64,000 nucleotides of DNA from Desulfatitalea sp. BRH_c12 (lineage in GTDB: Bacteria; Desulfobacterota; Desulfobacteria; Desulfobacterales; Desulfosarcinaceae): contig LADR01000047.1 in the NCBI GenBank assembly GCA_000961655.1, positions 124,001-188,000 of the forward strand, written 5' to 3'. A model generated the notes under the pieces. It saw only the letters and a list, made by a program, of their open reading frames with translations, was not told the DNA's origin and searched no databases. Shown one piece after another: positions 1-64,000 of the stretch (its first letter is position 1; the number at the start of each line of letters is the position of its first letter). Both the position numbers and the translations under genes were made by a program.

Positions 1-765
1 CGGGGACAAACCGACGATACCAAGGCCGCCATAGAAAAGGAACTTCGCAATTTTTATCCGCACCTGTTAAGAGCCGGTCGGCCTTCGATCCTGATATGGG
101 TTCTGGATTCGATCGAACAGCGCCTGACGGCCGCCTGTGATGTAAAGATACCCGAGCTGCGCGCCCAGACCGAAAATTTCATTCGGCGCGCCCAGGTTCT
201 GATCAACCATCTGGCCAGCCTGGCCTTTGGCGAAATCGATACCGATTCAGTGTTCTCTTTGGTTAAACGGCTGTCCGGTTTAGACGAGGCGGATGTGCGG
301 GCCATTCTCGAAGATGAACGCAGCCGTCCGGCACGCGTTGCCATCGGCTTGGTCAATCCCGCAAAAGTGAAACTGCCGGGGAAAAGAGCGATGCGGCACA
401 TACACACTGCTTTGGAAAAGCAAGCCCAGGTCCGGCCTGAAGAGCAGCGCAAAGCCTATATCCGGCAGGAACTTGCCCTGGCGTTTCGTATCGATACCGC
501 CAGCATCAAGGATTTTGTGATCCAGCAGTTGCTGGGGGGACATAAAATTCGGGCATCCGATTTTATTATTCACGATGCAGCATCCCTTTTGGGAGCCATC
601 CATGCACCCATGATAGGCAGTGCCGGAAGGAGCGGGCAGCTGTTTCGCATCACGCCCATCGATGAGACGATTGAAAACGATTATTTCACCAGCAATGATT
701 TTACCATTGAATACTTGGGCCCGATCGTCGGCGCCGAGAACAAGGACGGTAAGGATGTGGACTGA
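1..765 (+). CDS. MksF/JetA-like kleisin subunit, 3' part only
   Basis: The reading frame is open from the first base to a TGA at 763-765, so about 254 C-terminal residues are visible and the start lies outside the window. It overlaps the next gene by 11 bases, and that gene overlaps the SMC gene, giving the kleisin / small winged-helix subunit / SMC ATPase order of MukFEB, MksFEB and Wadjet JetABC. The visible part is helix-rich and ends in a charged tail. By position it should be the kleisin-like subunit that bridges SMC heads. I do not see a motif that proves this alone; the call rests on operon order and general resemblance to JetA/MksF C-termini. Confidence 0.7.
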   Translation, partial: RGQTDDTKAAIEKELRNFYPHLLRAGRPSILIWVLDSIEQRLTAACDVKIPELRAQTENFIRRAQVLINHLASLAFGEIDTDSVFSLVKRLSGLDEADVRAILEDERSRPARVAIGLVNPAKVKLPGKRAMRHIHTALEKQAQVRPEEQRKAYIRQELALAFRIDTASIKDFVIQQLLGGHKIRASDFIIHDAASLLGAIHAPMIGSAGRSGQLFRITPIDETIENDYFTSNDFTIEYLGPIVGAENKDGKDVD

Positions 766-1450
766 GCATCTCGCGCAGGAACTGAAGAACCGCAATCTGA
801 GCATGGCTGAGTTTCGGGCGGTGTTGCTGCGTCTGCTGGACAAACAGGTCATCTACCGTCACGAAAGTCAGGTTGAAGCCGAATTGTACGATCTTTTCGT
901 GCGCATGCAGGCGGTGGTGGAAACCTACTTGGATATCCTTGGCATCACGGTTTTTTATAATTCGCAGCTCAATTTTGTTATCGCTTATCCGCCGGGCAGT
1001 GATATTCCCGGGGTTGCGATCGGAGATGCCGGCCAGACCGCGCTGCAACGACGGATCCATGCCGATGAAGCTGGATTGATGATCACCTTGCGCTTGTTGT
1101 ACGAAGAAAAGATCCGCGAAGGTGACATCGATGAGCAAGGGTGTGTTTTTGTTCCGTTGGAGACCGTTTTTACGCGCTATCTGAGCATTACCAAAAAAGA
1201 GATGCCGGCCGCTGAAGCCGAGCGTCGTTCCCTTTTCAATGCCCTTAAACAACTTCGCATCGTGACCTATTCGGATCTGGCCGGCGCCGAGCAATGGATA
1301 GGCATCCGGGAGATCATCATGCATTTCACCTTGAACGGGATTGTTGAGGCCCTGTCGGACCGGGAAATTCGGCCCACAGGCGTGCAAGATGCCGAACCGA
1401 TCGAACCGGATCGGGCCGGAATACAAATACCGGATCAGGAGGATGCATGA
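755..1450 (+). CDS. MksE/JetB-like condensin accessory subunit (DUF4194 type)
   Basis: A 231-residue protein. The ATG at 755 is preferred over an upstream in-frame start at 620 because AAGGACGG/AAGG sits just before it and the start overlaps the previous gene by 11 bases, as in tightly coupled operons. The N-terminal two thirds is predicted helical (residues 1-80, then about 100-190), fitting a tandem winged-helix KITE-type subunit, and the last 25 residues are acidic and probably disordered. In MukE, MksE and JetB this subunit binds the kleisin and controls head engagement. The stop overlaps the SMC start as ATGA, which implies translational coupling. The family call is from size, position and composition. 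Confidence 0.75.
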   Translation: MWTEHLAQELKNRNLSMAEFRAVLLRLLDKQVIYRHESQVEAELYDLFVRMQAVVETYLDILGITVFYNSQLNFVIAYPPGSDIPGVAIGDAGQTALQRRIHADEAGLMITLRLLYEEKIREGDIDEQGCVFVPLETVFTRYLSITKKEMPAAEAERRSLFNALKQLRIVTYSDLAGAEQWIGIREIIMHFTLNGIVEALSDREIRPTGVQDAEPIEPDRAGIQIPDQEDA

Positions 1451-4400
1451 AACTTAACTCAATGGGGTTGCTCAATTGGGCCAATCTGCCCAACCGCGAT
1501 TATGACTTCAGCCAGATCAACATGATCACCGGTGAATCCGGGGCCGGAAAGACCACTTTGCTGGATGCCCTTCAAACCATCCTCACCGGGACCACGGCCG
1601 GTCTTTTTCAGTACAATCCCGGTCAGGAGGAAGCCACTCAGCAAAGCCGTGTCAAAGAGGTGCGGACCCTGGCCTCCTATATTCTGGGCTGTGACGATGC
1701 CTCCTACGCGCGTCCACAGGGTGCCCATGGTTACCTTTTCGCCAACTGGGTCCCTGAAATGGGTGATAAATCCCAGCCGTTCACCGCCCTGATCGGAGCC
1801 AGCGCCTATCTGGACAGTGCCGGCAACAAACGCACGGCCAAGGAAGAGGATCTTGTCCTGGCGGTGGTACGATCCGCCACGTTGTGCGTGAAGGACCTGC
1901 TGCTATCCCCCGATCAGGGAGAAGAGCAGGCAGGGGAGCAGATTATCCCCGTGGCCATGCTGGCCAACCATTTAAAAACGAACCATCCCGGCATGCAGGT
2001 TGAAATCGCCCGGGGCAAGGAAGATTACCTGTGCCTGCTGTACGGTGGACTGCGCGGACTGTCCAGCGTCAGCCGTGTGGAAGCCCGCAATGCCGCCAAG
2101 GCGCTCTCCCGTTTCATGGTCTATAAGCCCCTCAAAGATCTGGATGAATTCGTACGCACCGAAATCCTCGATCCCCACGATATTACCGACGCCATACGCC
2201 AGGTATCAGCGATGATGCGCAGCATCAACGGCATGGAGCACGAAGCGGCCGGCATTGAAAAAGGGATCGCGCTTCTTGAGGCCGCCGAAAAGGGGATGGC
2301 GCTTTTTACCGCAACGGCCATAGACGAGCAGTTGGCGCGGTATGAGCATCTTGATCGCAAGGCGGCGCAATTGCAGCGGCAGTCTGAAACAGCGAAGCAA
2401 GAGCGCGCGGAGCTGGTGGAAGCCACCCGGATTCTGACGCGGGAGAAGAACACCCTGACCCATGATGAAAAACAGATGGCCGACCAACTCAGTCTTTTGG
2501 AGGCGCAACGACTGGGTGTTCCGGTGCTCAAACTCAAAGACGATCTTGAACGGGAGCTGGGCCGTCTCGCTCATGAATTAAGCGAACGTGCCCATACGCT
2601 GATCCAGTCCAACGCAGTGCGAAAAAACAACCGCGACGTGACCGCCAGGCTGGGGCAATTGCTGGCCCATGCGCAGACTTCCCCCTCCGCGCTACCTGAA
2701 ACGTTGCTTGAACCCATGGAAACCGTTATGTCCATGGACGATCTGGACCAACTGCCTATCGGAAAATTGCTGTCCGAGCAACGCTTCCAGGAACTATCCG
2801 AGATGACGCCACGGGTTGAACGGATCGACAATGCCCACCGAACTCTGGTGGAACGGTTTGCGTCTGCTGCAGAAATTTTGAGCCGCAAGCACTTCCAGTG
2901 TCAGGAACAGGCCGAACGGACGCTGGACCGGATCAAGCGGCTCAAAGAGCAGATTGCCCGACTTGAAAATGCCAATCAGGTCGCTTATCCGCAAACCGTT
3001 CGGCGGGCCATATCCCTGATCGCCAGCCAGTTTCCCGAAGCAGCACCCTGCGTTCTGTGCGATCATGTGGAACTGGCCGATCCATCCTGGCAACTGGCCA
3101 TGGAAGGGTTGGTAGGACATAACCGGTTTCTGATTCTTGTGGATGCGGCCTATGAAGACCAGGTCATGGCCTTGATGGCGCAGCATGGGTTGCAAAAAGT
3201 CGCTATTTTGCAAGGGCGCAAGGCCATGGCGGATGCCAGCCGATTGACCCTGCCGGCGACCTCCATGGTCCATTTGCTGCGTTTTACCCATCATCTTGCC
3301 GAAAGTTATTTTAAAGCGCGCTATGGGAGCGTCCGTCTGCTGGCGGACACCGACGATATCACCATGGCGGCCAGGGGCTTGAAGCAAAACGGCCTGGCAT
3401 GCCTCAGTTATCGCATTTTCATGGCATCGGTTTCCGAAGCAGACCTGGTGTTCGGTGCCGAGGCGCGTGGGCGGGCACTTGCGGCACAGCAGCATCAATT
3501 GACGGAAATGGAACAGCAATTCGAAGTGGAGCGGACCGAACGCCACTTGTCCCAGGCTTTTTACGATGCCGTCCGTCAGCTATCTCCGGTGGATATGGCT
3601 AAAAACATAGTGGCCATCCTGGAAACCGCGTCGGCGCATCAGCAGGTCAATGAACGCCTGAACGCCTTGGACCTGACCGAATGCGAAGCGCTGGACAGCA
3701 AAATTCGGGGCGCCAAGGCCGCTTTGTCGGAGATATCGGACAGGCGCGAACAAACCACTCTGGACATTGGGTCCAATACCAATGCCATGGAGGCTATAGG
3801 CCGCAAAATCAAAGAGTTTGAAGCCGGAATCGAAGATAAGAAGCGGCACATGGCCGCATGCCGCAATGTTCTGGATCGCTATGCCGCGCAATGGCCCGAT
3901 TTTCATCTAACGGAACACATCGACCGCATTCAGGCCAACCGTTCCGCCGCCCAGGCGCTGAATACGCTTGATGCCGATAATTTCGGCGCCAGGATGAACC
4001 AGGGGGCCAGGGACGCCGAAGTCGCCCTGGAAGATTGCACGCGCATGGGGTTGCGGGGAACCGGTATCGACTATCATCATTTCAGAGCCGCAAACATGGT
4101 GCGCGATGCCCATACGGAAAATTTGATCACCTGTTTCAGTCTGGCCTGCGATCTGGCACGTCAGATTCGCAATGGGCTCAACTTTTTGCGCAACGACATC
4201 TTGTCCAGGCATAAAGAAAAGCTCACCGAGATGACCGGACGTTTCAACAACACATTTGTATTTCATATCTGTCATACATTGCACAATGCCGTACGCCAGG
4301 GCAAAGACCGCCTGGAAACCTTCAACCGCAAGTTGCGCAACCATTTTTTCGGGGAAGAGTACTACCAGTTCGAATACCAATGGATTCCGGAATTTCGCGC

Positions 4401-5064
4401 GTATTACAAATTCTTCGAAGAAGCCGCGTTGATCAAACCGGAAGTGGAAAACTCCCTTTTCGGCAATGCCGACCTGAGCGCGCAAAGTCAAAAAATATTC
4501 GACGAGATCTGTGCCAAACTGCTCGACGACGACATCGAGCGGTCGGTCAAAGACCTGCGCCGGATCGCGGATTATCGCAATTACCGTACCTATGACATCA
4601 AAAAGTGTCTGCCCGATCGGGCCATCTCCCTGAAAACGTACGGCGCCGGTTCCGGCGGTCAGATGGAAACCCCTTCCTATGTCATCCGCAGCGCCGGCCT
4701 GGCGTCGGCCCTGCACTTTGGTGAAGGCGCCAGCCATCTGCGCACGGTGATGATCGATGAGTCCTTCAGCAAGATGGACGAAGCCCGCTGCAAAGCCGTG
4801 TTGGATTATCTTTCCGGCACCCTGGGATTGCAGGTCATTTTCGCCGTACCCACCAAAAGTGCCGGTGCCCTGCACGACCATGTGGACCAGGTTCTCCAAG
4901 TGACGAAATTTTTGCAGGATGCGCCCCGCGGAGAGTTGAAAACCGCAGTGATGGTAACCCCAACGGTGTTAAAAAAGAACACTGTGGCCGAATTGTGGCA
5001 ACGGCAGCGCGTTGCCATTGAAAATAGGGCGCACCAGATGACATTCCTGGAACTAATGGAATAA
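1447..5064 (+). CDS. SMC-like ATPase, MksB/JetC type
   Basis: A 1205-residue SMC/Rad50-type ATPase. Walker A GESGAGKTT is at residues 29-37, an ABC signature-like SGGQ at 1069-1072, and Walker B with its catalytic acid (VMIDES) at 1101-1106. Long glutamine- and leucine-rich coiled-coil arms occupy about 285-500 and 640-840, around a hinge-like segment near 510-600. This is the layout of MukB, MksB and JetC. Together with the two genes before it, it should form a loop-extruding complex; the Wadjet members sense and help cleave small circular plasmids. The ATG overlaps the previous stop and AGGAGG precedes it. No JetD/MksG topoisomerase-VI-like nuclease follows: the next gene is convergent and unrelated. 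JetD could lie to the left of the window. Confidence 0.9.
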   Translation: MKLNSMGLLNWANLPNRDYDFSQINMITGESGAGKTTLLDALQTILTGTTAGLFQYNPGQEEATQQSRVKEVRTLASYILGCDDASYARPQGAHGYLFANWVPEMGDKSQPFTALIGASAYLDSAGNKRTAKEEDLVLAVVRSATLCVKDLLLSPDQGEEQAGEQIIPVAMLANHLKTNHPGMQVEIARGKEDYLCLLYGGLRGLSSVSRVEARNAAKALSRFMVYKPLKDLDEFVRTEILDPHDITDAIRQVSAMMRSINGMEHEAAGIEKGIALLEAAEKGMALFTATAIDEQLARYEHLDRKAAQLQRQSETAKQERAELVEATRILTREKNTLTHDEKQMADQLSLLEAQRLGVPVLKLKDDLERELGRLAHELSERAHTLIQSNAVRKNNRDVTARLGQLLAHAQTSPSALPETLLEPMETVMSMDDLDQLPIGKLLSEQRFQELSEMTPRVERIDNAHRTLVERFASAAEILSRKHFQCQEQAERTLDRIKRLKEQIARLENANQVAYPQTVRRAISLIASQFPEAAPCVLCDHVELADPSWQLAMEGLVGHNRFLILVDAAYEDQVMALMAQHGLQKVAILQGRKAMADASRLTLPATSMVHLLRFTHHLAESYFKARYGSVRLLADTDDITMAARGLKQNGLACLSYRIFMASVSEADLVFGAEARGRALAAQQHQLTEMEQQFEVERTERHLSQAFYDAVRQLSPVDMAKNIVAILETASAHQQVNERLNALDLTECEALDSKIRGAKAALSEISDRREQTTLDIGSNTNAMEAIGRKIKEFEAGIEDKKRHMAACRNVLDRYAAQWPDFHLTEHIDRIQANRSAAQALNTLDADNFGARMNQGARDAEVALEDCTRMGLRGTGIDYHHFRAANMVRDAHTENLITCFSLACDLARQIRNGLNFLRNDILSRHKEKLTEMTGRFNNTFVFHICHTLHNAVRQGKDRLETFNRKLRNHFFGEEYYQFEYQWIPEFRAYYKFFEEAALIKPEVENSLFGNADLSAQSQKIFDEICAKLLDDDIERSVKDLRRIADYRNYRTYDIKKCLPDRAISLKTYGAGSGGQMETPSYVIRSAGLASALHFGEGASHLRTVMIDESFSKMDEARCKAVLDYLSGTLGLQVIFAVPTKSAGALHDHVDQVLQVTKFLQDAPRGELKTAVMVTPTVLKKNTVAELWQRQRVAIENRAHQMTFLELME

Positions 5065-5093
5065 AGGGGGCCAGCTTGGGGCAGGGGTGTAAG

Positions 5094-5924
5094 TTAATAG
5101 TGGCTGCTGCCCATAGCCCTGAAGTTCGGCAATTTGGGCAGAAACCAGGCTTTTAATGAAAAAAGCCCATGCCTGCGGCCGCCGGCGTACAGCCGCTTGA
5201 GCTGTACAACGGCTTGATCGTTGATCCATCCAGGTAATCCCTTGGATACTTTATGGATCGCCTTGATTTGGCTTTTGCTGAACGGCAAACCTTTCAAATA
5301 TCCGGCCGTGCGGAAGCGATGTTCAAGATAAGCGGCGGTCTGCTTTTCACTCAGCGGGGCCATGAATATTTTGTCAATGACAGCCATCGGCGGCAGCGTA
5401 TTTGCGATTTCGGTCAAGCGGTCCCGCATGGGTTGTTCGGCAAACAAGACGATACTTTGCAGTTTGCGCCGGCCGTCGGCCGCAATGGCGGATTGAAGCA
5501 GTAGCTTCAGCTCACGCTCGCTGAGCTGATGGGCGTCATCGACGATCACCGAGGGCGGGTTGTCCTCGCGGGAAAAAAACACCAGTCGGTTGTTCAGATT
5601 GGGGAGCAAGTCGCCGTACTTTTTTCCGGACTTTACGCGTATCCGGCCCATCTGCCAACGGTTGCTCTTCTCGGTGATAAACTGGTTCATCAGGGTGGTT
5701 TTGCCGCTACCTCTTTCGCCTATCACAACAATGACCATGCTGCCTCTGGTGCCCACCATGTTGTTCAATAGTGCCAGACGTTGGGCAGTCAGCGGAGAGG
5801 CGAAAAAATAGCCGTTGCCGTTACGAATTTGCGGCGCCTGAGCGATCTCGTCCAGCCCCAACATCGCCGTCAGAGAAACCGGAGCGCATTTTTGAAAGTC
5901 AGTTCCCGAAAGCTGCGTCATCAT
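5094..5924 (-). CDS. ExeA-like AAA ATPase
   Basis: A soluble P-loop ATPase of about 276 residues resembling the AAA domain of ExeA/GspA and of transposition ATPases. Near the N-terminus is a short helical stretch, then Walker A GERGSGKTT around residue 70 and Walker B SVIVDDAHQ around 127, followed by a lid-like helical region. There is no transmembrane helix and no peptidoglycan-binding domain, unlike full ExeA. ATG at 5924 is chosen because AAGGGG lies seven bases upstream; a TTG six bases earlier is possible. It faces the SMC operon tail to tail with a 29-base gap, so it is not obviously part of that system. Substrate unknown. Confidence 0.75.
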   Translation of the reverse strand: MMTQLSGTDFQKCAPVSLTAMLGLDEIAQAPQIRNGNGYFFASPLTAQRLALLNNMVGTRGSMVIVVIGERGSGKTTLMNQFITEKSNRWQMGRIRVKSGKKYGDLLPNLNNRLVFFSREDNPPSVIVDDAHQLSERELKLLLQSAIAADGRRKLQSIVLFAEQPMRDRLTEIANTLPPMAVIDKIFMAPLSEKQTAAYLEHRFRTAGYLKGLPFSKSQIKAIHKVSKGLPGWINDQAVVQLKRLYAGGRRHGLFSLKAWFLPKLPNFRAMGSSHY

Positions 5925-6312
5925 TTTCAAACCCCTTTCTGTCTCCTAGTGACCGACTTTTTGCAACCTTCCATGGCCGGCGACAAAAGGATACGTCCGA
6001 GCAATTTTGTAGACAGCTAATTCGTGGATAGGGCGATCCGGCTAAAATTATGGCCTGTTCGCGTCCATGGGGATCGTCTATTGGAAAAACCTGCAATACG
6101 CATACCAGGGTGGCCGCTTCCAACCCGTTGAGTGTGGGCTTCACGTTCACCCGAAAGGGGAGTCGTCTTAAGAGCTGAATTTCCAAATGCGTTTACCCTG
6201 TCCGATTTTAGTGTTTCGCTTGCCTCGATCATACCGGATATGGTAAATAGACCCTTTTATGAAAATGCAGGCAAGCCATCGTAACGCACGAACGTCGGAC
6301 GAGGAGGGGTTT
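5925..6312. other. intergenic region, no gene seen
   Basis: 388 bases between the divergent ExeA-like gene and the lipoprotein gene. Overlapping minus-strand frames here show no recognisable protein and lack convincing ribosome-binding sites. It should hold the promoters of both flanking genes, but I cannot point to a clear -35/-10 pair. Confidence 0.5.
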
Positions 6313-6771
6313 ATGCGAGCAGGGATTTGGTTCGGTTTTATTTTGATGTTGGCCGTCTTTGCTGGATGTGCCCCCCCTGAGGCGTCTCGGGTGACTTCCC
6401 AGGAAGATTACGCGGTAATGTTTGACGGATTGGCGAACGTGTATGATCAAGGCGTTTACTTGGATGGCGCCCAGATCGGACAGATTCAGTCCACTGAAGT
6501 GGGCGTCGGCAACGTGACCCGCATGATGATCCGTCTGTCACCCCAGGCCCTTCAGGAAATGGGTACCAATACGGTCTTTCTTGTGAAAATGGGTCGTCTG
6601 GAAGGGCTCCGGCTGCAAGGCTTAGGGGCCGAACCGCTGCAAAAAGGCGCGCCGCTATGCGGGTTCACCTCCACCGCGGACTGGACATGGTTCAAAGTCA
6701 AGACCCTTTTGAACGACCGGATTGTCGCTGCCCAAAAACGTGCCCAAGCACTGCAATTGCGTTTTGGATGA
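6313..6771 (+). CDS. MCE (MlaD)-like outer-membrane or periplasmic lipoprotein
   Basis: A 152-residue lipoprotein. ATG at 6313 follows GAGGAGGGG and gives a signal peptide ending in the lipobox LAVFAGC, so the mature protein would start at a lipidated Cys near residue 18. The body has the pattern of a short MCE domain: a segment reading FDGL..VYDQGVYLDG..IGQI, then a second strand set and a conserved LEGLRLQG turn. MCE proteins form rings that carry phospholipids between membranes. A single small MCE lipoprotein without neighbouring mlaE/mlaF is unusual, and the domain assignment is by eye. It is followed 17 bases later by a dihydrouridine synthase gene. Confidence 0.6.
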   Translation: MRAGIWFGFILMLAVFAGCAPPEASRVTSQEDYAVMFDGLANVYDQGVYLDGAQIGQIQSTEVGVGNVTRMMIRLSPQALQEMGTNTVFLVKMGRLEGLRLQGLGAEPLQKGAPLCGFTSTADWTWFKVKTLLNDRIVAAQKRAQALQLRFG

Positions 6772-6787
6772 ACTATCATTGTCTATC

Positions 6788-7759
6788 ATGATGACCGATC
6801 ACCCCCAAATCTGCCTGGCACCTTTAAGAGGGCTGACAGGCGCTATTTTTCGCAATACGTATGTGGACTATTTCGATGGCATCGATTGGGCTGTAGGACC
6901 TTTTTTGACCACTTTCGGCCCTGGACGCATCAAGGCCAGCCAGGTGACCGAGATGCTGCCTGAAAACAACGCCAAAATGCCTGTCGTGCCTCAGATCCTG
7001 AGCAAAACCGCCGACCATTTCATCGCTTTGGCCAAGATCCTGATCGACCTGGGATACGACACCATCAACTGGAATCTGGGGTGTCCTTTTCCACGCGTGG
7101 CTCAGAAGATGCGCGGTTCGGGCCTGCTGCCGCACCCCGAGCGGGTCGATGCCTTTCTGGAGAAGGTCCTGGGGGTTTTGCCGGGGCATATCAGCGTCAA
7201 GGCGCGCCTTGGGCGCCAGCGGCCCGACGAAATCTTCGAACTGTTGTCCGTGTTCAATCGATTTCCCATTAAAGAGCTGATCATCCATCCCCGCACGGGT
7301 GTCCAGATGTATACCGGACAGCCGGATCTGAATACCTTTGAAAAGTGCCTTGCTTTATGCCGCTGCACGGTGATCTACAATGGTGATATCAATTCGCGAG
7401 CTGATTTTGAAAAATTGCGCCAGAGATTTCCCACGGTCCACACATGGATGATCGGACGCGGCGCCGTAAGCAACCCCTTTCTTCCGGGGCACATCAAGGG
7501 CTACCCTCTGCCAGCCGACAGCATAGAGCGCTTCAGGCGGTTCCATGACACCTTGTTCGCGCGCTATGCCCAGGTCAGATCTGGACCGGCGCACCTGGTC
7601 GATAGCATGAAAGGCTATTGGGGCTACTTTGCCCGTTCGTTCGCCCAGGGCGAGATGCTCCTGAAACAAGTACACAAGACGCAGCACCCGGACCAATACC
7701 GTCCGCTGGTCGCCCGTTTCTTCGACCAGGAGGCGCATGGCAACCATTTTAGCAACTGA
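6788..7759 (+). CDS. tRNA-dihydrouridine synthase family protein
   Basis: An FMN-dependent Dus-family enzyme of 323 residues that reduces uridine in tRNA D-loops. A TIM-barrel start (ICLAPLRGLTG) is followed by the catalytic cysteine motif NWNLGCPFP near residue 95 and by the phosphate/flavin-binding strand IYNGDINS and GRGAVSNPFL in the second half. The start could be ATG 6788 or the adjacent ATG 6791; an upstream frame start at 6722 lies inside the lipoprotein gene and is rejected. No strong Shine-Dalgarno is visible, so coupling to the upstream gene is possible. The short form resembles DusC-like or miscellaneous Dus proteins; the target position cannot be told from sequence. Confidence 0.88.
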   Translation: MMTDHPQICLAPLRGLTGAIFRNTYVDYFDGIDWAVGPFLTTFGPGRIKASQVTEMLPENNAKMPVVPQILSKTADHFIALAKILIDLGYDTINWNLGCPFPRVAQKMRGSGLLPHPERVDAFLEKVLGVLPGHISVKARLGRQRPDEIFELLSVFNRFPIKELIIHPRTGVQMYTGQPDLNTFEKCLALCRCTVIYNGDINSRADFEKLRQRFPTVHTWMIGRGAVSNPFLPGHIKGYPLPADSIERFRRFHDTLFARYAQVRSGPAHLVDSMKGYWGYFARSFAQGEMLLKQVHKTQHPDQYRPLVARFFDQEAHGNHFSN

Positions 7760-7901
7760 TCGCTGAAACCCAAGTCCACCTCTGCTGGAACCAAATGAGG
7801 GTTCTATCCCAGAGATGCCAAGGCACGCGTTTGTCTGTGAACGCCCTGTATGGGGCATAGACGTATTTTGATCAACTGTATGAGATTAAGGGGGCCGTTA
7901 C

Positions 7902-9389
7902 GTGGATTCGATTTATTGGGCCTGTCTGCTAAGTTTTATGGCAGGCGCTTGCGGATATATTATCACCCGTTTCTGGATCATGCCGATCAGGCACTATCGC
8001 AGGGTCAAGCGCCAGCTGCTGAAAGGACTTTCAGAGTATGCCCAAAAACTGCCCTCCGACCCGACCGGCAAAACAAAGAAAGCCTTCTCGGCCGGTCGAC
8101 TGCGTGACTTGCGACGTTTGGGCGTGCAACTGGTGTCCGTGCACGATGGCGAATTACCCTACTGGTACCGTCTGGTGCTCGTCAGTCGCAAAGAGTCGCC
8201 GCAGGCCGCATCTGAACCCATCCTGCGTCTTGAAAACATGCCCACCAGCGGACAGGCACGACAATGCATCGATGTGATCAAAAGCCGGTTGCGGGCGACC
8301 GATCCGAGATCGACGCAGTCGATCGCCATTTTGCTATGCTGGCTGATTCTCTTTCCGGCGATGGCCGAAGCAACCGTCACGGCTGAAGCCGCCCGTCCGC
8401 CGGAAAGCTTGACGCTGTGCAACGAACCCGTACCGATGGGGCAGGGCGACGTGCGCGAGCGCTTCGAAAGGGAAATGCTGCTGACTTTGGGCAATCGAAC
8501 GCAGGTGCTGCTCTGGCTCAAACGCTCCAAACGTTTTCTACCCTACATCTCCGAAGAGTTGCGCAAAGCAGGCCTGCCGGATGACCTCAAGTATTTGCCC
8601 GTTATCGAAAGTGCCTTAATGCCGCATATCGGGTCCTCGGCCGGCGCGCTCGGCTTTTGGCAACTGATGCCGGCAACAGCTCGCAAGTACGGCCTCACGG
8701 TCGATGAGCACATCGATCAGCGCCGGGATGTCTATCTATCGACGCCGGCCGCATTGGACTACTTGAAGTCTTTGCATGCCAGGTTTTCTTCCTGGGCCCT
8801 GGCCTTGGCGGCTTACAACATGGGAGAAGAAGGCCTGGATGCCGAAATACTCGAACAGAAGAATACCGATTACTACCGGCTCTACCTTTCTTTGGAAACG
8901 CAACGATTTGTGTTCAAACTGCTGGCTGCGAAACTTGTCATCGCCCAACCCGAGTCTTATGGTTTTCAGATGGCGCCCGATGACTACTTTGAACCGCTGC
9001 GCTTCGAAACGGTGCGCACCGAGTGCCACCAGGAGACACCGATCCGCCTGATCGCGACCGCAGCAAGCACGGACTTCAAAACGATCAAGGATCTCAATCC
9101 GCACCTGCGCGGCTACTATCTTCAGGCGGGCAGTTACGCCCTGCGCCTGCCTCCGGGCAGTACGGCCGGTTTCGAGAGGCGTTTTCGCAAAATGGCCGAT
9201 GATTACGAGGCGCAGCGTCAGCAAAGAATATACGTGGTTCAGAATGGCGATTCACTGTCCACGATTGCTGCCAAATTTGATGTTCCTGTGGCCGCGCTAT
9301 TGATTTGGAATGGGATCAATGTGAACAAGACGCTGTATGCCGGGGAGCGCCTGGTGGTTTTTCCAAGAACGCTGAATCCTGAACAGTGA
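7902..9389 (+). CDS. MltD-like membrane-bound lytic transglycosylase with LysM
   Basis: A 495-residue protein starting at GTG 7902, with AAGGGGG seven bases upstream. Residues 1-25 form a transmembrane helix, followed by a basic 110-residue segment. A second hydrophobic stretch around 141-158 looks like a signal anchor. After it comes a goose-type lysozyme-like SLT domain (about 195-320, with ESALMPHIGSSAGALGFWQ and AAYNMGEEG) and a C-terminal LysM domain (about 442-488, YVVQNGDSLSTIAAKF). It should cleave peptidoglycan glycan strands in the periplasm. The extra N-terminal membrane module is not part of ordinary MltD, which starts with a lipoprotein signal. Confidence 0.88.
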   Translation: MDSIYWACLLSFMAGACGYIITRFWIMPIRHYRRVKRQLLKGLSEYAQKLPSDPTGKTKKAFSAGRLRDLRRLGVQLVSVHDGELPYWYRLVLVSRKESPQAASEPILRLENMPTSGQARQCIDVIKSRLRATDPRSTQSIAILLCWLILFPAMAEATVTAEAARPPESLTLCNEPVPMGQGDVRERFEREMLLTLGNRTQVLLWLKRSKRFLPYISEELRKAGLPDDLKYLPVIESALMPHIGSSAGALGFWQLMPATARKYGLTVDEHIDQRRDVYLSTPAALDYLKSLHARFSSWALALAAYNMGEEGLDAEILEQKNTDYYRLYLSLETQRFVFKLLAAKLVIAQPESYGFQMAPDDYFEPLRFETVRTECHQETPIRLIATAASTDFKTIKDLNPHLRGYYLQAGSYALRLPPGSTAGFERRFRKMADDYEAQRQQRIYVVQNGDSLSTIAAKFDVPVAALLIWNGINVNKTLYAGERLVVFPRTLNPEQ

Positions 9390-9443
9390 TGGCCTGCTGA
9401 GTTCTTCTCCCAAGGCATTCGATAAGAAGAAAAGAGGGTGAAT

Positions 9444-10400
9444 ATGGAAAAGAAAAAAATATATGGGGCCACCCTCAAGGAACAGCTGCTCGCCAGCACA
9501 CGTGACCGGCTCTACAACTTCATCATGGCTGGCGACAGCATCCGAGGCGTCGCAGTCAATGGGACGCGGATGGTCAATGAAATGCGCTGGAATCATGAAT
9601 TGGGCGTACTCGAAACACTTGTGCTGGGACACGCCTATCTGGGTGCCGCACTTCTGTCGTCCGGTCTCAAGGGCAACGACCGCCTCTCTATCGGGGTGGA
9701 ATGCTCCGGCCCCATTAAAGGGCTGAATGTCGAGTCCAACGCTTTCGGCGAAGTGCGTGGCTATCTGAAACAGGTGCCCATTCCTGTCGACAAGCCTTTG
9801 CAGAGCTTCGATCTGTCGCCCTTTTTCGGAGCGGGTTTCCTTTCGGTCACCCGGTTTCTGGAAGATGCCAAACATCCTTTTGTGGGCACGGTCATGATGG
9901 AATATGGAAGCCTCGCCAAAGATCTGGCCTTGTATCACCTCAAATCTGAACAGGTGCCCAGTTCCTTGTCCTTGAGTGTCGTTTTCGACCAGGATGGCGA
10001 AGTTCAAGGCGCCGGCGGGTTGTTGCTGCAGGCACTGCCGGGGGCAGATGATAAGGTGTTGTCCAAACTCGAGCACCTTGTGCGCGAACTGCCCTCGATC
10101 GGAAATGTGGTCCTCGGGTCGGATTTCCCCGACGAATGGCTGCAGCGGATTTTTGATGGATTCGCACCGCGCCTTTTAGACCACCGCGGCGTCGAGTTCA
10201 TGTGTCATTGCAGCCGCGCCCAGATCCGGACCATGCTTAGCATGCTCGATCCGGCGGAATTGGACGACATGGCGCGCAACGGGCCGTTCCCGATAGAGAT
10301 CCGTTGCCACAACTGCAACACCTGCTATGGTTTTGAACAGACCGACATGCAGGCCATTTATGCCGAACGCAATAACCCGGGCGGGCGGTCGCAACGCTAA
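9444..10400 (+). CDS. hslO: Hsp33 redox-regulated chaperone
   Basis: A cytoplasmic holdase switched on by oxidation: zinc release from four cysteines frees the substrate-binding surface. The typical N-terminal domain is followed by the C-terminal zinc site, visible as CHC near residue 265 and CNTC near 297. Length (318 residues) is normal. ATG 9444 is chosen with AGAGGG five bases upstream; a GTG six bases earlier is possible. The gene ends tail to tail with the Nudix gene, the two stop codons overlapping by two bases. Confidence 0.93.
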   Translation: MEKKKIYGATLKEQLLASTRDRLYNFIMAGDSIRGVAVNGTRMVNEMRWNHELGVLETLVLGHAYLGAALLSSGLKGNDRLSIGVECSGPIKGLNVESNAFGEVRGYLKQVPIPVDKPLQSFDLSPFFGAGFLSVTRFLEDAKHPFVGTVMMEYGSLAKDLALYHLKSEQVPSSLSLSVVFDQDGEVQGAGGLLLQALPGADDKVLSKLEHLVRELPSIGNVVLGSDFPDEWLQRIFDGFAPRLLDHRGVEFMCHCSRAQIRTMLSMLDPAELDDMARNGPFPIEIRCHNCNTCYGFEQTDMQAIYAERNNPGGRSQR

Positions 10401-10936
10401 GGCGTCAGCGCTTTCAGCGCGTTGATGGCCATGAAAATGCCCGCGACGGTCTTGGCGTCATGAATATCGCCGTGGGTTATCATGGCCGTGACTTGCGCCA
10501 GCGGCAGGGTATGCACTTCAATAATTTCGTCTTGATCGAGGTTCTGGACGGCTGGCGCCAGATCGCGGGCCAAGAAGATGTGAATTTTTTCATCCGAGTA
10601 CCCCGGCACGGGCGTGATGACCCCCAGCGCTTCCCAATCGGTGGCGCCGAAACCGGTTTCTTCGATCAACTCGCGACGCGCACATGCCAGAGGATCTTCG
10701 GACCCGTCAAAGGTTCCTGCGGGGATTTCCCACAAAAAACCGCCAACAGCATGCCGGTACTGCTTGAGCATCAGAACCCGGTTATTGTCCAGCAACGGCA
10801 CTACTGCCGCAGCGCCAGGATGACGGATGATCTCCAGATCCACAATGGCACCATTGGAAAGCGTTACATTTTCAACGGTGACATCGAAGACCCGGCCGCG
10901 ATGAATCATGCGGCGTTGATGAACTTGGTAAGTCAT
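10397..10936 (-). CDS. Nudix hydrolase, ADP-ribose pyrophosphatase type
   Basis: A 179-residue hydrolase of nucleoside diphosphates linked to another group, probably ADP-ribose. The Nudix box runs from G74 to about F96 with the catalytic RELIEETGF, preceded by the strand VLMLKQYRHAVGG typical of the ADPRase/NudF group. Start ATG 10936 has GAAGGA six bases upstream; the frame runs nine codons further up without a better signal. It converges with hslO. Confidence 0.9.
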   Translation of the reverse strand: MTYQVHQRRMIHRGRVFDVTVENVTLSNGAIVDLEIIRHPGAAAVVPLLDNNRVLMLKQYRHAVGGFLWEIPAGTFDGSEDPLACARRELIEETGFGATDWEALGVITPVPGYSDEKIHIFLARDLAPAVQNLDQDEIIEVHTLPLAQVTAMITHGDIHDAKTVAGIFMAINALKALTP

Positions 10937-11030
10937 TTGGAATCCTTCGCCAACTGAGTGCATCCTGATAGCGACCCAACGAGGCCTATTGTTTGCACGT
11001 AACTGTCTTTTGCGGCGACCGCTCCGGATG

Positions 11031-11046
11031 TCATCTTTAAAGATGA
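11031..11046. repeat. 16-bp perfect palindrome
   Basis: TCATCTTTAAAGATGA is its own reverse complement and lies one base beyond the stop of the TPR gene. Folded as RNA it would give only a six-pair stem with a TTAA loop and no U-tract, so it is a weak terminator candidate; a DNA-binding site is equally possible. Confidence 0.5.
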
Positions 11047-11047
11047 T

Positions 11048-11653
11048 TCAGGAAGGACTGTTGTTTTTTCGCATTTGCTCGATAATATTCTTGAGCGGGT
11101 CTCCCGCTGGGGTTTTGGCATCGGGGTTGAGTTCCAGCAATTTCTCCCACGCAGCCACCGCACCTTGCGGATCCTTCAGATCGTGCATGAGCACGATGCC
11201 TTTGTTGTAGAGCGCAATTTGATGGTCATTCCGTAAGGAAACCGCTTTGTCAAAAGCCTCGATTGCTTTTTGCGGTTCGCCGTTGCGCCGATGCATGACC
11301 CCCAAATCCGTCCAGACATCCGGACGACTGGCATCCAAGGCCAGGGATTTTTCATACGCGTCGATCGCTTTGACGGGTTGATCCGTATCGAAATAGAGAT
11401 GGCCCAGTTGGGTCCAGGCTTCGACATCTTCAGGACTGTTACGGGTTCTTTCGAGCAACGATGCGATCATATCTTCTTGCTGGGCGGTAATTGGCATGGG
11501 CCCGCCGGCGTTGGTAGCGGATGTCGTCCCGCCCAAGCGGTACGCACTGAACACCACGCCTCCGATGAACCCAAGGGCCACGGCCGCAACCAACAGCAAG
11601 ATCATGTTTTCAGTTTTTACATAGCCCTTCAGTATTTTGACTTCCGCTGCCAT
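11048..11653 (-). CDS. membrane-anchored TPR protein, NrfG/CcmH-like
   Basis: A 201-residue protein with one N-terminal transmembrane helix (about residues 17-38) and three to four TPR units behind it (about 75-195, for example AWTQLGHLYFD and VWTDLGVMHRRNG). Such proteins scaffold periplasmic assemblies; the layout recalls the TPR half of cytochrome c maturation proteins, but no haem-handling neighbours are present. ATG 11653 is chosen over the longer frame because GAAAGGA lies seven bases upstream. Confidence 0.8.
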   Translation of the reverse strand: MAAEVKILKGYVKTENMILLLVAAVALGFIGGVVFSAYRLGGTTSATNAGGPMPITAQQEDMIASLLERTRNSPEDVEAWTQLGHLYFDTDQPVKAIDAYEKSLALDASRPDVWTDLGVMHRRNGEPQKAIEAFDKAVSLRNDHQIALYNKGIVLMHDLKDPQGAVAAWEKLLELNPDAKTPAGDPLKNIIEQMRKNNSPS

Positions 11654-11826
11654 ACATTGTCCTTTCAAGAAAAAATAGTTATCGCAATATAGAGTCAATA
11701 CGTGCGCCAGGCAAGGAATATCGTTTTGTGATAAGTGTCGATTGACGATCCCCTCTTATCGGCGCCCGGTCCGGCTTGCCGATAAGTGCCCGCATACAGA
11801 TAATTTAACGAATAAAGGAGACGCAC

Positions 11827-12831
11827 ATGAATGGAATCGATTGGAACCCGGGGACATTGTTGCGGTTGTCCGGTAGCTACTGGCAGACATTCGCGCTGCA
11901 TGCCGGCGTCAAAATCGGAGTGTTCACCACGCTGGCGAAGCAGCCGATGACCGCTGCCGACGCTGCCGGCTGCATAGACGCCAATGCCCGCGCTTTGGGC
12001 ATGTTGCTCAATGCGCTTTGCGCCATGCAACTGTTGCAAAAGGAGGACGAACATTACGCCTTGACGGCTGCGGCACGGCAGTATCTCGTGGAAGGATCAC
12101 CGGACTATGTGGGGTATATGATTCTGCATCATCATCACCTGTCAGGCGCCTGGGCCCGGTTGGATGAGGCGGTGCATACCGGAAAGTCGTTGCGTCCGCG
12201 CACCTCATTCAGTGAAGGACATGAACGGGAGGCCTTTTTGATGGGCATGTATAATCAAGCCATGCTGCAAGCGCCGGACATTGCGGACGTGATCGATCTG
12301 AGCGGCCGTACCAAACTTTTGGATTTGGGCGGCGGCCCAGGTACCTACGCTGTCCACTTTTGCCGGAAAAACCCGGACTTGCAGGCGGTGATCTTTGATT
12401 TGCCCACCACGCGGCCCTTTGCGGAGCGCACCATCGCGCGTTTCGGACTTTCGGGGCGCGTCGGGTTCGCAGAGGGAGATTATCTGTCTGACCGGATCGA
12501 TGGCACCTATGATGTCGCCTGGTTGTCCCACATATTGCATGGCGAAGGTCCGGAAGCCTGTCGGAATCTCATCGCCAAAACGGTCAAAGCGCTGCAGCCC
12601 GGCGCAATGATCCTGGTACATGAATTCATCTTGCACGACACCATGGATGGACCGCTTTTTCCCGCGCTATTTTCACTCAACATGCTCCTGGTCACCGGAA
12701 GCGGCCAAGCGTATTCCGACGCATTGTTGCGAAGCATGCTGGCCGAAGCAGGCCTAACACAGATTAAACGTCAAGCTTACAGTGGACCGACCGAGTCGGG
12801 CATTCTCAGCGGCATTGTTGCAAAAAAATGA
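11827..12831 (+). CDS. SAM-dependent O-methyltransferase (acetylserotonin/hydroxyindole type)
   Basis: A 334-residue small-molecule methyltransferase. Residues 1-95 form a winged-helix dimerisation domain like that of plant-type O-methyltransferases. The SAM motif LLDLGGGPGTYA is at about 161-172, followed by the acidic loop VIFDLP, and the catalytic-histidine region HILHGEG is near 240. The closest architecture is in the acetylserotonin/carminomycin O-methyltransferase group. AAAGGAG sits seven bases before ATG. There is no pathway around it that tells the substrate. It ends five bases from the convergent gene. Confidence 0.85.
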   Translation: MNGIDWNPGTLLRLSGSYWQTFALHAGVKIGVFTTLAKQPMTAADAAGCIDANARALGMLLNALCAMQLLQKEDEHYALTAAARQYLVEGSPDYVGYMILHHHHLSGAWARLDEAVHTGKSLRPRTSFSEGHEREAFLMGMYNQAMLQAPDIADVIDLSGRTKLLDLGGGPGTYAVHFCRKNPDLQAVIFDLPTTRPFAERTIARFGLSGRVGFAEGDYLSDRIDGTYDVAWLSHILHGEGPEACRNLIAKTVKALQPGAMILVHEFILHDTMDGPLFPALFSLNMLLVTGSGQAYSDALLRSMLAEAGLTQIKRQAYSGPTESGILSGIVAKK

Positions 12832-12836
12832 TCCGG

Positions 12837-13415
12837 TTACCGCGCGACACGCTCCCATATGTGCTGGGATGGCGGCACCGCAATGCGTTGCGGGTCGATT
12901 TGAATCACATGCGCTTCGGGCAAGTAGCGGTTGATGACCAGTGAAATTTGAGTGGTCAACGCATCTATCTTGAGGTTGTTCAGGGCGGTGATCATGCGCA
13001 GGTCGTCTTCCGCCAGTTGGCGCAGATAGCCAAGCCGATCCCGACCGTCTTGATAAAACGTCAACTTATCGTTTAATTCGTCCATGTAAGGCATTAGCGT
13101 GCGTAAAAGCTCGATGTTGTAGTGAAGACGAGTGTTTTGTCGGGCTTGCTCCCAATTGGTGATGCGCTTACTTCTGACCAGAACGCTGATTTCGGAGACC
13201 AGCATCTTTTCTTGTTCGGCAAGCGCGGCGCTTAACTCCTTGGCCTGCAGCATGCGGTCCTTGAGCTGTTGATGGAGAAGATTCAAGTCGGCAATTTTGC
13301 GCTCCAATTCCGCGATCTTCGGGTTGGCCAGCGCCGCCGGCGGTACGCTAATGCTCCATAGCAGCGTAACCAGAAGGAGTAGAAAAAATCCGGATTTTCC
13401 GGTTCGGGTGTTCAT
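12837..13415 (-). CDS. secreted coiled-coil protein, function unknown
   Basis: I do not recognise this 192-residue protein. A signal peptide (about 1-31, ending PPAALA) is followed by a long coiled coil (about 34-75, rich in KIAELERKIADL-type heptads) and a helical remainder, so it should act in the periplasm. The ATG at 13415 is taken because it lies four bases after the stop of the upstream gene, with GGAGG at its end; the longer frame would overlap that gene by 160 bases. The tight spacing makes it the second gene of an operon with the IMAEI-repeat membrane protein, and the two products probably meet in the periplasm. Confidence 0.75.
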   Translation of the reverse strand: MNTRTGKSGFFLLLLVTLLWSISVPPAALANPKIAELERKIADLNLLHQQLKDRMLQAKELSAALAEQEKMLVSEISVLVRSKRITNWEQARQNTRLHYNIELLRTLMPYMDELNDKLTFYQDGRDRLGYLRQLAEDDLRMITALNNLKIDALTTQISLVINRYLPEAHVIQIDPQRIAVPPSQHIWERVAR

Positions 13416-13419
13416 TGGA

Positions 13420-15648
13420 TTACTGCGCCTCCAGTTTTTTGCGGAGTTTTTCCGACAGAAACAAACGCGTGCCATAATTGCCCCACGATCCGATGGCATC
13501 GAGCCCGACCATTTCCAACTGGGAACCGCGCCATTGTGAAAGATTCGCTGTGGCTTCAGGGGATAGCACACTGAGCCCATTGAGTGACAGGCGCTTGCCA
13601 GGCCATTCGGATAAGTGCGCGGCGGCCTCCGCGGACAATTCCCGCAAGCCGTTGAGGCTCAGCCATTCGCCAGGCCACTGGGCCAGAATCCTGGCACCTT
13701 CAGGTGCCAGATCGGTTAATGCGTTAAGATTCATGTCTTTGCCATCCCAAGTGACCAGGCAACGCGCAGTGTCATCCGACAAGGCGGTCAGCAGGTATTT
13801 GCGGGCGTGATTGCCTTGGCAGATTTCGGCGCTGATCGCCTTATTCAGTGGCGCACGTTGGGCCAGCAGGCCGACTTTGCGCTGAAAGACCTTGGCGACT
13901 CCCTCCCAGACGACTGCCAAAGGCGCCGGCTGCAGCGTGTCGCTATCAATGGAAACCTGCGTATCGAATTGCAGACATCCGGCCACTGTGCCCGCCACCT
14001 CTTTCTTTAAAGTTTCGAGAGGCAAACCGCCTATGCCCGACGACAGAATTTCATAAATCGACACCCGACGTTCCAAGTACAGCAGCTCTTCGTTCATGTC
14101 GGCCAACTGCGCCAAGGGTGTTTCCAATTTAGCAATATACGTCTGACGCCGTTGAATCGCTTTTAAAGCGAGCGCGATCTTGTTATCGGCCAGGGCTTCG
14201 TCCAATGAAGGAATCCGGCCGTTGTTCAAGGTGGCTTCAATCTTTTCGGTTTCTTCTTCGATGCCCCGGGCATAGTAGCTTTTCAGCTGGCGGATATCTG
14301 ACATTCTGCCTTGCAGCTGACTGCGTGCGGCGGATAAGTTTTGTTTCATTTCGGGAAAAAGGGTTGCGGGGGTATCCACCGCCCGGGGTGAAGAATTGGG
14401 AGACGGCCGGGAAAATTCACCAGAAGAGGGCCGGGCAGGCTCCGCGGATATCTCCGGCGCAGTGACCTGCGGGGCGGCCGGCAGGGCAGCATTTACCATT
14501 GCGGACGGGGCAGCCATCTTGCCCTTGCCGGAATGTGGACTGGACTGATAGAACCAAAACGTACCGGCCGCCACCAGCAAGATGCCCGCAATGCTCCACA
14601 AAACCGCGGCTATCGGCAGCGAGAGCCGCCGGGCACCGCCCGTTGCTTGAAGGGCGCCTGGTCCCTGTTTGGAGTGCGTTTCAGGATGGCGTAATTGATC
14701 GGGGCCAACTTCGTGTAAAAGCGCGTACTTTGCCGTTGTTTCAACAACCGCTGGCCCATTCTCCGCAGGTAATTCTGCAGATGCTTTTTCCATCACCAGT
14801 CGTTTTTTCGCCAGACCGGAAGGCGCCGCCTCATTGTGCTGACGAGCAGAGGAGAGCAGTTGCGTCAGTTCGTCATCGAACTCCTCCATGGTCAGATTCG
14901 GGTTTGCCTTCTCCGAATCATCTTGCTCCAGATCGTCCTCAATGAACGCCTCGGCTTTCGATTCGGCCTCTTCTATGGATTCAGCGCAGTCATCGGACGG
15001 GGAAGTGATCGGCGCGGAAGCACCCTCGCGCTTTGTTTGCTGCGCTTCGATTTCCGCCATGATTTTTGCCAGATCGGCTTCCTCAGAGTTTTCCGCCGCG
15101 CTTCCATCCGCTTGCGGACGGATTTGGGAAGGAGCGGGCGGTTCTCTGTCCTTATTTCGTTTATGACCGATTTCCGCCATGATCTGGTCCAGGGCGGCTT
15201 GCTGATCTTCGGACAAATCTTTTTCTGTGTCTTGAACGGGAGGCTCTTCTTCGTCTTGAACAGGTGTTTTTGAAACGCTGTCGGTTTTTGCACCTTTCCG
15301 CTTGGCTTCGATTTCCGCCATGATCGCATCCAAAGCACTCTGCTGATCGTCGGAAAGAGCCTCCTCATCCTCTGTCTTTGGCTCTTCTTCAGATTGTTTG
15401 GTGTCAGGGGCGACCGGAGCCTCTGTTTTGATCTGATCGATAGCGGCCGTTTGCTGTGGGCTTTCCGGTTTCTCCGGTTGGGGCGGCGCGATGTTCGCAG
15501 GCTCCTTGGAACCGCCGGCCGAGGCGGAAATTTCGGCCATGATCTTCTCAAAAGCCGCCTTTTCATCATCGCTCAGATTCTCAAGTTCCTCGTCACCGGT
15601 ATCGGGGGTATTTTTTGCAGAATCCTTATTTTGATCTGTTTTTTTCAT
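13420..15648 (-). CDS. single-pass membrane protein with cytoplasmic IMAEI repeats and periplasmic LRR-like repeats
   Basis: A 742-residue protein of unrecognised family. Residues 1-340 are acidic and apparently disordered, apart from four copies of a 13-16 residue amphipathic motif ending in IMAEI at about 25-40, 98-113, 145-160 and 188-200; the consensus is LS[DE]DQQxALDxIMAEI. A more diverged copy may lie at 251-270. A transmembrane helix follows at about 343-367, then a Pro/Ala-rich linker, a helical region (about 425-535) and, near the C-terminus (about 635-720), three or four repeats of 24 residues of the form LxxLSxEAAxxLxxWPGxxLSLNG, which look like leucine-rich repeats. The N-terminus is placed in the cytoplasm by inference. 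Function unknown; the repeats suggest multivalent binding of one partner on each side of the membrane. Confidence 0.85.
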   Translation of the reverse strand: MKKTDQNKDSAKNTPDTGDEELENLSDDEKAAFEKIMAEISASAGGSKEPANIAPPQPEKPESPQQTAAIDQIKTEAPVAPDTKQSEEEPKTEDEEALSDDQQSALDAIMAEIEAKRKGAKTDSVSKTPVQDEEEPPVQDTEKDLSEDQQAALDQIMAEIGHKRNKDREPPAPSQIRPQADGSAAENSEEADLAKIMAEIEAQQTKREGASAPITSPSDDCAESIEEAESKAEAFIEDDLEQDDSEKANPNLTMEEFDDELTQLLSSARQHNEAAPSGLAKKRLVMEKASAELPAENGPAVVETTAKYALLHEVGPDQLRHPETHSKQGPGALQATGGARRLSLPIAAVLWSIAGILLVAAGTFWFYQSSPHSGKGKMAAPSAMVNAALPAAPQVTAPEISAEPARPSSGEFSRPSPNSSPRAVDTPATLFPEMKQNLSAARSQLQGRMSDIRQLKSYYARGIEEETEKIEATLNNGRIPSLDEALADNKIALALKAIQRRQTYIAKLETPLAQLADMNEELLYLERRVSIYEILSSGIGGLPLETLKKEVAGTVAGCLQFDTQVSIDSDTLQPAPLAVVWEGVAKVFQRKVGLLAQRAPLNKAISAEICQGNHARKYLLTALSDDTARCLVTWDGKDMNLNALTDLAPEGARILAQWPGEWLSLNGLRELSAEAAAHLSEWPGKRLSLNGLSVLSPEATANLSQWRGSQLEMVGLDAIGSWGNYGTRLFLSEKLRKKLEAQ

Positions 15649-15810
15649 GGCATCAGCTCACGCATTCTGGTCTACAACGGCACACTCTTTCACATCGCAC
15701 CATCCGGAAGCTTGAATTTCGTTGTGTTTGACTATATTGCATCATATCGGCCGGCTGCGTGGAAACTTAAGATGTGTGGAAACGAATCAACAAATGGCGC
15801 GTCAACGATC

Positions 15811-15839
15811 TTGTTTCCAGACAGCGATAGGCCTATAAT
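15811..15839 (+). promoter_or_regulatory. sigma-70-type promoter for the hybrid kinase
   Basis: TTGTTT (15811-15816), a 17-base spacer and a perfect TATAAT (15834-15839). Transcription from about 15846 would leave a leader of some 28 bases before ATG 15874. The -10 box overlaps a competing ATG at 15838, which argues against that start. Confidence 0.6.
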
Positions 15840-15873
15840 GGCACAAACTTTCAACTCTCGATGTCAGGGACTT

Positions 15874-18030
15874 ATGGCAACCCATTCGAATGCAGAGCCC
15901 GGTTCAGAGCTGCGGCAGTTGCGCAAACAGGTCATTCTGGAGCAGCAAGCACGGTTGGATGCCGAAGAGCGCATCCGGGCGATGCTGGCTGACCACAATA
16001 AGTTGGAGATCGATCTGATCCGTTACCGCGATCATTTCGAGTCGCAGGTTGCCCTCCGGGTTGCCCAATTAATGGCAAACAACGGCAAGCTGGTTCAGGA
16101 AAACGGTGCAAGACGATTGAGCCAACGTGAACCGCGATCTTTCCAGGATCGCTTCAGCGAAGCGTCGCTCATGCTTGAAACCATGCTCAATGCCATTCCG
16201 GATATCATCGGCGTGCAGGATACCAGCCGACGGATCATCCGCTTTAACAGAGCCGGTTATAAATTTTTCGGCCTCGATGAGGACCAAGCGGTCGGCAAAC
16301 GTTGTTTTGAGCTGATCAATCAATGTGCCCCCTGCGACAACTGTGTCGCGCGCCAAATCCTTTGCACCAGCAAACCCGCCCAAGCTGAGAAATATATCGA
16401 CTCCAAAGGGGTCTGGATGGACATCCGCGCCTATCCCATCCTTGACATAGAAGGCCGGGTCATTCGCATTGTCGAACACTGGCGCGACATCACCGACATC
16501 AAGGCGAACGAGGCCTCCCTCGTCGAGTCTGAAGAAAAATACCGATTGCTCGTCGAAAATGCCAATGAAGGCATTTTTATTTTTCAAAACGGTGACTTCC
16601 GATTCTCCAACCACAAAGCCCGCGAAATGGCGCACAAACTCGGTCTGGCGGTGCTGCGCAAGCCTCTGATCGATTACGTGTTCCAAGACGACCGCAGGGA
16701 CGATCCCGATGCCATCATGCGCAGGCTCAACGGCGGTGACCCCAAACCATCGGCTGTCGCATTCCGCTTGATCGATCCGGAAAACGAGTTGATCTGGATT
16801 GAAATGAACACCATCAACATCCGCTGGAAAGGCGCGCCGGCCACCTTGAATTTTGTCAAGGACATCACCCAGAGCAAAGCCCTTGAGCGCCGATTCCAGG
16901 AATCGCAACGATTGGAATCCCTTGGAACCCTGGCAGGGGGGATCGCTCATGACTTTAACAACCTGCTGATGGGCATTCAGGGAAATGTATCCCTTATGTA
17001 TCTGGATGCAGAGCACGATCCGGCGATCACGGAAAAATTGAAAAACATCGAAGATTGTGTGGACAGCGGCGCCCGGTTGACCAAACAGCTGCTCGGATTT
17101 GCACGGGGCGGCAAGTACGTGGTCAAAGCCATGGATATGAATCAAATTATGCAAAGCTCTGCCGAAATGTTCGGGCGTACCCGCAAGACCATCAAGATTC
17201 ACGAGGAATATCAAAAAGAGTTGTGGACCGTCATGGCCGACGGCAGTCAGATCGAGCAGGTCCTGGTCAATCTGTTTCTCAATGCATGGCAGGCCATGCA
17301 CGGATCGGGCGATTTATTCCTGAGGACCGCCAACGTGGTCCTGAACGATGCTTTTGTCGGGTCATTCGATATCCCTCCGGGGCGTTACGTTCAGGTCAGT
17401 GTGAAAGATACCGGCATCGGCATGGACGAGACTACGCAGCGGCGCATCTTCGAACCTTTTTTCACGACCCAGGAACCGGGCCGCGGCACCGGACTAGGGC
17501 TCGCTTCGGTGTTCGGTATCATCAAGAATCATAACGGCACCATCACGGTCAAAAGCCGGCCAGGCCAAGGCAGCCACTTTGACATATACCTGCCGGCCTC
17601 GGACAAAAATCCCGAAGTGGATGCGCCCCCCAAGGGATCCATCGAACTGGGGTCGGAAACCATTTTGTTGGTCGACGATGAAGAGTACATCATCGATGTC
17701 GCCCGTCTGATGCTTGAAGGGCTGGGGTACACGTTGCTGATCGCCAACAGCGGTGCGTCGGCCATAAATTGCTACGCCGAGAAAAATGAGGCCATTGACC
17801 TGGTGATTCTGGATATGGTGATGCCGGATATGGATGGCGAGGAAGTATACGGCAAGCTTCGCGATATCCGTCCCGATATCAAGGTGATTTTCGCCAGCGG
17901 CTACTATGATATTGAACAGGCCAAAGCGTTGCTCGCCAAAGGCCGCAGCGGATTTTTGCAAAAGCCTTTCAATATGCAGCAGCTTTCCACCAAAATTCGT
18001 GGCTTATTGGACAAACCTAGAACAATTTGA
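15874..18030 (+). CDS. hybrid sensor histidine kinase (PAS-PAS-HisKA-HATPase-REC)
   Basis: A 718-residue cytoplasmic two-component kinase with no transmembrane helix. A coiled coil (about 15-75) leads to two PAS domains (about 95-215 and 225-345). The first PAS holds a cysteine cluster CAPCDNC that could bind a metal or sense redox. The HisKA box is [13 protein letters not shown] with phospho-acceptor H359, then N, G1 and G2 boxes of the ATPase, and a C-terminal receiver with phosphorylatable D647. The REC domain suggests a phosphorelay or self-regulation. ATG 15874 is chosen because a good promoter ends at 15839; ATG 15838 is the alternative. The 3' end overlaps the convergent methyltransferase by 14 bases. 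Confidence 0.88.
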
Positions 18031-19159
18031 GCTGCCTGCTTTTTGAAACTGACCGGGTCCGGGGAGGGTCGGGTTCAGGTGGGCAGATGAAACTTGCCGG
18101 CTGAATGGCCGCTTCGGATTCATGGATCACCTTGAATCGATCGTTGCCGATAAATTGAATTTGACGCACGGGTTCCAAATACAGCATTTCTTCCTGCCGG
18201 GTAACTACCGGAACGTTGTAGCGCCTATTAAAATTTCGCACTTCCTTTCCGGCCTGCAAGCGGTCGGCGATAAAATCGGCATGCGCCTGCAGGCGCCGTT
18301 CAATTACTCGGTTGGCCAATTCGGGTATTCCCGCGATTTTCTGCAGGGCGATCTCCTGAAAGGCCGGGTCCAGATCATAGCCGATACTGTGGCGCCCGGC
18401 GCTCATGGCCGCCAGCATGGTGGTGGCAGTGCCCACAAAGGGGTCCAGCACCGTATCGCCTTTCACCGAAAACATATTGATCAGGCGGTAAGGCAGATCA
18501 AAGGGGAAAGCTGCGCTGCGTTCCCTGGATTTGCCGTTGCCGTTGTGCAGGGTTTGGGGCGTACCAATCAGATTGAACCATACATCCGAAAACCACTGGT
18601 TGCGCTCCTCCCAGAAAAATGCGCTTGCGTTGCGAAGGTTTTTCTCCTCGGCCGTACTGAAAAGGCGTTTGCCTCCTTTGCGGAAGATCAGAATATACTC
18701 ATGTTCCAAAGTGACATAGGCGCCTGGCGGTAGCATGCCCGATCCCATGAATTTGTTGGGTGCATTGGTCGCCTTGCGCCACAGGATCGTCGGCACTTGC
18801 GTGAAACCCAGAGCATGGAAGGCCGTGATGATGCGTGCGTGATTGGCAAACAACCGGAACAGGGAGGCAATCGTGCGCGTGGCGTCGCCTATATTGATGC
18901 AGACGACGCCCCCCGGTTTGACAACCCGGCCCAATTCTGTCCAGACCCGATCTAACTGGCCGTGCATATGTTCAAAGGCACCGTCGGCCCGGTCTTCAGC
19001 CAAGTCCTCTGCAATGGCGGGGTTGAGCATGCAAAAGAGCGCATCCCACATTTGAATCATGGGATAGGGCGGAGAAGTGACGACCAGGTCGATACTCTGG
19101 TCGTCGATGTCGGCCATTCGGGCTGCATTGTCGATGATGATACGGTGGTGGGTCTGCAT
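18017..19159 (-). CDS. DNA methyltransferase, beta-class N4-cytosine/N6-adenine type
   Basis: A 380-residue DNA amino-methyltransferase. The catalytic motif IV TSPPY is at 28-32 and the SAM motif I (DPFVGTATT) comes later, near 250, the permuted order that defines the beta class. The SPPY form favours N4-cytosine methylation, though N6-adenine enzymes of this class also exist. The C-terminal 90 residues are basic and probably help read the target. No restriction endonuclease or specificity gene is adjacent, so it looks solitary and may be regulatory rather than protective. Target site unknown. Confidence 0.87.
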   Translation of the reverse strand: MQTHHRIIIDNAARMADIDDQSIDLVVTSPPYPMIQMWDALFCMLNPAIAEDLAEDRADGAFEHMHGQLDRVWTELGRVVKPGGVVCINIGDATRTIASLFRLFANHARIITAFHALGFTQVPTILWRKATNAPNKFMGSGMLPPGAYVTLEHEYILIFRKGGKRLFSTAEEKNLRNASAFFWEERNQWFSDVWFNLIGTPQTLHNGNGKSRERSAAFPFDLPYRLINMFSVKGDTVLDPFVGTATTMLAAMSAGRHSIGYDLDPAFQEIALQKIAGIPELANRVIERRLQAHADFIADRLQAGKEVRNFNRRYNVPVVTRQEEMLYLEPVRQIQFIGNDRFKVIHESEAAIQPASFICPPEPDPPRTRSVSKSRQLKLF

Positions 19160-19256
19160 GCCGATATTCCGTTTCGATGGGGTGTAAGAAAAGGTCCTGC
19201 CTGCGCTGAAACCAGATAACTGAGCCTATCGCGACAATTCCAAAGTATCAACTGCC

Positions 19257-20897
19257 TCAACGCGTCGCCTCACTGACAATGGCCTGGGCTTCGGCCTGAA
19301 TGCGATGCAGATGATCTTCCCCTTTGAAGCTCTCGGCGTAAATCTTGTAGATGCTTTCCGTGCCCGAAGGTCGCGCGGCGAACCATCCGCTTTGCGCGAT
19401 GACTTTCAGGCCCCCGATGGCGGCTCCGTTGCCCGGGGCGTGCGTAAGCGCCGCCGTGATTTTTTCTCCGGCCAGTTCCGTCAGGCGGATGCGCTCGGGC
19501 GACAATTTGGACAAGGCCGCCTTTTGGGCAGGCGTCGCGGGAGCATCGATGCGCTGGTACACCGGCGCGCCAAATTCACCGGCCAGATCCTGGTAAATGT
19601 CGCTCGGGTCCCGACCGGTGCGCGCCGTGATTTCAGCGGCCAGCAAGCAGGCAATGATGCCGTCCTTGTCCGTCGACCACGCCGTGCCATCCATGCGCTC
19701 AAATGAAGCGCCGGCGCTTTCCTCGCCGGCGAACCCCAGCGAGCCGTCGCGCAGGCCGTCCACAAACCATTTGAAGCCGACCGGCACCTCGTACAACCTG
19801 CGGCCCAGTTTGGCCGCAACCCGGTCGATCATCTGGCTGCTGACCAATGTCTTGCCCACGGCCGCGTCGGACCGCCAACCAGGCCGGTTCTGAAACAGAT
19901 AGGATACACAAACGGCCAGGTAGTGGTTGGGTCGCAGCAAACCGCCGCTACGCGTGACAATGCCGTGACGGTCGTGATCGGTGTCGCAGGCGCAGGCGAT
20001 ACTGAACCGCTCCTTGAGCGTGATCAGCCGTTGCATGGCATGCGTCGAAGATGGATCCATGCGGATGCGGCCATCCCAATCCAGGGTCATGAAACGAAAG
20101 GTCGGGTCCACCGTATCGTCCACAACGGTCAGGTCAAGCCCGTAGCGTTCGGCGATGACCGGCCAATAATGCACACCGGCGCCGCCCAGAGGGTCCACCC
20201 CCATTGAAATACCGGCCTCGCGGATGATGTCCATGTCGATCACCTGCTTTAAATCGCTGGTGTATGCATCGATAAAGTCGTGGTGATGGGTAGTGGCTGC
20301 GCGCAGCGCACGTTCATAGGGAATTCTTTTGACGCCCTTCAACGCATCGGCCATCAGGGCATTGGCCTGCTTTTCAATCCAGGCGGTGATATCACCGCCG
20401 GCCGGGCCGCCGCTGGGAGGGTTGTATTTGAAGCCGCCATCTTCGGGCGGGTTGTGTGAGGGTGTGATGACGATGCCATCGGCCAACCCCCGGGTGCGCC
20501 CGCGGTTGTAAGTCAGAATGGCGTGCGAAAGGGCCGGCGTTGGGGTGTATTCGTTTCCATTGGCAATCATCACCTCCATGCCGTTGGCGCTCAATACTTC
20601 CAGCGCACTTGCAAAAGCCGGAATCGAAAGCGCGTGGGTATCGATCCCTAAATAAATCGGCCCGTCGATGTGTTGGGATTGGCGAAACTGGCAGATCGCC
20701 TGAGTGATCGCCAGAATATGGGCTTCATTGAAGCTGTTTTTCAAAGAACAGCCGCGATGCCCGGAAGTGCCGAATGACACCCGCTGTTCCGGGATACCAG
20801 CGTCCGGTTGATGCGCGTAATAAGCGGTGATCAGTTCGGGCAAGTTGACCAGCATGTCCGGTTGGACAGGTTGGCCGGCAAGCGGGTTGACTGGCAT
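19257..20897 (-). CDS. pgm: phosphoglucomutase (alpha-D-glucose phosphate-specific)
   Basis: A 546-residue enzyme interconverting glucose 1-phosphate and glucose 6-phosphate. The phosphoserine loop is [11 protein letters not shown] with S147; the metal loop is DTDHDRHG; the sugar-binding GEESAGASF and the phosphate-binding RPSGTE near the C-terminus are all present. The length is normal for bacterial Pgm. AAAGGAG precedes ATG 20897. It supplies precursors for glycogen, LPS and glycan synthesis. Confidence 0.95.
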
Positions 20898-21247
20898 GGC
20901 GGCACTCCTTTGGTTTGGGTCGTTTGTCTTGCATACACAATAACATTTCGAATTAGGCTTGAAAAGAGAGGCAACGGTTACCTTTTCATAGACAACACCA
21001 TAAAACTTGCGTGCTCTCCACCATTAAGACTTGAAATGCATGCAAACAGATTTAGTTTTGTGGCGTCATTGGCCCACAAGAATACAGGTATCTCCCAAAA
21101 CCTGACAATCGTGTGCTTCGATCGGCAAAAATGTCCTGTCGAAATGCGCGTGAAGGTCGCATCCAAGCTTTTGAAGCCGGCGTCAATTGGAAAAGCGATC
21201 CCCCTGAATGGCTTCATAAGTTTGATCGCGGTCTTGGAGACTGTTTT
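20898..21247. other. intergenic region between pgm and aceE
   Basis: 350 bases between divergent genes, AT-richer than its flanks, so it should hold promoters for pgm and the pyruvate dehydrogenase operon. I find no clear consensus promoter or operator. A frame in phase with aceE runs upstream to 21113 but is not conserved-looking, and GGAG eight bases before 21248 supports the later start. Confidence 0.5.
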
Positions 21248-23947
21248 ATGCCGTCGGATAAAGACCAGGTCAACACCAGCGGCAGCGATGCCGCCTATGA
21301 AAACCGTGAATGGATCGAGTCTCTGGACTATGTCCTGGAAAGCCAGGGGCCTGAACGCGTGCGCGAGCTTTTGCGCATGTTGCAGACGCGGGCCCAGGAA
21401 AAAGGTGTCGCTTTTCCTTTTGTGGCCAACACCCCCTACATCAATACCATTTCCATGGAACGCCAACCGGCTTTTCCCGGCAGTCGTGAAATCGAGCGGC
21501 GCATCAAAAGCATCATCCGCTGGAATGCCATGGCGATGGTGGTGCGCGCCAATCGCGAGAGCAGCGGCATCGGCGGGCACATTTCCACATACGCCTCCAG
21601 CGCCACGCTCTACGAGGTCGGTTTTAACCATTTTTTCCGGGCTAAAACCGCCGATCATCCGGGGGACATCGTTTATTTCCAAGGCCATGCCGTTCCCGGC
21701 ATCTACGCGCGGGCTTATCTGGAAGGGCGCATCTCTCAAACCCAATTAAAAAACTTTCGCCGCGAACTGAGCCCCGAAGGGGGTCTGCCATCCTATCCGC
21801 ACCCTTACCTGATGCCTGAATTCTGGCAATTTCCAACTGTTTCCATGGGCCTGTCGCCCTTGATGGCCATTTACCAGGCACGTTTTAACCATTACCTGCA
21901 AGATCGCGGACTCAAAAAGCCGGACGATCAAAAAGTGTGGGTCTTTCTCGGCGACGGCGAATTAGATGAACCGGAGTCGCTTGGCGCCATCACCCTGGCA
22001 TCGCGTGAGCACCTGGACAACCTGATTTTTGTCGTCAACTGCAACTTGCAGCGACTGGACGGACCGGTGCGCGGCAACGGCAAAATCATTCAGGAACTCG
22101 AGGCTGCTTTCCGCGGTGCGGGCTGGAACGTGATCAAAGTCATTTGGGGCAGCGATTGGGACCCACTGCTGGCCCAGGATCGAAATGGATTGCTGCTCAA
22201 ACGCATGGAAGAAGTGCCCGATGGGCAGTACCAGAAATATTCGGCTGCCGATGGGGAGTATATCCGCAAGGACTTCTTCGGAAAATACCCGGAACTGGCC
22301 AACATGGTGCGTGATTACTCCGCCGAACAGCTGTTCAAATTGCGCCGGGGTGGGCACGATCCTCAGAAAGTATACGCGGCCTACAAAGCCGCTGCGGAGA
22401 ATGAAGGCTCGCCGACCGTCATTCTGGCCAAAACCATCAAAGGTTACGGCCTGGGCGAGGCCGGTGAAGGACGCAATGTTACCCACCAACAAAAGAAGCT
22501 CAACGAAGACGAACTGCGCCTTTTCCGCAGCCGCTTCGGCATTCCTATTCCCGATGAAGGCATCAAGGAGATGCCGTTCTACCGGCCGGCCGCAGACAGC
22601 GAAGAGATTCGTTATCTTCAGGAGCGTAGAAAACGTCTGGGGGGCTACCTGCCGGCACGCAGCTGGTCCGTGCCAGCCTCGCGGCCGCCCGGCGATGCGC
22701 TGTATGCCGAATTCATGAAGGGCACCGGCACCCGCGAAGTGGCGACCACGATGGTGATGGTCCACCTGATGAGCAAGCTGTTGAAGGACAAAAAACTGGG
22801 ACCGCACATCGTGCCTATTGTGCCCGACGAAGCCCGCACGTTCGGCATGGAATCGCTGTTCCGCACCTTGGGTATCTACTCCCCAGCCGGGCAGACGTAC
22901 GAACCGGTCGATAAAGAAAGCCTGCTATACTACAAGGAGGCCAAGGACGGCCAGATTCTCGAAGAAGGCATCACCGAAGCAGGCGCCATGTCTTCGTTTA
23001 TCGCCGCCGGCACAGCCTATGCGACTCACGGCATCAACATGATACCGTTTTTCTTTTTTTACTCCATCTTTGGTTTTCAGCGCGTCGGTGACCTGATCTG
23101 GGCGGCCGGTGATGCCCAGACGCGCGGTTTTATGCTAGGGGCGACCGCCGGGCGCACCACCCTGGCGGGCGAAGGCCTGCAGCATCAGGACGGTCACAGC
23201 CACCTTCTGGCCTACCCGGGGCCCACTATCCAGGCCTACGATCCGGCTTATGCCTACGAAATTGCCGTGATCGTCCAAGAAGGCTTGCGGCGCATGCTCG
23301 AAGAGGGTGAAAACATTATTTACTATCTGACCATCATGAACGAATTTTATCCGATGCCCCCCAAGCCTGAAGGCGTCGATCGCGGCATTCTCGGGGGTAT
23401 TTATAAACTGAAAGCGTCCGAGCAACCCAACGCCAAGCCCAAGGCCCACCTGTTCGGCAGCGGCACCATTTTAAACGAGGCCGTCAAGGCCCATGCGTTG
23501 CTGGAGGAAAAATACGGCGTCAGTACCGACGTATGGAGCGTTACCAGCTACAAAAACCTTTACTGGGATGGCATCGCCACAGAGCGCTGGAACCTGCTTC
23601 ATCCGGACCAGCAACCCAAAGCCTCCTTCTTGCAGCGCCAGTTGAACGACGCTCAAGGCGTATTCGTGGCGGCCTCCGACTATGTCAAAGCCTTACCGGC
23701 CTCGCTTGCCAAATGGGTGCCCGGCCCATTGACACTGTTGGGCACTGACGGCTATGGCCGCAGCGAATCCCGCGACGTCCTGCGCGATTTCTTCGAGGTA
23801 GACGCCCGCCATATCGCTTTCGCGGCGCTGAGCACTCTTGCACGTGAAAATAAATTCGATCTGTCCGGGCTGAAAAAAGCGCAGAAAGATCTTGAAATCG
23901 ATCCGGACAAGATGAATCCATCGACGGAGGTTTTACGCAACGTATAA
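21248..23947 (+). CDS. aceE: pyruvate dehydrogenase E1 component, homodimeric type
   Basis: An 899-residue thiamine-diphosphate enzyme that decarboxylates pyruvate and acetylates the lipoyl arm of E2. It shows the ThDP-binding GDGELDEPES motif with the downstream NCNLQRLDGPVRGNGK segment, the EGITEAGAM active-site stretch and the GATAGRTTL...GLQHQDGHSH region typical of AceE. Length matches the family. It is the first gene of aceE-aceF-lpd. The start is ATG 21248 (GGAG at 21236-21239). Confidence 0.96.
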   Translation: MPSDKDQVNTSGSDAAYENREWIESLDYVLESQGPERVRELLRMLQTRAQEKGVAFPFVANTPYINTISMERQPAFPGSREIERRIKSIIRWNAMAMVVRANRESSGIGGHISTYASSATLYEVGFNHFFRAKTADHPGDIVYFQGHAVPGIYARAYLEGRISQTQLKNFRRELSPEGGLPSYPHPYLMPEFWQFPTVSMGLSPLMAIYQARFNHYLQDRGLKKPDDQKVWVFLGDGELDEPESLGAITLASREHLDNLIFVVNCNLQRLDGPVRGNGKIIQELEAAFRGAGWNVIKVIWGSDWDPLLAQDRNGLLLKRMEEVPDGQYQKYSAADGEYIRKDFFGKYPELANMVRDYSAEQLFKLRRGGHDPQKVYAAYKAAAENEGSPTVILAKTIKGYGLGEAGEGRNVTHQQKKLNEDELRLFRSRFGIPIPDEGIKEMPFYRPAADSEEIRYLQERRKRLGGYLPARSWSVPASRPPGDALYAEFMKGTGTREVATTMVMVHLMSKLLKDKKLGPHIVPIVPDEARTFGMESLFRTLGIYSPAGQTYEPVDKESLLYYKEAKDGQILEEGITEAGAMSSFIAAGTAYATHGINMIPFFFFYSIFGFQRVGDLIWAAGDAQTRGFMLGATAGRTTLAGEGLQHQDGHSHLLAYPGPTIQAYDPAYAYEIAVIVQEGLRRMLEEGENIIYYLTIMNEFYPMPPKPEGVDRGILGGIYKLKASEQPNAKPKAHLFGSGTILNEAVKAHALLEEKYGVSTDVWSVTSYKNLYWDGIATERWNLLHPDQQPKASFLQRQLNDAQGVFVAASDYVKALPASLAKWVPGPLTLLGTDGYGRSESRDVLRDFFEVDARHIAFAALSTLARENKFDLSGLKKAQKDLEIDPDKMNPSTEVLRNV

Positions 23948-23956
23948 GGAGACCGC

Positions 23957-25315
23957 ATGATTAAGGAGGTCAGGATCCCGGAGATCAGCGAAAATGTTAC
24001 ATCCGGCAAGGTTGTTTCCGTACTGGTCAAAGAGGGGGACATGATCGATGTGGACGACATCCTCATTGAATTCGAGACCGAAAAAGCGTTGGTGGAGATC
24101 CCTTCCACGGCCAAAGGCAAAATCATCGAACTGCTGGCCCGGGAAGGCCAGGAAATGCAGGTGGGCGACCTGATCGTCAAGGTCGAGACCGAATCTGAAG
24201 AAGAGGGAGAAGAAGAAAAGAAAAGCGTGCCTGCCGAACCGGAAGACAAAGAAGATAGCGAACCGGTACAAAAACGCGCGCCCGATCAAAAAGAAGAAGA
24301 CGGGAAAGACGAAGCGACCGCAGCGATTCAAAAGCAGGCGGACCTTCAGATGGATAAAAAGGCGGCGCCCAAATCATTGCCTTCCGAGGCGCACGAGCGC
24401 CAGGATGAGAGGCGACCACCCGCGCCGGCCGCGCCATCGATCCGGCGTTTTGCGCGCGAGTTGGCCATCGATATTCACCACATCCAAGGCAGCGGACCAG
24501 GCGGCCGCATCACCGAAGCCGATGTTAAGGCGGCGGTGAAGCAGGGCAGGGCACGCGTGGATTCAGCGGGTACCGGGATGGTCGCAGAACCGTCCCTGCC
24601 CGATTTCAGCCGCTGGGGTGAGATCGAAACGGTTGAACTGCCCGGTGTGCGGCGCCTCACCGCCAGAAGTGTCGCAACATCGTGGCGCACGGTGGCGCAT
24701 GTGACCCAATTCGACCGCGCCGACATCACCCATGTCGAGACCTTCATCCGCGCGCAGGCACCGCGCTTGAAAAAGCAAGGCGTGAAGCTGACGGTCACGG
24801 CGGTCATCATGAAAGTTTGCGCTGCCGCGCTGTCGGCCTTTCCGCGCTTCAACGCCAGCATCGATCCGGCTAACAACCAGATGATTTTGAAAAAATATAT
24901 TCATATCGGCATGGCCGTGGATACCGAGCGCGGTTTGCTGGTGCCCGTCATACGGGATGCCAACCGCAAAAGCATCGGTCAATTGGCAGCGGATATCGCC
25001 GATATGGCCGAGCGCACCCGTACCAAGAAAATCAAACCGGATGAAATGGAGGGCGGCACCTTCACGATTTCCAACCAGGGCGGCATTGGCGGAACGCAAT
25101 TCACCCCGATTGTGATGTGGCCCCAGGTAGCTATTCTGGGGGTCAGCCGGACCGCAATCGAACCGCTCTTTGTCGATGGCCAGTTCCAACCGCGCGCCAT
25201 GCTGCCATTATCCCTTTCCTATGATCACCGCATTATCGACGGTGCCGATGCGGCCCGTTTTCTGCGTTGGGTGTGCGAAGGGTTGGAAATGCCGTTGACG
25301 ATGCAATTGCATTAA
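23957..25315 (+). CDS. aceF: pyruvate dehydrogenase E2, dihydrolipoamide acetyltransferase
   Basis: A 452-residue E2 core protein. One lipoyl domain (about 1-78) carries the modified lysine in EFETEKALVEI. A charged, flexible linker (about 80-155) follows, then a peripheral-subunit-binding domain (IRRFARELAIDI...GPGGRITEADV, about 158-195) and the catalytic domain ending in SYDHRIIDGADAARF with the active-site His. E. coli AceF has three lipoyl domains; here there is one. It starts nine bases after aceE, with AAGGAG upstream. Confidence 0.95.
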   Translation: MIKEVRIPEISENVTSGKVVSVLVKEGDMIDVDDILIEFETEKALVEIPSTAKGKIIELLAREGQEMQVGDLIVKVETESEEEGEEEKKSVPAEPEDKEDSEPVQKRAPDQKEEDGKDEATAAIQKQADLQMDKKAAPKSLPSEAHERQDERRPPAPAAPSIRRFARELAIDIHHIQGSGPGGRITEADVKAAVKQGRARVDSAGTGMVAEPSLPDFSRWGEIETVELPGVRRLTARSVATSWRTVAHVTQFDRADITHVETFIRAQAPRLKKQGVKLTVTAVIMKVCAAALSAFPRFNASIDPANNQMILKKYIHIGMAVDTERGLLVPVIRDANRKSIGQLAADIADMAERTRTKKIKPDEMEGGTFTISNQGGIGGTQFTPIVMWPQVAILGVSRTAIEPLFVDGQFQPRAMLPLSLSYDHRIIDGADAARFLRWVCEGLEMPLTMQLH

Positions 25316-25440
25316 CTTCAGAAAAAGATCATGACAGTCGTCGAATCATTGCTTTGTTCGATCGGCCGGTGCTGACCCCCTGATAGACGATTCAACGATT
25401 TGACCCATCGCCAATACTCAAAGACAAAAGGAGAGATCCG

Positions 25441-26865
25441 ATGGCAGATAAAGAAACTCAAGTTGTCGTCATAGGCGGCGGTCCCGGCGGGTATGCAGCC
25501 GCCTTCATGGCTGCCGATGCCGGCATGCAGGTCACGCTGGTGGACCCGGGCGAAAATCCCGGCGGCGTATGCCTCTACAGAGGCTGCATTCCCTCCAAAG
25601 CCCTGCTGCATGCGGCCAAAGTGATTTTTGACAGCCGCGAGGCCGAGATGATCGGTCTGAGTTTCAGTGGCCTCAAGATCGATCATAACCGACTGCGGAA
25701 ATGGAAAGATGACGTGGTCGCCAAGCTGACCGGCGGCCTGGGCCAATTGGCCAAACAAAAGAAGATTGCATATATCCGCGGTGAAGCATTTTTCGAAGAC
25801 AACCGCACGTTGCGTATCACCACGGACGACGGCCAAAAAAGTTCATTGTCGTTCGCGCACGCCGTTATTGCGACCGGCTCGCACCCCGTGCGCTTGCCCG
25901 GTACCGATATCGAATCGGAGCATCTGCTGGATTCGACCAGTGCGCTCGATCTGAAAACGATTCCCAAAACATTGCTGGTTGTCGGGGGCGGATACATCGG
26001 ACTGGAGCTGGGCACGGTCTACGCCGCTTTGGGAACCAAAGTCGAGGTGGTCGAGATGACGGAAGATTTGCTGCCGGGCGGCGACAAGGACCTGGTGCGC
26101 GTGTTGAAGCGCCGCATCTCCGAGACTTTCGAGGCAATCCACCTGCAGACCACGGTCAAGGGCATGCAGGAAGAAAAAAACGGCATCCAGGTCACCCTGC
26201 AGGGCCCAGAAGGCGAACCTCGCAAACAGCTTTTCGAGAAAGTGCTGGTCGCGGTCGGGCGCCGACCCAACGCCGGCAATATCGGTCTTGAAAATACGAA
26301 GGTCAAAACCAACCAGCGCGGCTTCATTGAAGTGGATGAACAGCGTCGCACGGCCGAAAAACACATCTTTGCCATCGGTGATGTGGCCGGCGAGCCGATG
26401 CTGGCCCATAAAGCGACCCATGAGGGGCGTACCGCTGCCGAAGTGATCGCCGGACGCAACGTGATGTTCCAACCCGCAGCCATACCCGCTGTTGTCTTCA
26501 CGGATCCGGAAATCGCCTGGGCCGGTTTGAGCGAAGCCGAAGCCAAAGAAATAGGAATCGCTTTCAAAGTCACCCGCTTTCCCTGGGGAGCGTCCGCCCG
26601 AGCCGCCACATTGGGCCGCAATGAAGGTTTGACCAAGCTGATCATCGATACCGATACCGAACGGCTTCTGGGCATCGGTATTGTGGGACCCGGTGCGGGG
26701 GAGATGATCGCCGAAGGCGTGCTGGCTCTCGAGATGGGCGCCAATGCCACCGATATCGGACTGACCATTCACCCCCATCCCACGCTGACGGAAACCATCA
26801 TGGAGGCCGCGGACATCTTTCACGGCAGTGCCACGCATTATCACGCGCCCAAACGCAAGAAATAA
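25441..26865 (+). CDS. lpdA: dihydrolipoamide dehydrogenase (E3)
   Basis: A 474-residue FAD flavoprotein that reoxidises dihydrolipoamide and reduces NAD+. FAD-binding GGGPGGYAAA is near residues 12-21, the redox disulfide is in GGVCLYRGCIPSK, the NAD-binding GGGYIGLELG comes in the middle and the C-terminal HPHPTLTE holds the catalytic His. AAAGGAG lies just before ATG. A 125-base gap separates it from aceF but it is plainly part of the same complex; the operon is closed by the terminator at 27031-27091. Confidence 0.95.
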   Translation: MADKETQVVVIGGGPGGYAAAFMAADAGMQVTLVDPGENPGGVCLYRGCIPSKALLHAAKVIFDSREAEMIGLSFSGLKIDHNRLRKWKDDVVAKLTGGLGQLAKQKKIAYIRGEAFFEDNRTLRITTDDGQKSSLSFAHAVIATGSHPVRLPGTDIESEHLLDSTSALDLKTIPKTLLVVGGGYIGLELGTVYAALGTKVEVVEMTEDLLPGGDKDLVRVLKRRISETFEAIHLQTTVKGMQEEKNGIQVTLQGPEGEPRKQLFEKVLVAVGRRPNAGNIGLENTKVKTNQRGFIEVDEQRRTAEKHIFAIGDVAGEPMLAHKATHEGRTAAEVIAGRNVMFQPAAIPAVVFTDPEIAWAGLSEAEAKEIGIAFKVTRFPWGASARAATLGRNEGLTKLIIDTDTERLLGIGIVGPGAGEMIAEGVLALEMGANATDIGLTIHPHPTLTETIMEAADIFHGSATHYHAPKRKK

Positions 26866-26877
26866 AACAACCTTGCC

Positions 26878-26906
26878 GCGTTCCCACGCGTCTTGCGTGG
26901 GAACGC
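26878..26906. repeat. REP-like palindrome GCGTTCCCACGC...GCGTGGGAACGC
   Basis: A perfect 12-bp inverted repeat around a five-base loop. This GTTCCCACGC/GCGTGGGAAC palindrome is of the kind dispersed between genes in many proteobacterial genomes. A degenerate relative lies at 52575-52600. It is not followed by a clean U-tract, and a true terminator stands 130 bases further on. Confidence 0.75.
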
Positions 26907-27030
26907 AACACCCTTCTTTTCAATCCCTCCCGATTCATTCATTTTCAATCCCTTGCCCCGATTGGCCGCCGAAGTTTTTCATTGTAGAGAGGGCCGCCCC
27001 ATAGTAAAAAAGTCTTAGCCGGCTGCTGAG

Positions 27031-27091
27031 AACTGCGTCCGAGGCCGCCATGCCGCGCGCCTTGCCTGGCGACCTCGGACGCAGTTTTTTT
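27031..27091 (+). terminator. rho-independent terminator of the aceE-aceF-lpd operon
   Basis: A 14-bp perfect stem (27031-27044 with 27073-27086), extended inward by five more pairs after one mismatch, followed by seven T residues (27085-27091). It lies 165 bases after the lpdA stop. Confidence 0.88.
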
Positions 27092-27157
27092 CTGCCTGTT
27101 AGACACAGACGCTCGTATGGCTCACTGACGCTGAACTGACTTGTCCGGAAACTGCAA

Positions 27158-27832
27158 ATGCGCAACAAAGTCCTGTTGGTAACGTTTTTTCTTATCATCG
27201 CCTGCATCGTCCAGGGTCGCACCGACATCAATCTGACAGGCAAATTGGTCAAAGTGTCGGATGGCGACACATTTACGATCCTTGAAAACCGCCAAACCCA
27301 TAAAATAAGGCTCTACGGAATCGACACTCCAGAACGGCGCCAGAATTTCGGAAACAAAGCCCGGCAATTCACCGCCGGCCTGGTCTGGAGACAAAACGTA
27401 CGCGTTGTCGAACACGGCACCGATCGTTACGGACGCATCATAGGCATGGTGTATGTCGATGATGTCTGCGTCAATGAAGAACTCGTCAAACAAGGCCTCG
27501 CCTGGGTTTATCCCCCATACTGCACACTTCCCATTTGTGATGCGTGGACAGTTCTCGAAGCGGCCGCCCGCGACCAAAAACTGGGCTTGTGGGGGCAGTC
27601 TGCGCCCATTGCGCCATGGAATTTCCGCCGTTCCGAAAAACACGTTGCAGATGTTTCCGCAATGAAGCAGCGTAGATCACCGGAAGATGGTTATCTTGGA
27701 AATCAAAATTCACTGGTGTTTCACCAGTCGGGATGCAGGAATTACCGATGTATAAATTGCGTGATCCCTTTTCCCACCCGGCAGGCGGCCATAGAAAATG
27801 GATTCCGCCCGTGTGGAGAATGTGCGCCGTAA
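27158..27832 (+). CDS. secreted thermonuclease (SNase) with C-terminal Ada-like metal-binding domain
   Basis: A 224-residue exported nuclease. A signal peptide (about 1-20) leads to a staphylococcal-nuclease domain (about 26-150) with the catalytic trio R51, E59 and R93 in place and the calcium-binding Asp of VSDGDTF. The C-terminal 45 residues carry HQSGCRNYRC.NC...CGEC, resembling the four-cysteine zinc module of Ada. Two decayed relatives lie at 35361 and 36731, so this is the surviving copy of a small family. No strong Shine-Dalgarno is seen. Confidence 0.85.
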   Translation: MRNKVLLVTFFLIIACIVQGRTDINLTGKLVKVSDGDTFTILENRQTHKIRLYGIDTPERRQNFGNKARQFTAGLVWRQNVRVVEHGTDRYGRIIGMVYVDDVCVNEELVKQGLAWVYPPYCTLPICDAWTVLEAAARDQKLGLWGQSAPIAPWNFRRSEKHVADVSAMKQRRSPEDGYLGNQNSLVFHQSGCRNYRCINCVIPFPTRQAAIENGFRPCGECAP

Positions 27833-27881
27833 AAGAACCGACAAGGGCATTACTTCCAGGGGTGGCTTCCACCCCGTGAGA

Positions 27882-30005
27882 CTAAGTGGGGATCGAGGCC
27901 AGAATCGTGGTGCCTTTGCCCGGGACCGATTCAATGCGGAACTCACCGTTGCAAATCTCAACACGTTCCTTCATACTGTGAAGCCCGTAACCCCCCAGAA
28001 TATTGGCGGCCCCATAGCTTTCCACCGGGTCGAATCCGATTCCGTTATCTTTGATTTTTAATTTTACCTGCCCTTTATAGCGGTGGCAGCGGATATACAC
28101 TTCGTCTGCATGGCTGTGCTTGCCGACATTGTTCAAGGCTTCCTGCAGCACGCGGTAAAGAACGATTTTGACATCGCTTGTCAGCCCAACTTCGGCAATG
28201 CTGATCCGCCGCAGCACAGTCATTTTCGGATGAAACTGTTCATAGTCCCGAATACATTGATCCACAGCTGCGGTCAGGCCCAAATCGTCGAGCAAAGACG
28301 GACGCAGCTGCTTGGTAATGCGCTTGGACTCAGTGATGGCAATGCCCAGATAATCCACAATCCTTTCAAGCGGCATGAATATGGATTCAGGGGGCGTGCC
28401 CATAACCTCGATACGGCCTTCCAACTGGTACTTGATTGCAGCCAGGGTGCCGCACACACTGTCATGCAACTCTTTGGAAAGTGCTTTGCGATCGTTTTCC
28501 ATGGCAATGATGGTTTTGTGGGCGAGATCCTTAATTTCGCTGTTGCGTTTTTCGAGTTCGGCAGTGCGTTTTTCGACCTGCTGTTCCAGCGCGTCATGGG
28601 CTTTTTGCAGCATGTGTTCCGCCTTCTTGCGTTCGGTAATATCCATTGCGTACGCGACGGCCCACTGTCGACCCTCGTCCACAAGCCCGCCAACGATTAC
28701 CGGCACGCGCTGCCCATCAGGACGCAGATACTCTTTTTCAAATGCGAGGAAGTGATTTTCGGCAGGTATCGATTCGCGCCATCGTCTTTCCGTTGCCAGG
28801 AATTTTGCAGGTGTTATTTCTTTCCAATTGATTTTGCCGCGCCGCAGGTCATCGCGACTGCGCCCGATGATGCGCAGGTACTCGTCATTGGCTTCTGATA
28901 CCCTGCCGCTGACTGGGTCCGCAAAAACTACGCCGATAAGGTTGGAATCCATGAACAGTCGAAAGCGCCGCTCGCTCCGGCGCAGTGCGTCCGATTCTTG
29001 TTCACGCAGGATCATGGTGCCGACCATCTCGGCAATGGTTTGCAAGAGTTGTTTGTCTACATCGTTCCAGATTTTCTGGGAATACACGCAGTCAAAACCC
29101 AAAAAACCGATCAGCTTGCCGCATTTGACCGGCACGGCAATAAGGGAGCGGATCTGCTGGGCCTGAAGGAACGCTTTTTCAGCCTGCGCTTCCGGCGGGA
29201 GATCTTGAACCGATTGCAGAACAATGTGTTCACCCGCACTCATTTTTTGCATCCACCACCCGTGTAGCGCACACTGGACATACTTGAGATTCTGAATCCG
29301 GGGTTTGACATTTTCCGCACACCATTCATGGGTGTTGCTGGCGGTTTCCATGTCTGACGAATACTGGAAGAGATAACTGCGGTCTACGCCCGTAAAAATG
29401 GCGACTTCAGCCAGCATTCGCTCAATGACAACATCTATATCAGACGCGGTTGCATTCGCCAGACGGGTCGATATGCGGGCGATCAGTTGATGAAGGCCGA
29501 TGTAATGGCGCAGGCGTTTTTCGCGCTGATGAAACAGGTCCCGTTGCCAATTTTCGACATACGTATCGGGTCGTGTTTCAGGTAAATCTTGCACTGATTC
29601 AAGCAGGCGTGCTTCAGTACGCTTGCAGTCAGTCATTTCCTGCATGAACACAATGAAGTGCGTGTGCTTTCCGAAACCATCCGGAACCGGATGCCAGCGT
29701 AAAAACCAACTGCGGTCATCCGGAGCTATGATCTTTGCCTGCCGCGGGTTGCCTGTGGTCGTAGCCTGCAAAATGGGGCAGTCGGCACACGGTGTCGTTC
29801 TGTGATGCAAAAGATCATAACAATGGCGTCGGTTTGCTGCACTATTTTCAACCCGGCCGCCGATTTTTTGGGCAATGGCTTCATTCCAGGCTATCATGTG
29901 TCCGTGTCGATCGATCGCAAAGGCGGGGTCCGGGTAATACCGAATAATGTCGGCGAACGGTGGGGCAGGCTGAGAAACAGCCTGCCCGTTCAGGTACGAT
30001 TTCAT
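27882..30005 (-). CDS. PAS-GAF-PAS sensor histidine kinase, NarX/DegS (HisKA_3) type
   Basis: A 707-residue soluble kinase. An N-terminal PAS domain (about 15-130) contains HCYDLLHHRTTPCADCP, a cysteine/histidine pattern that could bind haem or metal. A GAF domain (about 175-340) and a second PAS (about 350-465) follow, then the HisKA_3 dimerisation box with H514 in KELHDSVCG and a C-terminal ATPase (DNGIGFD, GGYGLHSMKERV). Kinases of this type pair with LuxR-family response regulators; none is next to it. GGGAGAG precedes ATG 30005. Confidence 0.9.
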   Translation of the reverse strand: MKSYLNGQAVSQPAPPFADIIRYYPDPAFAIDRHGHMIAWNEAIAQKIGGRVENSAANRRHCYDLLHHRTTPCADCPILQATTTGNPRQAKIIAPDDRSWFLRWHPVPDGFGKHTHFIVFMQEMTDCKRTEARLLESVQDLPETRPDTYVENWQRDLFHQREKRLRHYIGLHQLIARISTRLANATASDIDVVIERMLAEVAIFTGVDRSYLFQYSSDMETASNTHEWCAENVKPRIQNLKYVQCALHGWWMQKMSAGEHIVLQSVQDLPPEAQAEKAFLQAQQIRSLIAVPVKCGKLIGFLGFDCVYSQKIWNDVDKQLLQTIAEMVGTMILREQESDALRRSERRFRLFMDSNLIGVVFADPVSGRVSEANDEYLRIIGRSRDDLRRGKINWKEITPAKFLATERRWRESIPAENHFLAFEKEYLRPDGQRVPVIVGGLVDEGRQWAVAYAMDITERKKAEHMLQKAHDALEQQVEKRTAELEKRNSEIKDLAHKTIIAMENDRKALSKELHDSVCGTLAAIKYQLEGRIEVMGTPPESIFMPLERIVDYLGIAITESKRITKQLRPSLLDDLGLTAAVDQCIRDYEQFHPKMTVLRRISIAEVGLTSDVKIVLYRVLQEALNNVGKHSHADEVYIRCHRYKGQVKLKIKDNGIGFDPVESYGAANILGGYGLHSMKERVEICNGEFRIESVPGKGTTILASIPT

Positions 30006-30367
30006 AAGGGGCTCTCCCTTTCAAAAAGGCGGCGATGGCCTGAGCCAAATAAGTAAAATGGTGTTGTCAAACAAGGCGTGCAGAAACGAAATGAGATCGG
30101 AATGTCTGTGATCAGCGGGACATGCGTGAGCAACAGCACCTTTACACAATTTTCCCTGAACCGTCAAAAACTAAAAATTGTGACATAGGCAGCAACGCGG
30201 CCTGCACGCGATATCAGCGATCAACGCGCGGAATCTAAGCGCGACCGGGTGTAATAAATGGGCGGATCCCCTCAGATCGTATCCAGATCGGCTTTGGGGG
30301 TTGAAAAGCGCGTCTATTCGTGTTCAACTCCCATGAATTTCGTCCTCGGATCTACGGGAGGATCATT
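30006..30367. other. intergenic region, no gene seen
   Basis: 362 bases between the divergent kinase and DUF3108 genes. No convincing open frame or structured RNA was seen. It must hold two promoters, but I could not identify boxes with confidence. Confidence 0.5.
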
Positions 30368-31135
30368 ATGAGAGAAAGAGTATGGATCACATGGGTGGTC
30401 CTTATGTTTTTAGGCATGCATTACGCGCCTGCACCTGCTTATTCAAAAATCATCCCATTCGTTCCTGGAGAAAAACTTGAATACGCCTTTCGGTGGAAAA
30501 ACATACCGGCAGGCTCGGTGCAATTGGAAATCTTACCGGTCAAGACCTTCAAAGATGAACAAGTTTACCACTTTGTTCTGACCGCCAAGACCAATAAGTA
30601 TATCGATAAACTCTATAAAGTCCGTGATCGCATTGACGCTTATGCCGACATTTCAATGACCCGGACAGTCCACTATCAAAAAAAACAGCGCGGAGGCCGC
30701 GAACGTAATGAGGTCGTCGCATTCGATTGGCCGAACAACCAGGCTCAGTATTCCAATTTCGGCCAAAAAAAGGAACCGATAGCGGTGGTGGATGGCAGTT
30801 TCGACCCCTTATCGGCCTTCTATTACTCACGCACGATGGATTTCGAAGACGGCGGACAGTTTGAATGCCCCATTACCAACGGTAAAAAGAATGGCGTGGG
30901 ACGTTTATATGTGGTCGGCCGCGAAACAATCACGCTGGCAGACGGCAAGACATACGATACCTATCGGCTCGAACCGGAATTGAACCAATTCGGTGGGGTA
31001 TTCAATAAAAGTAACGATGCCACATTACAACTGTGGGTCACCACGGATAGCAAACGCATACCGGTGCGCATCCACAGCAAGGTGCGCGTCGGCCACTTTA
31101 TCGGCGAACTGGTTTCGGCGACTGGAACACAGTAA
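30368..31135 (+). CDS. DUF3108 periplasmic protein
   Basis: A 255-residue exported protein. ATG 30368 follows GGGAGGATC and gives a signal peptide (about 1-26). The mature part is a beta-rich fold beginning PGEKLEYAFRWKNIPAGS, the hallmark of DUF3108 proteins, whose role is not established. A basic patch (KKQRGGRERNE) sits mid-protein. No functional partner is adjacent. Confidence 0.82.
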   Translation: MRERVWITWVVLMFLGMHYAPAPAYSKIIPFVPGEKLEYAFRWKNIPAGSVQLEILPVKTFKDEQVYHFVLTAKTNKYIDKLYKVRDRIDAYADISMTRTVHYQKKQRGGRERNEVVAFDWPNNQAQYSNFGQKKEPIAVVDGSFDPLSAFYYSRTMDFEDGGQFECPITNGKKNGVGRLYVVGRETITLADGKTYDTYRLEPELNQFGGVFNKSNDATLQLWVTTDSKRIPVRIHSKVRVGHFIGELVSATGTQ

Positions 31136-31247
31136 TCAAAAAGGATCCAGCTACTGCCGCCATCTCAAAAGCGGATGACGGAGGTACACGGACGTGGGTT
31201 CAAACCATCCGCGTATTACATGACCGATTCTATTTGCACCCAAACAG

Positions 31248-31284
31248 AAAAAGGGGTCACAGCCGATGTGCTGTAACCCCTTTT
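31248..31284 (-). terminator. hairpin terminator downstream of the 5S relic
   Basis: Inverted repeat AAAAGGGGT...ACCCCTTTT with an inner ACAGC/GCTGT stem and a U-run on either strand (bidirectional). On the minus strand it lies where a terminator would follow the 5S-like sequence; on the plus strand it could end the DUF3108 transcript. Confidence 0.75.
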
Positions 31285-31294
31285 TTAGAAATGG

Positions 31295-31362
31295 CGCGCC
31301 CGGCAGCGTCCTATCCCACCTCACTGAAGAGCCTGCCACCCCAATGAGTGGGCGGTCAGGCA
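31295..31362 (-). pseudogene. collapsed 5S rRNA relic
   Basis: Read on the minus strand, three blocks match 5S rRNA in the right order: a 5' TGCCTGACC-like start, an internal GCTCTTCAG block and a 3' end reading GTGGGATAGGACGCTGCCGGG. About half of a normal 117-base gene is missing between the blocks. A hairpin terminator follows. No 16S or 23S sequence is nearby. The identification is by eye, and its outer edge overlaps the end of the OsmC gene. Confidence 0.45.
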
Positions 31363-31880
31363 TTTCCACGTTCCCGCTTACTATAAGAGGTGGAAAGTGA
31401 TGGCGGGTGGCTCAAGGTTTGATGGACAACGCAGTATCTTTCAGTGAGCCGCATTAAGGTTGCCATTTGTTCAGCATCAGCTTCGGCGTCCAAATCGAAA
31501 CTAAGCCGGATTGCCTTAAAACCAACAGGCGTCTCCCTGGATACGCCGAGCGTGCCCCGAAAATCAAGATCACCCTCTGCGGTTACAGTGCCCTCCTTTA
31601 TCTGGATGCCCATCGCTGTTGCCACAGCTCCTATGGTTACCCCAGCGCAAGCAGCCAAAGCTTCCAGCAGCATATCTCCTGAACAGGCAAAACTTCCATC
31701 GCCGCCTGTGGCTGGATGCAATCCAGCTTCTACTCTTCCAAGACCAGATTCGATCTGGACCGAAATACGGTTTTGGTTTATGCGTCCTTTTCCAAATAAT
31801 TTATACTCGGCAGTTTGCGGGTCTCGCATGTATTGTTTCTTAAGCGGCATCTGTGCCGCACGCAATTCTTGAGGATCCAT
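31356..31880 (-). CDS. OsmC-family peroxiredoxin-like protein
   Basis: A 174-residue OsmC/Ohr-family protein, which reduces organic or fatty-acid hydroperoxides with a pair of cysteines. The two conserved cysteines are C78 (LEALAACAGVT) and C150 (TERYCVVHQT). AAGGAG lies about eight bases before ATG. The C-terminal tail after HQTL overlaps the 5S-like relic and may be a replaced end. It sits at the left edge of the degraded accessory region. Confidence 0.85.
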   Translation of the reverse strand: MDPQELRAAQMPLKKQYMRDPQTAEYKLFGKGRINQNRISVQIESGLGRVEAGLHPATGGDGSFACSGDMLLEALAACAGVTIGAVATAMGIQIKEGTVTAEGDLDFRGTLGVSRETPVGFKAIRLSFDLDAEADAEQMATLMRLTERYCVVHQTLSHPPSLSTSYSKRERGNA

Positions 31881-32388
31881 TCCTGAGCTCCTTTTTAATG
31901 AACGAGGTTGTATGTCTCACAGTCAAACTAACTGGGGTTTTCCGTATGTCAATTTGGTTGCCAGCAAGAGAAATTTTGTGATTCCGGTAAAGGGACTCAC
32001 TCGGAACCTCGATTCAGCCACCCCGTCTGCAGTAAAACTAATCAGGTGCTGTCCACGCAGCTCCTTCCGAACGGTATTCCTCGCCAGGATCTATCGATCT
32101 TGAACGCGATCTTGATGGTCTGCATTGTGGTCCTTACGTTACAGTCCTTATTGTTCCCCATGAGGTATTGCCATTTGCGGTAGGTTTATCGAACGTCGAC
32201 GCAACGTTCCTCCCACTCAGAGGATCCTGGTCATTGCCCGGCATGGCGCCGATGAATTGAACCACCTCAAGAAATATTTCTGGGGGTTGGTCCCGTTCTG
32301 CCAAGGATATCAGCATCAGCAGCAAGATGATCAATTGGCGAGTGTGGCTCGTGTGATAAGGATGGACCATGATTGGAGGATGTTGCCC
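31881..32388. other. 508-base stretch without a gene
   Basis: Short frames on both strands show no recognisable domain and have poor start signals. The sequence looks like eroded DNA; the 3' end carries the GGAGG that serves the next gene. Confidence 0.5.
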
Positions 32389-33066
32389 ATGAAGCTACAC
32401 AAAATAATAATCACAGTCGTTTTCCTCATATCCGCCACCACATCATCGCACGCCTGGTTCGATGAAACCCACCTGGCCATTGCCAAAGCTGCCGGCTACA
32501 AGCAATGGTACAATGCCGCCGCTCCCGACATTGCCCGAGCAAAACTCGGAAAGATGGAAGGCTACAACCATTATCACAACAGCCCACGGGGCATCGTGAT
32601 CACCCCTGAGATGGTCCTGGAGCAAACGGAAAGATACGATAAGTTCAATCAAGATGGGCACCTGTACGGCGCCATCATCGGCTCACTCAGAGCCTACGTC
32701 AAGACTAAACCCAGGGGCAGATACGCTGAACATCTGTTCGCGTACCTGGTCCACTATATTGGGGATCTGTCAATGCCCCTGCACCACACCATGAACAACT
32801 TCAGCAAGAAGAACCACCTTGCCAACGATGGTATCATCGAGGAAGACGTCCTCCGGAACCTGGATAAAATTCGGATCTACGAGATCATTATCAAGTCCGA
32901 AGCCGAACTGGCCACCGAGGTGGCCCGGATCGCCAACCTTTCCATGGCCCTCGGCCGCACACTCGAAAATGAGAACCGGCTCATGACACAGCACGAGGCC
33001 CGCCGGCAAATTAGCCACAGTGCGTCGCTGTTGAGAGCAATTTTAGAATGGATGGAGCGTACGTAA
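32389..33066 (+). CDS. secreted S1/P1 nuclease- or phospholipase C-like zinc protein
   Basis: A 225-residue exported protein. The signal peptide ends ...SSHA, so the mature chain begins with Trp (W23), as in the trinuclear-zinc S1/P1 nuclease and phospholipase C fold where the N-terminal Trp is a metal ligand. Further likely ligands are H28 and the HYIGDLSMPLH motif (H122, D126, H132), the signature helix of that fold. GGAGG lies about nine bases before ATG 32389; a frame start at 32257 would place the signal peptide internally. Substrate (nucleic acid or lipid) cannot be told. Confidence 0.75.
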   Translation: MKLHKIIITVVFLISATTSSHAWFDETHLAIAKAAGYKQWYNAAAPDIARAKLGKMEGYNHYHNSPRGIVITPEMVLEQTERYDKFNQDGHLYGAIIGSLRAYVKTKPRGRYAEHLFAYLVHYIGDLSMPLHHTMNNFSKKNHLANDGIIEEDVLRNLDKIRIYEIIIKSEAELATEVARIANLSMALGRTLENENRLMTQHEARRQISHSASLLRAILEWMERT

Positions 33067-33080
33067 AGGGGAGTCAATAC

Positions 33081-33296
33081 ATGAGCGTGATAGTTGAAGT
33101 TTCAATTTCTCCGATTACAAAGGCGTAAGCATTAGCAAATACGTAGGCCGAGCCATAAAAATCATCCGCGACAGTGGGTTTCCATATGAGTTGAATGCCA
33201 TGGGAACTTGCATTGAAGGTGAATTGAAAGAAGTCATGGACCTGGTGGGCCGATGTCTTTCAAGACCTTGAAAAGACTGCAGCTGCATCAACTTGA
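33081..33296 (+). pseudogene. frameshifted thiamine-binding protein gene (DUF77/MTH1187 type)
   Basis: It starts ATG AGC GTG ATA GTT with GGGGAG upstream, 14 bases after the previous gene. The frame reads MSVIVEVSISPIT, then hits a stop; one base deleted near 33120 restores GVSISKYVGRAIKIIRDSG..., and a second shift near 33258 restores ...FQDLEKT. The restored product matches the small MTH1187/YkoF-like thiamine-binding family. Two frameshifts mark it as dead. Confidence 0.72.
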
Positions 33297-33433
33297 GCAT
33301 CAAAGCAGAATGAGCCCCCAGATCAATTGGGCCATTTCAACCTGCTATTATAAACCCTCATTAAAATAATAGGTTTTATGATTAAGTAGTTTCAACAATT
33401 TAAAACAAGTCCCTTTGCCCGATTTCTGCGAGT

Positions 33434-33455
33434 CTTGGCTACTTGTGGCTACCAA
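33434..33455. repeat. GGCTAC-type repeat, left copy
   Basis: CTTGGCTACTTGTGGCTACC plus AA. It matches 40774-40796 except for two or three bases in the middle, and both copies are followed by an A-run and a G-rich hairpin arm. The copies lie 7.3 kb apart with almost only degraded genes between them. Confidence 0.6.
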
Positions 33456-33698
33456 AAAAAAGGGGGCTTCCAGCCGCAATAACATCATGGTCCTCAGATT
33501 CAGGCGGGCGACGAACAGGTCATCGATGTCCATTTCTCGAGTTTCGGATGGTGGTGCGCCTAAACTGGAGCATACCGCGACTTCCTTCAGTTGTCCGGAA
33601 CGGATCTATGAATTTCTGTTTAACGAGGAATGATTTGCTTGTATCTGTTCAGTCAGGCGAGTCAGCTTGGGAATTTCGGGCCACTTGAAAAAAAGAGG

Positions 33699-33725
33699 AG
33701 GCACCCGGATTGACTTCGGGTGCCT
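33699..33725 (-). terminator. hairpin with minus-strand U-tract
   Basis: AGGCACCCG and CGGGTGCCT form a perfect 9-bp stem with a nine-base loop. Only the minus strand has a following T-run (from the A-run at 33688-33694). No minus-strand gene ends here, so it may be the leftover of a lost transcription unit. Confidence 0.55.
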
Positions 33726-34042
33726 GGTATGGACGCTAACCGAAAATCCGGTTAGGCTTCAGTTTCTGTTCGGAGTCAATTTACGGTCAAATTCAGCAGT
33801 GCAGATGTCCTCACGGTGGGTGCTCCTATATGCACGCATTGCCCTTATTTAGCGCCCACTAATTCTGGAGGTTATCTATTCCATGCTGTACTCAACTGCT
33901 ATTGCCCTCCAGAAAAAACTTTAATCAGGTTAATGCTCGACGCAAGTAACTGTTCCCAAAAAAATCAGACTTTTGAAGATTCCATAGAGAGCAACTTTCC
34001 CGGTGGACGACTCCAGTTATCAATATAATTGCGCAAGGACTT

Positions 34043-34228
34043 TCATTTGAATCCATCGGTTGTCCGCCCACTCAGTAGCGCATCCAGAGCTTCGATGACC
34101 ACACCGGTTATGGAGTTGCCATTTTCATCAGCATACCTTTGAATTCGTTTGGCCAATCGGGAGGGAATGTTGATGACGATTTGCTCAGTTTCATCGGGAC
34201 AAGCGGGAGAATCGGCATCTTTTTGCAT
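34043..34228 (-). CDS. ribbon-helix-helix DNA-binding protein
   Basis: A 61-residue protein. Residues 17-55 fit a ribbon-helix-helix fold: a short strand IVINIPSRLAKRI, then two helices separated by NGNSIT. Such proteins are small repressors or antitoxins. AAGGGA lies seven bases before ATG. No toxin gene is visible beside it. Confidence 0.65.
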   Translation of the reverse strand: MQKDADSPACPDETEQIVINIPSRLAKRIQRYADENGNSITGVVIEALDALLSGRTTDGFK

Positions 34229-34407
34229 TTGGGGGATCCCTTTTCAGGTGGAGTAGATTGCCACTTTATGAATTCACGTTAAAAGATTTGGCGAAAATAG
34301 AAACCTCACCTTGGTGTATATTTTCTTGACACATGGACTGAACATGATCAAAGCTGATATAAATTATTCGATCCTTTACCCCAACCATGAATGGAAAGGA
34401 AAACGCG

Positions 34408-34638
34408 ATGCCACTTATCCAGATCAAGGTTTTGGAAGGGACCCTCACCACCGAACAAAAGAACGAGATGATAGCAAAAGTTTCGAACATTGTCGCTGAA
34501 ATTGAGGCCGGACCTCAGGCAAAGGAAAAGCTGCTTCCCCACACATGGTGCATCATTGAAGAGGTGGCTCCAGCTCATTGGGGCATTGGAGGCAATCCAT
34601 TGAGCATCGATATCTTAAAAGCTTTGCTGGCTGGTTGA
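34408..34638 (+). CDS. 4-oxalocrotonate tautomerase family enzyme
   Basis: A 76-residue tautomerase. Initiation at ATG 34408 (AAAGGAAA upstream) puts the catalytic proline at position 2 (MPLIQIKV), exposed as the N-terminus after Met removal, as this family requires. The earlier ATG at 34387 would bury it. The C-terminal VAPAHWGIGG matches family members. Substrate unknown. Confidence 0.82.
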   Translation: MPLIQIKVLEGTLTTEQKNEMIAKVSNIVAEIEAGPQAKEKLLPHTWCIIEEVAPAHWGIGGNPLSIDILKALLAG

Positions 34639-34925
34639 GTAAGCCCGTGTTCTCATCTCTTTTTGCCCTTCAAAAGTTTGAACTTATCTTATCTTTCGGA
34701 CGGGGTCGGTATAAAAGATGCTGACCTCGGTCCGGGGTAACCCATCGCCCTTTTCCAAAAACGTAGCCACCGTGATGCGCCAAACCAATATTCCGCCAGC
34801 TAATCCACGACATCTTGTTCTGGATATCCGCCCATAGCGCAGAGGTGTTTGTTGTGGCTGAAAAAGAGCCTTCCACGGCAATGATATAAGACTCTGCGTG
34901 TTTTTTTGTCAGGCATACTGTTTGA
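34639..34925. other. short degraded gap
   Basis: Two overlapping minus-strand frames (34670-34881) split what may once have been one coding sequence, ending around GDGLPRTEVSIFYTDP in one frame. I do not recognise it and see no good ribosome-binding site. Confidence 0.4.
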
Positions 34926-35156
34926 TTATTCGATTATTTCCAAAATCGTACGCTTCCGGGTCTTAGTGGATACAGCATTTAAAATCGTGCGCATCGCCTC
35001 TGCGGTACGACCTTGTTTTCCAATAACCTTTCCGCAATCTCCCTTGCCGACATGCAATTCAAGAACAGTAATGTTTTCGCCTTCCACTTTAGAAACCAAA
35101 ACATCTTCAGGTTGATCGACGAGCTGTTGCGCGATGAATTTAATCAACTGATCCAT
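34926..35156 (-). CDS. KH-domain RNA-binding protein, KhpA-like
   Basis: A 76-residue single KH domain with the GKVIGKQG GxxG loop that grips RNA. KhpA works with KhpB in RNA binding and cell-size control in other bacteria. AAGGAG sits seven bases before ATG 35156; the upstream in-frame start lacks support. Normally khpA lies between rpsP and rimM; here it stands alone in a degraded region, so it could be a second, moved copy. Confidence 0.82.
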   Translation of the reverse strand: MDQLIKFIAQQLVDQPEDVLVSKVEGENITVLELHVGKGDCGKVIGKQGRTAEAMRTILNAVSTKTRKRTILEIIE

Positions 35157-35621
35157 GAGATTCTCCTTTTCAGATGCAACTTTTGAGTGTCTGTGATCAT
35201 TAATAAAAACAGAGGTGGTAAATACACTTAACATCCTAAATTCTTTTATGATATGGGGTATTCACCCTAGGGCAATGTCTTTGAAGATGGTCGGACTTGG
35301 TTATCTATGCTATTGAGGCATTAGTGAAATACTGAATCTGAACTGACTTGGATCTGACCTATGTTCAAACTTGCCCGCCCTGCTCATCATTCTGTTCGTC
35401 ATGACCTTCGCCATAGGCACAAACGTCCAGGTTGGTGTATCGCTATACTCTGTGACATCATGAAGCTACTTGGAACCGTAGGCTTGAATCTATGCGTAAC
35501 CATACCTAACATAGAAAATCCTATGCAAAAGCAGATCCTAAATCGACTCCGATTATAACCGTTTCTTCTGCATTTGTTCCAGCATCCTCTATAGGAATCT
35601 TGCACCACCGGAGGATCGAAA
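35157..35621. other. gap containing a nuclease-gene relic
   Basis: Apart from the relic at 35361-35440, no gene is seen. The last bases hold the strong GGAGG before 35622. Confidence 0.5.
35361..35440 (+). pseudogene. relic of an SNase gene 5' end
   Basis: ATGTTCAAACTTGCCCG... parallels ATGCTCAAACCTGTCCG... at 36731 over about 45 bases, and the GATCTGACCT just upstream is also matched there (AATCTGACCT). Dropping one C gives a signal peptide MFKLARLLIILFVMTFA. Similarity fades around GGTGTATC, the position of VGVSDGD in the intact family. Confidence 0.5.
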
Positions 35622-35804
35622 ATGCAAAATAAAGTCAAATCTCACGAATCAGAGGAAGGGGTGGGTAACGTGCGTTGCGAAGATTGTGACGCCGTATGCC
35701 TGAACGATTCCGACAAACAACCCATGAGGCGCAGAACGCTCCATTCCGTGTCAAGCAACGGCAGGGCCCATTCCATATTTGAAAGGTACGGGGCAGAGTT
35801 CTGA
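35622..35804 (+). CDS. small hypothetical protein
   Basis: A 60-codon frame behind a very good GGAGG seven bases before ATG. The product is charged, contains CEDCDAVC, and has no recognised domain. It may be a real small gene or the head of a broken one. A hairpin (ACAAGCGG/CCGCTTGT, 35810-35840) follows it. Confidence 0.35.
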   Translation: MQNKVKSHESEEGVGNVRCEDCDAVCLNDSDKQPMRRRTLHSVSSNGRAHSIFERYGAEF

Positions 35805-35868
35805 TTTATACAAGCGGTTATGCAGTGTGGAGCCGCTTGTTAACTTTTGACAAAAAAGGGGATTAACA

Positions 35869-36069
35869 ATGGCAAGAAAGTACGTTGATTGCAGGGATTT
35901 TCCCCAGAATGTGGATAAGCGGTGTACCGTCGCGATTTCAGCCGATTCACCTGAAGAGGTTGTCGAAGCCGCGGTACAGCACGCAGTGAATTTCCATGGG
36001 CATTCGGACACACCGGAGTTCAGGGCCGAAATTCGCTCTATCCTCAAAGAAGGGCATCCCCGCACATAA
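35869..36069 (+). CDS. DUF1059 small protein
   Basis: A 66-residue protein matching the DUF1059 pattern throughout: YVDCRDFP at the start, CTVAISADSPEEVVEAAVQHAV in the middle and HGHSDTPEFRAEIRS at the end. Function unknown; the family is common in archaea and many bacteria. GGGGA lies before ATG, and the terminator at 36078 closes it as a single-gene unit. Confidence 0.85.
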   Translation: MARKYVDCRDFPQNVDKRCTVAISADSPEEVVEAAVQHAVNFHGHSDTPEFRAEIRSILKEGHPRT

Positions 36070-36077
36070 TCTAATCC

Positions 36078-36104
36078 AGGGAGGGGCCGCGCTCCTCCCT
36101 TTTC
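36078..36104 (+). terminator. rho-independent terminator of the DUF1059 gene
   Basis: A ten-pair stem (AGGGAGGGGC with GCTCCTCCCT, one G-U pair), a CGC loop and then TTTTC, nine bases after the stop codon. Confidence 0.85.
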
Positions 36105-36730
36105 AATCTTTGCCTACCAGGGTTTCAATCGATCCTTAACGCAAGCTGATTACAGAATAGACCCTATTACGAGAAGGTTTCTGATGGAGTATATGCCCCT
36201 ACAAATTTTTGTATCCCTCGACTTTCTTCAGATAACAATCAAAAAATAAGGAAACTACCTTTGATTATTACAGCGGCAAGGCTTGAAAGGGTGTTTCAAG
36301 AAAGCGGCCAACCGGATCATTGCAGCCGCTCAGGTGTATGCCACCATTGCTAAATTGAAACCAGCGTGGAGATAAGAAAAACCAGCGGCGGCTACGGTTT
36401 AACGGGTGGCATCTTGTATGAACCAAGTCCAGGGACCATTCGCATTATCTGTTGTCATTGTTGTAGGAAGGGGCGGCCTTCTGGCATTTAACATCGGACT
36501 GGACAGAAAGTTCGAATTGCATTTTTGTTTTATCTGATGGGCCTCAATCAAAAGGCCTACCGTTGGATCTCGACCCACTTTGTCTTGATGCAGCAGATGG
36601 CACGTAAAAGTGCCGGTCAGGATCAAACCCATCGTTGAAAAGGGGATACTTGCGCATGCCGGGGATCTCCAGTCGGTATCAATCACGAAGTTGATCTGAC
36701 TTGAACTACTTAATCTGACCTGGACCCACT
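36105..36730. other. 626-base stretch without a supported gene
   Basis: Short coding-looking fragments occur (for instance a plus-strand segment KKAANRIIAAAQVYATIAK near 36310, and a minus frame at 36399-36686) but none can be assigned or has a start signal. Probably eroded gene pieces. Confidence 0.45.
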
Positions 36731-37020
36731 ATGCTCAAACCTGTCCGCCTGCTCATCATCCTGTTCTCGCCACATATGCCCATGCCGAAAATGTGATCAC
36801 CGGTAAAGTGGTCGGTGTATCCGATGGCGACACAATCACCGTTCTTGAAAACCGCACCCAACACAAAATTCGACTATATGGTATCGATTGTCCTGAACGC
36901 CGGCAGGATTTTGGGACCAGGGCCAGGCAGTTTGTTTCTGATATGGTGTTTGGGAAACAGGTCAGGGTGGTCAAACATGATGTCGATCGCTACCGCTCTT
37001 GGAATCTGTTTAGGTGTTAA
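36731..37020 (+). pseudogene. broken SNase (thermonuclease) gene
   Basis: It begins with a signal-peptide-like ATGCTCAAACCTGTC. One frameshift follows near 36775, after which the SNase domain continues from VITGKVVGVSDGD through RLYGIDCPERRQ to VKHDVDRY, close to the intact gene at 27158. The similarity stops there and the frame ends at 37020. The catalytic Arg equivalent to R93 and the whole C-terminal zinc module are missing. Confidence 0.8.
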
Positions 37021-37261
37021 GTGCTTTAATCGGAATTGTTCAAAAAGATGCATTCCTTGAAGCAAAGAGTCCGAATTGACGCAGCTTGCGCGAGTGCTCC
37101 CCTTTCCTGCATTCATTGTTTTATCCAGCATCCATGGCCAAAAAGTCTATCAAACTTACTGGCAGAACATATCACAGCAAATTAATGGAAATGTTTTTGC
37201 AACCGATATTGCAAACAGGCAACTCAATTTTTCATGACAGTTGGAGGAGCGCTGTACCAAA

Positions 37262-37612
37262 ATGAATGCCAAACAGGTTTGGGCAATAATTTTTATTGTG
37301 GTGGGAGTGACGTTTGTCATCAAAGGATTTTTCGGTTATTCCGTAGCCTCTTTCTATGGCGATGAAATTGAATCGATGAACTTATTGATGAAAAAGCATG
37401 CTGGTGCTTTCGAGAATGAAGTCTTCAATATTAAACATTCTCGGAACATCATCAGAAATAGCAAAGCTGCACAGATTGTAATTATCGCTATTGGCATCCT
37501 CAGCGCTGCATTAGGAACATCCATGCTCCACAAGAAGGATCAACGAGAAATTGAGGATGATTTTGAGGATATCGATGATTTCCCATCCCCTAATGATAAG
37601 TGGCGAATGTAA
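37262..37612 (+). CDS. small two-helix membrane protein, unknown
   Basis: A 116-residue protein I do not recognise. Two transmembrane helices (about 5-30 and 67-88) enclose a roughly 35-residue loop, and an acidic tail (EIEDDFEDIDDF) follows. ATG 37262 is used, with GGAGGAG twelve bases upstream; a TTG at 37241 is less likely. Confidence 0.6.
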   Translation: MNAKQVWAIIFIVVGVTFVIKGFFGYSVASFYGDEIESMNLLMKKHAGAFENEVFNIKHSRNIIRNSKAAQIVIIAIGILSAALGTSMLHKKDQREIEDDFEDIDDFPSPNDKWRM

Positions 37613-38135
37613 GCCAGTTTAAAAGCGTTCAATAGAGTGATGCTAATCACATGCTGATCCGATGCCGCCGTGGGGGTTCGGAAAAGCGGGAGGTCGCGGA
37701 AATAGGCAAAAGTTTTTCAAAACGGGATTTTTAGTGCTGTCGGAAGAGCGGTTATGAAGCAGAAATCGGGTAGTTCTGAAAAATTGAAAAGAGGATCTGC
37801 AGTTTATCGAATGATTACAATTGGGCCATCTCTACTAATTTGCACCAGGTTCCATCAATAATATGACATTTAAAAAGCTCCAATAATTCTTGCAATAGCC
37901 ATCAACCTCCCCCGGGATGCTTAGGTTATGCAACGCCGCAAAAATACAATGCTTTGACTCTTGCGGCTTAACTTAGTGTTCACTATTTCGAGGTAAATTC
38001 GTGTTTTCATGTTTTTAAGTTTGCTTAACACAATTCTGCAAAAGGGACAAAATGTGTCAATTTAAAGAGCATTAAAACCCCATGCGGGTGTGGTGAAAAT
38101 CCTGTTGACAGACACTTACAAAATTCGGAGGCGTC
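37613..38135. other. 523-base AT-rich gap
   Basis: No open frame worth calling. The minus strand near 37830-37870 can be read as IDGTWCKLVEMAQL, possibly a gene remnant, but nothing supports it. The end carries the ribosome-binding site of the next gene. Confidence 0.45.
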
Positions 38136-39329
38136 ATGGCCAATGCTAACTTGGCAGAAAGAATCGAACTCCTGGTGAACCAAAAGGAGACGGAGGTGAT
38201 CAATATCCGCCGTGATATCCACATGCATCCGGAGGTTTCCGGAAAAGAAGAGCGGACATCAGGTATTGTGGCCGAATATCTCGAAAAACAGGGCATCGAG
38301 GTACAGCGGTGTCAAAACAGCTACGGTGTCATCGGCAGGTTGATGGGTGGCAAACCGGGACCAATCATCGCCCTGAGAGCCGACATGGACGCCCTACCTA
38401 TACAGGAAAAAACGGGGTTGCCATATGCATCCAAAGTTGATGGACAGATGCATGCCTGTGGACATGACATTCATACGGCTGTCCTGATGGGCACCGCAGC
38501 GGTGCTGTCCACCATTAAAGATACGCTCAATGGAACCGTAATCTTTCTGTTTCAGCCATCGGAAGAATTCTTTCCCGGCGGCGCCCTGGGACTGATTGAA
38601 GAAGGCGGTATAGACAATCCAAAACCCGATGCCATTTTTGCCCTGCACACTGGCCCGATCCCAGTTGGAAAAATCGCCATTTCCCCCGGACCGGTGATTG
38701 GCTCGGTCAGCACACTGAGTTTACGTATTTTTGGCCGCGGTGGTCATTTTGCTGCACCTCACATGGCAGTGGACCCTATCTTGGTTTCCTCAAATGTGGT
38801 CGTTGCCCTAAGTTCCATGGTGTCGCGCCGCGTGAACCCGATGGAAGATGCCGTCCTCACATTCGGTATGATCGAGGGAGGAACCAGGGATAATATAATC
38901 GGTGATATGGTGGTTCTCAGAGGAAACATCGGCTCTCTGAACGAATCGCTTTGTGTGAAGCTGATGGAGGATCTGGAAAAGACAGTCAAAGGTATCACAG
39001 AGGGAATGGGAGCGACCTATAAGCTTAAGTATATTCATGGTTATCCAACAGTCCGCAACGATCCGCATCAAGCTGTCTATGTCCGGGATGTTGCATCGCG
39101 GGTGATCGGCGAGTCTAATGTTATCCCATGTACGCCCTCGCTTGGTGGCGAAGACATGTCATACTTTCTGCAGAAAATTCCGGGTGCGCTTTTTTTCCTT
39201 GGAGTGCACGATCCTGAAAGTGATCAACCCCCCATCAGTTTGCATGATCCCGCTTTCGCACCCGATGAACGGGCCATTACAGTCGGCATGCGACTGATGT
39301 CCCGTTTGGTAACAGATGCCGCCGATTAA
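38136..39329 (+). CDS. M20-family amidohydrolase (hippurate/N-acyl amino acid hydrolase type)
   Basis: A 397-residue two-domain metallopeptidase-fold enzyme. Metal-binding residues are visible in DIHMHPEVSG, RADMDALPI, HACGHDIHTA and QPSEEFFPGG, with the C-terminal SLGGEDMSYF. It removes acyl groups from amino acids; the exact substrate is open. CGGAGG lies before ATG 38136. It is full-length and well preserved inside a decayed region, so it is probably under selection. Confidence 0.9.
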   Translation: MANANLAERIELLVNQKETEVINIRRDIHMHPEVSGKEERTSGIVAEYLEKQGIEVQRCQNSYGVIGRLMGGKPGPIIALRADMDALPIQEKTGLPYASKVDGQMHACGHDIHTAVLMGTAAVLSTIKDTLNGTVIFLFQPSEEFFPGGALGLIEEGGIDNPKPDAIFALHTGPIPVGKIAISPGPVIGSVSTLSLRIFGRGGHFAAPHMAVDPILVSSNVVVALSSMVSRRVNPMEDAVLTFGMIEGGTRDNIIGDMVVLRGNIGSLNESLCVKLMEDLEKTVKGITEGMGATYKLKYIHGYPTVRNDPHQAVYVRDVASRVIGESNVIPCTPSLGGEDMSYFLQKIPGALFFLGVHDPESDQPPISLHDPAFAPDERAITVGMRLMSRLVTDAAD

Positions 39330-39342
39330 TAATCTTACTTGA

Positions 39343-39753
39343 TTATCGGCAGGGCACTTGCTTGACCGCCCAATAAGCCGCAACGCTGCCTGCCCTGGCA
39401 TTAAGCGGCTCTTTGCTTTGGGCCACATTCGATTCTGTCGGCAACTCAAATATATCAGTCACGCAGGCGTAGATTTTTTCTATTGTAAAGCCCTCGGTTT
39501 GGAGCCGGTAACTGCACTCAAGATTCTCCTGGGCCTGGTTCAAAACCGATTCAACCATATCAAAATCTCCCAGTATGCGCTCATCTCCCTTCACATGTTG
39601 CTTCATTCTGCGCATCACCTTGAGCACACCCCAGCCGCCTGAACTGCGCAGCAAGCCGCCACCGGTGAGCTCAGGCTTGCGGCCGTCCAACACACCGGCT
39701 TCCACGAAAAGACGATAGCTGCGCCGTGCAGCGCTTTGACGCTTTCCAGAAAT
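39343..39753 (-). pseudogene. truncated REP-associated tyrosine transposase (RAYT/IS200-like)
   Basis: The C-terminal part of a Y1-type transposase of the long RAYT group: a YRLFVEAGVLDGRKPELTGGG segment, then VKGDERILGDFDMVES and a C-terminal YWAVK. An in-frame TGA at 39754-39756 ends the match upstream, and the catalytic HUH/Tyr domain is absent. It cannot act on its own. RAYT genes mobilise REP palindromes, and a REP-like palindrome occurs at 26878. Confidence 0.75.
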
Positions 39754-40083
39754 TCAGCATCGATTGTGACCGGATCTGTCACAACCTCATGTTTGAATCC
39801 CGATGCTTATCGGTCTTGCCATAGGAGGCATACCAAGGATGAGGAAACATGTATACGAAGGCAGCAATGATGTTGAGCGTATCAATATCAGGGGCGGACG
39901 TGCCATACGGCGGGGCTGGTTTTTGTTCGAGTCCGAGGAAGATGCGCTTGTATTTTTTCACAGAAAATGTGGTTCAGTTTAGAAGGTTGTATAAGTGAGG
40001 TCTTGTTTTCTTGACCTTCCGGGCGCTTGGCGCTATGTAGAATCCATTCCGAGATACACGCAACCAAATAGAACGGAATTATA
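39754..40083. other. gap without supported gene
   Basis: A minus-strand 60-codon frame (39779-39961) has no recognised domain or good start signal. I see no clear promoter for the next gene. Confidence 0.45.
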
Positions 40084-40476
40084 ATGCCGGATCTCAAGCG
40101 TGTGCCAGACTCTGCATCTGACCTCATTGAATTTCTGCAAGAAAAAATGTCAATGAGTCACATCTATCAGCCGCTTCTTATCAAAATTTTGGTTGAAACC
40201 GGTGGTACTGCAACAATAAGACAGCTTGCCTTACGGTTTCTTGATCAGGACGAAAGTCAGATTCAATACTATGAAAACCGTATCAAGCAAATGCCCCTGA
40301 GGGTGCTTGAAAAACACGGCATAGTCGCAAAAAGCTCAGATCTCGTGTGTCTTAATGAAAAAAAGTTAAGTCTTGAGCAAAAAGCACATATCAAGATGAT
40401 TTGCGAAGAGAAAATCCAACATCATGTCGCAAAAAAAGGATTAAGAGAATGCGCGTTGAAACCTATGGCGAGATAG
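40084..40476 (+). CDS. winged-helix-like protein resembling the N-terminal domain of some HNH endonucleases
   Basis: A 130-residue protein. The segment QPLLIKILVETGGTATIRQLAL...DESQIQYYENRIKQMP...VLEKHGIV recalls the helix-turn-helix-like leader found in front of HNH nuclease domains, but no HNH domain follows. It is therefore either a stand-alone domain protein or a truncated gene. ATG 40084 lacks an obvious Shine-Dalgarno. Its end overlaps the next, frameshifted gene. Confidence 0.5.
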   Translation: MPDLKRVPDSASDLIEFLQEKMSMSHIYQPLLIKILVETGGTATIRQLALRFLDQDESQIQYYENRIKQMPLRVLEKHGIVAKSSDLVCLNEKKLSLEQKAHIKMICEEKIQHHVAKKGLRECALKPMAR

Positions 40477-40713
40477 CAACAGCCAATTGTGGCAGTTGGT
40501 CTGAAAAGCCCGCTTGGATTCATCCGAGACAATGTCTGCCGACCGAGAGGCTTACCTTGGCTCAATGCCCTAGCTGTAAACCAAGATACAAGATTACCTG
40601 GTGATAGTTTTTTGCCGGAAGGAGTGGCCTTTGGGAATGACCTGGTGATTCTGTGGCGCGGTGCTGTTCTGACTGTTTTGGGTTACCCGTGGGAAACAGT
40701 AATGATTGATTGA
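40449..40713 (+). pseudogene. frameshifted small gene
   Basis: ATG 40449 (AAGGA eight bases upstream) opens a frame reading MRVETYGEIATANCG. The continuation GLKSPLGFIRDNVCRPRGL...LAVNQDTRLPGDSF lies in another frame from about 40492 to a stop at 40713. The joined sequence looks like one small conserved protein (a YGEIA start, then a glycine/proline-rich core). I cannot name the family; the frameshift marks it as a pseudogene, or a sequencing error. Confidence 0.45.
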
Positions 40714-40773
40714 TAAGGCTAATGGTAAGCCTTCCATTCTTTTGGCTTGCACTGCTGGGGCGATTTTTTACAA

Positions 40774-40796
40774 CTTGGCTACTATTTGGCTACCAA
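40774..40796. repeat. GGCTAC-type repeat, right copy
   Basis: A 23-base near-copy of 33434-33455 (CTTGGCTACT-N3-TGGCTACCAA), lying between the degraded region and the tRNA-Arg terminator. A candidate element end or former attachment-site arm. Confidence 0.6.
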
Positions 40797-40800
40797 CATA

Positions 40801-40834
40801 AAGGGGTTCTTAGCTATAAAGCCAAGAACCCCTT
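40801..40834 (-). terminator. terminator of tRNA-Arg
   Basis: A 15-bp stem with a single G-U pair around a four-base loop (AAGGGGTTCTT... / ...AAGAACCCCTT), nine bases beyond the tRNA 3' end on the minus strand, with a short U-run. Confidence 0.75.
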
Positions 40835-40842
40835 GATATTTA

Positions 40843-40919
40843 TGGCGCGCCCGGCCTGATTCGAACAGGCGACCTACGGATTCGTAGTCCGGTGCTCTAT
40901 CCAGCTGAGCTACGGGCGC
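40843..40919 (-). tRNA. tRNA-Arg (anticodon ACG)
   Basis: A complete 77-base cloverleaf including an encoded CCA. The acceptor stem is GCGCCCG/CGGGCGC with discriminator G, the D-arm GCTCAGCTGGATAGAGC, the anticodon loop CTACGAA and the T-loop TTCGAAT. The outermost anticodon-stem pair is a C/T mismatch. A promoter and terminator flank it. Confidence 0.95.
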
Positions 40920-40945
40920 GGGTAAAAGCATTGAAACCGGGGTGC

Positions 40946-40974
40946 GTTCTAAGCTATAGTCGTCCGGTTGTCAA
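40946..40974 (-). promoter_or_regulatory. promoter of tRNA-Arg
   Basis: On the minus strand, TTGACA (40969-40974), a 17-base spacer and TAGAAC (40946-40951). Transcription would start about 20 bases before the tRNA. Confidence 0.65.
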
Positions 40975-41061
40975 CGATTTGTTGGTTTTGAGAGAAATTT
41001 TGTAGTCGGCAACCGCGTTCACTCCTGCGAACATTTATCTTGAGGGGATGGGATCGAAACG

Positions 41062-42914
<1,853 letters not shown>

Positions 42915-42953
42915 GCGCTGTCGTATCAGGTGATCAAAATGAGAGGAAATGTA

Positions 42954-42982
42954 TTGACTTCCGGTCACCTATGACATAAATA
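42954..42982 (+). promoter_or_regulatory. promoter of tRNA-Pro
   Basis: TTGACT (42954-42959), a 17-base spacer and TAAATA (42977-42982), placing the start about seven bases before the tRNA. Confidence 0.55.
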
Positions 42983-42995
42983 CGGCGGTCTGAAA

Positions 42996-43072
42996 CGGGA
43001 CATGGCTCAGTCTGGTAGAGCACAGCGTTCGGGACGCTGGGGTCGCAGGTTCAAATCCTGCTGTCCCGACCA
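42996..43072 (+). tRNA. tRNA-Pro (anticodon CGG)
   Basis: A 77-base cloverleaf with encoded CCA. The acceptor stem is CGGGACA/TGTCCCG, the anticodon stem-loop CAGCG-TTCGGGA-CGCTG and the T-loop TTCAAAT. Confidence 0.96.
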
Positions 43073-43080
43073 AAAACACA

Positions 43081-43112
43081 AAAAAGGTTGCGCTAAGGCG
43101 CGGCCTTTTTTT
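43081..43112 (+). terminator. terminator of tRNA-Pro
   Basis: AAAGGTTGCGC pairs with GCGCGGCCTTT (two G-U pairs), followed by a run of seven T. It begins nine bases after the tRNA. Confidence 0.85.
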
Positions 43113-43194
43113 ATGTGACAGTGACACGATCGATCCTGCGATCGAAGTGCGCGGTCCGTTCTTTGGGAATTTTCAAGGTAAATGACTTGTTTCC

Positions 43195-43223
43195 TTGACA
43201 AAAAGCCATGGGCACAATAGATA
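43195..43223 (+). promoter_or_regulatory. promoter of the IHF-alpha gene
   Basis: TTGACA (43195-43200), a 17-base spacer and TAGATA (43218-43223), about 60 bases before the start codon. The -35 is perfect, the -10 fair. Confidence 0.55.
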
Positions 43224-43281
43224 GTCAAAATTGTTGATGATACTTGATTGTTTTTTCATTACTCAAAGGAGCAGTTGGATA

Positions 43282-43563
43282 ATGACTCTCACCAAAGCCC
43301 AAATTGTCGATATCATTCATGAAGAAATTCCCTTTCCCAAAAATAAAAGCACGGAAGTGATCGAAGGGCTCATCGAGATCATCAAAAGAACTCTGGAAAA
43401 TGGTGAGGATGTTTTGGTCAGTGGATTCGGGAAATTTTGCGTTAAGAAGAAGCGTGAGCGGCGCGGCCGTAATCCTGCCACGGGCAGTGACCTTATTCTG
43501 ACGCAGCGCAAGGTAGTGACTTTCAAATGTTCGGGAAAATTACGAGAAAAAATCAATCCATAG
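43282..43563 (+). CDS. ihfA: integration host factor alpha / HU-family protein
   Basis: A 93-residue DNA-bending protein. The arm and core GFGKFCVKKKRERRGRNPATG are typical; ILTQRKVVTFKCSGKLRE is the IHF-alpha-like end. ATG 43282 follows AAAGGAG; the longer frame to 43231 adds an unrelated leader. IHF helps sigma-54 activators contact their promoters, which fits the sigma-54 genes in this window. Confidence 0.9.
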   Translation: MTLTKAQIVDIIHEEIPFPKNKSTEVIEGLIEIIKRTLENGEDVLVSGFGKFCVKKKRERRGRNPATGSDLILTQRKVVTFKCSGKLREKINP

Positions 43564-43638
43564 GACCTCAGGATCTTTGAATTAATATGCACACGGTGAA
43601 CCCAAAAGCGCACATAACTCGCAACGTGTCACCGGCAT

Positions 43639-43675
43639 CGGCGCATACCGCGCTATTCCGACGCGGTATGCGCCG
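43639..43675. repeat. 14-bp-stem palindrome
   Basis: CGGCGCATACCGCG (43639-43652) and its perfect complement (43662-43675) around a nine-base loop, alone in the 386-base gap (43564-43949) between ihfA and the HDOD gene. No T-run follows on either strand. Nothing else is recognised in that gap; two overlapping minus-strand frames across the palindrome are not supported. Confidence 0.8.
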
Positions 43676-43949
43676 AAGTCGGCGTCGATAAACATGATCT
43701 TCATAGCCGCGCAAACCTGCGGCCAATTGCCTTTCGTGCGATGCTGAAAAGGCAGCCAAACCATTCCTTACGTCCGAGCCGCCGTCCTTCCGGTTTATCT
43801 ATGCCAGCATGATGTAATTTCGAAGATATTTACCATGAGCGCAGGTACGGTTTACCGGGTCAAACGCGCCCGTGAGTTCAATCGTGGGTGTTGACGGCGC
43901 CTTGGCTGTCCGGTAAGAGTAGTGGGTGCAAAATCTTACAGGAAAGACT

Positions 43950-44852
43950 ATGCCTGACAATTCGGACGAGCATACGGCAGTCATTGGGGAGCGCTTGCGG
44001 CAGGTTCAGGTGTATATTTCTCGTATGCCGAGTCTTTCGACAACGGTTGCCAAGGTACTTGAGGTTTGCAACAAACCCACCGCTTCGCCGAGTGATCTCA
44101 ACCGGGTCATTTCACTGGACCCGGTCCTTACCGGCCAGGTGCTTAAACTGGTCAATTCCGCCTATTACAGTCTTCCGGGGCGCGTCACCTCTCTAACGCG
44201 CGCCATTATCATGCTGGGCGTCAATACCGTTAAAAATCTGGTTCTTGCCACTTCCGTGCTGGCCTCTTTCACGACCATTTCCGCCACGAGCCGATTTTCG
44301 ATCGATGCTTACTGGGCCCATTGCCTGTATGTCGGCACTGCGGCCAAAGCGATTGCCAAACTCAAAAAAGTACCTGTCATGGAACAGGAAGAGTATTTTG
44401 TGGCCGGATTGTTGCATGACCTTGGGAAACTGCCCATGATTGCCTGTTTCGGGGAGTTGTACAGCCAGGCGATCCGGTTGTGCGGGGATGACTATGTCGC
44501 ATTGTTCCAGGCCGAGAAAAAAATGATCGGGTTCGATCATTGCCAGGTCGGCGCGCTGATCAGTGCCCGATGGAAGCTGAACACGATTCAGCATGCCATT
44601 GTACACCACCATCGACCGTTGGCCGATGGCTGCCATCCCGATAACGTGCTGTATTTCACAAGTTTAGCCAACCAGATGGCGCCGTATTTTCAGTTCGGTA
44701 CGGCCTGTGACCGGCATACGGATGAAATGTTGATTCAGAAGTTGGCAAAACGAATCGGGGTAGGGACAGGGGCCATCCTGAAGTTGAAACCTGACATTGA
44801 GCAAGAGATCGAAAAAGCATGGGTGTTTTTGAACAATTCCGCCAAAAGGTAG
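43950..44852 (+). CDS. HDOD-domain signalling protein
   Basis: A 300-residue protein with an HDOD domain (about 20-230), including LHDLGKL and HHHRP. HDOD proteins are HD-fold relatives linked to motility, stress and nucleotide signalling; most lack proven hydrolase activity. AGGAAA precedes ATG 43950; a GTG at 43926 is the alternative. The metallo-hydrolase gene starts four bases after its stop, so they are co-transcribed. Confidence 0.87.
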   Translation: MPDNSDEHTAVIGERLRQVQVYISRMPSLSTTVAKVLEVCNKPTASPSDLNRVISLDPVLTGQVLKLVNSAYYSLPGRVTSLTRAIIMLGVNTVKNLVLATSVLASFTTISATSRFSIDAYWAHCLYVGTAAKAIAKLKKVPVMEQEEYFVAGLLHDLGKLPMIACFGELYSQAIRLCGDDYVALFQAEKKMIGFDHCQVGALISARWKLNTIQHAIVHHHRPLADGCHPDNVLYFTSLANQMAPYFQFGTACDRHTDEMLIQKLAKRIGVGTGAILKLKPDIEQEIEKAWVFLNNSAKR

Positions 44853-44856
44853 GTAT

Positions 44857-45771
44857 ATGCGTATAAAGTTCTGGGGGGTCAGAGGATCCATTCCTTGTCC
44901 GGGGCCGGACACGTTCCGTTACGGCGGCAACACGGCCTGCCTGGAGTTACAACTCGATGCGATCGATCGCAGGATCATTATCGATGCAGGATCAGGCATT
45001 CGCGAATTGGGTAATCAGCTGATGGGTGAGCACGAGGATGGCAAATCGATTCACGCTGAAATATTCCTGACCCATACGCATTGGGATCACATTATGGGGT
45101 TTCCTTTTTTCGCGCCGATTTATCTGCCCAGTTCACAATTTACGATCTACGGTCCGATTACCTATGAAAAAGAAACCCTCAAGGAAGTGCTCAGCGGGCA
45201 GTGGACATACCGGTACTTTCCCGTCCGGCACGAGGATCTGTCATCCCATGTCAACTACGTCCATTTGAAAGAAGGCGATTATGACTTGGGGCAAAACCTG
45301 CATCTCACAACCAAATATCTCAATCATCCCTTGTTGTGTCTGGGCTACCGTTTCGAGTACATGGGCAAAACCGTATGTACTGCTTATGATACCGAGCCCT
45401 TCAGCAATATTTTTGACTGCAATCCCGACGATCCTGGCTATGATCCAGGTATCATTGCGCAAGGCGCGCAAGCTGCCGCGGATGAAAACCAGCGCGTGGA
45501 GCATTTCATCAGCGGGGCCGATCTGCTCATTTTCGATACGCAATATACCGAACAGGAATACTGTAAAGACCATAAGGGCTGGGGGCATTCACCGATCGAA
45601 TATGCCATCGCTCTGGCCACCCGCAATCACGTGAAACGTCTGGCACTGTTTCATCATGACATCCACCGCACGGACCAGCAACTGGATGAGCTTGCCCGCC
45701 AGCACTGCAAATCCAATGGCGATGGCCCCGAAATATTTTTTGCCCGTGAGGGGATGCAAATCGCCCTTTAA
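44857..45771 (+). CDS. metallo-beta-lactamase-fold hydrolase
   Basis: A 304-residue MBL-fold phosphodiesterase-like enzyme resembling PhnP/RNase Z relatives. It opens with MRIKFWGVRGSIPCPG and carries the zinc motif THTHWDHIMG near residue 75; further ligands lie in NHPLLCLGYRF, a conserved DTQY and HHDIH. The substrate is probably a phosphodiester or cyclic nucleotide. It forms an operon with the HDOD gene. Confidence 0.88.
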   Translation: MRIKFWGVRGSIPCPGPDTFRYGGNTACLELQLDAIDRRIIIDAGSGIRELGNQLMGEHEDGKSIHAEIFLTHTHWDHIMGFPFFAPIYLPSSQFTIYGPITYEKETLKEVLSGQWTYRYFPVRHEDLSSHVNYVHLKEGDYDLGQNLHLTTKYLNHPLLCLGYRFEYMGKTVCTAYDTEPFSNIFDCNPDDPGYDPGIIAQGAQAAADENQRVEHFISGADLLIFDTQYTEQEYCKDHKGWGHSPIEYAIALATRNHVKRLALFHHDIHRTDQQLDELARQHCKSNGDGPEIFFAREGMQIAL

Positions 45772-46013
45772 AGCACGCGCGCCCCGTACATGTCGGCATT
45801 TTTTGCCTTTTCCCGGAAAAAGTTGCTGATAGAATGACCGGACATTGCGGACATTCCGGCGGCCTTCACGTTTGCGTGAGAGGGGCAATCCACAATACAC
45901 GTGGGTTTGGGGGCTTCCGAGCGGGGCATGAAGAAAAAAAACGGGTGGGCTTGCGGCTGTGCACGGATATTGCTTTGGCATGAGCGAACGCCAATACAAA
46001 AGGAGTCCAGCCG

Positions 46014-46451
46014 ATGAAAATCAATCCGAATGATGCCGTGCCGGCCAGTTCAACCACGGGTACCAAAACCAGAATTGACCCCGCAGCGCCGTCCTTTGCA
46101 AATGTTTTAGAAAAAACGTTCGTAACGCCTCAGGCATCCCCCACAACCAGGTCGCTCGTCGTTCAGAGCATCGCGCGGCCCGCGGCGCTCAGCGCGGCCA
46201 CGCAACTGTTTCAAGGCACGACACGCACCTTGGATGCAATGGAAACCTACCAACGCCTGCTGGCTGACGGAACACAAAGCTTGCGTGCCGTGGAACCAGC
46301 TGTTCGCCATCTGCAAAAAGAGTTGGCGGATTTGGCATCCTTGATGCCCACCGTACCCGATGGGAACCCTGCCAAAGAGATTGCGCTGCAAACCATGGTC
46401 ACGGCCGCCACAGAGATCACCCGATTCGAGGAAGGGGCGTACGTGGCCTGA
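46014..46451 (+). CDS. small Ala/Thr-rich protein, unknown
   Basis: A 145-residue protein I cannot assign. The N-terminal 45 residues are Pro/Ser/Thr/Ala-rich and look disordered; the rest is helical (LFQGTTRTLDAMETYQRLLAD and on). AAGGAG precedes ATG at good spacing. No signal peptide or transmembrane helix. The style recalls small flagellar accessory proteins, but that is only an impression. Confidence 0.65.
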   Translation: MKINPNDAVPASSTTGTKTRIDPAAPSFANVLEKTFVTPQASPTTRSLVVQSIARPAALSAATQLFQGTTRTLDAMETYQRLLADGTQSLRAVEPAVRHLQKELADLASLMPTVPDGNPAKEIALQTMVTAATEITRFEEGAYVA

Positions 46452-46462
46452 GCGGGTGTCGC

Positions 46463-46915
46463 TCACTCGATCCCGGACACGCTTTTGGCGAAATCGGGGT
46501 CCTGGAACAACCGCTTGGCGAATTTCAAGTATTTTTCGGCAATGGCGCGCACCGCCAACTGAAGCGCGTACGGCTTGATCGGTTTTTCCAGCAAGTGATT
46601 GACGTCGGATGCGATACACATATTAACGATGTCATCACTGGCATTGCCGGTAACGATAATGGCATCGGAGTGTGCCGTCGGAAATCTTTCCTCCACCGCA
46701 TCCAGGAAATAGAATCCGCTGACACCGCCCAGAAAAACATCGACGATGAAAATGGCAACGCCTATATCGCGCTGCTTGCAGTATTTCATGGCCTTTTCCG
46801 TATCGGAGAAGGCCAGCACCTCGCCCCACGTATAAAAGCGCTTGACAATGGTGGCGATCAGATCGCACACCGTGGCATCATCGTCGATAATGATGACATC
46901 CAGACCTTCGGGCAT
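46463..46915 (-). CDS. single-domain response regulator
   Basis: A 150-residue CheY-like receiver with no output domain. Acidic pocket DDD at 11-13, phospho-acceptor D59, Thr in IIVTGNA and Lys in EKPIKPY are all present. ATG 46915 (AAGAGGTG upstream) is preferred to a GTG nine bases earlier. It is 66 bases from the NtrC-type regulator and oriented the same way, so both may serve one kinase. Confidence 0.9.
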   Translation of the reverse strand: MPEGLDVIIIDDDATVCDLIATIVKRFYTWGEVLAFSDTEKAMKYCKQRDIGVAIFIVDVFLGGVSGFYFLDAVEERFPTAHSDAIIVTGNASDDIVNMCIASDVNHLLEKPIKPYALQLAVRAIAEKYLKFAKRLFQDPDFAKSVSGIE

Positions 46916-46981
46916 AGCGTTCACCTCTTAACCATACTGTTGTGTGCTCTTGATAAAAACAAAGGTTCAACAATAACACAA

Positions 46982-48346
46982 TCAGTTATGGACAGCATTT
47001 TCATGGATACGGTACTTTTCGATTTTTCGATAAACGGTGGTCAAGTTAATACCCAACAGCTTGGCTGCTTCGGCCTTGTTGCCATTAGTCCGTTTCAACG
47101 CACGCTGGATCAGTATTTTTTCGTTTTCGATAAGGTTGAATGTGTTTTCTCCGATGGTCTCGTCGGGATTTATCGCACATAATTCGGGCGGCAGGTCAGA
47201 GACCTGTATCGCGTCGTCAACGCCCAACGCAAATGCCCGTTCGATCACATTCTCAAGTTGACGCACATTTCCCGGCCATTCGTATTTCATGAGCAACCCC
47301 AGCGCCTCGGAGGTTATCCGAAGCACCTGGCGGTGTCCGGCCAAGCTGAACTTCTTGATAAAATGATTGACCAGGTGAGGGATATCGTCTTTGGTTTCGC
47401 GCAACGACGGCATATGAAAAGAAATCACGTTCAGACGATAGTAGAGATCCTCGCGGAAGGATTTGTTCCGAATGGCTTCTTCCAGATTGATGTTTGTGGC
47501 CGCAATGATCCGAACATCCACTTCGGTCTCTCGCGCATCCCCCACCGGCCGGATTTTTCTTTCCTGCAGGGCCCGCAACAGCTTGACTTGAAGGTCCGGG
47601 CGTACTTCAGCGATTTCGTCCAAAAAAATCGTCCCGCCATTGGCGGCTTTGAACAGACCCATGCTGTCTTTCACAGCACCGGTGAAGGCGCCCTTAACAT
47701 GCCCGAATAGTTCGCTTTCGAGCAGGCCTTCCGTAATGGCGCCACAGTTGACAGGGATGAACGGACGGTTGCGCCGGACGCTGTTCTGATGAATGACATT
47801 GGCCACCAGTTCTTTGCCGGTGCCGCTTTCGCCTTGGATGAGAATGGTGGGACTGCCATTGCTGATTCGGTCGATGACCTCGTAGATCTGCTGCATTTTG
47901 GCACTTTTACCCACCAGTTGATCGTAGTTGTAGCGGTCCTTCAGGCGTCGTTTGATTAACACATTCTCCAACTGAAGCTTTCTTTTTTCGATAATGCGAT
48001 CGATGAGAATTTTCAAACGTTCAAAGTTGATCGGCTTCTGAACATAATCGTAGCTGCCGCGTTTCAATGCCTCGATGGCAGACTCTATGGTGCCGTATCC
48101 CGTTACAATGATCACTTCGGTTTCGGGACTGGCCTCCTTGACCGACTTGAGCAGATCCAGTCCGCTGATCTCCGGCATGATCAGGTCGGTGAAAATAGCC
48201 GCATATTCGCGGTGTTTGATATTTTCGAGCGCCGCTGTACCGCTGTTGACCGCATCTACCGTGTAGCCGTTTCGGGTCAGGTATGTGGTGACCACTTGCA
48301 AAATCTGCCGGTCGTCATCGACAAAAAGAATGGGGAAATCTTCCAT
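46982..48346 (-). CDS. NtrC-family sigma-54-dependent response regulator
   Basis: A 454-residue regulator: receiver (1-120, phospho-acceptor D54), AAA+ domain (about 140-375) with Walker A GESGTGKE, the sigma-54-contacting GAFTGA loop and Walker B GTIFLDEI, and a C-terminal Fis-type helix-turn-helix ([19 protein letters not shown]). It should activate sigma-54 promoters on phosphorylation. No strong Shine-Dalgarno. A kinase relic lies upstream (48605-48913). A 12-bp palindrome ATTAACGTTAAT (48393-48404) in its leader could be an operator. Confidence 0.93.
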
Positions 48347-48604
48347 ATCACTTTGCAGGTCTATTGGTTTGGGACAACTACAGCGTCCCTATATTAACGT
48401 TAATGGATTGTGAAGTCACTTTTCCGCAAGAGTACAACTGAAAAAGTATGCCAGTGCTTCTACAAGGTGTCAAGGAGGATGGGAACATAATGTCAGGGTA
48501 ACCGGATTTGATAATGGCTGCATTTAAGAATTGGAACATCGTTCTATCTTAAGGGCGAACCTTGTGTTCGCCGGTGTGGGAGATGTGGTGGATTCCCGGG
48601 GCGA

Positions 48605-48913
48605 ATGGACTCCTTGATGACCACGATGGTCGCTGTAGTGGCGACCGGCGGTCGCCCCGCGAACCACTGTACCTGGGACACCGCACAAAATGGCAAGGCC
48701 TTATTCTCCCGCACCAGCATTTGCGCGCAAGTTCGTCAGCATATGTTTGAACCCTTCTATACCGCGCCGCGCCGACACACCAAAAAAGGGTTGGGACTGG
48801 CGGCCGTCGACGGAGTTCTGAAAGCCAACAACGGCCATATCCACGTGCAATCGGAAGAAGGTCACGGAACAGCCGTTACGCTTTATTTGCGTTTCGCCGG
48901 CACCGGCCTCTAA
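48605..48913 (+). pseudogene. 3' relic of a histidine kinase
   Basis: Only the end of a HATPase domain is present: MFEPFYTAP, the G2-like GLGLAAVDGVLKANNG and the final GTAVTLYLRF. The frame before residue 40 shows no kinase sequence, and the dimerisation domain, N box and G1 box are missing. The gene is an inactive fragment, divergent from the NtrC-type regulator. Confidence 0.75.
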
Positions 48914-49085
48914 CAAACCGCAAGGATCCCCTCGGTCAATGTTGCTTCGGTTGCGTCGCCGGTGGTAAACACTATCCAGCCGTGGTATTGTCGCCCCATG
49001 ATGTGATCACTATGATCTTTTTCAATGACACACGCCTTTGCGTGGACGCTCATGCGAAAGGGTCCAAGAAAAGATTGTAATATTA

Positions 49086-51371
49086 ATGACTGAAAACAAA
49101 AATCAGCATCTAAGCCTGCTGTACGATATCAGCGAGTTGTCGATCCTGGTGTCCGACAGCAAGGATATTGACACCTTTTTGCAGCAAGTGGTCCAAAGCG
49201 TTGCGTCGCATCTGCATGCGGAGGTCGGTTCCATCTATTTGCTCGACGACAATACCGGCGAGCTCGTGCTGCGGGCCACCCAGGGTTTGAACCCCGCGTC
49301 GGTGGGCCAGATTCGCATGCGCATCGGCGAAGGCCTCGTGGGAATGACCATGGACCGGATGGCGCCCTTTTGTGATGGGTCGGCCTGCGAAAACCCCTTT
49401 TATAAATATTTCGAAAACGCTCACGAGGAGTCTTATAAATCCTTTCTGTCAGTGCCAATTGGCCGCGGGCTGGAAAAAATAGGCGTTCTAGTGGTTCAAC
49501 ACAGCCAACCGGACTATTTTGAAGCAGCCGATGTAATGGCTTTGCGGGCCATTGCCGCGCAACTGGCCGGCACAGTGGCCAACGCCAGGCTGATGATGGG
49601 GTTGCAGCAGACCGCCCAACCGGTCAGTACGCCGGCTCTCATGCAGAGACTGCAATTCATTCGCGGAGAAGCCACCGCGTCCGGCTTTGCCTTGGCGCCC
49701 GCGGCCCTGCTCGCGCCGCAGGACCCGTTGCTGGCCGATGTTCCGGATGACGGATTCGAATCCACCGCCAATGCCTACCAGCATGCGCTACGGGCGACGG
49801 TCGATCAGCTCAAGGAGCTTCAAGAGCAATTGGCGCGGCGGCTTCCGGAGAGCGCGGCTTTGATCTTCGAAGCGCATTACATGATTCTGAAAGATCCGCG
49901 CTTCGATCGGCAGATCATCGATCTGATTCGGCAGGGGCAGCCGGCGGCCGCGGCGGTGCGCCAGGTGGCGCGCCAATTCATCGCGCTGTTCAACGACAGC
50001 GCGAGCCCGTATATCCGCGAAAAGGCGCATGACATCGAAGATCTGGCACGGCGCATCTTGTTCAACCTGCGTATCGAAAAAGGGCAGGGCAGAAGTCCGA
50101 TCGATAAAAACATCATTATCGCAGCGCAGCTCTATCCGTCGGATGTTCTCAAGCTGGCCTCCGAAACCGTGGCAGGCATAATCCTGGTCGGCGGGGGTGT
50201 CACGTCGCATGTGGCCATTATGGCTCGATCGCTGAAAATCCCCATGATCATTGCGCAGGAACGCGAACTGCTGCAAGTGCCCGAGGGGACGCAAGTCCTC
50301 ATGGATGCCGATATCGGCAACATCTATATCGATCCATCCGCCCAAGTTCGCGGCCAATTCGAAGAACGCAACCGGCTGCGGCTGGCTGCGACCGGTGGCG
50401 GAATCGAAATGCGGCCCGAAACCTTCACCCGCGACGGCGTGCGCGTTCACTTGCTGGCCAATATCAATTTGCTGGGCGAACTGGATTTAGCCCGCACACT
50501 CAAAGCCGAAGGGGTGGGGCTATACCGTTCCGAGTTTCCCTTTATCGTGCGCTCCGTTCTGCCCTCCGAAGAAGAGCAACGGCTGGTGTATGCCCGCCTT
50601 TTCAAGCAGATGGCCGGATGCCCGGTTTTTGTGCGCACCCTGGACATCGGCGGCGACAAAGTGCTGCCCTATCTGAATCTGCCCCAGGAGGCCAATCCCG
50701 AGTTGGGCCTGCGCTCTATCCGTTTTTTATTGAAGCACCGCGATGTCTTTGATCAGCAACTGCGTGCCATTCTGCGCGCCGGTGCTCAGGCGGAGCAACT
50801 GGGCATCATGTTCCCCATGATCTCATCGCTGGATGAATTCGAGGCGGCCCGTGAAGCGGTCGTTGGAACTTTGGCGACGCTGCAACGCGAGGGTCTATCG
50901 TATCACACGTCTCCGGCCATCGGTGCCATGATCGAAATGCCATCGATCATGACGATCATCGATGAGTTGGCGGCCGCCGCAGATTTTTTTGCCATCGGCA
51001 CCAATGACTTTATCCAATACATGCTGGCGGTCGACCGCACCAATGAAAATGTGGCCGCCTATTATCAGCCGTTTCATCCATCCATTCTGCGGTCATTGGC
51101 AACGATCGTCGAGCGGGTTGGCCGTTACAACAAGCCGATCTCGGTGTGCGGCGAAGTGGCCCATGATGTTGCCTTTATCCCTTTTCTTGTCGGCATCGGC
51201 GTTAGGCGGCTGAGCGTCGACCCTCAGTTTCTGCCGCTCGTGCAGCAGACGGTCGCAGCGATTGCCACCCAACAAGCCGAAACTTTCGCCAAGGCGCTTT
51301 TAGCGGCTTCCTCCTTGCACCAGGTCCAAAAAGTGCGTGCCGCCTGGGAAAAGACATTCAAGCCCGTGTAA
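49086..51371 (+). CDS. ptsP: phosphoenolpyruvate-protein phosphotransferase PtsP (EI-Ntr)
   Basis: A 761-residue cytoplasmic enzyme I of the nitrogen-type PTS. An N-terminal GAF domain (about 8-160) precedes the EI body. The phosphorylated histidine is H375 in GGVTSHVAIMAR. PEP-binding motifs YRSEFPF, RTLDIGGDK, FAIGTNDF and the cysteine in VCGEVAHD follow. It phosphorylates NPr/PtsO-type HPr and thereby EIIA-Ntr; neither partner is in the window. ATG 49086 fits the family start; a TTG at 49038 is unlikely. Confidence 0.94.
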   Translation: MTENKNQHLSLLYDISELSILVSDSKDIDTFLQQVVQSVASHLHAEVGSIYLLDDNTGELVLRATQGLNPASVGQIRMRIGEGLVGMTMDRMAPFCDGSACENPFYKYFENAHEESYKSFLSVPIGRGLEKIGVLVVQHSQPDYFEAADVMALRAIAAQLAGTVANARLMMGLQQTAQPVSTPALMQRLQFIRGEATASGFALAPAALLAPQDPLLADVPDDGFESTANAYQHALRATVDQLKELQEQLARRLPESAALIFEAHYMILKDPRFDRQIIDLIRQGQPAAAAVRQVARQFIALFNDSASPYIREKAHDIEDLARRILFNLRIEKGQGRSPIDKNIIIAAQLYPSDVLKLASETVAGIILVGGGVTSHVAIMARSLKIPMIIAQERELLQVPEGTQVLMDADIGNIYIDPSAQVRGQFEERNRLRLAATGGGIEMRPETFTRDGVRVHLLANINLLGELDLARTLKAEGVGLYRSEFPFIVRSVLPSEEEQRLVYARLFKQMAGCPVFVRTLDIGGDKVLPYLNLPQEANPELGLRSIRFLLKHRDVFDQQLRAILRAGAQAEQLGIMFPMISSLDEFEAAREAVVGTLATLQREGLSYHTSPAIGAMIEMPSIMTIIDELAAAADFFAIGTNDFIQYMLAVDRTNENVAAYYQPFHPSILRSLATIVERVGRYNKPISVCGEVAHDVAFIPFLVGIGVRRLSVDPQFLPLVQQTVAAIATQQAETFAKALLAASSLHQVQKVRAAWEKTFKPV

Positions 51372-51524
51372 CACCCCCATCATTTAAGTTTTCGGAAAAT
51401 TATCCGATGAATACTCACGAGGGTAACGAGGCATGGCCTGCGGGTGCCGGAAAGCGACCGGCGATGGCCCTTTTGCATTGGTCTTTTCAAGTATGCACTA
51501 TCGGATCCAAACAAGGTGGCCCCC

Positions 51525-52538
51525 ATGACATCGAAACTCGAGGCACAGGAAATTCAGTTAAATCAATTCATCGCATCCGGCCAAAAGGAAGAAGCCGTTC
51601 GACTTCTCTATCAAATGGCCGCCAGCTGTGCGCGAAACAACGATTTTGAACGCGCGGACGATTTTCGAGATCGGTTGTATGAAGTGGACAGCATGGCCCT
51701 GACTGCCATTGTGAAGGTCAATGAAATCATCGAGGCCGAAAAGACAAAAGCCCTGACGCCCGATCGCCGTAGAATATGGGCGCGCTTTTTTGATGGATTG
51801 AGCCCTGAAGAGGCCGATGCCTTTTTTTTCGCTCTCAAAGAGATGACTGTGGCAGCCGATGAGACCGTATTGCAGCAAGGGATGACCAGCGACCGACTTT
51901 ACCTTGTCTACCAGGGGCAGTTGAAAATTGTGCATGAAGGCGAGCACAAGCAGACCCTGATCCACCATTTGGGTCCCGGCGATACCTTTGGCGAAGATAC
52001 CTTCTTTTCGATCAACATTTGCACCGTTTCGGTTTGCACGCTGGGCGCTACCACCCTCAGCTATCTTGAGCGCGACAAGCTGGACGCCATCAGACTTCAA
52101 TTTTCGCAATTGGAAGGCCACCTGAAAAAAATATGCGGCTCCGGCCGCAAAATCTATGATTGGCTACGCCAGAAAGGCCTCGACCGGCGTGCTTACAAAC
52201 GCATCAATTACCACACCAAGGTGTCGTTCCAGGTGCTCTCTTCCGCGGACGCCGCGCTGCAACGACCGGTCACCGCCGAACTTTGGGATATCTCCAAATA
52301 CGGTCTTTCTTTTTATTTCCAATCCAAAAACCGGCAGGCGGTCCGCAGGTTGGTCGGCCGCACCCTCGGCGTTCGTTTCACCCTGCCGGTCGGCGACCAA
52401 GAAAAAGAGATCGCGTTGACGGGAACAGTCCAGGGCGTACAAGACCATCCGCTCGACGAATACTCGGTACATCTTAAACTGAGACGCAACTTCAGCGACG
52501 AAGCGATGAAGACGATACGGGATATTGCCGGGCATTAA
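51525..52538 (+). CDS. cyclic-nucleotide-binding-like and PilZ fusion protein
   Basis: A 337-residue protein: a helical N-terminal region (1-75), a cNMP-binding fold (about 85-205) and a PilZ domain (about 220-330). PilZ has both c-di-GMP motifs, RRAYKR at 221-226 and DISKYG at 255-260. In the cNMP domain the phosphate cassette begins FGED (155-158), but the arginine that normally grips the cyclic phosphate is missing (around 165-167 it reads ICT). It probably senses c-di-GMP, with the first domain acting as a scaffold or binding something else. AAGGTGG precedes ATG 51525. Confidence 0.85.
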   Translation: MTSKLEAQEIQLNQFIASGQKEEAVRLLYQMAASCARNNDFERADDFRDRLYEVDSMALTAIVKVNEIIEAEKTKALTPDRRRIWARFFDGLSPEEADAFFFALKEMTVAADETVLQQGMTSDRLYLVYQGQLKIVHEGEHKQTLIHHLGPGDTFGEDTFFSINICTVSVCTLGATTLSYLERDKLDAIRLQFSQLEGHLKKICGSGRKIYDWLRQKGLDRRAYKRINYHTKVSFQVLSSADAALQRPVTAELWDISKYGLSFYFQSKNRQAVRRLVGRTLGVRFTLPVGDQEKEIALTGTVQGVQDHPLDEYSVHLKLRRNFSDEAMKTIRDIAGH

Positions 52539-52574
52539 TGCATCAGCTCTGTTTTTTTCGCCATTCACACAATC

Positions 52575-52600
52575 GTGTTCCACACGTCGCGTGGGAGCAC
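52575..52600. repeat. degenerate REP-like palindrome
   Basis: GTGTTCCACACG-TCG-CGTGGGAGCAC is an imperfect inverted repeat whose core resembles the palindrome at 26878-26906. It lies in the 161-base gap before the TPR gene. Confidence 0.45.
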
Positions 52601-52699
52601 AACCGGATTGCCCCCAGAACCTGCATGCCATAAAAACCTAAAGTTGCGCCAGGCACCTTCCGATAATACAAGAGACTACCTCTTATCCAGGATTTCCAA

Positions 52700-53890
52700 A
52701 TGGCCGTAGAATTCGGAACGATCGACCCCAGTGCAATGTTCGTGTCTGCAACGCAATTGCAGCAGCAGATGGAATCGATCGCGAATACGGCGCTGTCGGT
52801 CGGCATCGACCATTTCCAGAACAAGCGCTATTCCCAAGCAGCCGAAGCCTTTGGAAGATCCATCGCCCTGTCGCCCACGTCGCCCTACGCCACACAGGCA
52901 GCCGATTACCAGGCCAACGCCTACATGAAACTGGGGCGCACGGACAAAGCAGTCGAGTCTTACAAGAAGGCCATTCAACTCAATCCCCAAAACGATGCTT
53001 CCATGGTGAAACTGGGGCATCTCTTTTTTTCGGAAAAGAGATACAAGGAAGCGCAGGCAATCTACAAAAGGGCCGTCGAGCTCAATCCCGATTCAACCAA
53101 CCGGTACTCCTTGGGGCAGGCCTATTTGGCCACAGAAGATTTCAACCGTGCCGAAACGGAGTTCAATGCCGTGCAACGACTCATACCGAACGAGCCCAAC
53201 GGCTACTTTGGGTTGGGGCAAGCGTACGCCAAACAGGGCCGGTATGACCAAGCCATCGAGAACTTCAACCAGGCGATCAGGAAAGATTCCGATTTTTACA
53301 ATGCCCACTTAGAACTTGGGATGACCTATGCCGATATGGGCAAAATCGACGAGGCTACTGAGCAGTTCGACATCCTTAAAGAAAAGGATGAAGCCCTTGC
53401 CGATCAACTAAGCCGGTACATATATACAAAAGAGAATCCGAAAATCATGTTCGCCAGTTCACAAGGCTCCTTCCGGTATACCTTGCCCATGCGTACGTCA
53501 CTGGTTGCCCTGGACAGCTATCTGGCCAATGCCGACGCCAAAAAATCCTTCACGATGGTTTTTCAGTTCGACAAGGAATTGAGTCGTGAATCAGTTGAAA
53601 ACATCTATAACTGGGGAATCAAGCGCAGCGATAAACCTGGCAGCGGCAGCTACAATTTCGGACTCGGCATCCCATCGACCGAAGCCAAGCTGCCGTTGCA
53701 CCCCTACAATGTCTATTACGATGCCAAAAATTATACTGCCACCTTACGGTTCACCTTGACACAGAACGAGGAAGGCAACGGCACCATAGACCCCTCCCAT
53801 GTCCTTTTTCAATTCAAAGGGGAAGACGCGTTCGGAAATGCCATGAACCCGAAGCATGATGAGTTTTTGGGGTTTTCAAAGGTGGTTTAA
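52700..53890 (+). CDS. TPR protein with C-terminal beta domain
   Basis: A 396-residue protein without signal peptide. About six TPR units (about 28-235, such as YANAYMKLGR-type and GYFGLGQAYAKQG) are followed by a beta-rich domain (about 255-390, FRYTLPMRTS...FTMVFQFDKEL...TLRFTLTQNEEG), possibly Ig-like. It lies just before the flagellin-glycosylation locus and may serve surface structures, but nothing proves it. A weak AGGA lies upstream of ATG. Confidence 0.75.
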   Translation: MAVEFGTIDPSAMFVSATQLQQQMESIANTALSVGIDHFQNKRYSQAAEAFGRSIALSPTSPYATQAADYQANAYMKLGRTDKAVESYKKAIQLNPQNDASMVKLGHLFFSEKRYKEAQAIYKRAVELNPDSTNRYSLGQAYLATEDFNRAETEFNAVQRLIPNEPNGYFGLGQAYAKQGRYDQAIENFNQAIRKDSDFYNAHLELGMTYADMGKIDEATEQFDILKEKDEALADQLSRYIYTKENPKIMFASSQGSFRYTLPMRTSLVALDSYLANADAKKSFTMVFQFDKELSRESVENIYNWGIKRSDKPGSGSYNFGLGIPSTEAKLPLHPYNVYYDAKNYTATLRFTLTQNEEGNGTIDPSHVLFQFKGEDAFGNAMNPKHDEFLGFSKVV

Positions 53891-54022
53891 ATAATTAGAG
53901 ACTTCATACCTTTTCCATTCCATCTTAACCCGGTAAAATCTCGCTCTGCTGCGTAATCGCCTCGTATCCCGTGCCCGTATTATGTCTGATGATGACAGAC
54001 CTATGGAATATACGAGTGTTTG

Positions 54023-54038
54023 TGGCAGGGATATTGCT
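54023..54038 (+). promoter_or_regulatory. sigma-54 promoter
   Basis: TGGCAGGGATATTGCT has the -24 GG (54024-54025) and -12 GC (54036-54037) exactly ten bases apart, with good TGGCA and TTGCT context. Transcription would start near 54049, a 100-base leader before the glycosyltransferase. The activator may be the product of 62950 or 46982. Confidence 0.72.
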
Positions 54039-54150
54039 GTCAAAGGCTGGTGGCAAAATTTTCTGTCAAATTTTTAACACTATTCCGCTTTTTAAACGTA
54101 TCTGTCCCTAAGCGTCTGAAATTTTAGTGAGAGGAGAGGTCGTCAATACA

Positions 54151-57100
54151 ATGAATTCTGATTCCAAGCTATCGTTTAGCGTTAAGAATCCGCCTTCCGG
54201 AACACTATGCAAGACAACGCCAAAAAATAAAAAATTGAAGATTTTACTGACAAACATGCAATTGATCTCACTTGGGGGTAGTGAGATTTTCACATACACA
54301 CTTGCCGATTTTATCAAGAGAAAAGGACATGATGTAACCGTTTATTCCAGATACATCGGCAATTTCGCGAGTCATTTTCAATCTATCGGCGTCCAGGTTG
54401 TTCAAAACCTAAAAGGTTTTCGTTCTGACGCTTTCGACCTAGCGCATATCCATCATAATATCAATGCACTTGAAGTAAGAAATCAATTCAAAAATTTACC
54501 CATAATTTACGTTTCACATGGCATTCTGCCCTTTTTGGAACAAGCTCCAGTTGTGGATTTAAAGATTTCCAAATACCTTGCTGTCAGTGAAGAGGTGAAA
54601 AATAATCTTGAAAAAAGTGGAATTCTGACCTCAAAAATAGGCATTTACAGAAATATTATCGACTCGAATAAATTTAACCTTATTCGCCCAATAGAAGATA
54701 TACCCAAGCGAATTCTGGTTCTTAGCTATAAAATTACAGACGACCAAATCGAGGTGGTTAGAAAATCATGCGAATGCTTGAATATAAATTGCCGGTTTGT
54801 AGGAGGTCGATTCGGGGAAGTATCTCAAGAAGTTTTGCCGCGATACATGAATGAAGTAGATATTGTCATTTCATCCGGGCGGGGAATTATGGAAGCGATG
54901 ATGTGTGGCAGAGTTCCCATAATTTTTGATCGTCTGGGAGGCGATGGGATAGTGACTCCAGGAACAATAGCAGATTTGATGCAGACCAATTTTTCCGGGA
55001 GAAGATATTCTGCGAATTACACCTCCAACGATTTGATAAAACAAATTCAAGGTTATCGACCAGAATACGGGAAAGAACTCCTATCTATTGCTATGGATTA
55101 TTTTGACGCCGAAAAGCAAGTCGACTCTCTGCTCCAACAATATGAGCAAGTATCGAATCTGAAAATCCCGAAATTGGACGAATCCCAAGCTGCTTTATTA
55201 ACCCATTTCATTAAGTCATTCGATGAAATTAGAAATAGGACCACACGTGAAACGATAAAGAAAATTTCTGTCGACATTGCAAACATTCAAAAGAAACAGA
55301 AAACTAAAATCAGCAGACTTGAATATAAGCCGACGGACAAGTTCGAAATTTTAGCAGACCAGACGCCGTTCAACGGCTTTAATGCAAATCAAAATGAAAA
55401 ATATACTTTTCATGAGAAAAAAAAGGTCGGCCTTATTTCTATTGTCATTCTCACCTATAATCAACTGCGCTATACCAAAGAATGCATTGAGAGCATCAAT
55501 AGGTTTACTCCTGAATCCCACGAGATTATTTTAGTGGACAATAATTCCACCGACGGGACGAGCCAATGGCTACGGCAACTGGTTCACCAGCATGCCAACT
55601 ACAAACTTATCGAAAACAAGAGAAACAAAGGTTTTTCCAAAGGATGCAATCAAGGCATTCAGGCAGCATCGGGCGAGTATATTTTGCTCCTCAATAATGA
55701 TGTCGTTGTCACCGAAGGATGGCTTTCCAATATGCTGGCTTGTCTGAAGAGTCAATCCGATATTGGTATTGTAGGTCCCATGACAAACAGTATAAGCGGC
55801 CCCCAGAAGGTGCCGACCGTCGGCTATACATCCATAGCGGGCTTGTCCGAATATGCGCATAATTTTCATCTGAAAAATTTCAGTCGGCGCATTCCCTTGC
55901 GGCGGATTGTCGGTTTTTGCATGCTGTTCAGCCGCCAATTGGTCGACGATATTGGTTTTTTGGATGAAAGTTTCGGCACTGGCAACTTCGAGGATGACGA
56001 TTTTTGTTTGCGATCCGAAATTGCCGGGTACCGCAACATGATTGCAGGCGATGTTTTCATTCATCATTATGGCAGCCGAAGCTTCATTGGCAATAAAATT
56101 GATTACGGCAGCGCCCTGGCTGATAACAAAAACGTGTTCACCCGCAAATGGCACCACAAGAATATAGATGATGCTCTCGTGAATAAAATGCAGAGCCTTT
56201 TTGCCAAGGAAAGGGCAGTTGAGCTAAACCAGAAAGGGCTTTCGGACCAGGCGTTCTCTATATTCGTGCAGGCCATAAAGCTGAACCCAGGGAATAAACA
56301 ATTGCATTATGAGTTGGCCGAGATGTTGATAAAGGCCAAGCAATTCACCGATGCATTGGAAATACTTGATGAAGGCATCAGGACAGATGATGCGCGCAAG
56401 CTTGTTCTTTGCGGTTACTGCAAGGAAGGCTTGGATCTCTATGATGAGGCTTTTGAGTATGCCGAAAGGGCGGTAAGGCTGAATGCTTATCAGGGTATGG
56501 CTTTAAATCTAAAAGGTATTATTGCCTATAAAAGAGGGGATCTCGTGGGGGCCGAAGAAGCCTTGATGGCCTCCACAAAATTAGATCCTGGTTATGCCGA
56601 ACCGTTCACGAATCTTGGCATATTGCGGTGGGAAAACGAAAATAAACAAGAAGCGATAGATCTGCTTGAACGAGGTTTTGTTCTATCGCCCACAACCACA
56701 GACCTTATCACCGCTTATCATGCCGCCATATCAGAAACGGAACAATTTGAACGTGCTGAAGGGGTACTAATTGAAGCCCGGGCACTTTTTCCGAACAATA
56801 AGCGAATTGCTTACATTTTGATTGATGTTTTCCTCAGACAGGAGAAATTTGTTTTTGCAATGCCGGAAATCATGCAGGCTATTGCCGCTTTTGGCATCGA
56901 AGAAGATCTGCTATCGGCAGCTCTGCATGTGCGGAACAAAATTGGACCACAAAAGCTGATTGAGACATCAAAACTAAAAAATACGTTGAGCCTTTGCATG
57001 GTGACACAGAATGCAGAGCCTACGCTTGCTAAAAATTTGGCAGCAATCGCATCCGAAATCGCAGAAATTATCGTAGTAGACACTGGGTCCACAGATCGGA

Positions 57101-59556
57101 CGAGGGAAATCGCTGAAAGCTTCGGCGCACAGGTGTTCGAAAAGAGAGGATCAAATCTTATTGAAGCCAGTAATTACGCGATTTTGAAAGCAAAAGGCGA
57201 ATGGATTTTGGTGCTGAAAGGCAATGAAACCATTTTACCGGTCGATGTTGCAAAACTAAAAACGCTCATGATGGGCAAGCCAGCAGCTTACGGTTTTTCC
57301 CTTCACAGAGATAATAGTGACGATAGCGTTAATGGAACTGTCGATGACTCGTCAACCGAACTTGTGGTGCGATTTTTCAAGCGAGACGATCGCATTAAAT
57401 TTGAAGAAGAAGGCCTTGATAATCCTTTAAAGGCATCCGGCGTTGCAATTCGCAATTGTGGTATTTCCATTCACTGTCATCACGTGAAAACAGAAAATCA
57501 AAACATTTCGAGAGATGAAACCGAAAAAAATTCGATGCCCAGCACAGAACATGCAGCCATATTGAAAATAGCTGAATTGCAGTACCAAAGAGAAAATTTC
57601 GGGAAGGCTGCAAAGATGCTGCAAGTGCTGATTTCGGAAATTCCCGATTGCTGGCAGGCGTATCACCTGTTGGCAGACGTGATGACCCAATCCGGAAACA
57701 ATCAGGAATTATTGGAGTACTTGCGCCCATTGGAAGGTCGCAATGACCTGCCGGCACAAATGCATGCACTGGTAGGCAGCGCTTACGAGGCGGTTGGAGA
57801 TCTTGGTAAGGCGGGAAAATTTGCCAACAATGCAATGGCTCTGGATAACGGCTGCGCTTATGCCTGGAATCTGCAAGGCATTCTATACTATCGCAATGGT
57901 GATCTGGAAAGTGCCAAAGATAATTTTCGAAAAGCTGTGGAGCTCGATCCGTTGTGGGGTGAACCGTGGACCAATCTCGGTGCACTTTTTTGGGATGAAG
58001 GGAAACAAAACGAAGCTTTGGACTGCTATGAAAAAGGTTTCATGCTTTCCCCAACGGCCCCCAATGTCGCGACTTCTTACCATGCCGCTGTCACCGCATG
58101 CTCGAAGTTCGAGCGATCCTTACCGATTTTCGAGCAGACTGTGAATCGCTTTTTAGATTTTCGCAAAGGTCGTTTTCTTTTTATTGACATATTGCTGCAG
58201 GTTGGAAACTATTCCGCTGCCATGGCACAGATACAGTCTGTCTTGGTTCGCTTCGATGTCGAAGAAGGGCTGCTCGCGGCAGCCAAATCGATTCGCGAAA
58301 AGTTAGGGCCAATGCGGATAACCGATCTTAATGATAGAAAGCCGACGCTTTCTTTATGCATGATCGTCAAAAACGAAGAGCAGCATATCGCTCGCTGTCT
58401 GTACAACTCAAAGCAACTGGTAGATGAAATGATCGTGGTGGATACCGGCTCCACGGATGCCACAAAAGAAATCGCTCAGATTTTCGGTGCCCAGCTTTTC
58501 GACTTCGAGTGGATCGACGATTTTTCGGCCGCGCGCAACTTCGGTCTCGAAAAAGCAGCCGGTGATTGGATCCTTATCATGGATGCTGACGAGGTGATCG
58601 CCCCCAACGATCATGAGCGCCTAAGACAAATGATTCAAGCTGCAAAACCGCCATATCCCGCCTTTTCCATCGTTACGCGCAACTATACTGGTTTTTATAA
58701 TACGATCGGTTGGATCCCAAATAAAGGGGATTATTCATTAGAAGAAGCCGGAACAGGATGGACGCCGAGCGAGAAGGTACGTTTATTTCGTAATGATCCT
58801 GCCATCAGGTTCGTATATCCTGTTCATGAGGTCGTTAGCCCCATGCTTAAAAAAGGTGGGATTTCAATCCGCCACTGTGACGTCCCAGTCCATCATTATG
58901 GACATTTGGATAGGAAAAAACTTAAGCGGAAAGGCGAAACCTATTTCCGCATCGGCATGGAAAAACTGGATCGGAGCGGTGACGATGCAGTGGCGATAAG
59001 TGAACTTGCCACTGAGGCCACAATTCAAGGCCGCAACGAGCAGGCAATCGAATTGTGGCATCGTCTGCTGAACCTTCAAGGAAAAAATGTAAGGGCACAT
59101 CTAAACCTTTCAACTGTTTATGGGCGGCAGGGGAAATATTCAGAATCCGCGCATCACGCGTCTTTGGCAGCGAAGCTGAATCCAGAATTGAAAGAGGCAA
59201 AATTCAATTTGGCGATGGCGAAAATGTACTCGGGAGATATTCAAAGCGCACGGATGCTTTGCGAAAAGCTTCTTAAGAAAATTCCCAGCTATTATCCGGC
59301 ACGATTTTTAGCAGCGACCTGCGCTTGTTACAGTGGAGATCTGCCAAAAGCTGACGCACACCTTCAGCATATGCAAAACGGAGCTCTGGGCAACGTGCTG
59401 GTTCACCCGTTTCAGGAGTTAACCCAGGGTATGATTGCAGCTGGACAGTTCGAATTTTCTCACCGACTGCTCACTTGGGCCAGGAGCAAAAAAATATGGT
59501 CAGATGATCTGGAGGTTTTGCAGCATAACTTGAAGCAACAGTCTGCAGTCATTTAA
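54151..59556 (+). CDS. giant multi-domain glycosyltransferase with TPR blocks
   Basis: An 1801-residue cytoplasmic protein. Order: a GT4/GT-B-like N-terminal domain (about 25-340, with LGGSEIFTYTLADF), then GT2 domain 1 (about 430-660; ILTYNQ, VDNNSTDG, NND), TPR block (about 685-935), GT2 domain 2 (about 943-1120), TPR block (about 1130-1385), GT2 domain 3 (about 1397-1615; MIVKNEE, VDTGSTDAT, DAD at about 1478) and a last TPR block. Domains 2 and 3 with their TPRs are tandem copies about 454 residues apart. Domain 2 has lost the DXD motif (KGN near 1022). Position beside flagellin suggests flagellin glycosylation. ATG 54151 follows GAGGAGAGG; a GTG at 54127 is possible. The gene is AT-richer than the core. 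Confidence 0.85.
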   Translation: MNSDSKLSFSVKNPPSGTLCKTTPKNKKLKILLTNMQLISLGGSEIFTYTLADFIKRKGHDVTVYSRYIGNFASHFQSIGVQVVQNLKGFRSDAFDLAHIHHNINALEVRNQFKNLPIIYVSHGILPFLEQAPVVDLKISKYLAVSEEVKNNLEKSGILTSKIGIYRNIIDSNKFNLIRPIEDIPKRILVLSYKITDDQIEVVRKSCECLNINCRFVGGRFGEVSQEVLPRYMNEVDIVISSGRGIMEAMMCGRVPIIFDRLGGDGIVTPGTIADLMQTNFSGRRYSANYTSNDLIKQIQGYRPEYGKELLSIAMDYFDAEKQVDSLLQQYEQVSNLKIPKLDESQAALLTHFIKSFDEIRNRTTRETIKKISVDIANIQKKQKTKISRLEYKPTDKFEILADQTPFNGFNANQNEKYTFHEKKKVGLISIVILTYNQLRYTKECIESINRFTPESHEIILVDNNSTDGTSQWLRQLVHQHANYKLIENKRNKGFSKGCNQGIQAASGEYILLLNNDVVVTEGWLSNMLACLKSQSDIGIVGPMTNSISGPQKVPTVGYTSIAGLSEYAHNFHLKNFSRRIPLRRIVGFCMLFSRQLVDDIGFLDESFGTGNFEDDDFCLRSEIAGYRNMIAGDVFIHHYGSRSFIGNKIDYGSALADNKNVFTRKWHHKNIDDALVNKMQSLFAKERAVELNQKGLSDQAFSIFVQAIKLNPGNKQLHYELAEMLIKAKQFTDALEILDEGIRTDDARKLVLCGYCKEGLDLYDEAFEYAERAVRLNAYQGMALNLKGIIAYKRGDLVGAEEALMASTKLDPGYAEPFTNLGILRWENENKQEAIDLLERGFVLSPTTTDLITAYHAAISETEQFERAEGVLIEARALFPNNKRIAYILIDVFLRQEKFVFAMPEIMQAIAAFGIEEDLLSAALHVRNKIGPQKLIETSKLKNTLSLCMVTQNAEPTLAKNLAAIASEIAEIIVVDTGSTDRTREIAESFGAQVFEKRGSNLIEASNYAILKAKGEWILVLKGNETILPVDVAKLKTLMMGKPAAYGFSLHRDNSDDSVNGTVDDSSTELVVRFFKRDDRIKFEEEGLDNPLKASGVAIRNCGISIHCHHVKTENQNISRDETEKNSMPSTEHAAILKIAELQYQRENFGKAAKMLQVLISEIPDCWQAYHLLADVMTQSGNNQELLEYLRPLEGRNDLPAQMHALVGSAYEAVGDLGKAGKFANNAMALDNGCAYAWNLQGILYYRNGDLESAKDNFRKAVELDPLWGEPWTNLGALFWDEGKQNEALDCYEKGFMLSPTAPNVATSYHAAVTACSKFERSLPIFEQTVNRFLDFRKGRFLFIDILLQVGNYSAAMAQIQSVLVRFDVEEGLLAAAKSIREKLGPMRITDLNDRKPTLSLCMIVKNEEQHIARCLYNSKQLVDEMIVVDTGSTDATKEIAQIFGAQLFDFEWIDDFSAARNFGLEKAAGDWILIMDADEVIAPNDHERLRQMIQAAKPPYPAFSIVTRNYTGFYNTIGWIPNKGDYSLEEAGTGWTPSEKVRLFRNDPAIRFVYPVHEVVSPMLKKGGISIRHCDVPVHHYGHLDRKKLKRKGETYFRIGMEKLDRSGDDAVAISELATEATIQGRNEQAIELWHRLLNLQGKNVRAHLNLSTVYGRQGKYSESAHHASLAAKLNPELKEAKFNLAMAKMYSGDIQSARMLCEKLLKKIPSYYPARFLAATCACYSGDLPKADAHLQHMQNGALGNVLVHPFQELTQGMIAAGQFEFSHRLLTWARSKKIWSDDLEVLQHNLKQQSAVI

Positions 59557-59707
59557 GCTGTTGAACAGATCATGCAATATGGCACGGTGTGTGATTTTTT
59601 ATGAATTAATTCAAGTTTCAAAGGTTTAAATGATCTGTCTCATGAAGGCGAAGGGTTTTAAGGCTGAAGGCTAACTTGGCACAGTAAGGGTGAGGCGCGG
59701 CCAAACT

Positions 59708-60094
59708 TCAGCTCTCGGGGGAGGCCGACCCGCGCAAGCCCGCGGCCAGGTTCTGGTTGATATCGATGATGATATTGAGTTTCTCCGATGTGGGAAAGGC
59801 CATGATCTCGTATATACGCTTATCGATGAACCGGCTTAGCCGCAGCATGTCCATGCGCAATTTTTTAGGAAGCGGGTTTTCTTCCTGTACCAGTTCTGTT
59901 TGCAGTAAACTCCACAGTTGTTGATTGTAGCGCAATGCTTCATCCAGTAAAGTTTCGCGGTTAGGCGCCTCCCAGGACTGTTGGACCTGGACTAGTCTTC
60001 TGGCAGCTTCTGTTAACACCCTGGCTTCAGTTTCCCTTCCCGAAATGGTTTTTTTGCTGACATCTTGGTAAACGCTTGCGGCATAATTATACAC
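59708..60094 (-). CDS. flaF: flagellin regulator FlaF
   Basis: A 128-residue helical protein beginning YNYAASVYQDVSKKT..GRETEARVLTEAARRL, the FlaF pattern. In alphaproteobacteria FlaF promotes flagellin synthesis or secretion and opposes FlbT. Its start overlaps the flbT stop by eight bases, so the two are translationally coupled. It ends facing the glycosyltransferase. Confidence 0.88.
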   Translation of the reverse strand: MYNYAASVYQDVSKKTISGRETEARVLTEAARRLVQVQQSWEAPNRETLLDEALRYNQQLWSLLQTELVQEENPLPKKLRMDMLRLSRFIDKRIYEIMAFPTSEKLNIIIDINQNLAAGLRGSASPES

Positions 60095-60473
60095 GGTCGA
60101 TGATCTCCTGTTCGTACTCGATGAGCTTACGGGTTACTTTCAGGGCCAGGTAGTATCGGCTGCCAAGAAGAGCTTCGCTGATCTGATCGATAATAGCCAG
60201 AGAACTGGGGGCTGCTTCAATTATCATTTGGACCAGCTTCCAGTAGGTATTATGATGGTTTACCAGATTCTCCGGGTCAATATACATGAGTTGAATGGTG
60301 AAATAGATCTTCCGCGCGAGTGTGTCGGCATCTTTTTCAGATAGAATATCTTTTTCCCTCAGCAGGGTGGGCTTGTTTTCAATAAAAAATTCGGTCTTAC
60401 CGCTTCCGTTTTTCACCACGGCACCACCGATAATCATTCGTTCATAGGGTTTCAACACGATTTTGAGTGCCAT
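60087..60473 (-). CDS. flbT: flagellin mRNA regulator FlbT
   Basis: A 128-residue FlbT. It begins with the typical LKIVLKPYERMIIGGAVVKNG and continues FFIENKPTLLREKDIL. FlbT binds the flagellin mRNA leader in Caulobacter and lowers its stability. A leader hairpin is present on this flagellin mRNA (62208-62224). Confidence 0.9.
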   Translation of the reverse strand: MALKIVLKPYERMIIGGAVVKNGSGKTEFFIENKPTLLREKDILSEKDADTLARKIYFTIQLMYIDPENLVNHHNTYWKLVQMIIEAAPSSLAIIDQISEALLGSRYYLALKVTRKLIEYEQEIIDRV

Positions 60474-60549
60474 GATCCATTTCCTTGAATGTGTTGCTGT
60501 CGATCATGCATATCATAAGCAGACAAAACACGATAGCAGCAGACCCATA

Positions 60550-61221
60550 TCAGATATTTCTAATCAGCTTTTTGATATCATCGTTCAGTGCTGCTCTTTT
60601 TGTTTGAATCGATTTTGCGGCTTTTTCCAGATTTTCCTGAGCATCGGCAATCTGTTGGTCGGAAGCATCCAGAGGCAGCTCTGGTATATCCAGTCCTTGG
60701 GAGTCCAAATGCATGTTGTGCGTTCGAACTTTTTCCCCGCTCGATTGTCCGCCAATCTTGACGCTGTAATCGGTTGCCAGTTCAGATCCCGTGTTGTTAC
60801 CTAGTATCAAGCCGGCAAAATGATCTTGCGGCAGAATAAGTCTTTCGATCTGCTGCCGAATGCCAGCGATTAGTTGCAGTTTTTCAATGCGCTCTTCGCT
60901 GCCGGGCGGGTAGGGGGGGTAAGTTTTTAAGAAGGCCTGGACTTCCGAGTGCATTTGTCCAATGTGGGCCTGGACCGACTCCATGGTTTGATCGGCGATG
61001 CGGATGCTCTTTAAAAGAGAATTGAACTGAAGGTTGAATTTCTGCAGGCTGTTGCTGGCATAGCTGCTGATTTCCGCTTTGACATCGACTTTCGACCCGC
61101 CGGTCACCTTTAATGCTTCGGGGCTGACATCCGTGTGGGGCAAAACGTCATGAGAATTTTTTTTAGTGACTCGGGCAACTTCAGCAAAGGTCTGACTGAG
61201 AACGATATCTGAAATGCTCAT
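60550..61221 (-). CDS. flagellin-locus helical protein, unknown
   Basis: A 223-residue protein I cannot name. It is helical and glutamine-rich, with a central low-similarity part (about 145-180) and a C-terminal helix DQQIADAQENLEKAAKSIQTKRAALN that resembles the coiled-coil ends of flagellin-like proteins. AAAGGG precedes ATG. It lies between flagellin and flbT in the same direction and so probably serves filament assembly or regulation. Confidence 0.7.
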   Translation of the reverse strand: MSISDIVLSQTFAEVARVTKKNSHDVLPHTDVSPEALKVTGGSKVDVKAEISSYASNSLQKFNLQFNSLLKSIRIADQTMESVQAHIGQMHSEVQAFLKTYPPYPPGSEERIEKLQLIAGIRQQIERLILPQDHFAGLILGNNTGSELATDYSVKIGGQSSGEKVRTHNMHLDSQGLDIPELPLDASDQQIADAQENLEKAAKSIQTKRAALNDDIKKLIRNI

Positions 61222-61250
61222 ATTTGGGCCCTTTGCTTTTGCAAGGAATG

Positions 61251-61284
61251 GCGTCCGGTGTGGCAGGATGCCCTCACCGGACGC
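61251..61284 (-). other. intercistronic hairpin after flagellin
   Basis: GCGTCCGGTG and CACCGGACGC form a perfect 10-bp stem with a 14-base loop, between the flagellin stop and the next gene. No U-tract follows on the minus strand, so it is more likely to stabilise the flagellin mRNA 3' end or cause partial termination than to stop transcription completely. Confidence 0.7.
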
Positions 61285-61351
61285 GCTACTTACTTTTTCG
61301 ATCCATTCTGGATGGTACCATCTCTATTCTGGAGAGGCACCTGACTTCCGG

Positions 61352-62176
61352 TTAGAACAGTCTCATGACCGATTGGGCTGCTTGTGAGGCCAGACTCAAC
61401 GATGTCGTGCCGAGAGACTGACGCGTCTGGAGCATCAACATGTTCGCGCCTTCTTCGTTCAGGTCGGCATTGGTCAAGTTGGCCGCGCCATCCTCCAGGG
61501 TGTTCATCATTTTGGTTGTAAAATCCTGACGAATGGTGATGGTGCTCAACTGGCTCGACAGCGTTTTGGCGGTGGTCCGAACGGTATCCCGGGTAGTATC
61601 CAGCGATGCGATATCGTCCTTAATTGCGGTGGCACCAGTAGCGGTCGTATCGTTTCCCCAGTCCCCAGCCGCAGTGGGCAGATCGCCTAAGGGGCTCGTG
61701 CCCGTTATTGTGAGGGTGGAATCTCCGCTCTCATCAAAACTAACTGTAATCACATCATCGTTAATCAGGTTTGTGCCTTTATACCCGGAATCCTCCTGTA
61801 GATCCGTGATTTGCCCCATTAGGCTTGTGAATTCTGCGGATAAAGAAGTCCGTTCGCTAGTATCATTGGTCGCCAGAGCGGACTGAGCCAAAGACTTGGC
61901 CGAAGCGATCAGATCGGTAATCGCCGACAAGCCGTTGTCGGCGGCCTTAATGGTCTGAATCGCCTCACTCATCTCATCTTTGCGGCGTCCCAGGTCGCTG
62001 GCGCGCTGGGTGTGGCTTTGCGCTGCAAAGAAGTTGATGGGGTCATCCAAGGCGGAATTCACCCGTTTGCCGCTGCTGAGCTTGGTTTGGGTGCTTTCCA
62101 TCAGTTTGGAGGTGTTCTGCAGGCTGAAAAGGTTGGCCCGCATGCCGGAGGTCAGAGTGATGTTGTTCATTGCCAT
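61352..62176 (-). CDS. fliC: flagellin
   Basis: A 274-residue filament subunit. The N-terminal D0/D1 helices (MNNITLTSGMRANLFSLQNT, SSGKRVNSALDDP) and the C-terminal helix ending SLASQAAQSVMRLF are conserved; the middle (about 155-195) is a short variable region rich in Ser/Thr, likely exposed and a good O-glycosylation site. ATG 62176 (MAMNN) follows AAAGGAA; the longer frame to 62215 runs through the leader hairpin. Confidence 0.93.
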   Translation of the reverse strand: MAMNNITLTSGMRANLFSLQNTSKLMESTQTKLSSGKRVNSALDDPINFFAAQSHTQRASDLGRRKDEMSEAIQTIKAADNGLSAITDLIASAKSLAQSALATNDTSERTSLSAEFTSLMGQITDLQEDSGYKGTNLINDDVITVSFDESGDSTLTITGTSPLGDLPTAAGDWGNDTTATGATAIKDDIASLDTTRDTVRTTAKTLSSQLSTITIRQDFTTKMMNTLEDGAANLTNADLNEEGANMLMLQTRQSLGTTSLSLASQAAQSVMRLF

Positions 62177-62207
62177 GATTCGGTTGTTCCTTTCTGGAGT
62201 GTAGGGA

Positions 62208-62224
62208 CTCGGCATTCTGCCGAG
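62208..62224 (-). other. flagellin mRNA leader hairpin
   Basis: CTCGGCA-TTC-TGCCGAG: a perfect 7-bp stem with a three-base loop, 32 bases before the start codon and upstream of the AAAGGAA. A possible FlbT or CsrA-type target. Confidence 0.6.
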
Positions 62225-62245
62225 AGTGGGATGAATGAACTTCTA

Positions 62246-62259
62246 CAACGACGTCGTTG
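62246..62259. promoter_or_regulatory. 14-bp palindrome at the flagellin transcription start
   Basis: CAACGACGTCGTTG equals its own reverse complement and lies just downstream of the predicted -10 box, at about +1. A likely operator or a short RNA stem. Confidence 0.5.
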
Positions 62260-62265
62260 ATAATG

Positions 62266-62293
62266 CTATCGGATGCATTGCTGAGGAACTTTA
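62266..62293 (-). promoter_or_regulatory. sigma-28-like flagellin promoter
   Basis: On the minus strand TAAA (62290-62293), 16 bases, then TCCGATAG (62266-62273), close to the TAAA-N15-GCCGATAA flagellar consensus but with one extra spacer base. It precedes flagellin by about 90 bases. Confidence 0.5.
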
Positions 62294-62949
62294 GGAAAAA
62301 ATTAATTTAATTAGATTACCTTAAAAACTCAGATTCTGGTTATGCAGTTCGCTCAAGTGAAGACTATTGGAGAGTGTTAAGAGTAAAGTTTAAAGTGTAA
62401 AGGGAGGTATTCTGCCGATTGATTTTTCCTGCATGCTTTGAGTATCTGACGTTCGCCATGTAACCTTATTATAACACCTCACAACCTATGTCTCACCTGA
62501 ACGAAGTGGCCAACTATGCAAACTATATAAGGTAGGCGGTCAAAAATGGTCAGTCGATTTGCATAATGCAAAACAATCCTTTTTAATGATTTTTCACACC
62601 GCATCGAAGATGCTTTTCAACTGTTTAACGCCATTACGTCGTGACGCATTTGAGCATTAGACACACTGAATTGAACCCTTCGCGGGGAGTCCTTCCCATA
62701 AGCGAAACTTAAGATCCGGATCTGAGGGTCCATAGGCCAAAAGAGGACGTCGGCTTGGATAATTTGCGAAATGCAAAATTCTTCCCATCTCTTAATAGGT
62801 GCGAAATCCTGTTCCATGATCCAGAGTCACTACATCTGGCCCCTACACCAGCATCTTCATACCATATGCCCATTATTGAAATTTGTTACCTGTTTGGCAC
62901 ATGCATTGCATGATGCTCAACGGTGATTTCACAGCGCAACCTATACCAG
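62294..62949. other. 656-base region between flagellin and the sigma-54 activator
   Basis: AT-rich. A 66-codon minus-strand frame (62617-62817) has no ribosome-binding site or known domain. No clear promoter for the downstream gene was found. Confidence 0.45.
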
Positions 62950-64000
62950 ATGGAGGAGACCTTGCAGAGCTTTGGTGTTGTTAACGGGACCTCAAATGCT
63001 GATCCGCAGATTGCTTCCAACGAAGGTTTTGGTGAACGTACTGGGTCTTCCGGTTCATTGGATGGCATCGGCTTCCAGGGCGTGATCGGGAAAAGTCGCG
63101 TCATGCGCGATGTCTTCCACCTGATCGAGCGCGTCGCCGACAGCGACAGCACGATATTAATCAATGGTGAAACCGGCACCGGCAAAGGGTTGGTGGCCAA
63201 GGCCATCCACGCGCGCTCCTATCGCAGGGACAAACCTTTTGTGGCTATCAATTGCGGGGCAATTCCTGAGAATCTGCTGGAAAGCGAGTTGTTCGGGCAT
63301 GTCAAAGGGGCCTTCACCGGCGCTACTTCCGCCAAGGTCGGTAAATTTGAAGTGGCCAACGGCGGCACGATTTTTCTGGATGAAATCGGCGATATGAGCC
63401 CCGATTTGCAGGTCAAGGTGCTCAAGGTGCTCGAGGAACGTGAGTTCGAGGCTGTGGGCGGCTGTAAATCGATCAAGGTGGATGTGCGCATTATCGCGGC
63501 GACCCATCGCGATTTGGAAGAAGAGGTTCAGAAGGGCAATTTCCGGGAAGATCTTTTCTACCGCTTGTATGTCATTCCCGTGCAACTGCCCGCCTTGAAA
63601 GATCGCTCGCTGGACATTCCCTTGCTGACCCATTATTTTTTGAACAAGTTGAACAAAGACAAGCATGCCCATATCAGCGGCATCAGCCCCAGCGCCATGG
63701 CGGCATTGATGCAGCATACTTGGCCGGGCAATGTCCGCGAATTGGCCAACATGCTTGAACGGCTGGTCGTGCTCAAGGCCGAAGGTGAACTTCGTGTGGG
63801 CGATCTGCCACCCAAGCTCAGGCAGAACCGTACGGAAGATGTTGCCTTGTCCGATTTGGTTGTGCCTACACCCGAATTCAGCGGCGAAGGCATCAATCTA
63901 AATACGGCCGTGAGCGAATTCGAAAAAAATTTGATCTACCAGTCTTTGGAAAAAACGGACTGGGTGAAAAACAAGGCTGCCAAATTGCTGCAAGTCAAGC
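62950..64000 (+). CDS. sigma-54 activator lacking a receiver domain (partial)
   Basis: The frame runs open to the right edge, so the 3' end is missing (about 350 residues seen). After a 40-residue leader comes the AAA+ domain: Walker A GETGTGKG near residue 75, the GAFTGA loop, Walker B GTIFLDEI, sensor [10 protein letters not shown] and the beginning of a Fis-type helix-turn-helix ([11 protein letters not shown]). There is no REC or other sensory domain, as in FlrA/FleQ-like or constitutively active forms. ATG 62950 has no good Shine-Dalgarno; GTG 62923 is an alternative. Location suggests it controls flagellar genes. Confidence 0.88.

Follow-up and report, generated by a model that had tools for sequence, protein, structure and literature searches.

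A two-gene unit encoding a predicted membrane protein with a repeated tail motif is associated with one FliM lineage in the Desulfobacterales

Introduction

HubP and FimV are single-pass proteins with a large acidic cytosolic repeat region, coiled coils beside the membrane and a periplasmic anchor domain, and they have a connection with polar flagella and with chemotaxis arrays (PMC8789113, PMC12918733). The characterised partners of HubP bind mainly its acidic cytosolic modules (PMC8789113).

We analysed a window of 64,000 nucleotides from Desulfatitalea sp. BRH_c12 (order Desulfobacterales; contig LADR01000047.1, positions 124,001 to 188,000), which carries a gene for a protein of similar plan (gene 1), followed by a smaller gene (gene 2). 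The tail of the gene 1 protein (341 residues; D+E 23%, K+R 11%) is an acidic repeat region predicted to lie on the cytoplasmic side, as in HubP/FimV. The order of the parts is, however, reversed, with the tail at the N-terminus and leucine-rich repeats (LRRs) outside, and there is no sequence match between them. Neither LysM (Pfam) nor a TPR/FimV domain (Pfam, NCBIfam) was matched in gene 1 at E ≤ 1; its predicted fold is a bundle plus LRRs. Since the defining domains of HubP/FimV are absent, gene 1 is HubP-like in design only.

Other described systems can be compared with the unit in single features. The FliM N-terminus, the CheZ tail and CheX have roles comparable to the docking or titration of CheY-like receivers. 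Like the motif repeated in the gene 1 tail, the CheY-binding peptide of FliM is short and acidic with an LSxDE-like start, a likeness that is clearer in two distant homologues (L069 and L065). The likeness to CheX is weak and limited to the N-terminus of two homologues in family f53. With LRR proteins, gene 1 shares tandem helix-strand units 24 residues apart in its AF2 model, differing in that its LRR is short and caps a bundle anchored in the membrane. MotE of Cereibacter (domain COG3334) is secreted, has 185 residues, is mostly helical and coiled-coil prone, and acts together with another periplasmic protein (PMC10954123). Gene 2 might act in a similar way to MotE or MotK; it has no Pfam or NCBIfam match above cut-off.

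Results

Predicted layout of the two proteins

The features of the locus are listed in Table 1. The predicted transmembrane helix of gene 1 starts 141 residues past the last motif copy and is flanked by two K/R among the 12 residues before it and none among those after it. K/R were in excess on the N-terminal side in 35 of the 38 loci with a usable helix (the truncated L075 was excluded), and the other three were ties. From these flanking charges, an N-in/C-out orientation is predicted.

The AF2 model of residues 361-742 had a mean pLDDT of 88, with 10-residue blocks at 83-98 from residue 421 on. It consists of long helices followed by short helix and strand units in alternation. In this 382-residue construct, the LRR strands recur every 24 residues (positions 278, 302, 326 and 350), and the repeats are also visible in the alignment of 37 gene 1 sequences. 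Cysteines at construct positions 250 and 270 were at least 90% conserved, and both are substituted in L069. No Pfam LRR family matched gene 1 at E ≤ 1. Structure searches with the models of the gene 1 ectodomain and of gene 2 gave no match at E ≤ 0.001; partial Foldseek matches of the ectodomain, all at E > 0.1, included LRR ectodomains. Composition, transmembrane prediction and the AF2 model thus uphold the initial annotation of an acidic tail, a membrane helix and then coiled coil with 24-residue LRRs. Its remark that no named system has such a layout holds within the Pfam and NCBIfam scans, in which genes 1 and 2 had zero matches above cut-off, and within the open-access literature searched, which yielded no paper on this family.

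Genes 1 and 2, the latter absent from the initial annotation, form a two-gene unit. The listed ORF of gene 2, 12837-13580 (-), overlaps gene 1; the ATG at 13415, four bases past the gene 1 stop, is a likelier start. By our own reading, the N-terminus is signal-peptide-like and the protein looks secreted. Its model has long helices (mean pLDDT 90), and a profile of the gene 1 ectodomain found gene 2 in its own genome (G000:C83:136840-137334, E 4.2e-16). In 49 of 55 loci, the next gene unit member, a gene 2 homologue, came after gene 1 in the same orientation; it was missing in L065, L072, L075 (where the contig is cut), L165, L175 and L176.

Table 1. Features of the unit and its divergent neighbour (positions in the window; aa, residues of the gene 1 protein)
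Feature	Positions	Strand	Remarks
Gene 1, membrane protein, 742 aa, predicted single-pass	13420..15648	(-)	Acidic tail, transmembrane helix, helical bundle, LRR
Motif copy 1, LSDDEKAAFEKIMAEI, aa 25-40	15529..15576	(-)	
Motif copy 2, LSDDQQSALDAIMAEI, aa 98-113	15310..15357	(-)	
Motif copy 3, LSEDQQAALDQIMAEI, aa 145-160	15169..15216	(-)	
Motif copy 4, half motif, AENSEEADLAKIMAEI (...ADLAKIMAEI), aa 185-200	15049..15096	(-)	E 0.037 with motif profile
Second recurring tail segment, NLTMEEFDDELTQLLSSA, aa 251-268	14845..14898	(-)	Homologues of the same genus have similar segments; not in the initial annotation
Predicted transmembrane helix, aa 342-360	14569..14625	(-)	
Predicted extracytoplasmic helical bundle / coiled coil, aa 427-610	13819..14370	(-)	Alignment and AF2 model
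24-residue leucine-rich repeats, about aa 625-730	13459..13776	(-)	Alignment and AF2 model
Gene 2, 192 aa, homologue of gene 1 helical bundle	12837..13415	(-)	ATG 13415, start inferred
PAS-PAS-HisKA-HATPase-REC hybrid kinase, divergent neighbour	15874..18030	(+)	Listed ORF begins at 15394; start placed by homologues

The IMAEI motif and its conservation

IMAEI occurs four times in the gene 1 tail, at the spacings of 73, 47 and 40 residues first noted. The description of four near-identical copies applies to those at residues 98 and 145, which match the full 16-residue motif, but the copy at 25 is a variant and the one at 185 has only the C-terminal half. 'Amphipathic' is loosely true, with a hydrophobic moment of 0.20-0.25 in three copies compared with 0.48 in the tail segment at residue 251. 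In 20,000 shuffles of the 341-residue tail, one IMAEI appeared in 3 and two in none.

The motif is under purifying selection. Copy 1 was present in all 10 loci of the two nearest genera, with EKAAFEKIMAEI identical in all, while the 40 residues after it had no recognisable resemblance among those loci. Over its 16 codons in the 10 nearest homologues, pS was 0.835, pN 0.061 and pN/pS 0.07; the copy was located in these loci via its EKIMAEI, which is less circular than the pattern counts. Selection follows from a copy that is kept at this ratio while its neighbourhood has diverged.

The homologues carried one to six copies each, and 28 of 30 gene 1 loci, including the window's, had at least one. 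A pattern scan of 39 loci found 99 copies in 30 of them; none of the nine loci without a copy belonged to f1, the family of the window, or to f46. The 99 copies comprised 92 distinct DNA forms and 72 peptides. Ile was used over Val 99:0 at position 12 and Met over Leu 97:2 at position 13, counts that are valid only within the letters allowed, as the copy-finding pattern itself constrains most positions.

Across 97 genomes, every match of the motif profile at E < 1e-3 fell in the gene 1 family, and a genome-wide linear motif was ruled out on this ground. Such matches were found in all 27 f1 genomes with the protein and in G074 (f46); the f1 genomes with no motif match (G008, G009 and G013) also lacked the gene 1 protein. 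Weaker matches outside the family had E 0.004-0.083 in the 97 genomes, and three in the own genome had E 0.19-5.4. The DNA pattern IM[AS][EQ]I had ten matches in the own genome, four of them within gene 1, and a control pattern had none. Five of the remaining six lay in frames longer than 60 aa, none of them a tail of this kind, and L006 had no such frame. The initial suggestion that repeated motifs recruit several copies of one partner fits the selection, the range of one to six copies and the confinement to one family; no partner was found.

Homologues and exchange of the tail

The gene 1 protein was matched in 37 of the 97 genomes, including its own. Order-wide, 48 of 291 genomes matched the gene 1 profile, 45 of them strongly. 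A phylum-level search matched 3 of 395 genomes, each within the host's order. The other three of the 48 matches in the order were set aside: G123 (E 1.5e-4; in our own reading transposase-like), G135 (E 2.9e-12; another LRR protein) and G223 (E 1.8e-5), a contig-end fragment that may be real.

Eleven families keep the protein without IMAEI (f8, f9, f15, f17, f25, f29, f30, f36, f49, f53 and f60). The motif pattern had 0 copies in 9 + 16 loci of such families, three of the 16 being open-ended. Homologues that keep the protein without the motif had been named in the initial annotation as grounds against its reading, and in part they do speak against it: they were found in 9 of 39 and in 16 of 16 loci, all outside f1 and f46. 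In these eleven families, the shared function can therefore not depend on the motif.

Judged by eye, the tails of f9 and f49 contain repeats of the type LSEQEKMDxLMAEL. That of f15 (L069) contains FliM-like repeats of SLNQADLDALFGGG, and that of f17 (L065) pairs of the NLGQDEISKLIDEI type and also NLNQDDVSQLIDKV, again FliM-like. The tails of f8, f29 and f30 are acidic with no repeat evident by eye, and in f60 (L072) the tail is nearly absent. In f53, the tail starts with a CheX-like domain (L064:3770-4252 (-), E 4.8e-4; L170:3947-4411 (-), E 0.011); both matches are under the family's cut-off and occur in this one family only. The window protein had no match to the CheX domain PF13690 in Pfam.

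Comparison with the FliM N-terminal peptide

The motif had been said to resemble the CheY-binding peptide of FliM faintly. We built a matrix from 28 distinct FliM N-termini and applied it to 30 tails. The best score in the window's tail was 8.1, at the segment around residue 251, away from IMAEI, and 3 of 500 shuffles scored as high. The five FliM sequences shown scored 37.8-42.0, shuffled tails -0.5 +/- 3.1, and the top score over the 30 tails was 10.3. The resemblance of IMAEI is therefore weak, and its identification as a FliM peptide was rejected on the matrix score. By the same matrix, the window's tail lacks the CheY-binding core LSQ-E/D-E-I/V-D-A/S-LL, and gene 1 had no Pfam match to the FliM domain PF02154. 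Scores as high as that of the tail itself were reached by 3 of 500 shuffles for L065, 7 for L071 and 12 for L069.

Co-occurrence with a FliM lineage

The FliM proteins of the order fall into two score classes, T1 with an N-terminus like ILTQDEVDSLLSGL and T2 with one like ILSQEEIDALLSAM; the boundary was set at 180 bits, and we treated G026, which is in two pieces, as T2. In a FliM tree of 38 sequences from 40 prepared loci, a single branch with support 100 separated them. The own FliM lies elsewhere in the genome (C83:203554-204123).

The unit is associated with T2. Among the 97 genomes, it was present in 34 of 39 with T2, 0 of 22 with T1 and 3 of 36 lacking FliM (Fisher p 2e-17). Beyond f1, it was present in 9 of 13 T2 genomes and 1 of 54 others (p 1.6e-7); neither p value has phylogeny removed. 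In the 291-genome set, where T2 was assigned by score alone and a few T2-range scores came from families otherwise T1 (f22 and f24), FliM was found in 42 of the 45 strong homologue carriers, always in the T2 score range. The strong carriers without a FliM match were G012, G021 and G088. Conversely, 5 of the 39 T2 genomes lacked the unit, and f45 and f69 had T2-range FliM with no strong gene 1 homologue among the 291 genomes. Of the eight f8 genomes, five had the unit, a further one had the G223 fragment, seven had FliM, and one incomplete genome had neither; f8 was not informative on the link.

We corrected for relatedness on a quick RpoB tree of the 88 of 97 genomes with a usable rpoB (nine dropped; 33 of 85 branches starred). 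On this tree, the unit changed 10 times and T2 12 times, and T1, T2 and FliM-less genomes were interspersed, as might be expected if flagellar clusters were lost or replaced repeatedly within one order. For eight independent pairs differing in the unit, T2 agreed in direction in a mean of 5.4, was opposed in 0 and was equal in 2.6 (median p 0.06); for ten pairs differing in T2, the values were 5.9, 0 and 4.1 (median p 0.03). The number of concordant pairs ranged from 3 to 7, and opposing pairs never occurred. After tree correction, the association is thus borderline (p 0.03-0.06). Distances of gene 1 and FliM, given RpoB, had a partial r of 0.31 over 20 genomes (59 of 2000 permutations as high), and of 0.39 with one genome per genus (141 of 2000). 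A link to the flagellum that the initial annotation had not foreseen does arise, through this distribution and not through the FliM-like peptide.

FlhF/FlhG-like genes were found near FliM in 22 of 25 T2 and 13 of 15 T1 stretches, so they do not explain the link to T2. The own T2 cluster (L114:5705-8426, C83) has one MotA and then two MotB-like genes with OmpA and MotB_plug matches. MotB-like matches were also seen in several T1 clusters.

Genomic neighbourhood

None of nine proteins encoded in the genome's T2 flagellar cluster was matched at E 1e-4 in the 55 unit loci (at most 20 kb each), and the unit is therefore encoded away from the flagellar cluster. We scanned 107 of the 163 neighbour proteins from 22 loci outside f1 with Pfam; no flagellar family was among the first 25 of the 128 families found. 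Gene 2 was the only neighbour common to loci throughout, other common neighbours being confined to parts of the set.

The hybrid kinase recurs close to the unit in several f1 genera, in f46 and in f53. It was rejected as a partner: among G074, G081 and G128, only in G074 was it the genome's best match. In f8 and f30, the unit has AIR-carboxylase-like genes nearby (L164:5916-6671, L165:7518-8264, L172:11656-12402); 7 of the 107 scanned neighbours matched AIRC and 7 HDOD. The window also contains tRNA-Arg (acg) at 40843-40919 (-) and tRNA-Pro (cgg) at 42996-43072 (+).

Discussion

We tentatively favour, at somewhat under even chances, a two-gene inner-membrane scaffold serving T2 flagella, HubP-like in design and unrelated to HubP. 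The gene 1 protein would be inserted in the inner membrane N-in/C-out, as its predicted topology suggests. Its cytoplasmic tail could serve as a multivalent docking strip, with one to six helix-like motifs holding several copies of one partner; FlhF/FlhG and the receiver proteins of the chemosensory pathway are candidates. Outside the membrane, its bundle may pair with the homologous bundle of secreted gene 2, and the LRR may bind a fixed periplasmic or cell-wall site as an anchor. This would gather the partner at a single site, most likely at the flagellated pole or at the motor. Such a scaffold may help build, place or steer the T2 flagellum.

An envelope scaffold of general function, unconnected to motility, would leave the T2 link to shared ancestry, transfer or habitat. 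The loci of the unit are free of flagellar genes, T2 genomes without the unit and three unit carriers without FliM exist, and the signal is borderline once corrected for the tree. These points agree with such a scaffold, which we nevertheless consider somewhat unlikely in view of the absence of the unit from all 22 T1 genomes and of any opposing independent pair. The closest rival is a sensor with receiver docking, in which sensing by the periplasmic LRR or bundle would be combined with docking or titration of CheY-like receivers at the tail. It is backed by the distant homologues and not by IMAEI: FliM-like repeats stand at the same place in L069 and L065, few of 500 shuffles matched the scores of L065, L071, L069 and the window's residue 251 segment, a CheX-like domain heads the f53 tails, and a REC-bearing hybrid kinase is divergent from gene 1 in the window and in several relatives. 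The scores of IMAEI, however, fall far short of FliM, the CheX matches are under cut-off in a single family, and the kinase is the best match of its genome in G074, whereas in G081 and G128 it is not. T2 FliM itself also has the canonical N-terminal peptide, in 27 of 28 T2 loci by a finding pattern that demands it. We regard this sensor as unlikely.

The repeats could also be a functionless by-product of tandem duplication in a weakly constrained linker, as copy number varies from one to six, some homologues (L024, L021 and L036) have long near-identical repeats, and eleven families lack the repeats. This reading is already disfavoured, and highly improbable, given the low pN/pS of copy 1 over 10 genomes in surroundings that are not kept and the many DNA forms among the copies. 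A bolder form of the scaffold, which we would call a long shot, is a new transmembrane organiser of one flagellum lineage whose tail is an exchangeable docking module: IMAEI, LSEQEKM, FliM-like LNQADLDALF repeats or a CheX-like domain would occupy one and the same position in different families, all addressing one class of partner, CheY-like receivers or the switch to which these bind.

To our knowledge, flagellar placement in bacteria outside the HubP/FimV group is poorly known. If the scaffold serving T2 flagella is real, it would be a flagellar organiser outside the HubP/FimV type. Such an organiser would accompany a single flagellar lineage throughout an order, its multivalent tail would have a countable number of sites, and its companion would be secreted. 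The natural series of tails, with one to six copies, alternative motifs, a CheX-like replacement or no motif, would then reveal the effects of valency in a bacterial scaffold.
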